From Symbiodinium natans (lineage: Eukaryota > Sar > Dinophyceae > Suessiales > Symbiodiniaceae), in the NCBI GenBank assembly GCA_905221605.1, contig CAJNDS010001413.1, positions 501,501 through 565,500 on the forward strand: a stretch of DNA of 64,000 nt, in the 5' to 3' direction. The first letter of the stretch is position 1; each line of letters opens with the position of its first letter. The notes below the pieces were generated by a model. It ran no database searches. It was not told the DNA's origin and saw only the letters and a list, made by a program, of their open reading frames with translations. Below, one piece after another: positions 1-64,000 of the stretch. The translations under genes and the position numbers were made by a program.

Positions 1-442
1 GGGTGTATACAGTAAGTACAAACCATACACAAACAAGCATAAAACTGATCGAGCAGTGGAAATAAAGTTGTGCAAAAAGGCAAGCACTAAAACAACAAGC
101 AAATGTTTTGTTCACTGCAACATTTTGAGTGTTGTTTCCTTTGAACAATAAAGCTCTATCTTCTCCAGGTATTCGAAGAACGATACTTATTGTTCAAAAT
201 CGTGCTTGTCTTGAAATGTCATGTCGTGTTCGAACACATCAAGCATGACACTCTCTCCACTAAGCAACATGCATTCTGCTCACATCACTCGCTCACGTTC
301 GAATCTTTTCACGTGGTGGGGAAACAGTACCGAGCACGGCTGGTTGGATCTCGATCCCTCCTGTAAGACCCAAGACTGTTGTTGAGTCTCGAAAAGTCCT
401 GTGAGACACAGGGCTCCTTTCCCCAGTCACCTGAGCCGTGTG
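1..442. other. Flank with no gene; probable 3' tail of element B
   Basis: I see no protein domain or repeat here that matches the rest of the window. It lies directly downstream (minus strand) of the displaced RNase H end of element B, so it is probably B's 3' untranslated tail. It is more AT-rich than the neighbouring element bodies. Terminal repeats of B would be expected here or beyond the window edge, but I could not identify them. Confidence 0.4.
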
Positions 443-618
443 TCAAACCTTCAGTTTCGAGGCTCTCTTCACAATCGCCGAAACGATCCTGCTCGCTTCT
501 GGCGATTCGTCCTTGAATCCTAACTTCCTAACCAAATCAAGTTGGAACCTTGAAGGTTGATCTGCAAGATTCGCTGGGGAGGCAACCCTTGCATACCACG
601 GTAAAAATCCGTGAACAT
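443..618 (-). pseudogene. Displaced C-terminal end of element B RNase H
   Basis: Read on the minus strand from 618, one frame is open to a TGA at 443-445. It carries the closing RNase H motif of this family, with WYARV followed by NLADQPSR; its D would be the last metal-binding Asp. Element A has the counterpart WFCRV and NIADPPSR at the end of its own RNase H. The element B reverse transcriptase ORF stops abruptly at 9631, exactly where element A begins. The reading frame resumes here with no net shift if A (619-9630) is taken out. I therefore read this as the other half of B's RNase H, separated by insertion of A. Roughly 58 codons remain. Confidence 0.85.
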
Positions 619-905
619 TTATTTTCGGTATACTTGGGAAGGCACACCAGAATTTAGATCGCCAAGTTGTCGATCAACTAAAAACACGGAAGTGATTAGA
701 TAAAACATCACATCCCCCAACAAAAGAGTGAGAGACAAGAACATGAAATGAAAGCATGCAATCACTCGGACAACCCTTCTCTTTTTTTACACAGACGGGG
801 GCGTGGCACGGTGAAGAGTGCTTGCATATAGCAAGAGAAAGTGGGCAATCCCAAAATCTCTGCTGCCCGAGAGCGCAGTCGCTCGAGTTGCCACCTACAC
901 CCCCA
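619..905 (-). repeat. B2 split direct repeat of element A
   Basis: A 287-bp segment repeated with essentially no differences at 1086-1372 (constant offset of 467 bp). It is the outermost 3' repeat of element A on the minus strand. Beyond 619 the sequence switches to the displaced RNase H end of element B, which marks the element boundary. Short ORFs in it are repeat translations without recognisable domains. Confidence 0.85.
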
Positions 906-1085
906 ATCAGGGAGGGCGGGCGGGACAAAATTTTGATCCTCTGAGCTGCACACAGCCACACTGCGACGGAGAGATCAAAATTCACATGGTGAACAAATCA
1001 ATCATGTTCATGAAAATTCATGCACCCATGAATTGCAAAAGTATAAATGAAAATAAGGTGCTGTCTCGCTTGCGAGAAGGCGCTC
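906..1085 (-). repeat. A2 split direct repeat of element A (core 930-1085)
   Basis: Positions 930-1085 match 9474-9630 with a substitution and a one-base indel. Read on the minus strand it contains an AT-rich stretch with a TATA-like tract, then CGCAG, then TGTGGCTGTGTGC. That CAG is the inferred spliced-leader acceptor site. A small inverted repeat, TCTCGC-TT-GCGAGA, lies at about 1065-1078 near the boundary with B1. A short C-rich linker (906-926) separates it from B2. Confidence 0.8.
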
Positions 1086-1372
1086 TTATTTTCGGTATAC
1101 TTGGGAAGGCACACCAGAATTTAGATCGCCAAGTTGTCGATCAACTAAAAACACGGAAGTGATTAGATAAAACATCACATCCCCCAACAAAAGAGTGAGA
1201 GACAAGAACATGAAATGAAAGCATGCAATCACTCGGACAACCCTTCTCTTTTTTTACACAGACGGGGGCGTGGCACGGTGAAGAGTGCTTGCATATAGCA
1301 AGAGAAAGTGGGCAATCCCAAAATCTCTGCTGCCCGAGAGCGCAGTCGCTCGAGTTGCCACCTACACCCCCA
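1086..1372 (-). repeat. B1 split direct repeat of element A
   Basis: Matches 619-905 and lies directly after the reverse transcriptase/RNase H stop codon (1379). It joins A2 at 1085/1086 without spacer. In PAT/Ngaro-type elements the internal B1-A2 junction is thought to template completion of the ends; the same geometry is seen here. Confidence 0.85.
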
Positions 1373-1378
1373 TCCAGG

Positions 1379-3508
1379 CTACGAGAGCATACTGCAGACT
1401 CGACCCCTCAAGCTAAGGTACGCGCGCCGCACCTGATCGCAGGGCAGCTTGAAGGTTTCGGGTAAGGCATCGCAGGACATACTGCGTGAAGGCGGATCGG
1501 CAATGTTGGATGCTGAGGGAACACGACAGAACCAGGGCATGATCATGTCGGTCTCACAAACAGTCGCACACACGTGGCAAATCCTGGTGACTGACATGGA
1601 TTTGGAGTAACCCTTGACCAAGGCGAACTTGGCGCCTTCGTTGTCATTGAAAGCTACCACGTTGGTGCTCCGTAGATGGCCCCTCCACAGTTGGATGCCA
1701 AGTAAGGTCGCCATTGTCTCGAGTTCGCCAATCCCGGTGCGGGCTGTGTGGGAAATGAGCGGCTGGATGTCATCAGCTGACAAAGGAAGGCAATAACACG
1801 ACTTCACCGAACCTAGGGAAGACACCAGCACCCCGCCTAAACCACCATCACCAGCGTCGTGGAAACATGCATCGGTGAAAAGGAACCACGTGTCCTTGGC
1901 AGTTGGTAACACACGCCGGGGAGAGCCCTCAACGATTCTTTGTCTCAAGTACTTCAGAGCACGGCTCAAGTCATCAGCAATGCGCGTCTTGAAAGGAATC
2001 GCATGGGTATGCGCAGACAGCAACTTCAAAGCAAATTTCCCCGAGTGACCGAGGACCTGTGCATCAGCGAAGGCCAGCTTGCCGCGCATCTCGAGCGATT
2101 GAGAATGATTGAGGGTCCCCCTTGCAAGTGCTTCGCTAACTAGGCTGTCTAGAGCATCTTTCCTTCTGAGGGTATTGTCCACAATGACCACACCGGAACA
2201 TGTCTCGGAAAGATCAAAGGCCACCCCGAGGGCTTCAACCCGGTCACTAAAAACGTCAGCTTTTGGACCGACCTCATCATACTGCCAGCCCAATAGGCGA
2301 AACAGCATCGCCATGGTCGTGTCGGTGTTGGCAGCAAGAGCGCATGTTGACGCAGAGATGAAGTCGTCGTAATAGGACGTCAGCGGCACAAGCAAGCACC
2401 GGAGTGCGATCCACTGGATGCACCTCGAGCACCTAATGAAACCATTGACTGATGCACGCGACCCAAATGGTAGGCAAGGCTGGTGAAATAGGTATGATTT
2501 CCCATCCTTTGGGCAGAACACCGCCACTATGGCAAAGCGTGACGACTCCCTCGACACACATAGCTGTCGATATGCGGATGTCAAGTCGTAAGACCTACCT
2601 AGGAGAGCACCTGACCTCCCCTTGCGCAACAAGCCGTTCGAGAGTTTGCTGAACATGGCGGCTGCCACGTCAGCAGTGTCCACGGTTGGCTGCTCAAGTG
2701 TGGTTACGCTGACGCCAGATCGAGAGTAGTCGTCGATCGGGCGCACTTTGCCATTCTGCAACAAAGGAAAGCGGGGTGATGCTATCTCCCCCGGGCCTAA
2801 GTCAGACCACTCGAGCGGTCCCTGCAACCATCCTTGTTCGACCTCCAGCAGGGTCTTCTCCCAAAGCTTCTCATCGAGCTCCGGATCGCCACAAGAACGC
2901 AAACTTGCACGCAAGGCATCATTGGCACGACACGCATTGGCACTAAGGGCCTCAGGCTCAAGAGAAGCAGGGGTGACCTTGCCAGGCAGCACACCAGAAG
3001 GCGGCGCAACTCCCACTAAGTCAAAACCATGGTGCATGTCCCTAGCTAGTGTGCAATCGCCGTACCCTTCCGATAAAAGGATCTCATCAAGCAGTTGCAG
3101 CCTCTTTCGTCCAAGGATAGCGCGCATTGCAGGATCTTGGATGTGCCAATCAGGATCAGGGTTCTCCTGGATGGCCTTGGCACGAGCCGTCCAATGCGCA
3201 AGCCATGCCGCACGCTTAGTGACAACTGAAGCCTCAGGCATGACAAGCAACGCGTCGACACACTCCTCCATGGCTTGGGGCAAGCTAGCAGCTACCATAG
3301 AGGCTCCTCGGATGCCCCACCTGCACGGCCTTGCGGACGAACTCGGCTTCAGAGTGGTAAACACCGAAGGTGTACAAGTGGGAATTGCATGCAGCCGCAG
3401 AAGCACAAGGTAGCTTAGAGCGCACGGGACCAGAGTCGGCGACATTTTCCAAGCGTTGCTTGACAGGTGCATCGTGGACTGGAGGCACAGTAGGGGACGG
3501 CGTGTCAA
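1379..3508 (-). CDS. Reverse transcriptase - RNase H of element A (frameshifted from its upstream part)
   Basis: Makes the DNA copy of the element and degrades the RNA template. Numbered from 3508, the polymerase has YDLTSAYRQ (D308) and the catalytic box YYDDF (379-383). The conserved fingers sequence SPRFPLLQNGKVRPIDDYS is near 244-262. The RNase H-like part has FTDACF (D546), an acidic GELE (about 594-597), FNDNE (D622) and NIADPPSR (D671), so all four acidic positions look present. There is no ATG: this frame opens with TTG and overlaps the upstream ORF. Alignment with element B shows the conserved N-terminal block ending in GHP still lies in the upstream frame, so a one-base frameshift near 3300 splits what was one polyprotein. 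The ORF ends seven bases before repeat B1. Confidence 0.85.
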   Translation of the reverse strand: MTRRPLLCLQSTMHLSSNAWKMSPTLVPCALSYLVLLRLHAIPTCTPSVFTTLKPSSSARPCRWGIRGASMVAASLPQAMEECVDALLVMPEASVVTKRAAWLAHWTARAKAIQENPDPDWHIQDPAMRAILGRKRLQLLDEILLSEGYGDCTLARDMHHGFDLVGVAPPSGVLPGKVTPASLEPEALSANACRANDALRASLRSCGDPELDEKLWEKTLLEVEQGWLQGPLEWSDLGPGEIASPRFPLLQNGKVRPIDDYSRSGVSVTTLEQPTVDTADVAAAMFSKLSNGLLRKGRSGALLGRSYDLTSAYRQLCVSRESSRFAIVAVFCPKDGKSYLFHQPCLPFGSRASVNGFIRCSRCIQWIALRCLLVPLTSYYDDFISASTCALAANTDTTMAMLFRLLGWQYDEVGPKADVFSDRVEALGVAFDLSETCSGVVIVDNTLRRKDALDSLVSEALARGTLNHSQSLEMRGKLAFADAQVLGHSGKFALKLLSAHTHAIPFKTRIADDLSRALKYLRQRIVEGSPRRVLPTAKDTWFLFTDACFHDAGDGGLGGVLVSSLGSVKSCYCLPLSADDIQPLISHTARTGIGELETMATLLGIQLWRGHLRSTNVVAFNDNEGAKFALVKGYSKSMSVTRICHVCATVCETDMIMPWFCRVPSASNIADPPSRSMSCDALPETFKLPCDQVRRAYLSLRGRVCSMLS

Positions 3509-4388
3509 CCCACGGCAACGGAAAGCCTAAGCTAAGCAGATAACGAACCTCTTTGGCACTGAGGGCACAACCCCTTTGCGGTGTGTAGCCAATCACCACG
3601 ACTCTTTGTCCATGCCACGGCATGACGCAATGAAACTTTCTCGCATCAAAGCGCACCGGGGCACTTGCAATGTCGTGCAACACCCCCGGCAGCTTACCTG
3701 ATGGCGTGTGCTTGTGAACTTTGCCCGCCGGGTCGTGAGCCCACACAAACCCTTCCGAAAAGTCCGAAAGTGCAACCCCATAGTTGAGTGTACCCTCTTG
3801 ATTGCACATATCTTTGTGCATGCCCTGCAACATATCGCAAAAGATAGCAACACATGAAAACCTGGCATCGGGGATCTGATGCCTGAGGAACCGGACCAGT
3901 GCTCGGGTGAACACAGGGAACATGGAAGCATTCTTTCGGACGCCGACACAGCCTCCCATGGCATAAGCACCTGATGACCAAGATTTTTCGCTCGCGCGAA
4001 TCCCGGCCATGCGTTTAGAGGGGTCAGCATCATGCAAAGCAAATATGCTCAAGAGCTCCTCCCGTGTGGGCACATCGCCCAGACGGCTGGCAGCCAGCTC
4101 AGCTTCATGCGAGAAAACATCCTGATTTGTGTCCACACACGATGCAGCACTCACCTTCTGTGGGTTAGGGCGCCCGGTCTCAGAACTCGTGACCATGGGC
4201 AGCTTAGAGAGCTTAGGGGAAGAGGAGTGGGCCGCGGACGTCGAGGCCGTAGTTAACTTAGGGTGAGGAAGGGAAGGTCCACAGAAGGGAGAATCAGATC
4301 CCCCCACTGCTGCACTTGCTCCTTGCATCCTTCCCCCGTTGAGAACCAGGGAGTAAGTGCTTGGATCCGGCAGGCACGCACACGTCAC
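3285..4388 (-). CDS. Oxygenase-like domain of element A polyprotein (2OG-Fe(II) dioxygenase-like)
   Basis: Middle part of the polyprotein between the methyltransferase-like domain and reverse transcriptase. Numbered from 4388 (GTG, so not a true start), it has MHKDMCN (H191-x-D193) and about 60 residues later FHCVMPWHGQR (H253 and R262) followed by VVVIGYT. This spacing, H-x-D then a distal H and an R on a beta-strand, is the metal- and 2-oxoglutarate-binding pattern of jelly-roll Fe(II) dioxygenases. The family includes AlkB, TET and JBP nucleic-acid oxidases, but the substrate here is unknown. The C-terminal 35 residues are homologous to the N-terminal block of element B's reverse transcriptase. 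The frame changes relative to its upstream neighbour near 4300-4390 and again near 3300; both look like inactivating indels. Confidence 0.55.
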   Translation of the reverse strand: MTCACLPDPSTYSLVLNGGRMQGASAAVGGSDSPFCGPSLPHPKLTTASTSAAHSSSPKLSKLPMVTSSETGRPNPQKVSAASCVDTNQDVFSHEAELAASRLGDVPTREELLSIFALHDADPSKRMAGIRASEKSWSSGAYAMGGCVGVRKNASMFPVFTRALVRFLRHQIPDARFSCVAIFCDMLQGMHKDMCNQEGTLNYGVALSDFSEGFVWAHDPAGKVHKHTPSGKLPGVLHDIASAPVRFDARKFHCVMPWHGQRVVVIGYTPQRGCALSAKEVRYLLSLGFPLPWVDTPSPTVPPVHDAPVKQRLENVADSGPVRSKLPCASAAACNSHLYTFGVYHSEAEFVRKAVQVGHPRSLYGSC

Positions 4389-5316
4389 CCACGACCAGCT
4401 CGTGCTTCAGTTTGCCGTCCTGAAGAGGGGGCAGCTCCGGGAGGCGAACATTGGCAATGCACTTAAACTCAGGCACCAGGCAAAGATGCGAACGTCGGGG
4501 CTGCAAGCGAGTGGGGCCGGGAGCGAGGGGCGGGAACCGCAAGAACCCGAGAATGGCAGTCCCCACAGCATCATAAAAGGCAGCAACAACCTCTGGAGGC
4601 ACACGATTGGTGGTTGTGGCAGTGGACACATGCACATGCTGACATGGAATAGCCAAATGACGGAATGCTTCCGGATGACGAGTGGCCAACCTGACAGGCG
4701 AGCGGTGCATATGGCCAAACTGGCACATGTTGACAGTAAGGGACGGCAGGGAGCTGGCCCACTCATCTTGCCAAAACAGAGATCGCTCACGACACTCAAG
4801 GGACCAAGGGGTAGAGGTGTCGTCGCAGTGTTTAATGAGTTGGCGGGTCAAAGACAACACAGCGGAGGCATCATCACCCAAAGGGCTTAAGTGGGCTTTG
4901 TGTGCAATCGGGAAGACAGTAGATGGACACCGAATGTGCACCCACAAGCACAGTTCCTCACGTGCCCATGAGGCACACAGCGCAAGCCCTGCAGGGCTCA
5001 AGAGATCGGCATGAACGATCGGGGCACGTGATGTGGCAGAACACCCGTAACCCACCCCAAAGGAACAAGGCAAAGCACGACGCACTGCAGCCGTGAATTG
5101 GGCATGTTTAGCAAAGACCTCAAGGCAAAAACCCCGCGGAGTCTCACCCACACATTGCGTGACGGGTTTAACAAGCCGAGGCACCTGGCTTTGCACATCA
5201 AAATCAACAGGCAACGAAGCACGATCAACGGCAGAACAAGGAAAATTGACATCATCGGTGGACGATGTAGGAACAGCGACAGCCACAAGGTCGCCTGTGC
5301 ACAGGTCTGCTGATAG
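4294..5316 (-). CDS. Degenerate C5-cytosine-methyltransferase-like domain of element A
   Basis: Follows Gag in the same frame after one TGA codon. Numbered from 5286, FCLEVFAKHAQFTAAVRRAL (53-72) resembles the SAM-binding motif I of cytosine-5 methyltransferases. WVHIRCPSTV (115-124) occupies the place of the catalytic Pro-Pro-Cys loop but is changed. WSLECRERSLFW (161-172) aligns with the ENP-x-S-x-FW block, and MCQFGHMHRSPVRLATRHP is a plausible motif VIII-like segment. A conserved LVPEFK follows near 270. The family is recognised by pattern only. Loss of the PPC loop suggests it may not methylate. There is no ATG, in line with translation by readthrough from Gag. A frameshift near 4300-4390 separates it from the oxygenase-like part. 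Confidence 0.55.
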   Translation of the reverse strand, partial: LSADLCTGDLVAVAVPTSSTDDVNFPCSAVDRASLPVDFDVQSQVPRLVKPVTQCVGETPRGFCLEVFAKHAQFTAAVRRALPCSFGVGYGCSATSRAPIVHADLLSPAGLALCASWAREELCLWVHIRCPSTVFPIAHKAHLSPLGDDASAVLSLTRQLIKHCDDTSTPWSLECRERSLFWQDEWASSLPSLTVNMCQFGHMHRSPVRLATRHPEAFRHLAIPCQHVHVSTATTTNRVPPEVVAAFYDAVGTAILGFLRFPPLAPGPTRLQPRRSHLCLVPEFKCIANVRLPELPPLQDGKLKHELVVGDVCVPAGSKHLLPGSQRGKDARSKCSSGGI

Positions 5317-5319
5317 TCA
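5314..5319 (-). promoter_or_regulatory. In-frame UGA-CUA at Gag/Pol junction (candidate readthrough stop)
   Basis: Gag ends with TGA at 5319-5317, immediately followed by CTA (5316-5314). The same frame then stays open into the methyltransferase-like domain. UGA followed by CUA is a well-known leaky stop context in plant and animal RNA viruses. Element B has the same TGA-CTA at its Gag end (12695-12690), also in frame with the next domain. Confidence 0.65.
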
Positions 5320-6534
5320 CTCAGCAGAAGTAGCAACGTCAGCAGCTTCATTGGCTTTCGGGCACAGGGAGAAGGGGTGCTTGCCATAGCAATTGGGTCT
5401 GCAACACACATGCTCGAACTTGCAAGCTTTGCCCTTTTTGCACTTGCCCAAGTTATAGTTGAAACAAATCGGCTTATTCTTGGGAGTCCTGCTATGGCAA
5501 CCCTGAAGCTCCTTGGGCACGGGATCGCGAGTGGTCTTGGCCTTCTTCTTGTCGCCACCTTCATCGCCATCGCCCGAATGCTTGCGCTTGTCTCCCTTGC
5601 CTTTGCCTTTGCCCTTGCCCTTCTCCGGTGTCGGCAGCAAGAAGTACATGATCTCAGTGTTGCCCGGCAAATTGCGAAACTCTGCATCCAGTGGCAGCGA
5701 GCCATCGGCGAGGGCTTTCAGCCTTCCATTGGCTCTCCGGGCCAACTCGACGAAGACCTGGCGATCTGCACGAAGGACCTGGGCACGAGAGACCCGGGAG
5801 AAGTTTGGAGGTGGATCCTGGTTCATCACATCGAACAGCCGCTCGATCCACTTCTGCATCACATCAAAGCTGGCGAGGCCCACTAGATCCATGGCCAAAG
5901 CGCGCCTCATGAAACTCAGGTAAAGTTCGTGATCTGAGGTGATGTTCATTGTATTGGTGATTTCCTCATCCTTCACGATGAGGCCCGACTTGCTTGCATC
6001 CAGCTGCACAGACTTCGGTGCCTTGCTGCCGGCCAACTCCTGATCCCGGGTGATGCATTCATCAGGTGGGACAAAGCGAAGCTCTTCGGTCTCTCTCATG
6101 TGAGCAAAACGATCGTAGAGGCTGTGCGCGCATTGCCATGCACCTTTGGCCAGAGGCAGTCCCTTCAAGCGAGCTGCTTGCTGCTCTATCCGCAGAGCAC
6201 GTTCTGCAGCCGGCAGCCTGCGTGGAGCATCTTCACCAACCTGCACCGAACTCCGAAGCTCGGCGATGCAAAGTGTCTGAGCTTCAAAGACCAAGCGCTT
6301 AAGTGCTGCATTGTCGCCCGAAGAGAGAGCAACACCGGGTCGAAGTTTGCCGGCAAAGTCCTCGATGTTGGTGTCAGTCGCGGGCGTGCCCGGTAAGCTG
6401 ACTGCATAGGAGACCTTGGACAAGGTGTCAACTTGCGCAGCGATCATCGCCTTGGTCCATTCATCAGAGAGGCCGACCTTTTCACATTGCTTCTCCAAAG
6501 CAGGCGTCGATGCCAACACGGAAGTGGCCGCCAT
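5317..6534 (-). CDS. gag: Gag of element A with CCCH zinc finger
   Basis: Predicted nucleocapsid/RNA-binding protein of the element. The first true ATG is at 6534; the frame is open to a TTG at 6552. About 405 residues. The centre is shared with element B's Gag (block QVLRADRQVF in A, QILRADKLAF in B, then the acidic segment LPLDA). A Lys/Gly-rich stretch (KGKGKGKGKGDKRK) precedes a zinc finger with spacing C-x7-C-x5-C-x3-H (from about residue 357) and a second Cys/His cluster, CCRPNC then H and C. It lies 296 bp downstream of the recombinase ORF and ends in TGA CTA in frame with the next domain, so a fusion product is likely. Confidence 0.75.
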   Translation of the reverse strand: MAATSVLASTPALEKQCEKVGLSDEWTKAMIAAQVDTLSKVSYAVSLPGTPATDTNIEDFAGKLRPGVALSSGDNAALKRLVFEAQTLCIAELRSSVQVGEDAPRRLPAAERALRIEQQAARLKGLPLAKGAWQCAHSLYDRFAHMRETEELRFVPPDECITRDQELAGSKAPKSVQLDASKSGLIVKDEEITNTMNITSDHELYLSFMRRALAMDLVGLASFDVMQKWIERLFDVMNQDPPPNFSRVSRAQVLRADRQVFVELARRANGRLKALADGSLPLDAEFRNLPGNTEIMYFLLPTPEKGKGKGKGKGDKRKHSGDGDEGGDKKKAKTTRDPVPKELQGCHSRTPKNKPICFNYNLGKCKKGKACKFEHVCCRPNCYGKHPFSLCPKANEAADVATSAE

Positions 6535-6830
6535 GTTGCTGTCTTGAGGCAAAATGCCTTATGAAGATGCACGCTGAGCAAGCATTCCATCCAGTTGGTT
6601 TGTATCAGTTCATAACAGGCAGCACAAGTGTGATGCGTTCCTAAACCAAATCCACAAACCCCACTGTCAAGACTCGGCTGCACACCACCACACACGAGTG
6701 CACTCAAAGTGGACGGCATATATCAAATCCAAGCACGATCAAATGCAAGCGACTCGCACACGAGTTTCTTTAGCTGCGTTCAGCCACGTTCAGAAAACAA
6801 AATTGCATCGGCTCCCCTCGTTCCACACCA
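6535..6830 (-). other. Spacer between recombinase ORF and gag of element A
   Basis: About 296 bp with no ORF I can support. It may contain the acceptor for a second trans-spliced transcript or an internal leader for gag; no specific motif is clear. Confidence 0.4.
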
Positions 6831-8987
6831 TCATGTGGATGCTCTGGGTGCGCTCAGCGCGTCTAAGGCAGCCACCATACCGCCTTTCGAGGTGATCAGT
6901 TCACCACGAAAACATGTCGAGCATCGTGTCCATTTCGACACAGAGCCCTCAGGAAGATACAGGTAGGCATTCCCACCCGTTCTACGCGAGCACTTGGTCA
7001 TCTCCGAGCCTTGCACCGCCTTGTGCAGCATCTTCGAACCTCTGTGCTGCCATAACGGGCCCGGCACATCAAAACTTTGGGCAGCTCCGGCATTCCGGAG
7101 GATGCCCTCCTCGGCAATCGATTGCCCTGAGGACGCATTGCTGTCACTTGAGCTACTGCTATCTGACTCATCGCTACTTGCACCCCCTGCATCGCGCTCA
7201 CACTCAACGCCGGGCAGGGCAGTGTTGTCAGGCAAGGCACCCCCCCAGGAGGGAGGGGATGTCTCATCATCGTGAACATCAGCATGATCCCGAACTCCAC
7301 CTTCCATAAACTCGCCAGGTGCATCCTGTGCAAGAAGCGGGCTCTCCGGAAACTCCTGTGGGGAGCGAGCGGCGCACGCACCAGCCTCTGGGCCCAACAT
7401 ATCGCTGGGAGACACGGCAGGTTCACTGGCAAGGATCCCACGTCGCTTCGGGTTATCAAAACGAAAGTCTGCATGTGAAGGTGCAAAAGCGGCGCAGTCG
7501 GACAACCAACCCGACCTGGAGGCATCTGGTTTGAACACCCCTGCTTTGATTTCCTTCAGCATGGCGACATAGGAGCGCAGCGGTGCGCTGAGAAGTTCAC
7601 GTGAGTAGACTGCACGCGATTTGGACCCAGTGACATGGTGACCCAACATCAAACAATCGAACTCGGGCAAACCCCTCTTGCCACACCAGTTCAGAGTGGT
7701 GACCTTGAGGGAGTGTGATGATACCCCTGAAGAAGCATCCACTTCCAAGGCACTCCGCAGGATGGCTGACGCCTCTGCGCTGCTGCATTTCCGCTTAGAG
7801 ACCCCTGAAAAACCCGGAACCCTCACCAAAGGTCCTAAGGGAGATGCATCCCACGGAAACCCAAGTTCGACGCCTGCTTGGTACCATGCACTGGCCCAGT
7901 CATGGCCTGACAAGCCGAACATGGGGGCAACCAGTGGCATGGCACGCTTGGCAGCTTTCTTGCAATTCCTAGTCTTGTGATGGGAGGTCTGTGCTTCAAT
8001 AAAACCTTCAGTAGGAGCCCCACATTCATCAAACAAGATAAAGTCAAGCAAGCGATGATCGGACCACCTCGATCTAGAGTATAACGTGAAGAGCATCCCG
8101 CCCAAAAGGAACTTGTCTTGCACACAAGTCTCGCTGGAGGTCGTTCGAATTTCAAGTTGGATGACTTGCTCAACACGCAATGCTGTGGCTTGCTTCAGGG
8201 GACCACTATCAGCAATCAGCCTCTTCGCCCTGCCCTGAAGGCGCCTGTCGCTCAAGATCTCAGCACTAAAGGGGATGTCAACCACATGATGCGCAAAATT
8301 GATGGCCTGAAACAGAGTAGCAGTGGCACTTGCATACCCTTTAGTACCCTTTAGTGACTCGATATAACACGAAAGAGACTTGATGCTCCAGGGCCACGGG
8401 GACTTGCCTTGCTCTACATGCCACCGGAAGCAACGCAACAAGTCATTGGCTCTCTTTGACGCTGTTCTAGGTGCCTTCAACCCCAAGACATCACGGATGA
8501 TGTCTTCCCGAGCATTGCCGTCCTCGGACCAGAAGCTGTCCTGAAGCATGGCACCTGTGCTTCCCTGGTGCTCGCACAAAATGAACACAGTAACCCACTT
8601 ACTCAAAGCGGTGTTCCAAAGGTGCTCATCACTGTCAGCATTTTCATCTCTGGAAGCTTTAGCAGAACACTCATGAAACAAATGCGCATGCTTGCGTTTC
8701 CCAGAAGCACTCTGCACGGGCGCAGGTTCCGGCGGAGGGGAGGCAACCCCAGGTATGGGCACAAGAGAAGGTTGCCTCAGCACTGGTGGAGACAACACCC
8801 CGGCCATTCCCTCACCAAAGATGGCATTGAACGATCCGGTTTCCCAAGGGAACTTAGGCATGTTGTCAGGAATTGCAGCAAGCTGTGCCTCCACAAGCAA
8901 CCTGTCGATGTCAAAGCAGCTAACCTCCCCCCCTTGAGAAGCTGATGTAGACATGGGCGGTGCGGAACTTGAGCCGGGTGCGGACAT
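6831..8987 (-). CDS. Tyrosine recombinase of element A
   Basis: Integrates the circular cDNA by DNA strand exchange, replacing the integrase used by LTR elements. ATG at 8987, 718 residues. Box I is YSRSRWSDHRLL (about 303-314, R307 the likely catalytic Arg). A downstream SHHKT gives a candidate Lys. Box II is SSHSLKVTTLNW with H425 and K428, where most tyrosine recombinases have HxxR. LGHH (448-451) and AVYSRE (nucleophile Y461) complete the set. The block FKPDASRSGW after the Tyr is also found in element B (FPDQTRSGHF). The tail from about 500 is low-complexity and acidic, then ends in a Cys-containing segment (C...CSTCF) resembling that at B's C-terminus (QCSKCF). First gene of the element; no frame damage seen. 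Confidence 0.85.
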   Translation of the reverse strand: MSAPGSSSAPPMSTSASQGGEVSCFDIDRLLVEAQLAAIPDNMPKFPWETGSFNAIFGEGMAGVLSPPVLRQPSLVPIPGVASPPPEPAPVQSASGKRKHAHLFHECSAKASRDENADSDEHLWNTALSKWVTVFILCEHQGSTGAMLQDSFWSEDGNAREDIIRDVLGLKAPRTASKRANDLLRCFRWHVEQGKSPWPWSIKSLSCYIESLKGTKGYASATATLFQAINFAHHVVDIPFSAEILSDRRLQGRAKRLIADSGPLKQATALRVEQVIQLEIRTTSSETCVQDKFLLGGMLFTLYSRSRWSDHRLLDFILFDECGAPTEGFIEAQTSHHKTRNCKKAAKRAMPLVAPMFGLSGHDWASAWYQAGVELGFPWDASPLGPLVRVPGFSGVSKRKCSSAEASAILRSALEVDASSGVSSHSLKVTTLNWCGKRGLPEFDCLMLGHHVTGSKSRAVYSRELLSAPLRSYVAMLKEIKAGVFKPDASRSGWLSDCAAFAPSHADFRFDNPKRRGILASEPAVSPSDMLGPEAGACAARSPQEFPESPLLAQDAPGEFMEGGVRDHADVHDDETSPPSWGGALPDNTALPGVECERDAGGASSDESDSSSSSDSNASSGQSIAEEGILRNAGAAQSFDVPGPLWQHRGSKMLHKAVQGSEMTKCSRRTGGNAYLYLPEGSVSKWTRCSTCFRGELITSKGGMVAALDALSAPRAST

Positions 8988-9457
8988 CAGACGGCACTCT
9001 GATCAAGCAGACAGCTGCAAGAGCTGTCGGGTGCACGCGTGGATCCTGTGGCCACTGCAAGCCAAACGGAACCAAGCCTGGGGACTAAGGCACAAGAAAA
9101 TCCTGGAGCCCTCCGCAGTTGACAACAGAACCCCGGAAAAGGAGCTCTCGAGCACGTAACTGAAAAGGTCAGGGGGCGCAGCCACTCGGCGCTCAAGCAG
9201 GTCAAGACGGAAGCAGCGAGGCCGGATGAGGACTGCTTGGAATGCAACACGCTGAGGCAGAGGCGGCCAATCCCAGCTGATGCTCGAATCGCTCGAAGAC
9301 GAGCTGGTGTCCATCCGCTGAGACCACCCGGGGTCTCAGCTTGCACGACCCCTAGAGGGAAGACCCTTAGCGCCCAGGACCTCCAGAGCAGCGGCACCCT
9401 TACGAGATTAGCGGAGCCCCAACAAAATTTTGATCCTCTGAGCTGCACACAGCCACA
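8988..9457 (-). other. 5' leader of element A
   Basis: Untranslated leader upstream of the recombinase ATG. Its first part (9457-9423, minus) repeats the 35-bp exon start TGTGGCTGTGTGC... found after the acceptor in A1 and A2. An open minus frame runs through it, but its first part simply translates the terminal repeat and I see no domain. Confidence 0.5.
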
Positions 9458-9473
9458 CTTGAGCCAAAATGGC
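9458..9473 (-). other. Spliced-leader relic (dinoflagellate SL, 3' 16 nt)
   Basis: The minus strand reads GCCATTTTGGCTCAAG, identical to the last 16 nt of the conserved 22-nt dinoflagellate spliced leader. It is followed at once by TGTGGCTGTGTGC, which in repeats A1 and A2 directly follows CGCAG. Thus an mRNA of this element was trans-spliced at that AG, and its cDNA was fixed in the genome. Similar relics are known in dinoflagellate retroposed genes. Confidence 0.85.
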
Positions 9474-9630
9474 ATTTTGATCCTCTGAGCTGCACACAGC
9501 CACACTGCGACGGAGAGATCAAAATTCACATGGTGAACAAATCAATCATGTTCATGAAAATTCATGCACCCATGACTTGCAAAAGTATAAAATGAAAATA
9601 AGGTGCTGTCTCGCTTGCGAGAAGGCGCTC
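9474..9630 (-). repeat. A1 split direct repeat of element A (promoter/outron candidate)
   Basis: Matches A2 (930-1085). Being at the 5' end of the minus-strand element, it should hold the promoter and the outron that is removed by trans-splicing. It includes an AT-rich stretch with a TATA-like tract and the acceptor CGCAG before TGTGGCTG. The hairpin TCTCGC-TT-GCGAGA lies near 9609-9622. At 9630/9631 it abuts element B's RNase H with no duplicated host bases beyond an AT dinucleotide. Confidence 0.75.
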
Positions 9631-11602
9631 ATTCCAGGAAGTTTGCTTCATCCACCAACATTCCAGCTACTCCTTTCTTGGCAGATCCCGAGATGTAGGC
9701 GTGTCGGGCCGCATCGTTATCGAGGTAGATGATTACCCCAGTTCCAGCAGTCGCTCCATGCTGGGAATACGATTCAGCAAAGGCTGCAGTCTTGCCTGTC
9801 AGCAACTTTAAACCAACCAAAACCCCAAGCATTTCCAGCTCATAGATAATGGTTTGCTCTTCCTCTGTGGATAGCACTTGAGTTTGGAGTTCTGAGATCG
9901 GCACACTGAAGAACGACAGCGCTGTCCCACTCCCTGTAAGGAGCACACCACCTAAGCCACCAGACCTTGTCTCGGTTTCGAAGGCTGCATCGGTAAGTAT
10001 CATGAACGATCTGCATGACACCTGTCCCACCAACCTGGGCTGAGCAGCGTCTAAGAACTTGCAAAAATCTTCCAAAAGGTCTTTGGTGTATCCCGGAATT
10101 TTTCGCCTCCCACCATAGGCATGTCTCGTGATCTCAACCAGACATCTCCTGCCCAACCTTCCGAAGAACTGAGCTTGTGCAAACTGTAATCGGCCCCTCA
10201 ATTGCAAGGCCTCCTTCTGGCCCATCAAACCATTCTCCAGGAAACCTCTGATGGCTGTGACCAACTCCCGACGCCTTCGTTCGGTGTTCTTGACTTTTAG
10301 GACCACTGTCCCAGTTTGGTCCAGCTCAAACAAAACGCCCAAAGCTTCGAAACTTGTGCTCCACTCCGTAGTCTTGTCTGATGACAGCTTCCAACCTAAC
10401 AGTTTCATGACCTCATCGAAGGTATACCCACATGAACTCCTGTCACCACTCAACGCGAAGAGAACAAAGTCGTCAAAGTAATTCGTCGTAGGGATTCTGG
10501 CTCCTTTCACCAGGATCGTCCAAAGCGCCCTCGCAACCCTCAAGAAGAAGTTTGCTGCTTTCGTGGAACCAAAAGGCACTGCCAGTTGCTGGAACAGTTT
10601 GGGCTTCCCCTCGACCGGGTCGTACACTGCTAAGTATGAAAATCTCAAACTTTCATCTGAAATGGCCAACTGTCGATAGGCGCTTTTAAGGTCAGCCGTC
10701 TTCCCGAAGAGTTCCAACAGTCCTTTTTTCCTAGCTGCCTTCGACAGCTTGGTGATTAGGAGTGCGATCTCATCGATTGAATGTGTAACAGGTTTCTCGG
10801 AGACGGTGACCGTGTCATTAATGAGACTGGAAGAATAGTTGTCGATAGGTCGGAGTTTGCCTCCCTGCATCAGAGGGAATCGGGAACTCACCAAACAACC
10901 TTTGGGGAGATGGCAAACGTCGAAAGGTCCTGCGAGATGACCCTTCTCAACCTCCTCTAACATTTTCTCCCACAACAGCGTGTCCATGTTTCTATCACCA
11001 CTGGATATTGTCCTGGCGAAAATCTGTTCACACACCTGTTCGGACATGTCCACGAGTTGTTCAATGTCCATCCTGGCTGGCTTCAGCTTCGCATCCAAAA
11101 CTCCCGTCACTGGGATAGGGCCTGCGAGCGTGGCTCCCTGAATGAGCTCCTGCACCACGCCCATATCATCATATTGAATGTCTTGAAGCATTTCTTGGAA
11201 GAGGAGGATACGTTTCGGTCCGAGGATCGCTCCTCGATGGGTGGACATGCCAGCCTTCAGCTGTGCTTCCTCTGGTTCCAGTTCTTTGGCTCTTCTAGCC
11301 CATTTCTCAAGGTAAAACTTTCTCTGGGACCTCACCGAACCTGGACGATGTACAAGTTGCTCGATCAACTTCTCTAATGGTTTGTTGCACTTAGATAGCT
11401 GATGATAAGGGTGTCCTAGCTTTGCTGCCTTTCCAATAAATTCAATCGGATCCCAAGGAATCCCCACTCTCAGCACTGAGGCACCATCCAGTTGCTGCAT
11501 TTCCTGCTGAAGTTGCGGGCTCAAGTTCCCCCCTGTCTGAGTCCGACAGAAGCTGGGAATCCACCGGCAGGGCGGCCATCCCCGGCAACACTCGGACGCC
11601 AT
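9631..11602 (-). pseudogene. Reverse transcriptase - RNase H of element B (split by insertion of A)
   Basis: Numbered from 11602: N-terminal block VGIPWDPIEFIGKAAKLGHP (46-65); fingers SSRFPLMQGGKLRPIDNYS; polymerase Asp in ADLKSAYRQ (D304); catalytic YFDDF (375-379); RNase H Asp in LTDAAF (D538), acidic YELEML (about 587-592) and YLDNDAA (D628). The protein is cut at residue 657 by a stop created at the junction with element A. The missing end, with the last catalytic Asp, is at 443-618. The frame opens without ATG and overlaps the upstream methyltransferase-like ORF, so a one-base shift between 11442 and 11602 probably split a single polyprotein. Confidence 0.85.
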
Positions 11603-12692
11603 CCGGAATCTGCCACTCCTGCTTGAGACGCTTGCGTCCTGAGAAAGGGTCCTCAGTCACTGATCTAGGCAGCAGCACATAGACGACCACCTTCCATTCC
11701 GGCATGACCTCATTTAAATGCCCTCGAGGTTGGTGCATGGCCGACACTCGAATGGCTTTATTGGCCAAAGAAGGGTTTTGGCACAGAAGTTTTCTCGCTG
11801 TGACGCCAGCCGCGAAGACCTCAGCCAATGCAGTCGCAAAACCTCGGGGGTAAGCCCCCGAGGAGGTCTCCGGTGTTGTCGACTTCCCTGCCGGTTCTCG
11901 CCCTTCACGCCTAACCGTGGTGATTTCAGGGAGGTTCGACATCACAAAACTCCGCTGCTGACTCGCAGGAATCCAGCATCCCCACTCCACTTCGATCCAA
12001 TGGGGTGCCTGCTGAGCGTCTGGAAGTTGGTTCAAATTTTCCCAAAATGGGGACTTGCAAGAGCCTTCTACCACTAACGGCAAGTCTCTATCGAGGCATC
12101 CATTGATAACCGCGAAAACAAATGCCGCAGAGATGGGGTCCAAGGTGAGCTTTGGTATGCAAATCAGCACCCCCGCAATCTTTCGTTTGTCCAACCAAGT
12201 AAGAACAGAATCACAAGCCGTCCGAGAGGACAGGTCCATTTGCAAAACAGGTGCGGACTTGTGTTTAACACGATCCACTCCATAAGCAAAGTAACCCTGC
12301 GCGAGCAGAGCTGCAGCCACACGGGCCTGCCCAGCAAAACATTGAAGGATCGCACGGGTAGGTCCCCCGTGCTGTTCGTTCGAGAAAACTTGTTGCGGCT
12401 CTGTAGCCGGAGAACACTGCTCGCTCCGAGAAGATGTCTCCTCGCCGGTCTGGAAAACTGGCAGCGTTGTGGCCGACGGCATCGGAGCCATCGAAAAAGA
12501 ACATTCAACATCACACTCAAAACCTTCGGCAACCCCAACTGCAGATACGGGGTCCAATCCCGCACCTGAAGGTAAGGCCTCCATACCGACCTCCTGGGCC
12601 GAAGCAGAGATGACGCCACTAACGGATTCATCCTGAGGAACCATCTCAACATCCTGAGCCAGCGAAGTCTCATCAAGACCAGGATCACCTAG
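11442..12692 (-). CDS. Degenerate C5-methyltransferase-like domain of element B
   Basis: Begins in frame directly after the Gag TGA. Numbered from 12644: LQCFAGQARVAAALLAQGYF (100-119) with YGVDR is a good match to SAM-binding motifs I and II of cytosine-5 methyltransferases. VLICIPKLTLD (159-169) replaces the PPC catalytic loop. VEGSCKSPFW (192-201) stands for the ENP-x-S-x-FW block, and SQQRSFVMSNLP resembles motif VIII. GAYPRGFATALAEVFA is the usual domain end in this family. After it there is no oxygenase-like HxD segment, unlike element A. Probably a structural or regulatory remnant; methylation activity is doubtful without PPC. Confidence 0.5.
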   Translation of the reverse strand, partial: LGDPGLDETSLAQDVEMVPQDESVSGVISASAQEVGMEALPSGAGLDPVSAVGVAEGFECDVECSFSMAPMPSATTLPVFQTGEETSSRSEQCSPATEPQQVFSNEQHGGPTRAILQCFAGQARVAAALLAQGYFAYGVDRVKHKSAPVLQMDLSSRTACDSVLTWLDKRKIAGVLICIPKLTLDPISAAFVFAVINGCLDRDLPLVVEGSCKSPFWENLNQLPDAQQAPHWIEVEWGCWIPASQQRSFVMSNLPEITTVRREGREPAGKSTTPETSSGAYPRGFATALAEVFAAGVTARKLLCQNPSLANKAIRVSAMHQPRGHLNEVMPEWKVVVYVLLPRSVTEDPFSGRKRLKQEWQIPDGVRVLPGMAALPVDSQLLSDSDRGELEPATSAGNAATGWCLSAESGDSLGSD

Positions 12693-12695
12693 TCA
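12690..12695 (-). promoter_or_regulatory. In-frame UGA-CUA-G at Gag/Pol junction of element B
   Basis: Gag ends in TGA (12695-12693), followed by CTAG. The frame continues open for hundreds of codons into the methyltransferase-like domain. Position, frame relation and the TGA CTA hexamer all match element A, although the surrounding proteins differ. Confidence 0.65.
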
Positions 12696-13969
12696 CAGCT
12701 TCTTAGGCTTCAACGGGCACTTGGTAACCGGGCGGTCACCACCACACTTGTAGATGATGCACCCATGATCACCCCTCTGACAATTGGCGTCCGTGCACCC
12801 GCTGAGGTTGAAACCGTAGCAGACCTTGTTGCCCTTCTTGTTCCATGCGGACGCTCCCTGGTAACGCAGGCCCTCGGGTAGCCATTCTGACTTGCCAGCC
12901 CCGTAACCTTTCCCTATGCCAGCCTTCTCCTTGCCCTTGGGCGAGGGTTTGCCCTTCCCTGGCCATGACTCGAGGCCCCTAGGGCTCCAAAAAGACTTCC
13001 CCTTGCCCGGCTTGCCCTTGTTCGGAGCATGCTCGTACGGATGACTACGGTTGCCTTTTCCCAATCGCAACTTTCCTCCACCTTCAAAATCCCCCAAAGG
13101 AAGGAGCGCAACGATCAAATCGTAATCCTGCAGCACCGAAGATATCCTGGCATCCAAAGGCAAAGTCCCCGATGCGTCTGCACGAACCTCTGCTCCTGCC
13201 TCGGACATCTTTGCGAACGCCAACTTGTCAGCTCGCAGAATCTGCCTCAAGGAAACCTTACGATAACCTTGTTGAGCTGGTTTGGTGAGGTACTTGAAAA
13301 GCGAGGAGACGTAGGCCTCATGCTTGTCCCAACTAATCAACCTGGCGAATGCATATGCAACTCCTCGCCGTCTAAGGGCGTTTAACACCTGGAGGGATCC
13401 CTCTATGTCACGATCTTCCATGCCAGAGGACTCCGTAACTTTGAGTTTGCCCCCTTCGAGGGAGAGGCTGGTGGTCAACGGCTTCAAGTTCTGAACTTCC
13501 TCCTCGCGGCTGTGGCAATGTGCTTAAGGCATCGGTTTTCCCACTGCTGAACGGTCATGTCCAACAAGGCATGACTAGGCTCTAACTGGCCAGTCAGGGA
13601 AATCCCCGAAAGCTGAGTGCGCAACTGGTCCATGCGTGCATTGCGCTCAGCGAGTCCCACCTTCTTAGGTGAAACACCTTCGGATGGTTCTGCCATGTCC
13701 TTGAGGGAGGCTACCAACATCGTCTGGGCCTCAAGAATCAACCGTCTCAGTGATGCCTTCTCGCCCACCGTAAGGTCCGCCAATACTGACGTGCTCCATG
13801 TGTCGAAGTCAGATTGAGCCAGGAGTTGCCCCGGCTGGCCCACGCAAAAAGCTAACTGAGCCAAGGTTTTGACCCCTTTGGCAGTCAGTGCGTCAACGAC
13901 CCGCTTGGTTAACAAAATCTCCTCTGCTCGCTGGAGGAAGTAAGGGGCCGAATCCACTGAACTTGTCAT
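12693..13969 (-). pseudogene. gag: Gag of element B with CCCH-like zinc finger (frameshift near 13485)
   Basis: The N-terminal half (ATG region at 13969, to 13484) includes a block ending QWENRCLKHIATAARRK and then loses its frame. The C-terminal half continues from about 13487 in another frame with the Gag block QILRADKLAF and LPLDARI shared with element A. It then has a Gly/Lys/Pro-rich linker and CYGFNLSGCTDANCQRGDH, a zinc finger of the form C-x7-C-x4-C-x4-H, followed by a second Cys pair. A single-base indel near 13485 explains the break. It ends in TGA CTA G in frame with the next domain. Confidence 0.75.
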
Positions 13970-14114
13970 GGCCGCTACAAGCTAGACGAGCCAAACAAAC
14001 ACTCGCAAGCAGAGATCTCACACCTGAGTCTGCGAGATGGCATGACGGCAAACTCACCCTGTTATTTTCCAACGGAGCTCGGGCTCACCACCTCCCCATC
14101 AGGGGAAACTGGCT

Positions 14115-14902
14115 CTAAGAAAAACATTTAGAACACTGAGGATAAGCATGTGCCCTAACCATAGGGACGCGGCGGTAATGATCTCCAAAAGCTCTACCGC
14201 ACAAAAACAAAGCAGACCCAAGTGTGGTTCTGTGCAAGACCTGACTTGTAGGGTGAGCCCAGTACGAGGGACTCTCCGAATTATCCTCCTCTGAATCAGA
14301 AGCATTTGAAACAACAGCCAAGGCAGCGTCCTGATCGTCGGCCGTGTCCCCCTGAGTGGTTTCATCATCTCCAGGTGCAACCGCAGCGGATTCCATGATC
14401 TTTTGACGGTTCCAGCCTTGAGCAAAGTGGCCGCTCCTAGTTTGGTCAGGAAAAAATTTTCCTGACGCCACCGCTTCCAGGATAATGATGTACTCACGCA
14501 ACGCAGCACTCTGCAGCTCCCGACCGTACACCGCGTCTGATCCTGTAGCAGCGTCAGCGTGATGACCAAGAACACGCTTAGTCTCCCTCAGCATGCCGAA
14601 TTTGGAGCACCACACCAGGGTGGTCGCCTTGAGAGAATGACTAGACAATGGCTTCTCTGAATCAGGACGAGGAAGCAGAAAACGCAGCCAGCGGGTCACT
14701 TCACTAGATGACAGGGGGTCCGAAGACCAACTACCATCCGGCCGGGGGCCGGCAGGAAAGGGGCATCAATCCCATCATTCGGCAACCCAGCTTCATCTCT
14801 CAACTCCAGCAGCAGTTGTCCCAACGGGACTTTAGCAATACCAATTCCCGGAATGAAGTGGCGAAAAGCCAAGCTCTGCGCACGCTGAGATTGACCGACC
14901 AA
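14115..14902 (-). pseudogene. C-terminal half of tyrosine recombinase, element B
   Basis: From 14699 down: SSHSLKATTLVW supplies box II (H and K), RVLGHH the third motif and AVYGRE the nucleophilic Tyr, followed by FPDQTRSGHF. Upstream, in a second frame (14902-14696), the segment ending LPAPGR corresponds to the linker before box II. A frameshift near 14700 joins them. Box I with the first Arg is absent, so this copy cannot recombine. The C-terminus ends in QCSKCFS, matching the Cys motif at the end of element A's enzyme. Confidence 0.75.
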
Positions 14903-15217
14903 GCAGCCACGTGAACCAGATCCGCACGGATGGAAGCCAAGAAATTGGTCGCAATCGGCTCCATCCAGGCCATGCTGTTGGGCGGCTGTTCAAGCGAAAC
15001 CTGCGCACCGCAGGAGAAACTGACATGCAAGAGCTGAACGCAGCGCACAAAGATCAAGTGACTCTCCTGAACTCTGAGAGCCTGGGATGCCGACAGATCG
15101 GGGAGGCCGTTCAGAAAAGCCGGAGTCCGAAGCGCTTTCGGGCCTTTAGGAAAGAGTTTCAGGCGAGAGTACTCTCTGCATGGAGGGGCAGCATGCGCAA
15201 GGGCCACCTGGCGCGAT
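14800..15217 (-). pseudogene. Methyltransferase-like fragment with intact PPC loop, 5' end of element B
   Basis: The open frame contains HAAPPCREYSRLK and later VSLEQPPNSMAW. These fit the catalytic Pro-Pro-Cys loop (motif IV) and the ENP-type block (motif VI) of cytosine-5 methyltransferase-like proteins. The motif-I half is missing because the element is cut at 15217. The first 28 residues of the ORF (from 15303) are translated satellite and do not belong to it. It precedes the recombinase piece, so in the intact element a methyltransferase-like domain probably preceded the recombinase domain. A shift around 14900 changes frame. Confidence 0.6.
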
Positions 15218-16436
15218 GAGTCCATTTCCCCTTGTAAACACAAAGGCTTGAAGGCCCCAGAGTCTGCAGGAAGCTTGAAAGCCCCTGACCTGTAGAACTG
15301 CAAATTAAAAAACCAGGTGTCACATGCTCCGCGCTGTAGGAAAAGCTGGATTTTTCCGCCAGTCTAATTTCATGAAAACTAGTACTACACGCTCCGCACT
15401 GTGGGAAAAGCTGGATTTCGCCTCGGGTGTAATTTCATCAAAACTGGTACTACACGCTCCGCGCTGGGGAAAAACCACAGTGTACTACATGAATGCATAG
15501 TTTTTTCAAAACTTTAAGGTTCATGTAATGTTTCTACTTGGAATCAAGGTACTACACGCTGTTTTCCCGCATTTTTTGAGTGTAGTACTCGTGTACAGGT
15601 CTGCTACACGCGCTTTCTCAAGGGTTATACGGTTTACCAGTCTTTCAAATACTCAAGTAAGGCCTCACAATCCCCTTCAAGGGCTCCAAAACCTCATCAG
15701 GACCTCCCAGAGCCTTTTTTCCAACTTTTGCGGGCTGCCCGTTGGAAAAATCGCTGAAAAACGTGGTATCGCGCGGGTCCACATTCAGGACCGACAAACG
15801 ACGAGAAACATAGGACGCATCAGAGTACCCCCCCAGTCCCCCCAGTGGCAACCTGAATGGCGCCTATATGAATAAGTAAAGGCCCACCACCGACCGCTTG
15901 CCACGCAGCGGTGCATTTTTATTGTCTTATGTCGGGAGCGGTCCTCACGTCGGGCAAAATTTCGGCGAGCTTCAAAAGTGTGTCTTCTCATCAGAAATCG
16001 CACAGTTTTTGGCCTTCATTTTGAGGCCAGAAATTGGATCCCAAATCTGGGTCTGCCTGATTCGAAACTCTTAGAGAAGATCCCATTTCGGGCTTCGCTT
16101 TGGGGCCCAAAAATAGGACCCCAGAATGGGCCGTGAAACGTGGCAAGTGTGCTTTCAATTTTGCGGAGACACGCAAAGCATGCACCACATGTTTGGGTCG
16201 GGCGCAAAGATTGTCAGCGGTCGCTTAAGACTGTTGGCAATAGCGTTATCACGGAACAAGTATTGCACATGACAAGCTGAATTGCAACTGCGGGGGCACT
16301 CAAACGTGTCCTACGCTTCTTGTGTCTTTCTGGGGTCGGATTTGGCTTCACTTGAGGCACATTCTCCAAACCCCCAGCAAAGGGCCTACCTTGTCCCACA
16401 TCAATAAGTGTTGTCGAAAATCCCCTTTCCCCAATG
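15218..16436 (+). repeat. Orphan partial copy of the 1.7-kb satellite unit
   Basis: Nearly identical to 39540-40748 in the array, from GAGTCCATTTCC to CCCCAATG. It lacks the CTGCAG-rich part and the second half of the 17-bp hairpin. It begins exactly where element B is truncated and ends where the 201-bp repeat T1 begins. Its small ORFs (for example 15528-15875) are the same repeat translations found in every array unit, so I do not call genes. Confidence 0.9.
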
Positions 16437-16637
16437 TTCTCCCAACAAGCACTGCATGACCTAACCCTAGTTGGGGAGAGGAGTCAAACCCTAATCCTAA
16501 GTCCCAAAAGGGAGGAGCTTGGGGTACAACCGACTCGCTCTCCTGTTTTCAGCGGTGCTGCTCTGGGCGAAAGAGTAGAATGCTTCGTGGGAAAGGCTGG
16601 GCAATGTCCCACGAGCATGAAAGGCCATCACACCCCC
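16437..16637 (+). repeat. 201-bp direct repeat T, copy 1
   Basis: Starts TTCTCCCAACAAGC and recurs at 16954-17154 with a few substitutions (offset 517 bp). The left neighbour is the satellite fragment. Contains CTAACCCTAG and AAACCCTAATCC; no coding potential recognised. Confidence 0.9.
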
Positions 16638-16800
16638 TGTTGAGGTGAGATGAGGTCCCGAAACAGGACCGGGGCTACTCCACTTTGGGAGGCAAGTAGG
16701 CAGTTCTGAGGGGCTACTCCACTTTGGGAGGCGGGATCCGGACGGATCCAGGCTTTTGGAACGCCAGGCTTTGAATGAGAAAGGGCAGCGGTGGGCGGGC

Positions 16801-16953
16801 GAAGAAAAGCAGAAGGCCCCACCTAGGGGGTTAGGTCAAGGCCAGCTGTGAGCCGGAGATGCTCCAGCTGTGCAAGGCATGCCTGGGCAAAATGCAAACG
16901 GCGGTGCATGATTCACTTGTGGGAAAACACACGGGAACCAAAAACCCGAAGCG
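16801..16953 (+). repeat. Module M, copy 1 (shared with 29919-30070)
   Basis: A 153-bp stretch starting GAAGAAAAGCAG and ending ACCCGAAGCG, matching 29919-30070 apart from one G. Here it is followed by repeat T copy 2; at the other site it is followed by the satellite hairpin module. 16638-16800 between T1 and M is unique, with two copies of a 20-base motif around GGGGCTACTCCACTTTGGGA. Confidence 0.85.
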
Positions 16954-17154
16954 TTCTCCCAACAAGCACTGCATGACCTAACCCTAGTTGGGGAGAGGAG
17001 TCAAACCCTAATCCTAAGTCCCAAAAGGGAGGGGCTGAGGGGACAACCGACTCGCTCTCCTGTTTTCAGCGGTGCTGCTCTGGGCGAAAGAGTAGAATGC
17101 TTCGTGGGAAAGGCTGGGCAATGTCCCACGAGCATGAAAGGCCATCACACCCCC
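16954..17154 (+). repeat. 201-bp direct repeat T, copy 2
   Basis: Second copy of 16437-16637, here joined to module M rather than to satellite sequence. The sharp change of left neighbour defines the module edge. Confidence 0.9.
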
Positions 17155-17236
17155 ACTTCAGGGGCCCAGGGCAGACCGGTGAATGCATTAGGCCTATCTA
17201 CCCCCACCGCGGGCGGTCTGGCTGGTGCCCGGGGCA

Positions 17237-18010
17237 CTAGGCTGGATGTGCTGAAACCTGCGCTGCACTAGGCCAGTGCTCCAGTTGGCGTTTGGGGGCC
17301 ATAGGCTGACCTCGTGCTCCGACCGAGCTAGGTCTTGCAGCTTGATGTGGAATCTCTTGGATTTGGTCGCGCCGGTGAACTTCTGCCGTGTTCTTTACTC
17401 CCGGTATGTGGCCCACTTCTAGGCTCAGTCCTTTAGCGTGGGCCCAGGAGGCTACCTTCTGCAGGAAGAGGCTGAGGGGAAAGGCGGTGGTAAACAGCTT
17501 GTTGACTGAGGCTTGTGTTGGGCTGTTGTCGCTGGGAGTGGGCAAGCAGAAGCGAAGGCTGGAGCAACCGGTGGCCGAGTAGTCCATCTGCAATAGGACC
17601 CACTGCGCGATGGTCTCGAAGCAGGCAATATATTGCTGGGCATCCTTCGTGAGGAAAGGCCAGTGGGCACGTAGTTCTGCTATGGACCACTGTTGTGCGA
17701 ACCAGAAAGTTTGGCTGGACGTGCACAACCAGCCCCCGATCCCAACTTGCGAGCCATCTGCCATGGCGTCTGCTGCAGAGAGGCAAGGGAGTAAGGGCGG
17801 CTGGGCTAGGGGCATGCGGAATTCGTGCGTAAAGCACTGAGCGAGCCAGTGTAAGGCGGCTTTGCTGTCGTTGCGCAATGTGATTTCCTGTGCGTTTGGG
17901 TCAGCGATGCGCACCCATACAGTCTTGTCTGCAGCTGGGATGGGCCAGATGTCCGTTTTCGACGACACCGGCTTCCCTTTGACCTCAATTACCTTGGCCT
18001 TTGTGGGCAA
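17237..18010 (-). pseudogene. RNase H-like fragment of another retroelement
   Basis: An ORF of about 257 codons with AADAMADGSQVGIGGWL (first catalytic Asp), FETIAQWVLL (acidic helix) and HIPGVKNTAEVHR near the end. This is the usual closing block of retroelement RNase H, in which ADxLSR is expected. Here the final Asp appears changed to Glu/Val. No polymerase motif is found upstream (plus side to 18214) and the C-terminal tail is nondescript. It is not close to the RNase H of A or B, so it probably derives from a third family. Function lost. Confidence 0.5.
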
Positions 18011-18213
18011 TTGTAAAAACAGCGCAGGTGTGAGCTTATGCTAGTGGCCCACATCAATAGAAGGCCGAGTAGCTGGGCGCGCAGCTCATCCAGCTTGGGC
18101 TGTGCCAGGCATACGGATTCTGTGGCAAAGCAGAACTTCCAACCGCACCACACGAGTTGGTCGCCGAAAGCGGCTTTCTTCCAGCTGCGCTGCGTGCGTT
18201 GCGCGCCTGCGAG

Positions 18214-18780
18214 TCATCCTAAGCCCTGAGGCACAGGCGCGCTCGATTTGCGGGAGCTTGGGCTGACTTTTGGACAGCATCTCTCGCGGAGAGATTTGAC
18301 ATTGCAAGTGCAGGCCAATACTACTGGCAGAAACGGCCTTACTGCGTGCACGGCGTGCCGTGCTCGATTACTGGGAGCCTTGGCACTATTCGGCCGACTT
18401 TTGGGCAGCATCTCTTGAGGAGATGTTGGGCATAGGAAGTGTAGGCAAAGACTGGCAGAAACAGGCATTGCTGTGCCTGAGGTCCGGGCGCGCGCGATTG
18501 CTGGGAGCTTTGGCACTGTTCGGCCGACTTTTGGGCCGTGTCTCCTGAGGAGATATTTGGCATATGAAGTATGGGCAGTGCTGGCAAAAAGGGGCATTGC
18601 TGCGCCTGAGGCACATGCGTGCTCGATGTCGGGGAGCTTTGACCCTGTTATGCAGACTTTTGGGCGGCATCTCTCGCGGAGAGAGTTGGCTCGCAAGTAT
18701 AGGCGAGTACTGGCAGGAATGGTAGGCGAGTACTGGCAGGAAAGGCATTGCTGCGTGTACAGCGTGCCTGCGTGTCAACC
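18214..18780 (+). repeat. About 125-bp diverged tandem repeats with hairpin
   Basis: Four to five imperfect copies. Each has a GCTCGATT...GGGAGC motif, ACTTTTGG, then a small palindromic hairpin (e.g. ATCTCTCGCGGAGAGAT), and ends near GGCAGAAA..GGCATTGCTG. Related copies occur at 19740-19890 and 27640-27950. The ORFs over this block are repeat translations. Confidence 0.75.
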
Positions 18781-19003
18781 CAAACGGTGACTCCTTTCAG
18801 GGCCTGAAATGAGTCACAGCTCCGCGCTCCCTCAACCCAAACGGTGACTCATTTCAGGGCCTGAAATGAGTCACGGCTCCGGGCTCTCTCAACCCAAACG
18901 GTGATTCATTTCAGGGCCTGACAGGCACTGAAATGAGTCACGGCTCCGTGCTCCCGCGACCCAATGGGTGACTCATTTCAGGGCCTGAAATGAGTCACGG
19001 CTC
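18774..19003. repeat. Four tandem copies of a 31-bp near-perfect palindrome
   Basis: Copies at 787-817, 844-874, 901-941 and 968-998 (add 18000), each about 57-67 bp apart. Each arm is 15 bp (GTGACTCATTTCAGG and its complement) around one central base. Copy 1 has one mismatch, and copy 3 has a 10-bp insertion near the centre and one mismatch. Each arm carries TGACTCA, a bZIP/AP-1-type core. Confidence 0.9.
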
Positions 19004-19739
19004 GGATTGATGGAGGGTTGGGGGTTGATTTGAGGCTTCTCTGGGTGTTCGGGGTTGATGGGCTTAATAGGGTTCTCGTCTTGATGGGCTTGTGGGTTGA
19101 GGGTTAGGGTTCAGGGCTTTGAAAGCCAAAGGCTTTTGTAACATTTTTAAGGGTAGTAACAGATTTTACAAATTGATGAGGACAGGGTCCTTCCGAGTCC
19201 TTACCCAGAATACTGGTTTCTTTTCAATTTTCAAGGGTTTTAAAGAATGTGAGGGGCCTTTTCAAATCTTAAGGGGCCTCTGTGGCACATTCGTTAAGTA
19301 TCAGCAATCTTCGCATGAAAAAGATCCTCCGAGTTTTTTATCCTTACAAACAGGAAACGTTTTACCCTCAAATTCGGCTGGAGTCCCTTGAGTTTAGGCC
19401 TGATTCCCTTGAATTCTTGGACATCCTGTTTTTTCCCCTCGATTTTGAAGAAGCCCCTCGAGTTTTTTGCCGCTTCGATTCCCGTTCCCCTGATTTTCCT
19501 CCAAGGGAAGCGTCTTTTTCACCCTGAAATCTCCCAGGTGCTCGACTGCTTAAGCGAAACGTTCACTCATTGTTTTCCCCCAAACCTGAACTGAACTCAC
19601 TAAATCTTCAGCGAATATGGTTTGGTCTTCACCCTAAGACGAATAAGGTTTAGGAACAGGGTTAGACTTAAGTATGAAACGAACAAGCTTCAGCCATAAG
19701 GCTCGCACCCCCCTCCCCCCCTCCCCGCAACCTCGTGGT
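19004..19739. other. No gene recognised
   Basis: G/T-rich then AT-richer sequence with short local repeats (GGGTTGATTTG, GATGGGCTT, CTTGAATTC/CTTGAGTTT). The short plus-strand ORFs at 19119-19594 show no domain and no conserved neighbour. Confidence 0.5.
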
Positions 19740-19890
19740 GCCCAGGTGCGTGGTTCTGAGGCACAGGCACGCTCGATTTCTGAGAGCTTGGCACTGTCAG
19801 GCTGACTTCTGGCAGCTTCTCTCGGGAAGAGATTTGGCACGCAAAACGTAGGCGAACACATGCAGACATGCGAGTATTGTATGTCTGCGT
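19740..19890 (+). repeat. Single copy of the about 125-bp hairpin repeat family
   Basis: Shares GCTCGATTTCTGAGAGCTTGGCACTGTCAGG-like order (shown in part) and a CTTCTCTCGGGAAGAG hairpin with 18214-18780. Followed to about 20040 by sequence with a partial second copy around 19905-20020. Confidence 0.65.
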
Positions 19891-20041
19891 GTCATCCAAA
19901 ACCTTGAGGTATTGCGCGCTCAATTTCTGGGAGCTTCCGCAGGCTTCACTCGTGTTCTTGTGTGAATTCCTGCATCTACCCCGTGTGCATGCCTCGGGGT
20001 CGCATCTCTCAGGGCGAAGACTCGTGAGAAGTAGCAGCCAA

Positions 20042-21400
20042 AGACATGGGCATAGATGGCACCGTCGCAAGCAGTATGCGGGCGCGCGCCATCCTAAGCC
20101 CCGAGAACCGAGGCAGGATGGCTGGGTTGGCGTCGCGAGCTTCGCACGCGGACGCTAGGGCGATTCTCTTAGGCGCCGGCTGGACTTTTGCGCCTGCATT
20201 TTTGGAGGTCCTTGTGAATTGCTCGGGCGCCCCGAAGGCTTTGCGACTTCTCCTCATGGTCGAGGGACAGGTTTTACCGCTCCTCTCGAGGCTCAAATGC
20301 ATGAAAAATGGTAGCCAGAACATAGGCATAGATGGCATTGTTGCGGCAGGTGTGGGCGCGTGCCATCCTAAACCTTCAAAGGCTCAGGCAGGATGGCCGG
20401 GCTGGCTTTGCGAGCGGCGCCCGCGGGCATGAGTGTGATTTGCTAAGCAGTGGCTGGACTTTTGTGTCTGCAAGTTTGGAAGTCCTTGTGAATTGCTCGG
20501 GTGCCCCGAAAGCTTTGAGACTTTCCGCATGGTCAAGGGACAGGTTTTACCGCACCTTTCGAGGCTCAAATGCATGAAAAATGGTAGCCAATACAAAGGC
20601 ATAGATGGCATTGTTGCGGGCAGGTGTGTGCGCGTGCCATCCTAAACCGTCAAGAACTCAGGCAGGATGGCCGGGCTGGATTCGCGAGCGGCGCCCGCGG
20701 ATACAAGGGCGGTTTGCTTAAGCATTGGCTAGACTTTTGTGCCTGCAAGTTTGGAAGTCCTTGCGAAATGTTCGGGCGCCCCGAAAGCTTTGCGACTTCT
20801 CCTCATGGTCAAGGGACCGGTTTTACCGCACCTCTCGAGGCTCAAATGCATGAAAAATGGTAGCCAATACAAAGGCATAGATGGCATTGTTGCGGGCAGG
20901 TGCGTGCGCGTGCCATCCTAAACCCTCAAGAACTCAGGCAGGATGGCCGGGCTGGCGTCGCGAGCGGCGCCCGCGGACATGAGGGCGGTTTGCTTAAGCA
21001 TTGGCTGGACTTTTGTGCCTGCAAGTTTGGAAGTCCTTGTGAATTGCTCGGGTGCCCCGAAAGCTTTGAGACTTCTCCGCATGGTCGAGGGACGGGTTTT
21101 ACCGCACCTCTCAAGGCGCAAATGCATGGGAAATGGTAGCCAATACATAGGCATCGATGCCAGTGTTGCGGGCAGGTGTGTGCGCGTGCCATCCTAAACC
21201 CTCAAGAACTCACGCAGGATGGCCGGGCTGGCTTCGTGAGCGGCGCCCGCGGACACGGGGGCGGTTTGCTTCATCATTGGCTAGACTTTTGTGCCTGAAA
21301 GTCTTGAGGGCCTTGTGAATTGCACCGATGCCCCAAAAGCTTTGGGACTGCTCCTCATGGTCGACGGACAGGCTTTGAAAGACTTGAAAGGCCATATCCT
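20042..21400 (+). repeat. About 275-bp tandem repeat block 1 (5 copies)
   Basis: The landmark GGCATAGATGG (or close) occurs at 20049, 20325, 20598, 20874 and 21150, spacing 273-276 bp. Each copy contains CCATCCTA...GGCAGGATGG, an inverted pair, and ends with an ATGCATGA/GG-AATGGTAGCC motif. The several 80-120 codon ORFs differ only as the repeats differ, so no gene is called. Confidence 0.9.
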
Positions 21401-22115
21401 GGGCAATAGTACCGGTGATGCGGCTCGGCTGTGAAGAGGGCTTGGCTGCTTCGTGGCTGGGGAGGCTGGGTAGATTCTTGGCGAGCTCTGAGGCTGTGGC
21501 CCGAAGGGAGGGGAGTGGCCAGAATGCAAGGCCAGGCCCTTGACGCCGCGGCTCGAGGTTCGGGGCTTGATTAGGGCTTGTCAGCCTGTCGGCTACGACA
21601 TTAGTGGTGAGCGGCCTTGGCGTGGCTCGTGCAGCCGGGCGTCCTGGCTTGCTGGCGCCGGGCAGATCCGAGTTCTGTATGCCTTCGTGCAATACGCGTA
21701 TGGGTCTGGCGTGCGAGGAGGCGAAGGAGCAAGCTGGGCTGTCAGGGCAGGCACGAGCTGTCAGAGCATCTTGGGGCGCATGTCGCCCGCAGGAGAAACG
21801 AGGTCGGTGCAGGGGCTGTCGTTTGCGAGGAACGCTGGCTGTGGCTTGGCGCGTTCATGGCCCAGGCTGCAGGTTGAGATGAGTGCTGGCCCGCTTAAGG
21901 CTGCGGCCCAAATCTTCAGGCCAGGAAAAGTTTTGGTTCTTGGCTCGCCTGACGGTTGCGGGCTGAGGCAGAAGGCGAATATAAGCTTCTGGTGCAGCAA
22001 CATGCTGAAGGCTAAGATGGAGGCCTGGCCCCCCTTTCACTACACGGCCTGCTTAAAGCCAAATTGGCCAAGAGTTTCCTTGGTCTTTTGGGGCTGCAAC
22101 CCTCGGCTTCAGGCC
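21401..22115. other. No gene recognised
   Basis: GC-rich sequence with an open plus frame (21540-22208) that has no recognisable domain and runs into repeat sequence at its end. Biased composition is a sufficient explanation. Confidence 0.4.
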
Positions 22116-22450
22116 ACGTGTGCCACCCTAAAACCCCACGTGCACAGGCAGGATGGCCGGGTTGGCGTCGGTAGCTGCGCGCACGGACACGAGGGCCTGT
22201 GCGCATAAGCAATGGCTGGACTTTTGTGCCCGAAACTTTTGAAGTCCTTCCGATGCCCTAAAAGCTTGGGACTTCTTCTCATGGTTGAGGGACGGGTTTT
22301 GCCGACCTCTCAAGATGAAGATGCATGGGAAGCGGTAGCAAGTGCCTAGGCATAGATGGCATTGTCGCGGGCAGTGTATGGGCAAGTGCCATCCCGAACC
22401 CCAGTCCCCAAGTGCACAGGCAGGATGGCCGCGTTGGCGTCGCGGGCGGC
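22116..22450 (+). repeat. Diverged copies of the about 275-bp repeat
   Basis: Landmarks CACCCTAAAACCCC...GGCAGGATGGCCGGG at about 22123 and CATCCCGAACCCC...GGCAGGATGG at about 22388, with GGCATAGATGG at 22351. More diverged than block 1. Confidence 0.75.
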
Positions 22451-23345
22451 GTGGCTTCAAGCTGAAGGCCAACAGGCATTGGCCCCCCCCCGAGACTGCG
22501 CCCCACTGGGGGCTGAGGGTTGAGGCTGAGGGCGAAGACGCGGGCTTGTCGTCCTCGAGGCTTCCGCTGAAAGCCGAAGGCTAAAGAAAGAACTGTTTAG
22601 CCCCTTCCTTGAGATTGCCAAGAAGAAGGTTTTGGCCGCTCTGAGATTGCGTCTTAACTGGGGACTGCGGGCTGGGGCTGAAGTCGAAGGCGTGGGCTTG
22701 TCTGCCGCTCAGGGCCGAAAGCGAAGATAACTGCTTGGCCCCCCTTGAGGTTGCGGCTTCAAGCTGAAGGCCTAAGATAAAAGCTGTGGCCCCCTTGAGA
22801 CTGCGGCTCAACGGGGGGCTGTTTGCTGGGGCTGAAGGCGAAGACGCAGGCTTGTATTCTGTGAGGCTTCCCCTTAGAGGCTAAGATCTCTGCTTGGCCT
22901 CCCTTGAGGTTGCGGCTTGCAGGTGAGAGCCAAGATGGAGGCTTCGGCCTTTGTGAAGCTGCGGCTCGACTGTGGGCGGCGAGGTGAGGCTGGCGGCGAA
23001 GATGCAGGCTTGTCTTTGCGAGGCTGCCGTTTAGGGCGCCAAGATAACTTCTTGGCCCGCCCTTGAGGTGGCGGCTACGGCCCCCTGAAACTGCGGCTCC
23101 GTTGGGGGCTGCGGGCCGAGGCTAGAAGCGAGAATGTGGGCTTGCCCTCCTTGAGGCTCTCGCTTGCAGCCGAAGGCTAAAGGCGGCCAGGAACATGGCT
23201 TGGGTCCTTAGTCTGCTGTTCAGGCCGAAGGCTGAAAAGAGGTTTTAGCTCGCCTGGGGCTGCAGGCAAAGGCGAGCGTAAGGGCTTGGGCGCTATGGGG
23301 CTGCGGCCTGAAGCGGAAGGCTGTAAGATCCCCGTTTGGGGGCCT
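22451..23345 (+). repeat. G-rich degenerate repeats (CTGCGGCT / GGCTGAAGGCGAAG family)
   Basis: Imperfect repeats, roughly 100-150 bp, built from CCCTTGAG, CTGCGGCTC, GGGGGCTG and GCTGAAGGCGAAGA. No coding signal. The same family reappears at 27950-28280. Confidence 0.6.
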
Positions 23346-23356
23346 GTGGGCTCCAC

Positions 23357-23560
23357 TTGGGCAGTTCATGGGCAACTCCACCGTGAAGAACTCTGCCACG
23401 AGGAAGTGAACTGCACCTGGCGAGAGGGGTTGCTAACCCTAGCAAGGTCCTACAGGCGGTTCGTGGGCAACCCCACAGTGAAGAACTCCGCCACGAGGAA
23501 GTGAACTGCACCTGGCGAGAGGGGTTGCTAACCCTAGCACTTAAGGTCCTACAGGCAAAG
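23357..23560 (+). repeat. About 100-bp direct duplication
   Basis: Two adjacent copies containing GTGAAGAACTC, GCCACGAGGAAGTGAACTG and GGCGAGAGGGGTTGCTAACC. A diverged third copy is visible around 24126-24215 (GAGGAACTCCACGACGATG, GGCGAGCGGGGCAGCTAATCC). Confidence 0.8.
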
Positions 23561-24377
23561 AAAAAACACACGGGCAGTTGTTTGCGACAGTCAAACCCAC
23601 GCGGGACCTGCACAAGGACATGTGGAGGTCACTGAAGGCCGTGCGCGTGGCTGTGCTGGCTAGGCGTTCCCAAATGCTATAGGCCATCCGTGGCGTAGGC
23701 AGGTAGGCAGCATATGAGGCGGGCCAACAGTTTACGGACCCGCAGGGCAGGTGCAGACGTGGGCGTGAGTCAGGCCCAAACGCGTCTGGGGATGTGGCTG
23801 TTGGCAAACCCAAGCCGTGCGCCTGCGAGGAAGGTGCCTGGCCTTGGCGCTTGTGGACCATATTGGCTGAAACCTGCCCATGTTACGCGCGGGCATGTTT
23901 GGCCTATTGCGCAGGTTCTTTCCGAAGCCAAGGCAAGGGCGGTTGGCGTGGCCAGGGCAGGGCCAGAAGGCTTTACCTGACAGGGGGCTTGTGTGAGGGC
24001 TGGGAGAGCTGATACTTGGGCAAGCTCAAGGGCAAGGGACGTGGCTACTTGTGGCAAGTCTGCCACAGGACGTGTGCATTTGGGCAGACTGGTGGCGAGT
24101 AGGCATGCAAGGCAGCATGTGTTCGTGGGCAGGGTCACCTTGAGGAACTCCACGACGATGTTGTGGGATGTACCTGGCGAGCGGGGCAGCTAATCCTAGA
24201 GATGTCACAGCTAGGTCAAGGCAAGGGGAACACACGGGCAGTCGTACTTTGCGGTGTGCCCTGAAGACGCGCGGTCCTGTGGACGTACTGACGGCTTTGC
24301 TGGGCTGGGACAGTCCCAACAACAACAGGCCATCCGACCTGGGATGTGTTTCTTCCCGACGAACGAGGAGAAGGCTT
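23561..24377. other. No gene; diverged repeat copies
   Basis: Includes a second, diverged copy of the segment following the duplication (AACACACGGGCAGT... near 23569 and 24230; AGGCCATCC near 23680 and 24330). No protein domain seen in the open frames. Confidence 0.5.
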
Positions 24378-24672
24378 TGCGGGCACTGGCTGGCCGACCT
24401 GGGCGGTAGCTGAAGGCTAGCCGACCAGGGCGGTGGCTGATGGCCTTGGCAGTGGGCGAGTCGGCGTGGGCGCGGGTCCTTAGACCGCTGGCTGTCCCAT
24501 GACTACCCGAGGCGGGGCCGTTGTGGGCACTGGCTGGCCGACCTGGGCGGTGGCTGAAGGCTGGCCGACCAGGGCGGTGGCTGATGGCTGACCTAGGCGG
24601 TGGCTGAAATCTGGCCGACCTGGGCGGTGGCTGATGGCTGGCCGACCTGGGCGGTGGTTGGTGGCAAGGCGG
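24378..24672 (+). repeat. Minisatellite, about 28-bp unit
   Basis: Repeats of GGCTGGCCGACCTGGGCGG followed by TGGCTGA, with variants (CTAGCCGACCAGGG, TGACCTAGGCGG), interrupted at about 24440-24525. The minus-strand Pro/Arg/Ser-rich ORF over it is a translation of the repeat. Confidence 0.85.
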
Positions 24673-24889
24673 TCTGCACCGACTGGGCGTCGGCGGCAGG
24701 CGGGCCCTGTGCAGGGACTGCCGAGAGCAGGCGCTCACGAGCTTTTGTGCGCCCAATTGCATGAAATGCTGCGGTAAAGCAGTCACTGTAGGGCCAGCCC
24801 CAAAATCCTGCGAAACATCCGAGGCGGATGTGCTTCCCCCGAAGATGGAGGAGAAGGCGGAGTCTTCCGACTCAGGCGGAGGCAGCTGG

Positions 24890-25520
24890 GCAGAGCTCCA
24901 GCGTGAGTCCGAGGCGGACCACCAGTCTATGACACGCAGGGCATGTCTAAATGTGGGCGTGGGGCGAACCCAATGGCATCTGAGCGCACCGCTGTTGGCA
25001 AGCAAAATTTGCGTCTAGAGCCAGGCACGCAGACGTTGGCGGCTGGGCAAAGTTCCAGCGTAAGTCCGAGGCGGACCAGTAGTCTGTGACACGCAAGGAA
25101 TGTCCATGCGTGGACATAAGATAAGCCTGGCGGCAGGGGCAATGCGCTTGCGAGGAGAATGCTGAAGCTTCCGACTCGGGCATAGGCGGCTGGGCAAGTC
25201 CCAGCGTGAGTCCGAGGCGGACCACGAGTCTATGACACGCAGAGCATGTCTAGACGTGGGCCTAAGAACAAGCCCGGCGAGAACAAGCAGCGCGCTGCAA
25301 GAAGAAACAGTGGCAGGGCTTTTGCGGTGAGGCATGAGCAATAAGTAGGCAGCTGGGAAAAAACTCCAGCGTGAGTCCGAGGCGGACCATCAATCCTTGC
25401 AAGGAAGAGCGGGATCTTCGATTCAGGCACAGGCGGCAGGCGGCTGGGCAAGGCTCCAGTGTAGGTCCGAGGCGGACCACGTAACTATGACACGCAGAGC
25501 ATGTCAATACGTGCGCCTGA
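24890..25520 (+). repeat. Five copies of a 90-165-bp repeat with GTCCGAGGCGGAC core
   Basis: The palindromic core GTCCG-AGG-CGGAC occurs near 24907, 25063, 25209, 25373 and 25463, usually preceded by GGCTGGGCA..CTCCAGCGT and followed by GTCTATGACACGCA. Open frames on the minus strand across it are repeat translations. Confidence 0.8.
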
Positions 25521-25764
25521 TATAGGCCCGGCGAAACAAGCAGCGCGCTTGCGCCAGTGCATGCCATTTCCTTGTGGGGGATTCGCTGCAGCGGGGGTCT
25601 GGGCATCCCTTGCTGCCCAGATCGCACGCTGGGCGCTGTGAGTCCCTCGGAGGCCAATGCCTAAGTCTGTCTGTGCATTTCGCAAGATGTCAGAATTGGC
25701 GCACACAGGCCTCTTCAGGGCAAAGGGACGAGCTTGACCGCATCTCTCTAGGCAAAAATGCATG

Positions 25765-27250
25765 ATGCCTAGGCATGGATGGCATTGGGCGCGCGCCATC
25801 CTAGACCCCCAAGAATTCAGGCGGGGTGGCCGGGCTGGCGTCGCGAGCTGCGCACGCAGACGCGAGAGCGGTTTTCATAGGCATTGGCTGGACCTTCGCG
25901 CCTGACATTTTTTGAGGTTCTTGTGGATTGCGCCGGAGCCCCAAAAGTTTTAGGACTTCTCTTCATGGTCAAGGGGCGGGCTTGACCAAAACTCTCAAGC
26001 GAAAAAAGCATGAGAAGTGGTAGGCTAGCACATAAGCATACATTGGCATTGTCGCTGGCAGCGTATGGGCATGAGCTATCCTCAGCCCCTAAAAGTCAGG
26101 CTGGAAGGCCAGGCAACCGACGTGAGGCGGCTTTCTTAGGCATAGGCTGGACTTTGGTGCTTGACAGTTTTGAAGTCCTTGTGTTTTGCACAGATGCCCC
26201 AAAAGCTTTGAAGCTTCTCCCCACGTTCAGGGGACGGGCTTCACCGCGTGTCAAGGCGAAAATGCATGAGAAGCGGTAGCCGAAAACCTAGGCATGGAAG
26301 GCATTGTCGAGGGCAGCGTGTGGGAGTGTGCCATCCTAAACCCTGGGGAGCTCAGGCAGGATGGCCAGGCTGGCGTCGCGAGCTGCGCACGGACGTGAGG
26401 GCAGACTTCCTAGAAATCGGCTGGACTTCGTGCCTGAAAGATTTGAAGTCCTTGTGAGTTGCACCGATGCCCGAAAAGCTTTGAGGCTTCTTCTCATGGT
26501 CAGGGGACGGGCTTGACCACTCTCAAGGCGAAAAAACACGAGAAGTAGTAGCCTATACATGGGCATGGATGGCAGTGTTGCGGGCGGGCGTGGGCGCGTG
26601 TCATCCTAAACCCTCAAGAACTCAGGTAGGATGGCCGGGCTGGATTCACGAGCGGCGCGCGCGGACGTGAGGGCGGTTGCTTAGGCCTTGACTGGACTTT
26701 CGTGCCTGAAAGTTTTGAAGTCCTTGTGTTTTGCACCGATGCCCCAAAAGCTTTGAAGCTTCTCCGCATGTTCAGGGGACGGGCTTCACCGCGTGTCAAG
26801 GCGAAAATGCATGAGAAGCGGTAGCCAAAAACCTAGGCATGGAAGGCATTGTCGCGGGCAGCGTGTGGGAGTGTGCCATCCTAAACCCCTAGAAGCTCAA
26901 GCAGGATGGCCAGGCTGGCGTCGGGGGCTGCGCACACGGACGCGAGGGCAAATTTCCTGTTAAGGCAGTTTTTTCTAAGCAGTGGCTGGACCATTTGTGC
27001 CTGAAGTTTTGAAGCTGCTAGTGATTGCACCGATGTCTCAAAAGGTTTGGGACTTCACCTCATGGCCAAAGGATGGGCGTCGATGCTCAGGAGTGGTAGC
27101 AAAATGCATAGGCACAGATGGCATCGCTGTGTACCGCGTGTGGGCAGTGTCATCCTAAACCCCCAAAAACTCAGGCAACATGGCCGGGCTGGCGTCGCGA
27201 GCTGCGCACACGGACGCTAGGGTGATATTCCTAAGCAGTAGCTGGACCAT
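25765..27250 (+). repeat. About 275-bp tandem repeat block 2 (6 diverged copies)
   Basis: Landmark CCATCCTA (or variants) near 25797, 26076, 26331, 26601, 26875 and 27149, spacing 253-279 bp. Same family as 20042-21400 but each copy is more diverged. 25521-25764 has no gene that I can support. Confidence 0.8.
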
Positions 27251-27640
27251 TGGCGCCTGAAAGTTTTGAGGCTTCTTGTATTTGGCAGATGCCTCAAGAG
27301 TTTTGAGACTCCGCCTCATGCTCAAGGGACGGGCTTCGAGCGATGCTTTCCGAAGGCCATTTCCTGGGCTAGAGTTCACCAGTTCTCCAAAGTTTCCCTC
27401 CTGCGCTCCTGCCCGTTGCACAGATGTCTCAAGGGCTTTGAGACTTTTCCTCACTGCCAAGGGGGGCATCGCGCGTGCAGCTAAAACGGGGCCACTCCTT
27501 AGGCTGGAGGCGCCAGTTCCCCAAAGGCGTTTCAGGCTCAGGGCTGTGAAGGGGGCTTGGCTGCGGAGGCTGGGTATTGGCGAGTTCGCCCAGGCATACA
27601 TCGTAGGCTGTGTGCCTGCAAGGTCAATAAGAAGGCTTAG
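27251..27640. other. No gene recognised
   Basis: Sequence related in part to the end of the 275-bp family (CAGATGTCTCAAGGGCTTTGAGACTTTTCC resembles its GATGCCCCAAAAGCTTTG motif; both shown in part only). No domain in the open frames. Confidence 0.4.
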
Positions 27641-27950
27641 CTTCCTGGCGCGCTCGATTTCTGGGAGTCCTTGTCCTGCCCTGCTGGCTGTTGAGGAGCA
27701 TACCTAGGGCAGGATTTTGCATGAAAAGCAAGGCCAACGCAGGCAGAAACAGCATTGCTGGTGCTTTGATGTGCCTGCGTGTCATTTTATCCCTGAAGGC
27801 AGCGCGCTCGATGTCTGGGAGCCTTGGCGCTGTCAGGCTGACTTACGGGCACCATCCCTGGGGGAAAGATTCTGCTTGAAAAATGTAGGCAAACGCAGGC
27901 AGAAACGGCATTGCTGCGTGCTTTGTGGCTGCGTGTGATTTTGAAACCCC
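27641..27950 (+). repeat. Two copies of the about 125-bp hairpin repeat family
   Basis: GCGCTCGATTTCTGGGAG at about 27650 and GCGCTCGATGTCTGGGAG at about 27806, each followed by CAGGCAGAAAC..GCATTGCTG. The hairpin is decayed here. Confidence 0.65.
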
Positions 27951-28831
27951 GAGGGGTGCTATGGGCTGCGGCCTGAAGCTGAAGGCCGAGATAACAGCCT
28001 GAGTTGCTTGAATAGCAGTGGCTTGGGGCCGAAGGCGGAAATCAAAGGGTTTGGCTGGCCCGTAGGCCTCGGGCTGAGGCTCGAGGCTAGATCTTGCCCC
28101 CCTTGACGCTGTGGCCTAAAGCTGGCGGCTAGCGTAGCAGCTTTGGCCTCCTTTGAGGCCTCGTCTCAAGGCCGCAGACTGTGATGAAGGCTGGCTTGGC
28201 TGGAGGCTGCGGGCGAAGAAAAGGGGCGGGCCCCCTTAGGCTGCAGCATAGAAAGCGCGGCCACCCTTGAGGCTTTGGTGGCGTGTGCCAGCGCTTCATC
28301 CCAAACCCCTATAAGTTAAGCAAACAAGGGGGGCATGGGGGGGGGAGGCTGCCATCACATGCTGCGTGCGCAAGTGCTGGACCTAGTTGCGGCTTGTGCA
28401 ATTTTACGCAACTTCCCTGTTTTGATTATTGGGAAGAGCTTGCTTCTCAAGGCGCAGAGATTTTTAGGCGAGGGCCTGCAGCTCATAGCAGGGTGGCAAC
28501 GCTGAAGCACGGAGGGGCACTCGGCGAGGCGGCGTTGCAAGAGGGCAACGCCGAAACCCAGGGCCTGTGTGCACGCTCCAGTCTTTAGGGCCTCGGTGTT
28601 GGCAGGTCTAGCTTTGAGGGGTATCACCTGAAGGAAGGCCTGCGGGAGTGCCACTCCCCAAATAGGGCTTAGAGTTGTCCTCCACGCGGTCGTTCTGCTG
28701 AGGTAGTCGTCGCGAGCACCTGGCGGGAGGGTAGGGGCAGAAATTATGGCCTGCGTATGTTACGCGGCAAAAGTCGCGTAGGACTGCTCAACTGAGATGC
28801 TTGCACAATCATCCGAGGTGGATGGGCTATC
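27951..28831. other. G-rich degenerate repeats then no gene
   Basis: 27951-28280 repeats the GCTGCGGCCTGAAG / CCCCCTTGA family of 22451-23345. From 28281 to 28831 there are no repeats I recognise; the 101-codon plus frame at 28283 has no domain. Confidence 0.45.
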
Positions 28832-29834
28832 TCAGTGGCCGAGGCAGGGCAGGATGCGGGAGGCTGGCCTGGATCTGAAAATAGGCCTTGGCAGCGGGGC
28901 AACGAGGCGAAGGAGGCGGTCCTCTAGGTGTAGAATTTCTCTACGCAGCAGGGCGTGGGGATTGGCCTCTTCCCACCTGTTTGCTGGGACCTGGAAGGTA
29001 CGTAGGGCCTGAAGATGTGCATTGTAGGGCAAGATGGCAATGCGCTTGAGGGTATTGATTTGGGAGGGCATGGGCCTCAAGGCTTCTCTAAGATAAGCCA
29101 GTTCTGCTTCTGTGCGAATGCGATAGGCCAAAAAAATCGGCAGAGGTGCTATCGAGTTCGTGCCTGAGATCGGTGTAGGCCTGTTGAGCAAGGGCCAGGC
29201 TGGCACGTGTTTCCTGCAATTGGGCGGAAACTGCATGCAACTCTAAGCGCCTGGATTCTGCTGTTTGCATAAGGGTGCGGCTCAAGGCATCTTGGCAGGC
29301 CAGGTGGTTGTGCATGTATACAAGCAAGGACCTTATGTGTTGCAGGTCATGAGGCTCGTTGGGTGTGTCGGCCGACCTGGCTGCACCCGGCTGGGGCGAA
29401 GGTGGCAACGTCTCTGTTGAAGGCAGGAAGTCACCAGGCGCAGAAGGCGAGTCTGAGGCTCCAAGAGGAGTAAGACGCTTAGCTTCAACAAAGTGTTCGG
29501 CGGGGCCCATAGGCTCGTCCAATGTAGTAGTCGAGCTGGAGGCTCCAAGAGGAGTGGATCTCGTAACTCCAAGATGGGGCTCGGATGGGCCCGTGCGCGC
29601 ATCCATTGTAGTAGGCAAATCAAAAGCTCCAAGAGGAGTGTGTCTCGCAGCTCCCGAAGCGGAGGCCTCTGCAGTAGGCGTAGTGTGGTCATCTCGGGCA
29701 GGATGTGCAAAGAGGGCCAGTCTCCCCTCATGCAAGTAGACCAGCTGTTCCCAAGTGCCGACGTAGTCGTGACGCCCATCATCAAAGGCACTGCGAACCT
29801 CTGTGCGGATGGGCATGTTTGCGCGATAAGCCAT
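28832..29834 (-). pseudogene. Unknown coiled-coil protein with 28-residue repeats, frameshifted
   Basis: First ATG at 29834 (the frame opens with GTG at 29861). The N-terminus MAYRANMPIRTEVRSAF leads to a repeat in which TPLGA recurs at exact 28-residue spacing (two full repeats and part of a third). A coiled coil (LELHAVSAQLQETRASLALA and onward) follows. The frame then ends prematurely, but a second frame (from about 29236 to 28832) continues with an equally plausible helical sequence, RIRTEAELAYLREAL. The switch falls at a run of seven T (minus) near 29130-29137, the typical place for a one-base slip or a read error. The architecture would suit an element-encoded coat protein, but I do not recognise the family. 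Module M lies just upstream. Confidence 0.4.
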
Positions 29835-29918
29835 GGCAGGAAAAGGCAGGCTACGAAACACCGGGGTTACAGGGCCTGGAGGCTCTAGAAAGCACTAAGA
29901 GCGTAGAAGGCCTTGACC

Positions 29919-30070
29919 GAAGAAAAGCAGAAGGCCCCACCTAGGGGTTAGGTCAAGGCCAGCTGTGAGCCGGAGATGCTCCAGCTGTGCAAGGCATGCC
30001 TGGGCAAAATGCAAACGGCGGTGCATGATTCACTTGTGGGAAAACACACGGGAACCAAAAACCCGAAGCG
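29919..30070 (+). repeat. Module M, copy 2
   Basis: Matches 16801-16953. Joined at 30070/30071 to the satellite hairpin module, whereas copy 1 is joined to repeat T. Confidence 0.85.
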
Positions 30071-30236
30071 GCAATGTTGCAACACGTTGGTCATGTCAGA
30101 CCGACCTTCGGCATCCAACATTGCCATTGGGGGCTCGGGGGCACAGACAAGCATCCTTTTCCAGGCTCTTCAGGCTCCAAGTCCTTGCGATTTCAAGGTA
30201 GCTCTCAAGGTCGGGCTGCGCTGCTTACTGCGTTCT
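30071..30236 (+). repeat. Left-hand remnant of a satellite unit, interrupted by copia 1
   Basis: Equivalent to 40749-40914 of the array, from GCAATGTTGCAACACG to TTACTGCGTTCT. The rest of the unit resumes at 39174 after the copia element, so this was originally the left edge of the array. The left arm of the hairpin is cut to GCAATGTTG. Confidence 0.9.
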
Positions 30237-30371
30237 TGCTAAACTTCAAGTCGCTCTTTTTCCTTGAAGCAGTAAAAGCGCTGTCGGTAAAACATGAGTC
30301 ACAAATCCACACATGCTCATCAACCCTTTGGGTTGGTAGGTGGGGTTCCCAGGTAGTAGAAAAACTTTACA
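30237..30371 (-). repeat. 3' LTR of copia 1
   Basis: 135 bp, identical to 39034-39168 apart from G/C in CCTTGAA(G/C)CAG. Contains a short inverted motif around AACCC-TTTG-GGTT. Confidence 0.95.
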
Positions 30372-30380
30372 CCCCGCCTT
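30372..30380 (-). other. Polypurine tract of copia 1
   Basis: AAGGCGGGG on the minus strand, directly next to the LTR start TGTAAAG. The copia 2 element has AGGCGGGG in the same place. Confidence 0.75.
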
Positions 30381-30621
30381 GATGTTGTGCGAACTGTAAG
30401 CTCAACATCACTCTACAGTAACGGGTTTGTAGAAACTGTACAGGTATGTCGTTGGGCTCATCTGGTATTGTGCGATGGCCTCGTTGTGCTCTCCCTATCG
30501 GAGTCCTTGCACTCGGTGAAAACTGTTCCCACTGCTTCCTCGTGGGTAACACTTCGCTCAGGTAAGCTTGTACTCGTTGTAGCTCACACTGTACGGAAAA
30601 GTGAAACATTCCATCATTCAC
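30381..30621 (-). other. 3' untranslated region of copia 1
   Basis: No convincing ORF between the end of the tail domain and the polypurine tract. Confidence 0.5.
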
Positions 30622-31017
30622 TCACATGGTCCCGGGCCTGCAATTGCCACAAGGACGGTAGTGCAATCTCGCATGCACTGCTGCACTGTAAGTGAATCTC
30701 TCTGACCTTTGCACATCTGCACATGTAGGTCGGTGGTACCTCTTGCCATGAGGCGTGTACACATAATGGGGTTGTGCTCGTAGCTGTTCGTCCACATCCT
30801 GTGCCATAGGAATGATATTAACCATTCCCCATTCTTGAAATCGCCTTGCAAGCTCTTCGTCATTCACATGGATTTGGCTTGCTGGTACTGTACTGATTCC
30901 AGGCATCCCATTACCACTGCCTGTCGCTGAATCCTCTGGTGCATCACGGAAATACATATTGACTGCCCTTGCTGTACGTTGAACATCATCCTCATCGGGC
31001 GGACAATACTTTTGCAC
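30622..31017 (-). pseudogene. C-terminal tail of copia 1 Pol with HxxxC...CxxC motif (frame lost)
   Basis: Residues 92-99 read HGKRYHRPTC-like order, giving H95-x3-C99; PCGNC gives C123-x2-C126. The pattern resembles small Cys/His metal-binding modules, and the copia 2 tail has a counterpart (H506-x3-C510, C524-x2-C527). In copia 1 the frame is separated from Pol by the minisatellite at 31030-31225. Two one-base losses, one where the repeat starts and one within it, would account for the offset. Probably once the end of Pol, on the far side of its membrane segment. Confidence 0.55.
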
Positions 31018-34000
31018 AAATCTTCGAATAGTGAATTCCTCCTGCGGTTCCTGTGGTCCTTCTTCCTGCGGTTCCTGTGGTACTTCTTCCTGCGGTTCCT
31101 GTGGTCCTTCTTCCTGTGGTTCCTGTGGTCCTTCTTCCTGCGGTTCCTGTGGTCCTTCTTCCTGTGGTTCCTGTGTCCTTCTTCCTGTGGTTCCTGTGGT
31201 CCTTCTTCACCTTCTGCTCGACCATGTAGAACAAGAGTAAAGCGAAAATTCCTCCTAGTAGCACACTGAAAAGAATAATCCATCCACTCACTTCCTTCAC
31301 ATAGATGAAAACAAATTCTCGTTCTTCTCGTTCTCGTCCTCCAAAATCGTCTGGCTGTCCTGCAATCTGAGAAATCATATTCACCATCATTGTCAAGTAC
31401 ATCGCTCTAGCCGTCTTGCTTCCTCGCTCATTCAACAAAGTTGCACGTAGTGCTCGAACTTGGCTTCGGCAAACTTCACCTGCCACATGTTCCATTGCTT
31501 CTTCTTTCCCATAACGCTCATGACTTTCTCCATTCCACACCATGGCTCCAATATGGTACATGAGAAATCTCCTTCGAGATACTCCTAAGCGTTTTGTATT
31601 CAAGTCGGCAATGTTTAATTTGGTAGGCACTGGCTTTGCTTTGAAGCTGTTGTTCTTCACCCCTCGCTGAAGCCATAATACTCTCAGATCGATATGTTTG
31701 AGTCCTCCGACTCCTGTTCGCATCATCCATTGTCTTCCCGCACTTGAATCCATCCGGATCTCCACGAGTAACTTTCCTGCAAGAAACATCCACAACTTCT
31801 TCAGTAACATCGCTTCTGATGCTCCTCCTGAGCATGCTAGCACTTCGGACTCTGCCGAACTTAAAGCTGTAGCTTTCTGGGTCCTGCTATACGAAAGTAC
31901 TGGCACTGCATTCATACACACAATCACTGATGATGTAGACCATCTCGCTTCACGGTCTGATGCCCAATCTGCATCCGTGAATACTTCCATACTGTGTGTT
32001 CCTTTCTTTTCTTCGTCTTCTTCTTCTTGCTCTTCTCTTTGATAGATCGCATCCATCATCTTGTTTCCAACCTTTGTGTACTTCAGTAGGAATCCCAGTT
32101 GCTCTGTTCCTTGCACATAGAGCAAAGCTTGTTTCAAACAGGTTAACGCTTGTTCCGTTGGCTTCGACATCTTACTTGCCAAACACTTCGTCACATGCTG
32201 TAAATCCCATCGGTCTTGGGAAATGTACAACAGTGTTCCCAACGCTGAACGAAACTTCTTGCACTCGTTCTCCTCCAGTTCTTTGGAATTGTCCACTGTT
32301 CCAATCAGCTGGTGCTCTGGGGTTTGTCTTGGCTTTCGGTTCCCCAGCTTGTAGAGTCCTCTAAGCTTCTCGTAGTGCTTCTTCGACACTGTCACCAAAA
32401 TTCCTTCTTCAAGGAACTCATAGGTCCTCTTCAGGTAATGAAGCTGTTCTCCCGATCCCCGGTGGGATGGGAACGGTCCCTCAACTGTGAGCTTGAAAAA
32501 CTTCTCTAGCTCGCATATCAGCCATCTTCCTTCGCCTTTTGCACCTGCAACTAGCTCGTCGTCGACATGAATCGACACTGCAATCTTCTTCACTCGGTGC
32601 TTCAAGATTGAGGGTATCCCAACAAATTGCTCAAATCCCAAACGCTTCAAAATCTCAACCAAATGGGTAAACCATTGTTCTGCCGCTGATCTTTGCCCTG
32701 GCAGACACTTCTCCACTTTCCATACATGGTCTTCATCCAAACCAAGTAGCGTTCGAATCCACGGTGAGATATCAGCATACATCAGAGCTTTCTGCTTGAC
32801 TTGCAAGAATGCGTCACGAATGTCAAGAACTGTAAGCTCCCAATTGTAGATGAGATGAAAAAGAAACATCATTCGCACTGCTGCGTGTCCTGACGTAGGA
32901 CTAAAAGTCTCCTCCGTGCTCTGGGCTCCCGCACGGAATTCCCGACACACAATTCTGCATCTACGCTTCCAAACTCCATCTCTCTTTCTCCAATCGAAAA
33001 CTGTCCTTAGTGTCAGAAACTTACCTTCCTCTGAACACTCTTCCTTCTTGATCGTCTTCACAACCTTCATGTTGGCGAGTTTGTCAAGTTCAGCTTTTCC
33101 TGCCTCTGCATCCAATCTTTCAAGTTCCTCTTCGCTGACTTTCGGTGGTCGATCCTCATCTTCTTCTTCTCCTTCACTATCCGCTTCATATTCCTCTTCG
33201 CATTCCTTCCAGACTCTTTCTTCCCCAAGGTCATCTTCATGATATCCTGTTTCGTCTTCCTGTTCTTCTACCTGTCCGGCGTACAACGGTGGAAATAGAC
33301 TTCCTTTCGGACTTCCAGGATCAGCACTTGTAGGTGAACTTTCCGCAGTCTTTTGTTGCTTCGTTGGTGGCTCCTCAGCATCTGCTGTTTTACTAGCTTT
33401 CGCAGGTTCCTCTCTTCCTTCTCCTTCAGTTTCTCTCTTTTGTCCCCCGCCTTGGTTGGAATCCGTTGATGAACTTCGAGGTGTAGGTTGACCACTGCTC
33501 AGCAATAGATCACTGATTGTGTCATGCTTTGAACTTTCCACATCAGATCCTGCTTCATCTCCTGCTGGCTCTGGCTCATTTTCTCCTCCTTCTTTCTCTT
33601 TGCCTGGTTCTTCCACGATTCTCGGTAACGGTGCCGCATGCGCGGTGTGCCCTAGCCTTGGGGCTTTCTTCGTCCAAGGAGAACCCTGAAGTTGAAGGGT
33701 CTCACGTGCGCGCCACGCTGGTTGTGTGCGCCGCACAGATCTTGACGTAAAGATCCCATCTTTTGACGTAATCACGTCCATGTCCCGGTCGTCCTTTCCA
33801 ACCCATATTCCTCCTGTCCACAAGGATCGATTCTTCACTCCTCCAGGCTTGGCCAGACCAAACACATACTCTCCGAAGGGTAAAATCTGCCCTTGGTATG
33901 GTCTCCCGTAGACCAATTGGAAAGCTGTACTCTGCGTCCCTGAGTGTAGGTGGTACCTGTTGAACAACCATGCTGCGTGGTGAATTGCCCACGCTCGTAA

Positions 34001-35725
34001 AGCATGATCTTCAGGAATCTTTTCCCCAATCCGATCCTCGACCATTTCAATCATCGTGAGGCTTTGTCTCCTGAGGTTCTGAATGTGGCGTTCCACTCTC
34101 GCTGTTCTTCCTTTGTGGTAGGGCTTGTTTGGATACTTTCCAGCCTTGTAGCCTAACTTTTGTCGTATTGCTACAATCAAATCCAGTAAGGCTGTTGTCG
34201 CTGGCTCCACATCAATCGCAAACAGAACTTCTTCGGAAATGTAGTTCATCTCGAGAGAAAACTTCACCACTTTCTCGGCCAACTTCTTCGTCGGTGCTTT
34301 CCCCGGCACTGGAATCGCCCACGAAAATCGAGTCCATGAATCAAGAATGATCAGACTCACACTGTTCTGACCCATGTACATGAAGTCCATCTGGATCACT
34401 GGCTTTCCTGGGTCTTCATACTTTGCTTCACTGCTTTGTGGGGTATGGTCCTGTTTCGACTTTGCCGCTGCACAGAAATCACACCATGGTTGCATTGGCA
34501 TGTGGGTTGCCATATGCTCTTCAATCTCTGCTTCTGTCGGTTCGGGCACTCCGGGTCTTGTTCTTGCTTTGGGCCTTTGCTTCCTCAGCCTGTCTGCAAC
34601 TTCTTCTGCGTCCTCATCTCTGTCTTCGGTGAGGTAGTTGCACAGTCTCCTGAACATCTTCACCTTTGACCCTGAGACGCTCAAACCCAAATACCGACAA
34701 CCTTCTCGCAGCTTCTCAATCTCACTCGTTGCTGTGAGTGACTCTCCATTCACCACAATAGTACTTCCCATGTCGAGTTCCAACTCTTGGTGTCCTCCTG
34801 CCTTTCCTTGCTGCTTCACAACTCCTTTCGGCACTGGCACCTGCAACTCTTCTGGAGCTCCTCTTTCTCTTCCAAACCATTCTGGCTCCTCTTCCATCTT
34901 CTTTTCTTCCTCCTTTGGTGCTTCTTCTGGTGCTACCTCTTCTACCAAGCACTTGTCCAGATACTCTGGTGTCCTGTGCAAGAATGTGAGAATTTCTGAT
35001 CGAAAAAGCAATCCCGGTATTCGATCTTCCAAGTCGGATTTTCGCTCGAGCAATTCCGTTGCTTCAATCACTTCCCATTCGTTGCCCACCTTCACGATGG
35101 TGGTCCTGTACTTCCAAGTACCTGTCGGCGGCTTTACAAACTCAAGTCCAAAATGGCGATGGACTGGCGTTCCATTCGGTAGAAGGCTCCAATCCTTCTC
35201 TGGGACTTTACCAAAGTCATAGGCCAAAGTCACCTTGACTGCCCTGACTTGCTCGACTCCTCTAACTTCCGCTGTCAATCTCAAGCTATTCCTCTGGTAT
35301 TCCACAGGCACCCGTGCCTTACCATCGGGAGATACAAGTTCCCCCGCCTGGGTTTCTTCTCCCCAGGTCTCGCCCCCCTGGCGCTGTTTGCATCCCACTG
35401 ACACAAACTTCCATCCATTTTTGAGTAGCCTTCCTAAAGACAGCAAGATGTTATTGGTGTCCGACAACACAAAGTCCTCAGTCACACTGCAGCTACTGAA
35501 CTGCAAAACTGCTCGCCGCATACCTTCAACTCGCATCGCACCCCCTTGTGCGTCTTGCAACCTCAGAGAGGTTGGGGTCGAAACTTCGACGCCTGCATCC
35601 GACAATCTTCGTGGTAACAAACTCACATCTGCTCCTGAATCCAAGATCACCACATGTTGCTTTGTGTCCAACTGGACCATTCGCACATTGAGAGGTTCCG
35701 ATCCTCCCTGACTCAGAGGTTCCAA
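30992..35725 (-). CDS. pol: Pol polyprotein of copia 1 (protease, integrase, reverse transcriptase, RNase H)
   Basis: 1577 codons from 35725, where the codon is TTG rather than ATG, so expression probably needs a frameshift from Gag. Protease: VVILDSGADVSLL (D29-S-G). A SAP-like helix pair lies at about 335-366 (LREGCRYLGLSVSGSKVKMFRRL, cited in part). Integrase: zinc site H404, H408, C415, C418; catalytic candidates D447 (QMDFMY), D505 (FAIDVEPA) and E545 (RVERHIQN). Reverse transcriptase: VLDIRDAFLQ (D968, D971) and IHVDDE (1053-1056). RNase H: FTDADWASD (D1251), SSAESEV (E1293). A hydrophobic segment, WIILFSVLLGGIFALLLFYM, at about 1482-1501 predicts a membrane anchor. The last 70 codons are out-of-frame minisatellite. 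Confidence 0.92.
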   Translation of the reverse strand: MEPLSQGGSEPLNVRMVQLDTKQHVVILDSGADVSLLPRRLSDAGVEVSTPTSLRLQDAQGGAMRVEGMRRAVLQFSSCSVTEDFVLSDTNNILLSLGRLLKNGWKFVSVGCKQRQGGETWGEETQAGELVSPDGKARVPVEYQRNSLRLTAEVRGVEQVRAVKVTLAYDFGKVPEKDWSLLPNGTPVHRHFGLEFVKPPTGTWKYRTTIVKVGNEWEVIEATELLERKSDLEDRIPGLLFRSEILTFLHRTPEYLDKCLVEEVAPEEAPKEEEKKMEEEPEWFGRERGAPEELQVPVPKGVVKQQGKAGGHQELELDMGSTIVVNGESLTATSEIEKLREGCRYLGLSVSGSKVKMFRRLCNYLTEDRDEDAEEVADRLRKQRPKARTRPGVPEPTEAEIEEHMATHMPMQPWCDFCAAAKSKQDHTPQSSEAKYEDPGKPVIQMDFMYMGQNSVSLIILDSWTRFSWAIPVPGKAPTKKLAEKVVKFSLEMNYISEEVLFAIDVEPATTALLDLIVAIRQKLGYKAGKYPNKPYHKGRTARVERHIQNLRRQSLTMIEMVEDRIGEKIPEDHALRAWAIHHAAWLFNRYHLHSGTQSTAFQLVYGRPYQGQILPFGEYVFGLAKPGGVKNRSLWTGGIWVGKDDRDMDVITSKDGIFTSRSVRRTQPAWRARETLQLQGSPWTKKAPRLGHTAHAAPLPRIVEEPGKEKEGGENEPEPAGDEAGSDVESSKHDTISDLLLSSGQPTPRSSSTDSNQGGGQKRETEGEGREEPAKASKTADAEEPPTKQQKTAESSPTSADPGSPKGSLFPPLYAGQVEEQEDETGYHEDDLGEERVWKECEEEYEADSEGEEEDEDRPPKVSEEELERLDAEAGKAELDKLANMKVVKTIKKEECSEEGKFLTLRTVFDWRKRDGVWKRRCRIVCREFRAGAQSTEETFSPTSGHAAVRMMFLFHLIYNWELTVLDIRDAFLQVKQKALMYADISPWIRTLLGLDEDHVWKVEKCLPGQRSAAEQWFTHLVEILKRLGFEQFVGIPSILKHRVKKIAVSIHVDDELVAGAKGEGRWLICELEKFFKLTVEGPFPSHRGSGEQLHYLKRTYEFLEEGILVTVSKKHYEKLRGLYKLGNRKPRQTPEHQLIGTVDNSKELEENECKKFRSALGTLLYISQDRWDLQHVTKCLASKMSKPTEQALTCLKQALLYVQGTEQLGFLLKYTKVGNKMMDAIYQREEQEEEDEEKKGTHSMEVFTDADWASDREARWSTSSVIVCMNAVPVLSYSRTQKATALSSAESEVLACSGGASEAMLLKKLWMFLAGKLLVEIRMDSSAGRQWMMRTGVGGLKHIDLRVLWLQRGVKNNSFKAKPVPTKLNIADLNTKRLGVSRRRFLMYHIGAMVWNGESHERYGKEEAMEHVAGEVCRSQVRALRATLLNERGSKTARAMYLTMMVNMISQIAGQPDDFGGREREEREFVFIYVKEVSGWIILFSVLLGGIFALLLFYMVEQKVKKDHRNHRKKDTGTTGRRTTGTAGRRTTGTTGRRTTGTAGRSTTGTAGRRTTGTAGGIHYSKICAKVLSAR
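31030..31225 (-). repeat. 24-bp minisatellite inside the copia 1 pol tail
   Basis: About seven to eight copies of CTTCTTCCTG(C/T)GGTTCCTGTGGT (plus strand), an in-frame 8-codon unit. One copy reads CCTGTGTCC instead of CCTGTGGTCC, a one-base loss that flips the frame. The three frames give KDHRNHRK, GTTGRRT or PQEPQEEG repeats; only the last runs on into the HxxxC tail. Confidence 0.9.
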
Positions 35726-37255
35726 TCCTCCTTGATCAGAGGTTGATTCAGAGGTTCCAATCCTCCTGGAGGTCCCAATCCTCCTTGAACTCTTTCCAAG
35801 CTGTTTTCATACCATTGATACAGCTCATCACTCTCATGATCTTGTTTGTTCTCACTCTCATCCCCGATGTAGTAGCACTCTGGTCCTTGCACCTCTATCC
35901 TTCTGGTGAACCAATCACCTTCTTCTTCTGAAACTTCGCTAAGCTCATAGTGCTCTGTGCCGTCAGGTGGTGTGTTCGCAATGTGATGGAAATCAATGTT
36001 CCTCACTCTCCTTATCCTGTATTGGCTCGCACTCTGCGACGGAGTAACAGACTCGACTGTCGAGTGGGGTACCTCGGTGCTGGCCTCGCTCGCCTGCACT
36101 TCTCGAACATTGCGGTTTGGACACTCGTTTCCCCAATGTCCTCGCTGCTTGCAGAATCGGCAAACATCTCTGTCCAACTTCTTTCCTCCACCTTTCTTTC
36201 CTCCTTTGCCATGCTTTCCACCTTTCTTTCCGCCTTTCTTTCCTCCTTTGTGGAAACCTTTGCCTCGTCCTTTCTTTCCTCCTTTGTAGCTTCCTTTTCG
36301 TCCACCTTTTCTCCATTGGCGAAATCCTGCTCCAAAGCTTGACCACGAGTAGGATCCTTTTCCTCCTTTGTTTCCTTTGTTGCCTTTGTTTCCTTTTCCT
36401 CCTCCTTTCTCGTACACTGCATCCACTTCCATTGGTGCTGGTCCTTGATCTGCATTCGAACTGCTCGCTGTGTTCTGCAAGGTCTTTTGCTTCAACACCG
36501 TCTGGTAATCCCAAGTTTTGCTGCTTTGCTCGTATGAAAGAATCGCTTGCTTCACTGACATGTAGTTTGTTCCTTCGGGCATTGTCAAAGTAAGGTGGTC
36601 TCGAATCGCCCTCGGTGAACATCGAAGCAAAACTCCCATCAACAAATCTCGATCGTAGGTCTTTCCTGAAGCGATCTCGTACTCCCGAACAAGGTTTTCC
36701 AGTGAACCAATCTGCTCCACCATGCTCTTGCCCCCATCGAAGTTGGGAAACATCTTGATAGAGACGATACCCACATCGCTCCCTGCTCCAATTTCGAGAC
36801 AGTTGCGTTGCTGCTCCCCGCATATACGAAGTCAGTATGTGGTAAAGCTTTGTCGAAAGTTCTCTCTCCACTGTAGTGAGAGTCGAAACATCGATCGGCG
36901 TTGCTCCCAGACTTTCAATCATACTTAGAGCTTCTGAGTACTGCGAATCGGCAAAACCTAGCCAATTCAGAAACTGATGTTTCCAGGTTGTAAAATCCGG
37001 TGGATGCTCTCCCGAGGCTTGTGGGTTCCAAACATCTGGTGCCTTGATCGCCTTTGTCGCACTTTCAATCCTTCGGTTCAGATCATCCGAACTGCTTGCT
37101 TGTTGCTCCAACCTTTGTAGCGCACTCATTCCAACTTGGGTCGCCCTTGTCAATGCAGTCAGAATTTCAGAAAGTTCTGTGGGTTGTTGGGGTGGTACAT
37201 TCTGCTGCATCCCTTGCACTGCAGAAAACTGTAACACGACAAGCACACACAGCAT
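35713..37255 (-). pseudogene. gag: Gag of copia 1 with CCHC zinc knuckle (frameshift near 36790)
   Basis: The N-terminal part (37255 to about 36790) begins with a hydrophobic MLCVLVVLQFSAVQG and continues with PTELSEILTALTRAT, an Ala/Ser-rich coil, and APDVWNP...FTTWKHQFLNWLG, typical of copia Gag. The C-terminal part (from about 36774 in another frame) has LENLVREYE, LLMGVLLRCSP and ILSYEQSSKTWDYQ. A very Gly/Lys-rich stretch and the knuckle CRFCKQRGHWGNEC (C-x2-C-x4-H-x4-C) follow. The two parts do not abut as in related Gags, so a small deletion plus frame change is likely. Three copies of a 19-bp motif (GGAGGATTGGAACCTCTGA-like) straddle the Gag stop and Pol start, where a -1 shift is required. 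Confidence 0.75.
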
Positions 37256-37753
37256 CGCTCCTCTCTGTTGTTTTCTCACACAAGCACACGAACGCAAGTG
37301 ATCTCTCCGTGCCCCTCTGCTCAAGCGCCTCCGAAAACATGAATGTTGCAATCTCCACAAACATGACTGACGACATGACTGCAAATGCACTGTCGCTTGC
37401 AAACATCCAATGCACAACATGATCGCACCTGATACTCCAAGCATAAGCATCATTGCCATTGCTCCATTGTAATCGAATTGCATAGTCTTGGGGTCGTAGA
37501 GGTTCTTTGCTCCTGGAATACTGGTCCAAATCCACATCACCAATGGATCTCTTGCTCCATTCATAGTCTTGTCGGAGTAGAGGCTCTTGTTTGTACATAG
37601 GCCATAGAATTTTGATTCCTCCTGGTAGTCGATCTCTGTTTTCTCCTCCTGGTAGTCGATCTCTGCTTTCTCCTTCTGGTAGTCGACCTCTGCTTTCTCC
37701 TTCTGGTAGTCGACCTCATCGTCCTGACCAATCTCCCCATTCATCTTCCTCAT
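37256..37753 (-). CDS. N-terminal extension of copia 1 Gag frame with 9-residue repeats and a membrane segment
   Basis: The Gag N-terminal frame is open upstream to ATG codons at 37753 and 37744. The stretch has four copies of DYQ(K/E)EK(A/T)E(V/I) from 27-bp DNA repeats (37618-37712), then a strongly hydrophobic segment AMAMMLMLGVSGAIMLCIGC. Whether Gag starts here or at 37255 cannot be settled from sequence alone. Confidence 0.35.
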
Positions 37754-38996
37754 TTCCAGGGTTTGGCTCCTCGCCCCTTTCTCGCATTCTTCTCCTTTCT
37801 GTTCTCCTCCAAGGAGAATTCGGGTAGAGCGTAGTGGCTTGCGTTGCTCCCACTCGCTTCGGTGGTGGTCCCTTTGGCTCTGGAGGTGGCGCCTTGCTTC
37901 CAGCAGGTCGTTCCTTCGGAGGTGGTCCTCTGGAACTGCTCCCTGGCTCATTTCTCGCATCTTCCATCCTGGGTTGTAGGGTCCCAGGTCCCGTCCTGGG
38001 TTGTAGGGTCCCAGGCCCCGTGTCTCGGCTGGAACTCGCTGTTCCACTGCTCTGGCTTCGCTGGCCGTACCTGGCTCGAAAGTATGCAACTCCACGAGCA
38101 AATTCCTTGGATTCCCTGGCTCTTGCTTCGTCTCCTGAAGGAATTGCACCGGCACGTCTTGCAGCATACTCCTCCTCATTCCGGCGGATGTGTTCCGCCA
38201 CTGCTGCGTTGCTGGGTTCCCCGTCCAGCGTGTGAAGAGGAAGCTTCGTACCACTCGGCATTGGGTCCGGAGGTGGACACTCTGGAGCTCGTTCTTGTCC
38301 TGGCGGTGGACACTCTGGAGCTTGCTCTGGTTCTGGGCCCGCTGGTGGTGGCGGCCCTCCTGACTTTGGAAACCGAACTGGTTCCTGCAAGGCTCGTTCC
38401 CTTGCTCGCCGTTGGATCCTTTCCGTCTCTGCTGCGAGTGCAGAGAGTCTCTCCAGCTGCCTTCGCCTGCGTTGCTCAGCAGACACTTGCTGCTCTTGCA
38501 GCTCCAAGGCGATGTGCCCAGACGAAAGTGTTCTCGGCTCCCTTCTCGGTGTAGGTGGTGCCTCTTGGTACACCATTGTAGTTTCGGGGCTAGAGGAACT
38601 AGGACTCCCGATCTCCACTGGCCCGTCTGGTTCTCCCCCTTCCAAGGGAATGTAATCTCTTCCTTCCACCACTGGTCGTTCGGGCTTCTTCTTCGGCTTT
38701 GGAGGCATATACCTTGGTGCACTTCCACTTCCTTCAGCTGAACTGCTTGCTGAAGATCCGTAGCCTTTTCCCATGCCAACACGGTGAATCTTGATCTCCT
38801 TTCTTCGTGGCTCCATTTCTTCTTCTTGTTCCCCTTCTTCCATGGGCTCTGCGGGTTCCATCGGCTCCATGGGTTCTGTGAGTTCCATTGGCTCCATGGG
38901 TTCTGTGAGTTCCATGGGCTCTGTAGGTTCTGTGAGCTCCATTGGCTCCACAGCATCAGGGTTCCAACCCAAACCATCATCACGGCCACGAGGCAT
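37716..38996 (-). CDS. Acidic/proline-rich ORF upstream of gag in copia 1
   Basis: 426 codons, beginning 25 bp inside the primer-binding site. The start codon position 38996 reads ATG. It opens with repeats of EPMELTEPM, then a Ser/Pro/Glu-rich body, an Arg-rich helix (RRRRQLERLSALAAETERIQRRAR, cited in part), repeats of ECPPPGQERAP and TGPGTLQPR, and an acidic end. No domain recognised. Its even, stop-free length and its position as first gene suggest a real accessory or Gag-leader protein. A second frame over the same DNA is also open for 1038 codons, so coding choice is uncertain here. Confidence 0.4.
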   Translation of the reverse strand: MPRGRDDGLGWNPDAVEPMELTEPTEPMELTEPMEPMELTEPMEPMEPAEPMEEGEQEEEMEPRRKEIKIHRVGMGKGYGSSASSSAEGSGSAPRYMPPKPKKKPERPVVEGRDYIPLEGGEPDGPVEIGSPSSSSPETTMVYQEAPPTPRREPRTLSSGHIALELQEQQVSAEQRRRRQLERLSALAAETERIQRRARERALQEPVRFPKSGGPPPPAGPEPEQAPECPPPGQERAPECPPPDPMPSGTKLPLHTLDGEPSNAAVAEHIRRNEEEYAARRAGAIPSGDEARARESKEFARGVAYFRARYGQRSQSSGTASSSRDTGPGTLQPRTGPGTLQPRMEDARNEPGSSSRGPPPKERPAGSKAPPPEPKGPPPKRVGATQATTLYPNSPWRRTERRRMRERGEEPNPGNEEDEWGDWSGR

Positions 38997-39020
38997 GGCT
39001 TCGGTCCCGGATGCACAGTG

Positions 39021-39033
39021 TGCTCCGCTACCA
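39021..39033 (-). other. Primer-binding site of copia 1
   Basis: Minus strand TGGTAGCGGAGCA, immediately after the 5' LTR. It is complementary to a tRNA 3' end of the form TGCTCCGCTACCA, close to initiator methionine tRNAs. Confidence 0.75.
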
Positions 39034-39168
39034 TGCTAAACTTCAAGTCGCTCTTTTTCCTTGAACCAGTAAAAGCGCTGTCGGTAAAACATGAGTCACA
39101 AATCCACACATGCTCATCAACCCTTTGGGTTGGTAGGTGGGGTTCCCAGGTAGTAGAAAAACTTTACA
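39034..39168 (-). repeat. 5' LTR of copia 1
   Basis: 135 bp, one difference from 30237-30371. Followed on the plus side by GTTCC, the right copy of the target duplication. Confidence 0.95.
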
Positions 39169-39173
39169 GTTCC

Positions 39174-40914
39174 GCAGACCCTGCATGTAACACTGCAGCA
39201 ACCTGCAGACCCTGCAGACCTGCAGCAAGCATGCGGACTCTGCAGCAAGCCTGCAGGCCCTGCAGCAGCCTGATGCAGCAAGCCTGCAGACCCCTGCCCT
39301 GCAGCAAGCCTACAGCTGCAGGGTCTGTAGGCTGTCGGCAAGCCTGCAGACCCTGCAGGGCCCTGCAGCAGCCTGCAGGCCAGCAGCGCCTGCGGGCAAC
39401 CTGCAGACCCTGCCGCACGCCGCCCCTACAGACCCTACAGTGGCCCTACAGCAAGCCTGCAAAACCTGCTGCCTGCCTCTCCCCCAGCCCGCATGGCTTC
39501 CAGTCTTCAATTACTTGGGCATTTTCCTGCATTCACACAGAGTCCATTTCCCCTTGTAAACACAAAGGCTTGAAGGCCCCAGAGTCTGCAGGAAGCTTGA
39601 AAGCCCCTGACCTGTAGAACTGCAAATTAAAAACCAGGTGTCACATGCTCCGCGCTGTAGGAAAAGCTGGATTTTTCCGCCAGTCTAATTTCATGAAAAC
39701 TAGTACTACACGCTCCGCACTGTGGGAAAAGCTGGATTTCGCCTCGGGTGTAATTTCATCAAAACTGGTACTACACGCTCCGCGCTGGGGAAAAACCACA
39801 GTGTACTACATGAATGCATAGTTTTTTCAAAACTTTAAGGTTCATGTAATGTTTCTACTTGGAATCAAGGTACTACACGCCGTTTTCCCGCATTTTTTGA
39901 GTGTAGTACTCGTGTACAGGTCTGCTACACGCGCTTTCTCAAGGGTTATACGGTTTACCAGTCTTTCAAATACTCAAGTAAGGCCTCACAATCCCCTTCA
40001 AGGGCTCCAAAACCTCATCAGGACCTCCCAGAGCCTTTTTTCCAACTTTTGCGGGCTGCCCGTTGGAAAAATCGCTGAAAAACGTGGTATCGCGCGGGTC
40101 CACATTCAGGACCGACAAACGACGAGAAACATAGGACGCATCAGAGTACCCCCCCAGTGGCAACCTGAATGGCGCCTATATGAATAAGTACAGGCCCACC
40201 ACCGACCGCTTGCCACGCAGCGGTGCATTTTTATTGTCTTATGTCGGGAGCGGTCCTCACGTCGGGCAAAATTTCGGCGAGCTTCAAAAGTGTGTCTTCT
40301 CATCAGAAATCGCACAGTTTTTGGCCTTCATTTTGAGGCCAGAAATTGGGTCCCAAAACTGGGTCTGCCTGATTCGAAACTCTTAGAGAAGATCCCATTT
40401 CGGGCTTCGCTTTGGGGCCCAAAAATAGGACCCCAGAATGGGCCGTGAAACGTGGCAAGTGTGCTTTCAATTTTGCGGAGACACGCAAAGCATGCACCAC
40501 ATGTTTGGGTCGGGCGCAAAGATAGTCAGCGGTCGCTTAAGACTGTTGGCAATAGCGTTATAACGGAACAAGTATTGCACATGACAAGCTGAATTGCAAC
40601 TGCGGGGGCACTCAAACGTGTCCTACGCTTCTTGTGTCTTTCTGGGGTCGGATTTGGCTTCACTTGAGGCACATTCTCCAAACCCCCAGCAAAGGGCCTA
40701 CCTTGTCCCAAATCAATAAGTGTTGTCGAAAATCCCCTTTCCCCAATGGCAATGTTGCAACACGTTGGTCATGTCAGACCGACCTTCGGCATCCAACATT
40801 GCCATTGGGGGCTCGGGGGCACAGACAAGCATCCTTTTCCAGGCTCTTCAGGCTCCAAGTCCTTGCGATTTCAAGGTAGCTCTCAAGGTCGGGCTGCGCT
40901 GCTTACTGCGTTCT
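39174..40914 (+). repeat. Satellite unit 1 (1741 bp, one 445-bp subunit)
   Basis: Reference unit. In order: CTGCAG-rich minisatellite (39174-39480; CCTGCAGACCCTGCAG-type words); segment with three TACTACACGCTCCGC subrepeats of about 55 bp (39640-39800); a 350-bp segment ending CGCATCAGAGTACCCCCC; the 445-bp subunit (about 40154-40600); a 140-bp linker; the hairpin (40741-40810); and GACAAGCATCC...TTACTGCGTTCT. The recurring 112-codon plus ORF (39849-40187) and 65-codon minus ORFs are present in every unit merely because the DNA is nearly identical. No domain is recognised, so none is called a gene. Confidence 0.95.
40741..40810. repeat. 17-bp perfect inverted repeat in each satellite unit
   Basis: Arms CCCCAATGGCAATGTTG (40741-40757) and complement (40794-40810) with a 36-nt loop that holds a further GGTC...GACC pairing. 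Equivalent hairpins start near 42471, 44184, 46387, 51604, 54223, 56797, 58590 and 60306. In unit 5 (48961) most of the left arm is deleted; in units 8-10 the left arm has lost one A. Confidence 0.9.
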
Positions 40915-42640
40915 GCAGACCCTGCATGTAACACTGCAGCAACCTGCAGACCCTGCAGACCTGCAGCAAGCATGCGGACTCTGCAGCAAGCCTGCAGGCC
41001 CTGCAGCAGCCTGATGCAGCAAGCCTGCAGACCCCTGCAGCAAGCCTACAGCTGCAGGGTCTGTAGGCTGTCGGCAAGCCTGCAGACCCTGCAGCAGCCT
41101 GCAGGCCAGCAGCGCCTGCGGGCAACCTGCAGACCCTGCCGCACGCCGCCCCTACAGACCCTACAGTGGCCCTACAGCAAGCCTGCAAAACCTGCTGCCT
41201 GCCTCTCCCCCAGCCCGCATGGCTTCCAGTCTTCAATTACTTGGGCATTTTCCTGCATTCACACAGAGTCCATTTCCCCTTGTAAACACAAAGGCTTGAA
41301 GGCCCCAGAGTCTGCAGGAAGCTTGAAAGCCCCTGACCTGTAGAACTGCAAATTAAAAACCAGGTGTCACATGCTCCGCGCTGTAGGAAAAGCTGGATTT
41401 TTCCGCCAGTCTAATTTCATGAAAACTAGTACTACACGCTCCGCACTGTGGGAAAAGCTGGATTTCGCCTCGGGTGTAATTTCATCAAAACTGGTACTAC
41501 ACGCTCCGCGCTGGGGAAAAACCACAGTGTACTACATGAATGCATAGTTTTTTCAAAACTTTAAGGTTCATGTAATGTTTCTACTTGGAATCAAGGTACT
41601 ACACGCTGTTTTCCCGCATTTTTTGAGTGTAGTACTCGTGTACAGGTCTGCTACACGCGCTTTCTCAAGGGTTATACGGTTTACCAGTCTTTCAAATACT
41701 CAAGTAAGGCCTCACAATCCCCTTCAAGGGCTCCAAAACCTCATCAGGACCTCCCAGAGCCTTTTTTCCAACTTTTGCGGGCTGCCCGTTGGAAAAATCG
41801 CTGAAAAACGTGGTATCGCGCGGGTCCACATTCAGGACCGACAAACGACGAGAAACATAGGACGCATCAGAGTACCCCCCCAGTGGCAACCTGAATGGCG
41901 CCTATATGAATAAGTAAAGGCCCACCACCGACCGCTTGCCACGCAGCGGTGCATTTTTATTGTCTTATGTCGGGAGCGGTCCTCACGTCGGGCAAAATTT
42001 CGGCGAGCTTCAAAAGTGTGTCTTCTCATCAGAAATCGCACAGTTTTTGGCCTTCATTTTGAGGCCAGAAATTGGGTCCCAAAACTGGGTCTGCCTGATT
42101 CGAAACTCTTAGAGAAGATCCCATTTCGGGCTTCGCTTTGGGGCCCAAAAATAGGACCCCAGAATGGGCCGTGAAACGTGGCAAGTGTGCTTTCAATTTT
42201 GCGGAGACACGCAAAGCATGCACCACATGTTTGGGTCGGGCGCAAAGATTGTCAGCGGTCGCTTAAGACTGTTGGCAATAGCGTTATAACGGAACAAGTA
42301 TTGCACATGACAAGCTGAATTGCAACTGCGGGGGCACTCAAACGTGTCCTACGCTTCTTGTGTCTTTCTGGGGTCGGATTTGGCTTCACTTGAGGCACAT
42401 TCTCCAAACCCCCAGCAAAGGGCCTACCTTGTCCCAAATCAATAAGTGTTGTCGAAAATCCCCTTTCCCCAATGGCAATGTTGCAACACGTTGGTCATGT
42501 CAGACCGACCTTCGGCATCCAACATTGCCATTGGGGGCTCGGGGGCACAGACAAGCATCCTTTTCCAGGCTCTTCAGGCTCCAAGTCCTTGCGATTTCAA
42601 GGTAGCTCTCAAGGTCGGGCTGCGCTGCTTACTGCGTTCT
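40915..42640 (+). repeat. Satellite unit 2 (1726 bp, one 445-bp subunit)
   Basis: Same module order as unit 1 and nearly identical; the CTGCAG part is a little shorter (one CCCTGCAG block missing). Confidence 0.95.
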
Positions 42641-44355
42641 GCAGACCCTGCATGTAACACTGCAGCAACCTGCAGACCCTGCAGACCTGCAGCAAGCATG
42701 CGGACTCTGCAGCAAGCCTGCAGGCCCTGCAGCAGCCTGATGCAGCAAGCCTGCAGACCCCTGCCCTGCAGCAAGCCTACAGCTAGGCTGTCGGCAAGCC
42801 TGCAGACCCTGCAGCAGCCTGCAGCGGGCAACCTGCAGACCCTGCCGCACGCCGCCCCTACAGACCCTACAGTGGCCCTACAGCAAGCCTGCAAAACCTG
42901 CTGCCTGCCTCTCCCCCAGCCCGCATGGCTTCCAGTCTTCAATTACTTGGGCATTTTCCTGCATTCACACAGAGTCCATTTCCCCTTGTAAACACAAAGG
43001 CTTGAAGGCCCCAGAGTCTGCAGGAAGCTTGAAAGCCCCTGACCTGTAGAACTGCAAATTAAAAACCAGGTGTCACATGCTCCGCGCTGTAGGAAAAGCT
43101 GGATTTTTCCGCCAGTCTAATTTCATGAAAACTAGTACTACACGCTCCGCACTGTGGGAAAAGCTGGATTTCGCCTCGGGTGTAATTTCATCAAAACTGG
43201 TACTACACGCTCCGCGCTGGGGAAAAACCACAGTGTACTACATGAATGCATAGTTTTTTCAAAACTTTAAGGTTCATGTAATGTTTCTACTTGGAATCAA
43301 GGTACTACACGCTGTTTTCCCGCATTTTTTGAGTGTAGTACTCGTGTACAGGTCTGCTACACGCGCTTTCTCAAGGGTTATACGGTTTACCAGTCTTTCA
43401 AATACTCAAGTAAGGCCTCACAATCCCCTTCAAGGGCTCCAAAACCTCATCAGGACCTCCCAGAGCCTTTTTTCCAACTTTTGCGGGCTGCCCGTTGGAA
43501 AAATCGCTGAAAAACGTGGTATCGCGCGGGTCCACATTCAGGACCGACAAACGACGAGAAACATAGGACGCATCAGAGTACCCCCCCAGTCCCCCCAGTG
43601 GCAACCTGAATGGCGCCTATATGAATAAGTAAAGGCCCACCACCGACCGCTTGCCACGCAGCGGTGCATTTTTATTGTCTTATGTCGGGAGCGGTCCTCA
43701 CGTCGGGCAAAATTTCGGCGAGCTTCAAAAGTGTGTCTTCTCATCAGAAATCGCACAGTTTTTGGCCTTCATTTTGAGGCCAGAAATTGGATCCCAAAAC
43801 TGGGTCTGCCTGATTCGAAACTCTTAGAGAAGATCCCATTTCGGGCTTCGCTTTGGGGCCCAAAAATAGGACCCCAGAATGGGCCGTGAAACGTGGCAAG
43901 TGTGCTTTCAATTTTGCGGAGACACGCAAAGCATGCACCACATGTTTGGGTCGGGCGCAAAGATTGTCAGCGGTCGCTTAAGACTGTTGGCAATAGCGTT
44001 ATAACGGAACAAGTATTGCACATGACAAGCTGAATTGCAACTGCGGGGGCACTCAAACGTGTCCTACGCTTCTTGTGTCTTTCTGGGGTCGGATTTGGCT
44101 TCACTTGAGGCACATTCTCCAAACCCCCAGCAAAGGGCCTACCTTGTCCCAAATCAATAAGCGTTGTCGAAAATCCCCTTTCCCCAATGGCAATGTTGCA
44201 ACACGTTGGTCATGTCAGACCGACCTTCGGCATCCAACATTGCCATTGGGGGCTCGGGGGCACAGACAAGCATCCTTTTCCAGGCTCTTCAGGCTCCAAG
44301 TCCTTGCGATTTCAAGGTAGCTCTCAAGGTCGGGCTGCGCTGCTTACTGCGTTCT
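42641..44355 (+). repeat. Satellite unit 3 (1715 bp, one 445-bp subunit)
   Basis: As unit 1. The CTGCAG part has two short internal deletions; the segment before the 445-bp subunit has an extra CCCCCCAGT. Confidence 0.95.
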
Positions 44356-46548
44356 GCAGACCCTGCATGTAACACTGCAGCAACCTGCAGACCCTGCAGA
44401 CCTGCAGCAAGCATGCGGACTCTGCAGCAAGCCTGCAGGCCCTGCAGCAGCCTGATGCAGCAAGCCTGCAGACCCCTGCCCTGCAGCAAGCCTACAGCTG
44501 CAGGGTCTGTAGGCTGTCGGCAAGCCTGCAGACCCTGCAGGGCCCTGCAGCAGCCTGCAGGCCAGCAGCGCCTGCGGGCAACCTGCAGACCCTGCCGCAC
44601 GCCGCCCCTACAGACCCTACAGTGGCCCTACAGCAAGCCTGCAAAACCTGCTGCCTGCCTCTCCCCCAGCCCGCATGGCTTCCAGTCTTCAATTACTTGG
44701 GCATTTTCCTGCATTCACACAGAGTCCATTTCCCCTTGTAAACACAAAGGCTTGAAGGCCCCAGAGTCTGCAGGAAGCTTGAAAGCCCCTGACCTGTAGA
44801 ACTGCAAATTAAAAACCAGGTGTCACATGCTCCGCGCTGTAGGAAAAGCTGGATTTTTCCGCCAGTCTAATTTCATGAAAACTAGTACTACACGCTCCGC
44901 ACTGTGAGAAAAGCTGGATTTCGCCTCGGGTGTAATTTCATCAAAACTGGTACTACACGCTCCGCGCTGGGGAAAAACCACAGTGTACTACATGAATGCA
45001 TAGTTTTTTCAAAACTTTAAGGTTCATGTAATGTTTTACTTGGAATCAAGGTACTACACGCCGTTTTCCCGCATTTTTTGAGTGTAGTACTCGTGTACAG
45101 GTCTGCTACACGCGCTTTCTCAAGGGTTATACGGTTTACCAGTCTTTCAAATACTCAAGTAAGGCCTCACAATCCCCTTCAAGGGCTCCAAAACCTCATC
45201 AGGACCTCCCAGAGCCTTTTTTCCAACTTTTGCGGGCTGCCCGTTGGAAAAATCGCTGAAAAACGTGGTATCGCGCGGGTCCACATTCAGGACCGACAAA
45301 CGACGAGAAACATAGGACGCATCAGAGTACCCCCCCAGTCCCCCCAGTGGCAACCTGAACGGCGCCTATATGAATAAGTAAAGGCCCACCACCGACCGCT
45401 TGCCACGCAGCGGTGCATTTTTATTGTCTTATGTCGGGAGCGGTCCTCACGTCGGGCAAAATTTCGGCGAGCTTCAAAAGTGTGTCTTCTCATCAGAAAT
45501 CGCACAGTTTTTGGCCTTCATTTTGAGGCCAGAAATTGGGTCCCAAAACTGGGTCTGCCTGATTCGAAACTCTTAGAGAAGATCCCATTTCGGGCTTCGC
45601 TTTGGGGCCCAAAAATAGGACCCCAGAATGGGCCGTGAAACGTGGCAAGTGTGCTTTCAATTTTGCGGAGACACGCAAAGCATGCACCACATGTTTGGGT
45701 CGGGCGCAAAGATTGTCAGCGGTCGCTTAAGACTGTTGGCAATAGCGTTATAACGGAACAAGTATTGCACATGACAAGCTGAATTGCAACAGTCCCCCCA
45801 GTGGCAACCTGAATGGCGCCTATATGAATAAGTAAAGGCCCACCACCGACCGCTTGCCACGCAGCGGTGCATTTTTATTGTCTGATGTCGGGAGCGGTCC
45901 TCACGTCGGGCAAAATTTCGGCGAGCTTCAAAAGTGTGTCTTCTCATCAGAAATCGCACAGTTTTTGGCCTTCATTTTGAGGCCAGAAATTGGGTCCCAA
46001 AACTGGGTCTGCCTGATTCGAAACTCTTAGAGAAGATCCCATTTCGGGCTTCGCTTTGGGGCCCAAAAATAGGACCCCAGAATGGGCCGTGAAACGTGGC
46101 AAGTGTGCTTTCAATTTTGCGGAGACACGCAAAGCATGCACCACATGTTTGGGTCGGGCGCAAAGATTGTCAGCGGTCGCTTAAGACTGTTGGCAATAGC
46201 GTTATAACGGAACAAGTATTGCACATGACAAGCTGAATTGCAACTGCGGGGGCACTCAAACGTGTCCTACGCTTCTTGTGTCTTTCTGGGGTCGGATTTG
46301 GCTTCACTTGAGGCACATTCTCCAAACCCCCAGCAAAGGGCCTACCTTGTCCCACATCAATAAGTGTTGTCGAAAATCCCCTTTCCCCAATGGCAATGTT
46401 GCAACACGTTGGTCATGTCAGACCGACCTTCGGCATCCAACATTGCCATTGGGGGCTCGGGGGCACAGACAAGCATCCTTTTCCAGGCTCTTCAGGCTCC
46501 AAGTCCTTGCGATTTCAAGGTAGCTCTCAAGGTCGGCCTGCGCTGCTT
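44356..46548 (+). repeat. Satellite unit 4 (2193 bp, two 445-bp subunits)
   Basis: The 445-bp subunits lie at 45347-46244, with the internal junction GAATTGCAAC/AGTCCCCCC at 45790. Otherwise like unit 1. Confidence 0.95.
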
Positions 46549-49146
46549 GCAGACCCTGCAGACCTGCAGCAAGCATGCGGACTCTGCAGCAAGCCTGCAG
46601 GCCCTGCGGCAGCCTGATGCAGCAAGCCTGCAGACCCCTGCAGCAAGCCTACAGCTGCAGGGTCTGTAGGCTGTCGGCAAGCCTGCAGACCCTGCAGCAG
46701 CCTGCAGGCCAGCAGCGCCTGCGGGCAACCTGCAGACCCTGCCGCACGCCGCCCCTACAGACCCTACAGTGGCCCTACAGCAAGCCTGCAAAACCTGCTG
46801 CCTGCCTCTCCCCCAGCCCGCATGGCTTCCAGTCTTCAATTACTTGGGCATTTTCCTGCATTCACACAGAGTCCATTTCCCCTTGTAAACACAAAGGCTT
46901 GAAGGCCCCAGAGTCTGCAGGAAGCTTGAAAGCCCCTGACCTGTAGAACTGCAAATTAAAAACCAGGTGTCACATGCTCCGCGCTGTAGGAAAAGCTGGA
47001 TTTTTCCGCCAGTCTAATTTCATGAAAACTAGTACTACACGCTCCGCACTGTGGGAAAAGCTGGATTTCGCCTCGGGTGTAATTTCATCAAAACTGGTAC
47101 TACACGCTCCCGCTGGGGGAAAAACCACAGTGTACTACATGAATGCATAGTTTTTTCAAAACTTTACGGTTCATGTCATGTTTCTACTTGGAATCAAGGT
47201 ACTACACGCTGTTTTCCCGCATTTTTTGAGTGTAGTACTCGTGTACAGGTCTGCTACGCGCGCTTTCTCAAGGGTTATACGGTTTACCAGTCTTTCAAAT
47301 ACTCAAGTAAGGCCTCACAATCCCCTTCAAGGGCTCCAAAACCTCATCAGGACCTCCCAGAGCCTTTTTTCCAACTTTTGCGGGCTGCCCGTTGGAAAAA
47401 TCGCTGAAAAACGTGATATCGCGCGGGTCCACATTCAGGACCGACAAACGACGAGAAACATAGGACGCATCAGAGAACCCCCCCAGTGGCAACCTGAATG
47501 GCGCCTATATGAATAAGTAAAGGCCCACCACCGACCGCTTGCCACGCAGCGGTGCATTTTTATTGTCTTATGTCGGGAGCGGTCCTCACGTCGGGCAAAA
47601 TTTCGGCGAGCTTCAAAAGTGTGTCTTCTCATCAGAAATCGCACAGTTTTTGGCCTTCATTTTGAGGCCAGAAATTGGGTTCCAAAACTGGGTCTGCCTG
47701 ATTCGAAACTCTTAGAGAAGATCCCATTTCGGGCTTCGCTTTGGGGCCCAAAAATAGGACCCCAGAATGGGCCGTGAAACGTGGCAAGTGTGCTTTCAAT
47801 TTTGCGAAGACACGCAAAGCATGCACCACATGTTTTGAGTCGGGCGCAAAGATTGTCAGCGGTCGCTTAAGACTGTTGGCAATAGCGTTTTCACGGAACA
47901 AGTATTGCACATGACAAGCTGAATTGCAACTGTGGCAACCTGAATGGCGCCTATATGAATAAGTAAAGGCCCACCACCGACCGCTTGCCACGCAGCGGTG
48001 CATTTTTATTGTCTTATGTCGGGAGCGGTCCTCACGTCGGGCAAAATTTCGGCGAGCTTCAAAAGTGTGTCTTCTCATCAGAAATCGCACAGTTTTTGGC
48101 CTTCATTTTGAGACCAGAAATTGGGTCCCAAAACTGGGTCTGCCTGATTCGAAACTCTTAGAGAAGATCCCATTTCGGGCTTCGCTTTGGGGCCCAAAAA
48201 TAGGACCCCAGAATGGGCCGTGAAACGTGGCAAGTGTGCTTTCAATTTTGCGGAGACACGCAAAGCATGCACCACATGTTTGGGTCGGGCGCAAAGATTG
48301 TCAGCGGTTGCTTAAGACTGTTGGCAATAGCGTTATAACGGAACAAGTATTGCACATGACAAGCTGAATTGCAACTGTGGCAACCTGAACGGCGCCTATA
48401 TGAATAAGTAAAGGCCCACCACCGACCGCTTGCCACGCAGCGGTGCATTTTTATTGTCTTATGTCGGGAGCGGTCCTCACGTCGGGCAAAATTTCGGCGA
48501 GCTTCAAAAGTGTGTCTTCTCATCAGAAATCGCACAGTTTTTGGCCTTCATTTTGAGGCCAGAAATTGGGTCCCAAAACTGGGTCTGCCTGATTCGAAAC
48601 TCTTAGAGAAGATCCCATTTCGGGCTTCGCTTTGGGGCCCACAAATAGGACCCCAGAATGGGCCGTGAAACGTGGCAAGTGTGCTTTCAATTTTGCGGAG
48701 ACACGCAAAGCATGCACCACATGTTTGGGTCGGGCGCAAAGATAGTCAGCGGTCGCTTAAAACTGTTGGCAATAGCGTTATAACGGAACAGGTATTGCAC
48801 ATGACAAGCTGAATTGCAACTGCGGGGGCACTCAAACGTGTCCTACGCTTCTTGTGTCTTTCTGGGGTCGGATTTGGCTTCACTTGAGGCACATTCTCCA
48901 AACCCCCAGCAAAGGGCCTACCTTGTCCCAAATCAATAAGTGTTGTCGAAAATCCCCTTTCCCCAATGGCAACACGTTGGTCATGTCAGACCGACCTTCG
49001 GCATCCAACATTGCCATTGGGGGCTCGGGGGCACATGCAAGGGCTTGTGACCGGAGACAAGCATCCTTTTCCAGGCTCTTCAGGTTCCAAGTCCTTGCAA
49101 TTTCAAGGTAGCTCTCAAGGTCGGGCTGCGCTGCTTACTGCGTTCT
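46549..49146 (+). repeat. Satellite unit 5 (2598 bp, three 445-bp subunits)
   Basis: Subunits at 47486-48820, with junctions at 47930 and 48375 (exact 445-bp period). The CTGCAG part is shortened at its start. The hairpin left arm is deleted at 48966 and 18 bp (around ATGCAAGGGCTTGTGACC) is inserted before GGAGACAAGC. Confidence 0.95.
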
Positions 49147-51775
49147 GCAGACCCTGCATGTAACACTGCAGCAACCTGCAGACCCTGCAGACCTGCAGCA
49201 AGCATGCGGAATCTGCAGCAAGCCTGCAGGCCCTGCAGCAGCCTGATGCAGCAAGCCTGCAGACCCCTGCAGCAAGCCTACAGCTGCAGGGTCTGTAGGC
49301 TGTCGGCAAGCCTGCAGACCCTGCAGCAGCCTGCAGGCCAGCAGCGCCTGCGGGCAAACCTGCAGACCCTGCCGCACCTCACGCCGCCCCTACAGACCCT
49401 ACAGTGGCCCTACAGCAAGCCTGCAAAACCTGCTGCCTGCCTCTCCCCCAGCCCGCATGGCTTCCAGTCTTCAATTACTTGGGCATTTTCCTGCATTCAC
49501 ACAGAGTCCATTTCCCCTTGTAAACACAAAGGCCTGAAGGCCCCAGAGTCTGCAGGAAGCTTGAAAGCCCCTGACCTGTAGAACTGCAAATTAAAAACCA
49601 GGTGTCACATGCTCCGCGCTGTAGGAAAAGCTGGATTTTTCCGCCAGTCTAATTTCATGAAAACTAGTACTACACGCTCCGCACTGTGGGAAAAGCTGGA
49701 TTTCGCCTCGGGTGTAATTTCATCAAAACTGGTACTACACGCTCCGCGCTGGGGAAAAACCACAGTGTACTACATGAATGCATAGTTTTTTCAAAACTTT
49801 AAGGTTCATGTAATGTTTCTACTTGGAATCAAGGTACTACACGCTGTTTTCCCGCATTTTTTGAGTGTAGTACTCGTGTACAGGTCTGCTACACGCGCTT
49901 TCTCAAGGGTTATACGGTTTACCAGTCTTTCAAATACTCAAGTAAGGCCTCACAATCCCCTTCAAGGGCTCCAAAACCTCATCAGGACCTCCCAGAGCCT
50001 TTTTTCCAACTTTTGCGGGCTGCCCGTTGGAAAAATCGCTGAAAAACGTGGTATCGCGCGGGTCCACATTCAGGACCGACAAACGACGAGAAACATAGGA
50101 CGCATCAGAGTACCCCCCCAGTGGCAACCTGAATGGCGCCTATATGAATAAGTAAAGGCCCACCACCGACCGCTTGCCACGCAGCGGTGCATTTTTATTG
50201 TCTTATGTCGGGAGCGGTCCTCACGTCGGGCAAAATTTCGGCGAGCTTCAAAAGTGTGTCTTCTCATCAGAAATCGCACAGTTTTTGGCCTTCATTTTGA
50301 GGCCAGAAATTGGGTCCCAAAACTGGGTCTGCCTGATTCGAAACTCTTAGAGAAGATCCCATTTCGGGCTTCGCTTTGGGGCCCAAAAATAGGACCCCAG
50401 AATGGGCCGTGAAACGTGGCAAGTGTGCTTTCAATTTTGCGGAGACACGCCAAGCATGCACCACATGTTTGGGTCGGGCGCAAAGATTGTCAGCGGTCGC
50501 TTAAGACTGTTGGCAATAGCGTTATAACGGAACAAGTATTGCACATGACAAGCTGAATTGCAACAGTCCCCCCAGTGGCAACCTGAATGGCGCCTATATG
50601 AATAAGTAAAGGCCCACCACCGACCGCTTGCCACGCAGCGGTGCATTTTTATTGTCTTATGTCGGGAGCGGTCCTCACGTCGGGCAAAATTTCGGCGAGC
50701 TTCAAAAGTGTGTCTTCTCATCAGAAATCGCACAGTTTTTGGCCTTCATTTTGAGGCCAGAAATTGGGTCCCAAAACTGGGTCTGCCTGATTCGAAACTC
50801 TTAGAGAAGATCCCATTTCGGGCTTCGCTTTGGGGCCCAAAAATAGGACCCCAGAATGGGCCGTGAAACGTGGCAAGTGTGCTTTCAATTTTGCGGAGAC
50901 ACGCAAAGCATGCACCACATGTTTGGGTCGGGCGCAAAGATAGTCAGCGGTCGCTTAAGACTGTTGGCAATAGCGTTATAACGGAACAAGTATTGCACAT
51001 GACAAGCTGAATTGCAACAGTGGCAACCTGAATGGCGCCTATATGAATAAGTAGGCCCACCACCGACCGCTTGCCACGCAGCGGTGCATTTTTATTGTCT
51101 TATGTCGGGAGCGGTCCTCACGTCGGGCAAAATTTCGGCGAGCTTCAAAAGTGTGTCTTCTCATCAGAAATCGCACAGTTTTTTGCCTTCATTTTGAGGC
51201 CAGAAATTGGGTCCCAAAACTGGGTCTGCCTGATTCGAAACTCTTAGAGAAGATCCCATTTCGGGCTTCGCTTTGGGGCCCAAAAATAGGACCCCAGAAT
51301 GGGCCGTGAAACGTGGCAAGTGTGCTTTCAATTTTGCGGAGACACGCCAAGCATGCACCACATGTTTGGGTCGGGCGCAAAGATTGTCAGCGGTCGCTTA
51401 AGACTGTTGGCAATAGCGTTATAACGGAACAAGTATTGCACATGACAAGCTGAATTGCAACTGCGGGGGCACTCAAACGTGTCCTACGCTTCTTGTGTCT
51501 TTCTGGGGTCGGATTTGGCTTCACTTGAGGCACATTCTCCAAACCCCCAGCAAAGGGCCTACCTTGTCCCACATCAATAAGTGTTGTCGAAAATCCCCTT
51601 TCCCCAATGGCAATGTTGCAACACGTTGGTCATGTCAGACCGACCTTCGGCATCCAACATTGCCATTGGGGGCTCGGGGGCACAGACAAGCATCCTTTTC
51701 CAGGCTCTTCAGGCTCCAAGTCCTTGCGATTTCAAGGTAGCTCTCAAGGTCGGGCTGCGCTGCTTACTGCGTTCT
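49147..51775 (+). repeat. Satellite unit 6 (2629 bp, three 445-bp subunits)
   Basis: Subunits at 50121-51461. Junction types differ from unit 5: AGTCCCCCCAGTGG at 50564 and AGTGGCAACC at 51018. Confidence 0.95.
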
Positions 51776-54394
51776 GCAGACCCTGCATGTAACACTGCAG
51801 CAACCTGCAGACTCTGCAGACCTGCAGCAAGCATGCGGACTCTGCAGCAAGCCTGCAGGCCCTGCAGCAGCCTGATGCAGCAAGCCTGCAGACCCCTGCA
51901 GCAAGCCTACAGCTGCAGGGTCTGTAGGCTGTCGGCAAGCCTGCAGACCCTGCAGCAGCCTGCAGGCCAGCAGCGCCTGCGGGCAACCTGCAGACCCTGC
52001 CGCACCGCACGCCGCCCCTACAGACCCTACAGTGGCCCTACAGCAAGCCTGCAAAACCTGCTGCCTGCCTCTCCCCCAGCCCGCATGGCTTCCAGTCTTC
52101 AATTACTTGGGCATTTTCCTGCATTCACACAGAGTCCATTTCCCCTTGTAAACACAAAGGCTTGAAGGCCCCAGAGTCTGCAGGAAGCTTGAAAGCCCCT
52201 GACCTGTAGAACTGCAAATTAAAAACCAGGTGTCACATGCTCCGCGCTGTAGGAAAAGCTGGATTTTTTCCGCCAGTCTAATTTCATGAAAACTAGTACT
52301 ACACGCTCCGCACTGTGGGAAAAGCTGGATTTCGCCTCGGGTGTAATTTCATCAAAACTGGTACTACACGCTCCGCGCTGGGGAAAAACCACAGTGTACT
52401 ACATGAATGCATAGTTTTTTCAAAACTTTAAGGTTCATGTAATGTTTCTACTTGGAATCAAGGTACTACACGCTGTTTTCCCGCATTTTTTGAGTGTAGT
52501 ACTCGTGTACAGGTCTGCTACACGCGCTTTCTCAAGGGTTACACGGTTTACCAGTCTTTCAAATACTCAAGTAAGGCCTCACAATCCCCTTCAAGGGCTC
52601 CAAAACCTCATCAGGACCTCCCAGAGCCTTTTTTCCAACTTTTGCGGGCTGCCCGTTGGAAAAATCGCTGAAAAACGTGGTATCGCGCGGGTCCACATTC
52701 AGGACCGACAAACGACGAGAAACATAGGACGCATCAGAGTACCCCCCCAGTGGCAACCTGAATGGCGCCTATATGAAGAAGTACAGGCCCACCACCGACC
52801 GCTTGCCACGCAGCGGTGCATTTTTATTGTCTTATGTCGGGAGCGGTCCTCACGTCGGGCAAAATTTCGGCGAGCTTCAAAAGTGTGTCTTCTCATCAGA
52901 AATCGCACAGTTTTTGGCCTTCATTTTGAGGCCAGAAATTGGGTCCCAAAACTGGTCTGCCTGATTCGAAACTCTTAGAGAAGATCCCATTTCGGGCTTC
53001 GCTTTGGGGCCCAAAAATAGGACCCCAGAATGGGCCGTGAAACGTGGCAAGTGTGCTTTCAATTTTGCGGAGACACGCAAAGCATGCACCACATGTTTGG
53101 GTCGGGCGCAAAGATTGTCAGCGGTCGCTTAAGACTGTTGGCAATAGCGTTATAACGGAACAAGTATTGCACATGACAAGCTGAATTGCAACTGTGGCAA
53201 CCTGAATGGCGCCTATATGAATAAGTAAAGGCCCACCACCGACCGCTTGCCACGCAGCGGTGCATTTTTATTGTCTTATGTCGGGAGCGGTCCTCACGTC
53301 GGGCAAAATTTCGGCGAGCTTAAGTGTGTCTTCTCATCAGAAATCGCACAGTTTTTGGCCTTCATTTTGAGGCCAGAAATTGGGTCCCAAAACTGGGTCT
53401 GCCTGATTCGAAACTCTTAGAGAAGATCCCATTTCGGGCTTCGCTTTGGGGCCCAAAAATAGGACCCCAGAATGGGCCGTGAAACGTGGCAAGTGTGCTT
53501 TCAATTTTGCGGAGACACGCAAAGCATGCACCACATGTTTGGGTCGGGCGCAAAGATTGTCAGCGGTTGCTTAAGACTGTTGGCAATAGCGTTATAACGG
53601 AACAAGTATTGCACATGACAAGCTGAATTGCAACTGTGGCAACCTGAACGGCGCCTATATGAATAAGTAAAGGCCCACCACCGACCGCTTGCCACGCAGC
53701 GGTGCATTTTTATTGTCTTATGTCGGGAGCGGTCCTCACGTCGGGCAAAATTTCGGCGAGCTTCAAAAGTGTGTCTTCTCATCAGAAATCGCACAGTTTT
53801 TGGCCTTCATTTTGAGGCCAGAAATTGGGTCCCAAAACTGGGTCTGCCTGATTCGAAACTCTTAGAGAAGATCCCATTTCGGGCTTCGCTTTAGGGCCCA
53901 AAAATAGGACCCCAGAATGGGCCGTGAAACGTGGCAAGTGTGCTTTCAATTTTGCGGAGACACGCAAAGCATGCACCACATGTTTGGGTCGGGCGCAAAG
54001 ATAGTCAGCGGTCGCTTGAAGACTGTTGGCAATAGCGTTATAACGGAACAAGTATTGCACATGACAAGCTGAATTGCAACTGCGGGGGCACTCAAACGTG
54101 TCCTACGCTTCTTGTGTCTTTCTGGGGTCGGATTTGGCTTCACTTGAGGCACATTCTCCAAACCCCCAGCAAAGGGCCTACCTTGTCCCAAATCAATAAG
54201 TGTTGTCGAAAATCCCCTTTCCCCAATGGCAATGTTGCAACACGTTGGTCATGTCAGACCGACCTTCGGCATCCAACATTGCCATTGGGGGCTCGGGGGC
54301 ACAGACAAGCATCCTTTTCCAGGCTCTTCAGGCTCCAAGTCCTTGCGATTTCAAGGTAGCTCTCAAGGTCGGGCTGCGCTGCTTACTGCGTTCT
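51776..54394 (+). repeat. Satellite unit 7 (2619 bp, three 445-bp subunits)
   Basis: Subunits at 52750-54080, both junctions of the GCAACTGTGGCAACC type as in unit 5. One subunit has a 4-bp loss near 53320. Confidence 0.95.
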
Positions 54395-56979
54395 GCAGAC
54401 CCTGCATGTAACACTGCAGCAACCTGCAGACCCTGCAGACCTGCAGCAAGCATGCGGACTCTGCAGCAAGCCTGCAGGCCCTGCAGCAGCCTGATGCAGC
54501 AAGCCTGCAGACCCCTGCAGCAAGCCTACAGCTGCAGGGTCTGTAGGCTGTCGGCAAGCCTGCAGACCCTGCAGCAGCCTGCAGGCCAGCAGCGCCTGCG
54601 GGCAACCTGCAGACCCTGCCGCACGCCGCCCCTACAGACCCTACAGTGGCCCTACAGCAAGCCTGCAAAACCTGCTGCCTGCCTCTCCCCCAGCCCGCAT
54701 GGCTTCCAGTCTTCAATTACTTGGGCATTTTCCTGCATTCACACAGAGTCCATTTCCCCTTGTAAACACAAAGGCTTGAAGGCCCCAGAGTCTGCAGGAA
54801 GCTTGAAAGCCCCTGACCTGTAGAACTGCAAATTAAAAACCAGGTGTCACATGCTCCGCGCTGTAGGAAAAGCTGGATTTTTCCGCCAGTCTAATTTCAT
54901 GAAAACTAGTACTACACGCTCCGGGCTGTGGGAAAAGCTGGATTTCGCCTCGGGTGTAATTTCATCAAAACTGGTACTACACGCTGGGGAAAAACCACAG
55001 TGTACTACATGAATGCATAGTTTTTCAAAACTTTAAGGTTCATGTAATGTTTCTACTTGGAATCAAGGTACTACACGCTGTTTTCCCGCATTTTTTGAGT
55101 GTAGTACTCGTGTACAGGTCTGCTACACGCGCTTTCTCAAGGGTTATACGGTTTACCAGTCTTTCAAATACTCAAGTAAGGCCTCACAATCCCCTTCAAG
55201 GGCTCCAAAACCTCATCAGGACCTCCCAGAGCCTTTTTTCCAACTTTTGCGGGCTGCCCGTTGGAAAAATCGCTGAAAAACGTGGTATCGCGCGGGTCCA
55301 CATTCAGGACCGACAAACGACGAGAAACATAGGACGCATCAGAGTACCCCCCCAGTCCCCCCAGTGGCAACCTGAACGGCGCCTATATGAATAAGTAAAG
55401 GCCCACCACCGACCGCTTGCCACGCAGCGGTGCATTTTTATTGTCTTATGTCGGGAGCGGTCCTCACGTCGGGCAAAATTTCGGCGAGCTTCAAAAGTGT
55501 GTCTTCTCATCAGAAATCGCACAGTTTTTGGCCTTCATTTTGAGGCCAGAAATTGGGTCCCAAAACTGGGTCTGCCTGATTCGAAACTCTTAGAGAAGAT
55601 CCCATTTCGGGCTTCGCTTTGGGGCCCAAAAATAGGACCCCAGAATGGGCCGTGAAACGTGGCAAGTGTGCTTTCAATTTTGCGGAGACACGCAAAGCAT
55701 GCACCACATGTTTGGGTCGGACGCAAAGATTGTCAGCGGTCGCTTAAGACTGTTGGCAATAGCGTCATAACGGAACAAGTATTGCACATGACAAGCTGAA
55801 TTGCAACTGTGGCAACCTGAATGGCGCCTATATGAATAAGTAAAGGCCCACCACCGACCGCTTGCCACGCAGCGGTGCATTTTTATTGTCTTATGTCGGG
55901 AGCGGTCCTCACGTCGGGCAAAATTTCGGCGAGCTTCAAAAGTGTGTCTTCTCATCAGAAATCGCACAGTTTTTGGCCTTCATTTTGAGGCCAGAAATGG
56001 GTCCCAAAACTGGGTCTGCCTGATTCGAAACTCTTAGAGAAGATCCCATTTCGGGCTTCGCTTTGGGGCCCAAAAATAGGCCCCGAATGGGCCGTGAAAC
56101 GTGGCAAGTGTGCTTTCAATTTTGCGGAGACATGCAACGCATGCACCACATGTTGGGTCGGGCGCAAAGATGTCAGCGGTCGCTTAAGACTGTTGGCAAT
56201 AGCGTTATAACGGAACAAGTATTGCACATGACAAGCTGAATTGCAACTGCACCGACCGCTTGCCACGCAGCGGTGCATTTTTATTGTCTTGTGTCGGGAG
56301 CGGTCCTCACGTCGGGCAAAATTTCGGCGAGCTTCAAAAGTGTGTCTTCTCATCAGAAATCGCACAGTTTTTGGCCTTCATTTTGAGGCCAGAAATTGGG
56401 TCCCAAAACTGGGTCTGCCTGATTCGAAACTCTTAGAGAAGATCCCATTTCGGGCTTCGCTTTGGGACCCAAAAATAGGACCCCAGAATGGGCCGTGAAA
56501 CGTGGCAAGTGTGCTTTCAATTTTGCGGAGACACGCAAAGCATGCACCACATGTTTGGGTCGGGCGCAAAGATAGTCAGCGGTCGCTTAAGACTGTTGGC
56601 AATAGCGTTATAACGGAACAAGTATTGCACATGACAAGCTGAATTGCAACTGCGGGGGCACTCAAACGTGTCCTACGCTTCTTGTGTCTTTTTGGGGTCT
56701 GATTTGGCTTCACTCGAGGCACATTCTCCAAACCCCCAGGCAAAGGGCCTGCCTTGTCCCAAATCAATAAAATGTTGTTGAAAATCCCCTTTCCCCCATG
56801 GCAATGTTGCAACACGTTGGTCATGTCAGACCGACCTTCAGCGTCCAACATTGCCATTGGGGGGCACACGCAAGGGCTTATGACCGGAGACAAGCATCCT
56901 TTTCCAGGCTCTTCAGGCTCCAAGCCCTTGCAATTTCAAGGTAGCTCTCAAGCTCGGGCTGCGCTGCTTACTGCGTTCT
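54395..56979 (+). repeat. Satellite unit 8 (2585 bp, three 445-bp subunits, the third 5'-trimmed)
   Basis: Subunits at 55364-56650. The middle copy has several small deletions and the third starts at ACCGACCGC (56250). From about 56690 the unit changes to the variant sequence typical of units 9-11 (TTTTTGGGGTCTGATTTGG). Confidence 0.95.
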
Positions 56980-58778
56980 GCAGACCCTGCATGCAACACT
57001 GCAGCAACCTGCAGACCCTGCAGACCTGCAGCAAGCATGCGGACTCTGCAGCAAGCCTGCAGGCCCTGCAGCAGCCTGCAGCAAGCCTGCAGACCCCTGC
57101 AGCAAGCCTACAGCTGCAGGGTTTGTAGGCCCCTCGGCAAGCCTGCAGACCCTGCAGCAGCCTGCAGGCCAGCAGGGCCTGCGGGCCCTGCAGCAAGCCT
57201 GCAGACCCCTGCAGCAAGCCTGCAGACCCTACAGACCCAGATCCTGCAGCAAACCTGCAGACCCTGCCGCACGCCGCCCCTACAGACCCTACAGCAAGCC
57301 TGCAAAACCTGCTGGCTGCCTCTCCCCCCAGCCTGGATGGCTTCCAGTCCTCAATTACTTGGACATTTTCCTGCTTTCACACGGAGTCCATTTCCCCTTT
57401 TCAACACAAAGGCTTGAAGGCCCCAGAGTCTGCAGGAAGCTTGAAAGCCCCTGACCTGTAGAACTGCAAATTAAAAACCAGGTGTCACACATGCTCCGCG
57501 CTGTAGGAAAAGCTCGAGTTTTCGGCCAGTCTAATTTCATGAAAACTAGTACTACACGCTCCGCGCTGTGGGAAAAGCTGGATTTCGCCTCAGGTGTAAT
57601 TTCATCAAAACTGGTACTACACGCTCCGCGCTGGGCAAAAACCACAGTGTACTACATGAATGCATAGTTTTTTCAAAACTTTAAGGTTCATGTAATGTTT
57701 CTACTTGGAATCAAGGTACTACACGCTGTTTTCCCACATTTTTTGAGTGTAGTACTCGTGCACAGGTCTGCTACACGCGCTTTCTCAAGGGTTATACGGT
57801 TTACCAGTCTTTCAAATACTCAAGTAAGGCCTCACAGTCCCCTTCAAGGGCTCCAAAACCTCATCAGGACCTCCCAGAGCCTTTTTTCCAACTTTTGCGG
57901 GCTGCCCGTTGGAAAAATCGCTGAAAAACGTGGCATCGCGCGGGTCCACATTCAGGACCGACAAACGACGAGAAACATAGGACGCATCAGAGTACCCCCC
58001 CAGTGGCAACCTGAATGGCGCCTATATGAATAAGTACAGGCCCACCACCGACCGCTTGCCACGCAGCGGTGCATTTTTATTGTCTTATGTCGGGAGCGGT
58101 CCTCACGTCGGGCAAATTTTTGGCGAGCTTCAAAAGTGTGTCTTCTCATCAGAAATCGCACAGTTTTTGGCCCTCATTTTGAGGCCAGAAATTGGGTCCC
58201 AAAACTGGGTCTGCCTGATTCGAAACTCTTAGAAAAGATCCCATTTCGGGCTTCGCTTTGGGGCCCAAAAATGGGACCCTAGAATGGGCCGTAAAACATG
58301 GCAAGTGTGCTTTCAATTTTGCGGAGACACGCAAAGCATGCACCACATGTTTGGGTCGGGCGCAAAGATAGTCAGCGGTCGCTTAAGACTGTTGGCAATA
58401 GCGTTATAACGGAACAAGTATTGCACATGACAAGCTGAATTGCAACTGCGGGGGCACTCAAACGTGTCCTACGCTTCTTGTGTCTTTTTGGGGTCTGATT
58501 TGGCTTCACTCGAGGCACATTCTCCAAACCCCCAGGCAAAGGGCCTACCTTGTCCCAAATCAATAAAATGTTGTTGAAAATCCCCTTTCCCCCATGGCAA
58601 TGTTGCAACACGTTATGTCAGACCGACCTTCAGCGTCCAACATTGCCATTGGGGGCTCGGGGGCACACGCAAGGGCTTATGACCGGAGACAAGCATCCTT
58701 TTCCAGGCTCTTCAGGCTCCAAGCCCTTGCAATTTCAAGGTAGCTCTCAAGCTCGGGCTGCGCTGCTTACTGCGTTCT
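56980..58778 (+). repeat. Satellite unit 9 (1799 bp, variant subfamily)
   Basis: One 445-bp subunit. Carries variant bases shared with units 10 and 11 (CACTCGAGGC, AATAAAATGTTGTTG, CAGCGTCC in the hairpin loop) and an extended CTGCAG part. Confidence 0.95.
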
Positions 58779-60497
58779 GCAGACCCTGCATGCAACACTG
58801 CAGCAACCTGCAGACCCTGCAGACCTGCAGCAAGCATGCGGACTCTGCAGCAAGCCTGCAGGCCCTGCAGCAGCCTGCAGCAAGCCTGCAGACCCCTGCA
58901 GCAAGCCTACAGCTGCAGGGTTTGTAGGCCCCTCGGCAAGCCTGCAGACCCTGCAGCAGCAGGCGCGGGCCCTGCCCCTGCAGCAGCACCCCTACAGCCC
59001 AGAGCCTGCAGAAACCTGCAAGCCTGCCCTGCCTCCTCCCCCCCAGCCTGGATGGCTTCCAGTCCTCAATTACTTGGACATTTTCCTGCTTTCACACGGA
59101 GTCCATTTCCCCTTTTCAACACAAAGGCTTGAAGGCCCCAGAGTCTGCAGGAAGCTTGAAAGCCCCTGACCTGTAGAACTGCAAATTAAAAACCAGGTGT
59201 CACACATGCTCCGCGCTGTAGGAAAAGCTCGATTTTTCGGCCAGTCTAATTTCATGAAAACTAGTACTACACGCTCCGCGCTGTGGGAAAAGCTGGATTT
59301 CGCCTCAGGTGTAATTTCATCAAAACTGGTACTACACGCTCCGCGCTGGGCAAAAACCACAGTGTACTACATGAATGCATAGTTTTTTCAAAACTTTAAG
59401 GTTCATGTAATGTTTCTACTTGGAATCAAGGTACTACACGCTGTTTTCCCACATTTTTTGAGTGTAGTACTCGTGCACAGGTCTGCTACACGCGCTTTCT
59501 CAAGGGTTATACGGTTTACCAGTCTTTCAAATACTCAAGTAAGGCCTCACAGTCCCCTTCAAGGGCTCCAAAACCTCATCAGGACCTCCCAGAGCCTTTT
59601 TTCCAACTTTTGCGGGCTGCCCGTTGGAAAAATCGCTGAAAAACGTGGCATCGCGCGGGTCCACATTCAGGACCGACAAACGACGAGAAACATAGGACGC
59701 ATCAGAGTACCCCCCCAGTGGCAACCTGAATGGCGCCTATATGAATAAGTACAGGCCCACCACCGACCGCTTGCCACGCAGCGGTGCATTTTTATTGTCT
59801 TATGTCGGGAGCGGTCCTCACGTCGGGCAAATTTTTGGCGAGCTTCAAAAGTGTGTCTTCTCATCAGAAATCGCACAGTTTTTGGCCCTCATTTTGAGGC
59901 CAGAAATTGGGTCCCAAAACTGGGTCTGCCTGATTCGAAACTCTTAGAAAAGATCCCATTTCGGGCTTCGCTTTGGGGCCCAAAAATGGGACCCTAGAAT
60001 GGGCCGTAAAACATGGCAAGTGTGCTTTCAATTTTGCGGAGACACGCAAAGCATGCACCACATGTTTGGGTCGGGCGCAAAGATAGTCAGCGGTCGCTTA
60101 AGACTGTTGGCAATAGCGTTATAACGGAACAAGTATTGCACATGACAAGCTGAATTGCAACTGCGGGGGCACTCAAACGTGTCCTACGCTTCTTGTGTCT
60201 TTTTGGGGTCTGATTTGGCTTCACTCGAGGCACATTCTCCAAACCCCCAAGCAAAGGGCCTACCTTGTCCCAAATCAATAAAATGTTGTTGAAAATCCCC
60301 TTTCCCCCATGGCAATGTTGCAACACGTTGGTTATGTCAGACCGACCTTCAGCGTCCAACATTGCCATTGGGGGCTCGGGGGCACACGCAAGGGCTTATG
60401 ACCGGAGACAAGCATCCTTTTCCAGGCTCTTCAGGCTCCAAGCCCTTGCAATTTCAAGGTAGCTCTCAAGCTCGGGCTGCGCTGCTTACTGCGTTCT
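58779..60497 (+). repeat. Satellite unit 10 (1719 bp, variant subfamily)
   Basis: Nearly identical to unit 9 outside a shortened CTGCAG part (58960-59040), which suggests a recent local duplication. Confidence 0.95.
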
Positions 60498-60714
60498 GCA
60501 GACCCTGCATGTAACACTGCAGCAACCTGCAGACCCTGCAGACCTGCAGCAAGCATGCGGACTCTGCAGCAAGCCTGCAGGCCCTGCAGCAGCCTGCAGC
60601 AAGCCTGCAGACCCCTGCAGCAAGCCTACAGCTGCAGGGTTTGTAGGCCCCTCGGCAAGCCTGCAGACCCTGCAGCAGCCTGCAGGCCAGCAGGGCCTGC
60701 GGGCCCTGCAGCAA
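60498..60714 (+). repeat. Satellite unit 11, truncated by copia 2
   Basis: Only the CTGCAG-rich start remains. Host sequence follows the unit-9 pattern to GCAGCAA (60714) and then switches to LTR. Confidence 0.95.
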
Positions 60715-60881
60715 TGAAAAACCAAGCGGACTTTTCCACTACTCTTAGAGCCTGGTGGTTCAGCGGAGTTCTGCAATTCACAACATGCTCTCATGAAATT
60801 GGGCTCATGCCAAAATCAAGTGAAAACATCTTGTCCTATACATGAGGTGTGTACAAAGGGCAGGGATGTTAGGTTTCCTCA
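60715..60881 (-). repeat. 3' LTR of copia 2
   Basis: 167 bp inferred from the satellite/LTR boundary (TG at 60715) and from CA at 60880-60881 directly before the polypurine tract. On the minus strand it begins TGAGGAAACC and ends in TTTTTCA. The partner LTR is outside the window. Confidence 0.7.
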
Positions 60882-60889
60882 CCCCGCCT
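60882..60889 (-). other. Polypurine tract of copia 2
   Basis: AGGCGGGG on the minus strand, the same octamer as in copia 1 although the LTRs differ. Confidence 0.7.
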
Positions 60890-61033
60890 GAGATTCGTCT
60901 GTACACTACAACGAAACTCACCGAAACCTCAAGTGAAACGAGCCTGGACACCGTAAAGCATGGTATCCGCAAGTGGCTCTCAGCATTTCACATGCAGCTG
61001 GATCTCCGTAAAGCTTGGAGTCCGTAAGGCTGC

Positions 61034-62500
61034 TCACTCAAAGAACATATGCTGACAGTAGCTGCAAGGAGTCAGCACTTTGTTCGGATTGCTCTGATGT
61101 ACGTGGCAATTCTCGTGATGGAAACATCGGCCTCGGCCTGTGATCACAACTTGTGCAGGTGGCCCTGCACGCTCGCGAGCCCGAATGAGCTCTGTCTCCA
61201 GGGCACGGTTCTGGCGCCGCGCCTGCTCCAACTGTCTTGCAAGATCACGACTGACACGTGATGAAGCATCTGCTTTCGCCTGCTGGGCATCGGCCAGTAG
61301 GGCTTCAAGCTTCTTGACCCGCATGGTCAGCATCACAAGAATACCACCAAGAATTGTCATGACCAGCATCGTGCCGATGACGGTCGGCACCACAGCTGTG
61401 TCCCCACCACCTGCAGTGGTGGTCTGAGTAGTGGAGTTCATCTCAGCCTCCACACCCGCACCATAGCCCTGTGACCCAAGGCTCCAAGATACGTAGCTCA
61501 AGATCATGCCCGCAATGGCATAAAACGTCTCACGACAGTACAACAGCCTGTCGTGCTGTGGAATAAGCATCCACCCATCATGATCATCAGACTCTGTACC
61601 ACTGCCAATGCAAAATGCAAGGCATACCAAGAAAAGAACAAAGCTGCACATCCACGACCGAGAACTGTAAGCAGTCGTAACAGCTTCCGAAGGAATTGGC
61701 ATCATCATAAGAAGGAGTGCAACACGCTTCACCCATGTGCTGGACGCATCGCCGCCTACCACTGTCCGAACACGCTTGACCTGGGCCTTCATCCCTTCTG
61801 TCGCCATGGTTCGATCCCACTCTTCGGATCCCACTGGCCTGTCATGCATATCCACAAAGTCATGTAGGAACAGCAAACTCTGCAGCCGAGCTGGGGAGAG
61901 AGGCTTTGTGTGAATGTCACCAAGGTTTGCATGAGTGGAAACATACTTCATGATCAAGCGCTTCTGCTGCACTGCATCTTGCAACCAAAGCAATCGACCT
62001 TCAAAATGCTTGCTAGCCTTGGTAACCCCCTGACGCAAACAGAACGCTTTGCAGGACTGGTTGTCAACATAGACGATAAGATCGCAAGGGCTGCGGCTCA
62101 TGAACTCGACCACCGCCTTCATGAAGAGTCCCTGACAGGAGCTGCCAACGGCACTGTAGTATTCACTTTCCATGGAAGACAAGCTGATGCACTTTTGCGA
62201 TCGGCACACATAGTGAATATACTGCCCGTTCAGGCAGTAGCTAGCGCCTCCGTATGACCTCCTGTCCCTCTTCGACCCCGACCAATCGGCGTCCGAAAAT
62301 GCCTCCAACACAAAGCGCTCAGACTCATCCTCTGAACCATGCTCGAACAGTTTCTTGGACCCAGGAGCTGTAGCCTTCATTGCTATCCCATAGTGAGCAG
62401 TGTTCACCAAATACTGGATTAACTTCGTCAACCCGATCTTCGCATGTTCTGTCGGCCTTGCCATGTAGGCGGCCAACATCCGGACAGCGTAGCCGACATC
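61034..62500 (-). CDS. pol: Pol C-terminal part of copia 2: end of reverse transcriptase, RNase H, membrane tail
   Basis: Numbered from the frame start at 62635. After the frame change near 62500, RPDVGYAVRMLAAYMARPT is the normal copia block before RNase H. RNase H has FSDADWSGS (D115), SSMESEYYS (E157), YVDNQS (D191) and IHTKPL. The tail then shows hydrophobic segments at about 329-347, 372-387 and 415-438, a coiled coil at about 440-490 (KKLEALLADAQQAKADAS and onward), and a final Cys/His module (H506-x3-C510, C524-x2-C527). A multi-span membrane tail is unusual for copia Pol. Stop at 61034; 60890-61033 is untranslated. Confidence 0.85.
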   Translation of the reverse strand, partial: DVGYAVRMLAAYMARPTEHAKIGLTKLIQYLVNTAHYGIAMKATAPGSKKLFEHGSEDESERFVLEAFSDADWSGSKRDRRSYGGASYCLNGQYIHYVCRSQKCISLSSMESEYYSAVGSSCQGLFMKAVVEFMSRSPCDLIVYVDNQSCKAFCLRQGVTKASKHFEGRLLWLQDAVQQKRLIMKYVSTHANLGDIHTKPLSPARLQSLLFLHDFVDMHDRPVGSEEWDRTMATEGMKAQVKRVRTVVGGDASSTWVKRVALLLMMMPIPSEAVTTAYSSRSWMCSFVLFLVCLAFCIGSGTESDDHDGWMLIPQHDRLLYCRETFYAIAGMILSYVSWSLGSQGYGAGVEAEMNSTTQTTTAGGGDTAVVPTVIGTMLVMTILGGILVMLTMRVKKLEALLADAQQAKADASSRVSRDLARQLEQARRQNRALETELIRARERAGPPAQVVITGRGRCFHHENCHVHQSNPNKVLTPCSYCQHMFFE

Positions 62501-64000
62501 GGGCCGGTCGGTCACATGAGATGTAAAGAGCGGTTCCAACAGCTTGCCGGAATTTGCTTGCTTCAACATGCTCAAGCTCGCTGGTACGAAGTTCAGACCA
62601 ACATGGTACACGCTGGCGTACATTCTCCTTGACATTCATGATCTCCTGCATGTGTGTGATGTACGAAGTTGGCTGTCGAATCGTGATCCCATGCTCTGTC
62701 AACGTGTGCAACCGCTTAAGGAAACTGAACGAATGGCCCACTTCATACGCCAACTCATATGTGATCTGGAACCTCTGCTGTACTGTTGGAATGAAGCAGT
62801 CACGGGCCCAATCGAGCGGAAGCAGGAGCAGCGAATCATCGACGTGTATCATGCCGGGACCTTTGCTCTCACTTGCATGGACACTTGTAGACTTGCTGCT
62901 AAAACGGATCACGGCAGGACACTCTTTGCACTTCTCCACTTCAAAGTGTTCTGCAAGGAAATCGTAAAAGTAGTTGAACCACTGCTGCGACCCTTCACGT
63001 TGCCCTGGGACCATTGTCTGGAACACAAAATCCTGGCCTTGGATTCGGGATACAACCGGGACTGGTTGGGGAACTTCAAGGTACGCATCCTTTATGTCCA
63101 GGGCCACCAGCGCAAACTGTTCGGAAGGGCGAGTCTTCTTCCAGGTCAGGAACAAGGCAGGGAGGAGTCGGACGATGTCGGTGCTCGTCGCGGGGCTGAA
63201 CAGCCCCTCTTTGGAGTCATCAAGCCACCGGAACTCCCGGGCGCAGAGGCGGGAGCGACGGTACCACATACCGACCCCCTTTCGTTTCTTGAATCTCCAT
63301 GTTCGAACAAACTTCGTCGTCAGGCCTTTCATCAAGCTCACGTCTTCATTTGGAGTGGCTGCTCTCAAGACAGACTTCTTGATAAGCCGAGCCACCTCCA
63401 CACTGTCGGCCAGATCATCGAGCTCAGCCAAAATGGCGCTGTCGAGCTCAGGCTCCCTTCCATTGTCGGGAAACCACAGTCGCTCATCGTCCTCGCCAGG
63501 CGCGGCGACCACATCATCAGTGAAACTTTCGTCCTTCTCGGACGGCATGGACCAAAGATTGGCCCCAGTGTCCCAGCCATCGGGCTGATCCAGGTTGAAC
63601 TCACTCTCATCATTGACCTCGTAGGTTTGGCTTCCAAATGTCACAGCTCGCAAGCGCAGCTTCTTCAAAGGAGGCAGCATAGCCTCAGGGGTGCTTGGGA
63701 CTTCCTCTCTCATTGGAGGGTTTGCACCGGGCTCATCCACTGCCATGCTGCTGTCGGCTGCATTCGGAATCACTCTTGCACTCTCAGGAGGAGGAACACA
63801 CCGGGCGCTGCGATTCACAGGAGCCGAGACATCGGTGTCCCCGCCCAACAGCACAGCTGGTATCCCGGGTAAGTCGTCTTCGGGCGCCACGGCTGGCGCA
63901 ACAGCAGGAATGACACTGGGCTCTGCTGGTTCCACTGCAGGTGCTGGCACAACATCAGGCAGCCGTTGCTTTGGCATAGCAACGAACTTTGTTCCGACAA
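62490..64000 (-). CDS. pol: Pol middle part of copia 2: linker and reverse transcriptase (partial)
   Basis: The frame is open to the window edge (GTKFVAM precedes the ATG at 63977), so this is an internal piece of a longer polyprotein. An acidic Pro/Ala-rich linker (1-200) is followed by reverse transcriptase with YRRSRLCAREF, ALDIKDAYLEV (D294, D297), MVPGQREGSQQWF and MIHVDDSLLL (378-381). Near residue 490, at ISCDRP, the reading frame is lost by a one-base indel (about 62500), and the other frame continues the normal sequence. The ORF itself runs on out of frame to 62325. Confidence 0.88.

What the first reader, a model, noticed from the sequence alone, without database searches (positions are those of the whole stretch)
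3285..5316. Cytosine-methyltransferase-like and 2OG-oxygenase-like domains side by side in a tyrosine-recombinase retroelement
Element A Pol starts with a C5-methyltransferase-like domain (motif I-like FCLEVFAKHAQ, ENP-like SLECRERSLFW), followed by a domain with HKD, then FH...R at the spacing of Fe(II)/2OG dioxygenases, then reverse transcriptase. One family writes cytosine methylation and the other includes enzymes that oxidise it (TET/JBP). Methyltransferases have been reported in dinoflagellate retrotransposons, but I know of no description of this pair. A role in escaping or rewriting host DNA modification is a hypothesis only.
Basis: partly seen in the sequence, partly recalled or inferred. 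Interest (0 to 1): 0.85.

Follow-up and report, generated by a model that had tools for sequence, protein, structure and literature searches.

The report
Retrotransposon with methylase-like and oxygenase domains
In what appears to be a dinoflagellate genome, a tyrosine-recombinase retrotransposon carries a cytosine-methyltransferase-like domain and an iron-dependent oxygenase domain in front of its reverse transcriptase; many related elements carry the same pair, often with both active sites intact, which suggests a mobile element that can mark its DNA and then chemically alter the mark.

Summary

In this family the methyltransferase has lost its catalytic Cys and four other motif residues: a pseudo-enzyme. 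The oxygenase keeps HxD...H...R, as do 20 of 20 rows; 16 of 19 methyltransferase rows keep the Cys.

The pair is a widespread module: 77 of 131 listed methyltransferase loci have the oxygenase within 1.5 kb, in both orders. Copia-like elements carry the oxygenase alone. One more distant family pair gives dN/dS near 0.05 for both domains.

TET/JBP membership is not shown. Dinoflagellate retrotransposon methyltransferases are known (SymbioDIRS-Dnmt3), but none of 117 listed PF00145 places lies within 5 kb of these. I found no report of the pair. Function is inferred.

The parts
619..9630 (-). whole DIRS-type element A (9012 nt), 5' end at 9630 and 3' end at 619
   Evidence: split direct repeats A-coding-B-A-B in the window; the same arrangement in the copy on C2162 (L009/L045)
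9474..9630 (-). 5' repeat A (157 nt)
   Evidence: 98.7% identical to 930-1085
9458..9475 (-). dinoflagellate spliced-leader relic, 2 mismatches over 18 nt, between two copies of a 33-nt stretch of repeat A; not in the one other copy examined
   Evidence: the leader sequence is recalled; 0.08 matches expected by chance for up to 3 mismatches, and a second match with 3 mismatches lies at 6560-6543
6834..9002 (-). tyrosine recombinase ORF (723 aa; stop ends at 6831)
   Evidence: R312, K343, H430-x-x-K433, H456, Y466 invariant in 10 of 10 sequences aligned
5320..6558 (-). Gag-like ORF with a C-terminal CCCH zinc finger (413 aa)
   Evidence: CCCH Pfam matches below their cut-offs; homologous ORF in relatives
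4426..5154 (-). C5-methyltransferase-like domain; fold kept, active site lost (pseudo-enzyme)
3492..4070 (-). Fe(II)/2OG oxygenase domain; H, D, N, H, R at codons starting 3818, 3812, 3803, 3632, 3605
1382..3526 (-). reverse transcriptase / RNase H part of Pol (frame-shifted relative to the oxygenase in this copy)
   Evidence: continuous with MT and OX in L009; no Pfam match of its own, but relatives hit RVT_1 1e-5 (L022) and RT_RNaseH 5.3e-5 (L013), just under the cut-offs
1086..1378 (-). first copy of repeat B (293 nt)
   Evidence: 99% identical to 619-911
930..1085 (-). internal copy of repeat A
619..911 (-). terminal copy of repeat B

Best explanation
Shown: the region is the N-terminal part of the Pol polyprotein of a DIRS-type retrotransposon and carries a two-domain accessory module, a C5-cytosine-methyltransferase-like domain (MT) plus an Fe(II)/2OG oxygenase domain (OX), ahead of RT/RNase H. 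The module recurs across diverse DIRS families of this genome in both orders and is under purifying selection where that could be measured. Inferred, and the mechanism I think most likely: the module travels with Pol and acts on the element's new cDNA (or on host DNA at the target). MT methylates cytosines and OX oxidises them (5mC to 5hmC or beyond), as phages do with separate C5-methyltransferase and TET/JBP enzymes. The element's DNA is thus given a mark that host methyl-readers do not treat as plain 5mC or plain C. In the window's family MT is dead but structurally kept, probably for DNA binding or architecture, so its OX would have to use methylation laid down by others. OX is the conserved core of the module.
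Against: OX occurs without MT in 4 of 20 loci fetched through OX (Copia-like), and MT without a detected OX in 3 of 8 loci fetched through MT, so neither needs the other in cis. The window family's MT is dead. TET/JBP membership of OX is not shown: 4 of 18 members touch Tet_JBP, none over its cut-off, and one reaches PF13640 exactly at its cut-off. Foldseek lists also hold PiuC, 8w8h, PHD1 and a viral prolyl hydroxylase, and the Foldseek alignments of these two-domain models have high rmsd (mostly 6-15) and TM-scores under 0.5 for most rows. No relative of OX in IMG/VR or phages by sequence. No substrate, expression or activity data.
Confidence: 0.43

Rival explanations
1. OX is a JBP-like thymine oxygenase: it makes 5-hydroxymethyluracil in the element or in repeats at large, and MT is an independent passenger. 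Retroelement oxygenases would then be one source of the 5hmU of dinoflagellate DNA.
For: OX is found with and without MT and in two orders of retrotransposons; two searches list 229 distinct OX loci. 5hmU replaces 12-70% of thymine in dinoflagellates (PMC6723414 passages) and is enriched on repeats in Breviolum (PMC11071213 passages, abstract among them). A phage JBP1/TET protein is the best-placed oxygenase with a name in the BFVD list.
Against: The linkage with a C5-methyltransferase points to cytosine. The presence of 5hmU in this species was not tested. Tet_JBP matches are weak.
Confidence: 0.2
2. OX is an AlkB-type demethylase that protects or edits the element's RNA or cDNA, as the m6A demethylase of orchid Ty3/Gypsy elements does.
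For: The top Foldseek match of the L028 model is human ALKBH2, E=5.6e-6, and E. coli AlkB stands second for the window-family model, E=8.1e-5. Precedent in a retrotransposon: PMC9289625 (abstract and section list seen).
Against: hhalign of the OX profile with E. coli AlkB scores 12.8, not above 40 column shuffles (maximum 16.0). The oxygenase rows among the 50 VIA rows of the window-family model are NgTET1 (three entries) and 6n1f, not AlkB.
Confidence: 0.14
3. OX is a prolyl/lysyl-type protein hydroxylase (PKHD, 2OG-FeII_Oxy_3) acting on Gag, Pol or a host protein, for example in particle assembly.
For: hhalign with E. coli YbiX (annotated PKHD-type hydroxylase) scores 29.9, E=7.5e-4, probability 25%, 49 columns, against 17.0 at most in 40 shuffles, with the second His and the Arg in register. 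Copia-borne member L019 hits PF13640 at its cut-off, E=9e-6. Foldseek lists PiuC (E 4.5e-5), 8w8h (first for the window-family model, 7.2e-5) and prolyl hydroxylases.
Against: Most rows at E<=0.001 that are oxygenases are nucleic-acid enzymes. The domain is joined to a DNA-methyltransferase-like domain and RT inside Pol.
Confidence: 0.19
4. The domains are functionless remnants or chance resemblances.
For: In the window copy the Pol frame is broken and MT is degenerate.
Against: 1321-aa frames in other copies, dN/dS well below 1 in the pairs with enough changes, metal ligands invariant in 20 of 20 rows, significant profile and fold matches.
Confidence: 0.03

Closest known systems
SymbioDIRS-Dnmt3 (de Mendoza et al. 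2018, PMC5890265; abstract and section 6 read, passages elsewhere)
   Same: DIRS retrotransposon of Symbiodinium with a cytosine-methyltransferase domain in Pol next to RT, a separate tyrosine recombinase ORF and A-coding-B-A-B repeats; two domain orders reported there too.
   Different: Their DNMT is Dnmt3, and their domains are named as in Pfam searches (PF00145). Here 0 of 15 MT members match PF00145 at E<=1, and none of 117 listed PF00145 places in this genome lies within 5 kb of the 132 listed MT places. Their main text holds no occurrence of TET, dioxygenase or oxygenase. Their figures and supplements were not seen, and they grade DIRS by DNMT conservation, so overlap with weakly scoring DIRS of theirs cannot be excluded.
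TET+ DNA transposons and Helitrons of fungi (Kojima 2025, PMC12730594; passages seen)
   Same: A mobile element encodes a 2OG oxygenase of the TET/JBP kind, thought to counter or rewrite methylation.
   Different: Those are DNA transposons; [quoted passage not shown] Here the oxygenase, of unsettled subfamily, sits in retrotransposon Pol beside a methyltransferase fold.
Phage C5-methyltransferase plus TET/JBP hypermodification pathways (one passage in PMC12730594; details recalled)
   Same: The same two chemistries act in sequence on cytosine of an invader's DNA.
   Different: Separate phage genes in a cytosine hypermodification pathway with glycosyltransferases; here a fused eukaryotic polyprotein, and I did not look for a glycosyltransferase.
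AlkB-bearing orchid Ty3/Gypsy elements (PMC9289625; abstract and section list seen)
   Same: A 2OG oxygenase acquired by a retrotransposon.
   Different: AlkB type, separate ORF, shown to demethylate m6A in RNA; no methyltransferase partner mentioned in the abstract.
Naegleria TET1 (4lt5, 5cg9, 5cg8)

Membership tests
DIRS-type retrotransposon | tyrosine recombinase with R, K, HxxK/R, H, Y residues | tested here: met
   R312, K343, H430, K433, H456, Y466 invariant in 10 of 10 sequences; role of these residues recalled. No Pfam match and no recombinase in the PDB profile search
DIRS-type retrotransposon | split direct repeats A-coding-B-A-B | tested here: met
   second copy
DIRS-type retrotransposon | reverse transcriptase and RNase H in Pol | tested here: met
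   relatives hit RVT_1 1e-5 and RT_RNaseH 5.3e-5, both just under Pfam's cut-offs; RT of 13 of 16 MT+OX loci similar to the window RT
C5-cytosine DNA methyltransferase | SAM fold of the C5 type | tested here: met
   [not shown]
C5-cytosine DNA methyltransferase | motif I Gly, motif IV Cys, motif VI Asn, motif VIII Arg, in relatives of the window family | tested here: met
   17, 16, 17 and 17 of 19 rows; motifs I and IV in register with Dcm (weakly, clearly)
C5-cytosine DNA methyltransferase | the same residues in the window's own family | tested here: not met
   motif I Gly, motif II Asp, Cys, Asn and motif VIII Arg all replaced; Glu kept
C5-cytosine DNA methyltransferase | match to PF00145 | tested here: not met
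   0 of 15 members at E<=1; PHROG 'DNA methyltransferase' phrog_757 hits 5 of 15, best 3.5e-6
SymbioDIRS-Dnmt3 | DNMT domain recognised as DNA_methylase/Dnmt3 | tested here: not met
   0 of 117 listed PF00145 places within 5 kb of 132 listed MT places; both lists are lower bounds
Fe(II)/2OG oxygenase superfamily | 2OG-oxygenase fold | tested here: met
Fe(II)/2OG oxygenase superfamily | HxD ... H metal triad and 2OG-binding Arg | tested here: met
   20 of 20 rows; register of the second His and the Arg with YbiX
TET/JBP | match to Tet_JBP (PF12851) | tested here: inconclusive
   4 of 18 members, best E 0.024, none over the cut-off; no PF12851 match at E<=1e-3 in the genome search, but the control genomes were silent too
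TET/JBP | closest fold is a TET/JBP enzyme | tested here: inconclusive
   [not shown]
TET/JBP | oxidises 5mC or T in DNA | not testable with these tools
   needs biochemistry
AlkB | sequence-profile similarity to AlkB | tested here: inconclusive
   hhalign score 12.8 against shuffle maximum 16.0 (single template); ALKBH2 nevertheless tops Foldseek for one model and AlkB is second for the other
PKHD / 2OG-FeII_Oxy_3 | match to PF13640 or a known PKHD-type hydroxylase | tested here: inconclusive
   1 of 18 members at the PF13640 cut-off, E 9e-6; YbiX hhalign score 29.9 against shuffle maximum 17.0, probability 25%

The most novel reading that the evidence does not exclude
A retrotransposon polyprotein with a built-in write-then-oxidise cassette for cytosine: a divergent C5-methyltransferase and a TET/JBP-like oxygenase fused in Pol, shuffled in both orders across DIRS families, with the oxygenase also present in Copia-like elements. 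Retroelement oxygenases would then be a major source of oxidised pyrimidines (5hmC or 5hmU) in dinoflagellate DNA.
Probability: 0.33. Interest if true: 0.92.

Novelty: new variant of a known kind. Interest (0 to 1): 0.78.

Why it matters
Retrotransposon-borne DNA methyltransferases are known in dinoflagellates, and TET/JBP oxygenases are known in fungal DNA transposons; a methyltransferase fold and a 2OG oxygenase together in a retrotransposon polyprotein I have not found described (searches; held open-access library only, mostly listings). If the oxygenase works on DNA, it gives a direct test of how a retroelement rewrites host epigenetic marks, and a candidate enzyme for the long-standing question of who makes the oxidised pyrimidines of dinoflagellate genomes.

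Tried and rejected
Direct Pfam scans of the window ORFs found nothing for MT, OX, RT or YR at E<=1. PDB sequence search with OX gave two chance rows; with MT nine weak rows, three of them DNMT2-type, best E 0.068. PHROGs with OX gave scattered hits; NCBIfam with A3 gave five single-member hits, two of them other SAM methyltransferases (E 2.9e-4 and 6.5e-4). Pfam with MT gave single weak hits, Methyltransf_23 and _25 among them. IMG/VR scans found no relative. Phage tblastn: nothing for OX (L019); for MT (L024) two Rhodococcus phage methyltransferases over 27% of the query, E 1e-3 and 2e-3. An argument from the invariant Asn three residues after the metal Asp was dropped: I recall the same spacing both in TET2 and in PHD2, so it does not discriminate, and the paper search for it listed only clinical papers. 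CpG o/e was compared over loci without a clear pattern. AlkB was lowered as a reading. CcTet and human TET2 stand in the Foldseek lists but not among the 50 VIA rows shown for the window-family model; that is no evidence against them. No TET/JBP sequence was at hand, so OX was never compared with one by hhalign. The H-to-R spacing printed is 9 or 10 in all 20 rows, but my expression caught a wrong His in the L042 row (its first interval reads 26); the alignment column counts do not depend on it.

Rows dropped before counts: from A3, near-duplicate copies (L001-L008, L014, L020, L021, L026, L029-L036 and the window rows), the OX row of L037, and the divergent MT rows of L011, L015 and L017 (these three keep PPC and E in A2). 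Of the dN/dS pairs, those other than L037/L043 were either too close (few changes) or saturated; two pairs with one non-synonymous change each gave 0.17 and 0.28. Loci L009-L028 were chosen through OX and L037-L044 through MT, so fractions among them are biased, and some are near duplicates (L013/L014, L023/L026, L018/L021, L019/L020). One search uses all listed places, which are lower bounds; MT places of the window's own family are not among them, as the MT query was L028.
Full report
What is there. On the minus strand of window 9630-619 lies one DIRS-type element of 9012 nt: a 157-nt repeat A (9630-9474), a tyrosine recombinase ORF, a Gag-like ORF with a CCCH finger, Pol, then B-A-B repeats (1378-1086, 1085-930, 911-619). 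The finding's interval is the N-terminal part of Pol. In the window copy Pol is cut by frameshifts into three overlapping ORFs (5316-4294, 4406-3285, 3526-1379). In other copies of the same family it is one open frame, 1321 aa in four listed copies and 1334 aa in a fifth, and the copy on C2162 shows the same A-coding-B-A-B ends. The genome (759 Mb, 2543 contigs) looks dinoflagellate: its DIRS elements resemble those described from Symbiodinium, and a spliced-leader relic lies at 9475-9458 (leader recalled).

Active sites. H, D, N, H and R of OX are kept in 20 of 20 rows. Of 19 MT rows, 16 keep the catalytic Cys and 17 the motif I Gly, the ENP Asn and the motif VIII Arg; L013 has His for Cys, and L016 and the window family have each lost five of the six positions examined. 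Of 15 loci with both rows in A3, 12 keep the Cys together with the OX residues. The window family's MT is thus a pseudo-methyltransferase on a preserved fold. It still shows some constraint between copies (dN/dS 0.20 and 0.29 for MT, 0.04 and 0.20 for OX in two comparisons; few substitutions). In a more distant pair, L037/L043 (dS 1.15 and 1.03), both domains show dN/dS near 0.05. That is one pair of families; the rest of the pairs were too close or saturated.

A shuffled module. Of 20 loci fetched through OX matches, 16 carry MT and OX in one ORF (13 of them with an RT similar to the window's) and 4 carry OX without MT in elements with a Copia-type RT: RVT_2 is over its cut-off in L018, below it in L019 and L020 (E about 2e-6) and weak in L021 (0.0022). 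Of 8 loci fetched through MT matches, 5 also carry OX and 3 show none in the stretch fetched. Genome-wide, three searches list 229 distinct OX loci and 131 MT loci; 77 of the 131 have OX within 1.5 kb on the same strand (63 OX-first, 14 MT-first), against 0 with the OX strands flipped. These are lower bounds, since the search scores only the best candidates.

What is known. de Mendoza et al. 2018 (PMC5890265; abstract and section 6 read, passages elsewhere) described SymbioDIRS-Dnmt3 with two domain orders and showed that retrotransposon DNMTs methylate CG de novo. Their domain names follow Pfam. Here no MT member of 15 matches PF00145, and 0 of 117 listed PF00145 places lie within 5 kb of the 132 listed MT places or of the 150 OX places. 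So this MT is either a separate or a much diverged lineage; their supplements were not seen. [quoted passage not shown] it also notes phage C5-methyltransferase plus TET/JBP teams. Orchid Gypsy elements carry an AlkB m6A demethylase (PMC9289625, abstract). I found no report of a methyltransferase-oxygenase pair in a retrotransposon in the searches; these cover one open-access library, and most papers were seen as listings only.

How it may work. Shown: folds, residues, linkage, constraint. Inferred: DNA as substrate (from the C5 fold, from nucleic-acid enzymes making up most of the structural oxygenase list, and from the place in Pol next to RT) and the order of reactions. Sites where either copy has CpG hold 26 of 58 substitutions between the window copy and L009 Pol although CpG makes up 11.8% of the window copy's bases, as expected if these elements are methylated at CG. 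The main rivals are a JBP-like thymine oxygenase, a PKHD-type protein hydroxylase and an AlkB-type demethylase. The sequence evidence leans to PKHD/PF13640 and the structural evidence to TET and AlkB types; I could not decide.

Verdict. The claim that this element writes methylation fails for its own family and stands as plausible for most relatives examined. The TET/JBP label remains a hypothesis.

Noticed in passing
window 15363-9674, minus strand: A second, broken DIRS-like element upstream of element A: RT 11377-9674 (RVT_1 2.6e-5, under its cut-off), MT-like pieces in 12692-11445 and 15363-14803, Gag-like 13532-12714, YR-like pieces 14663-14121; no OX detected.
   Followed up: partly
window 9506-9427, minus strand: A spliced-leader relic joined to a second copy of a 33-nt stretch of repeat A, whose first copy follows CAG, looks like the trace of a trans-spliced element mRNA copied back into DNA; absent from the one other copy examined, C2162.
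   Followed up: partly
L018, L019, L020, L021: Copia-like elements (RVT_2) carry the same OX domain upstream of RT, without MT; L019/L020 have CCCH fingers too, and similar OX matches lie in very long open frames (up to 4751 aa, that one not fetched).
   Followed up: partly
L011, L015, L017: A divergent MT subtype with EHPE in place of ENP and an insertion, in Pol frames whose RT blastp did not link to the window's.
   Followed up: no
L016:1694-5455 and L013:2703-6626: Two further families with damaged MT active sites (L016 five of six positions, L013 Cys to His) but intact OX, which suggests that MT activity was lost more than once.
   Followed up: partly
L038, L044: DIRS families with canonical MT before RT and no OX in the stretch fetched.
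   Followed up: no
whole genome G000: 117 listed PF00145 places, some in open frames of 1500-1900 aa; none within 5 kb of the MT places or the OX places.
   Followed up: no
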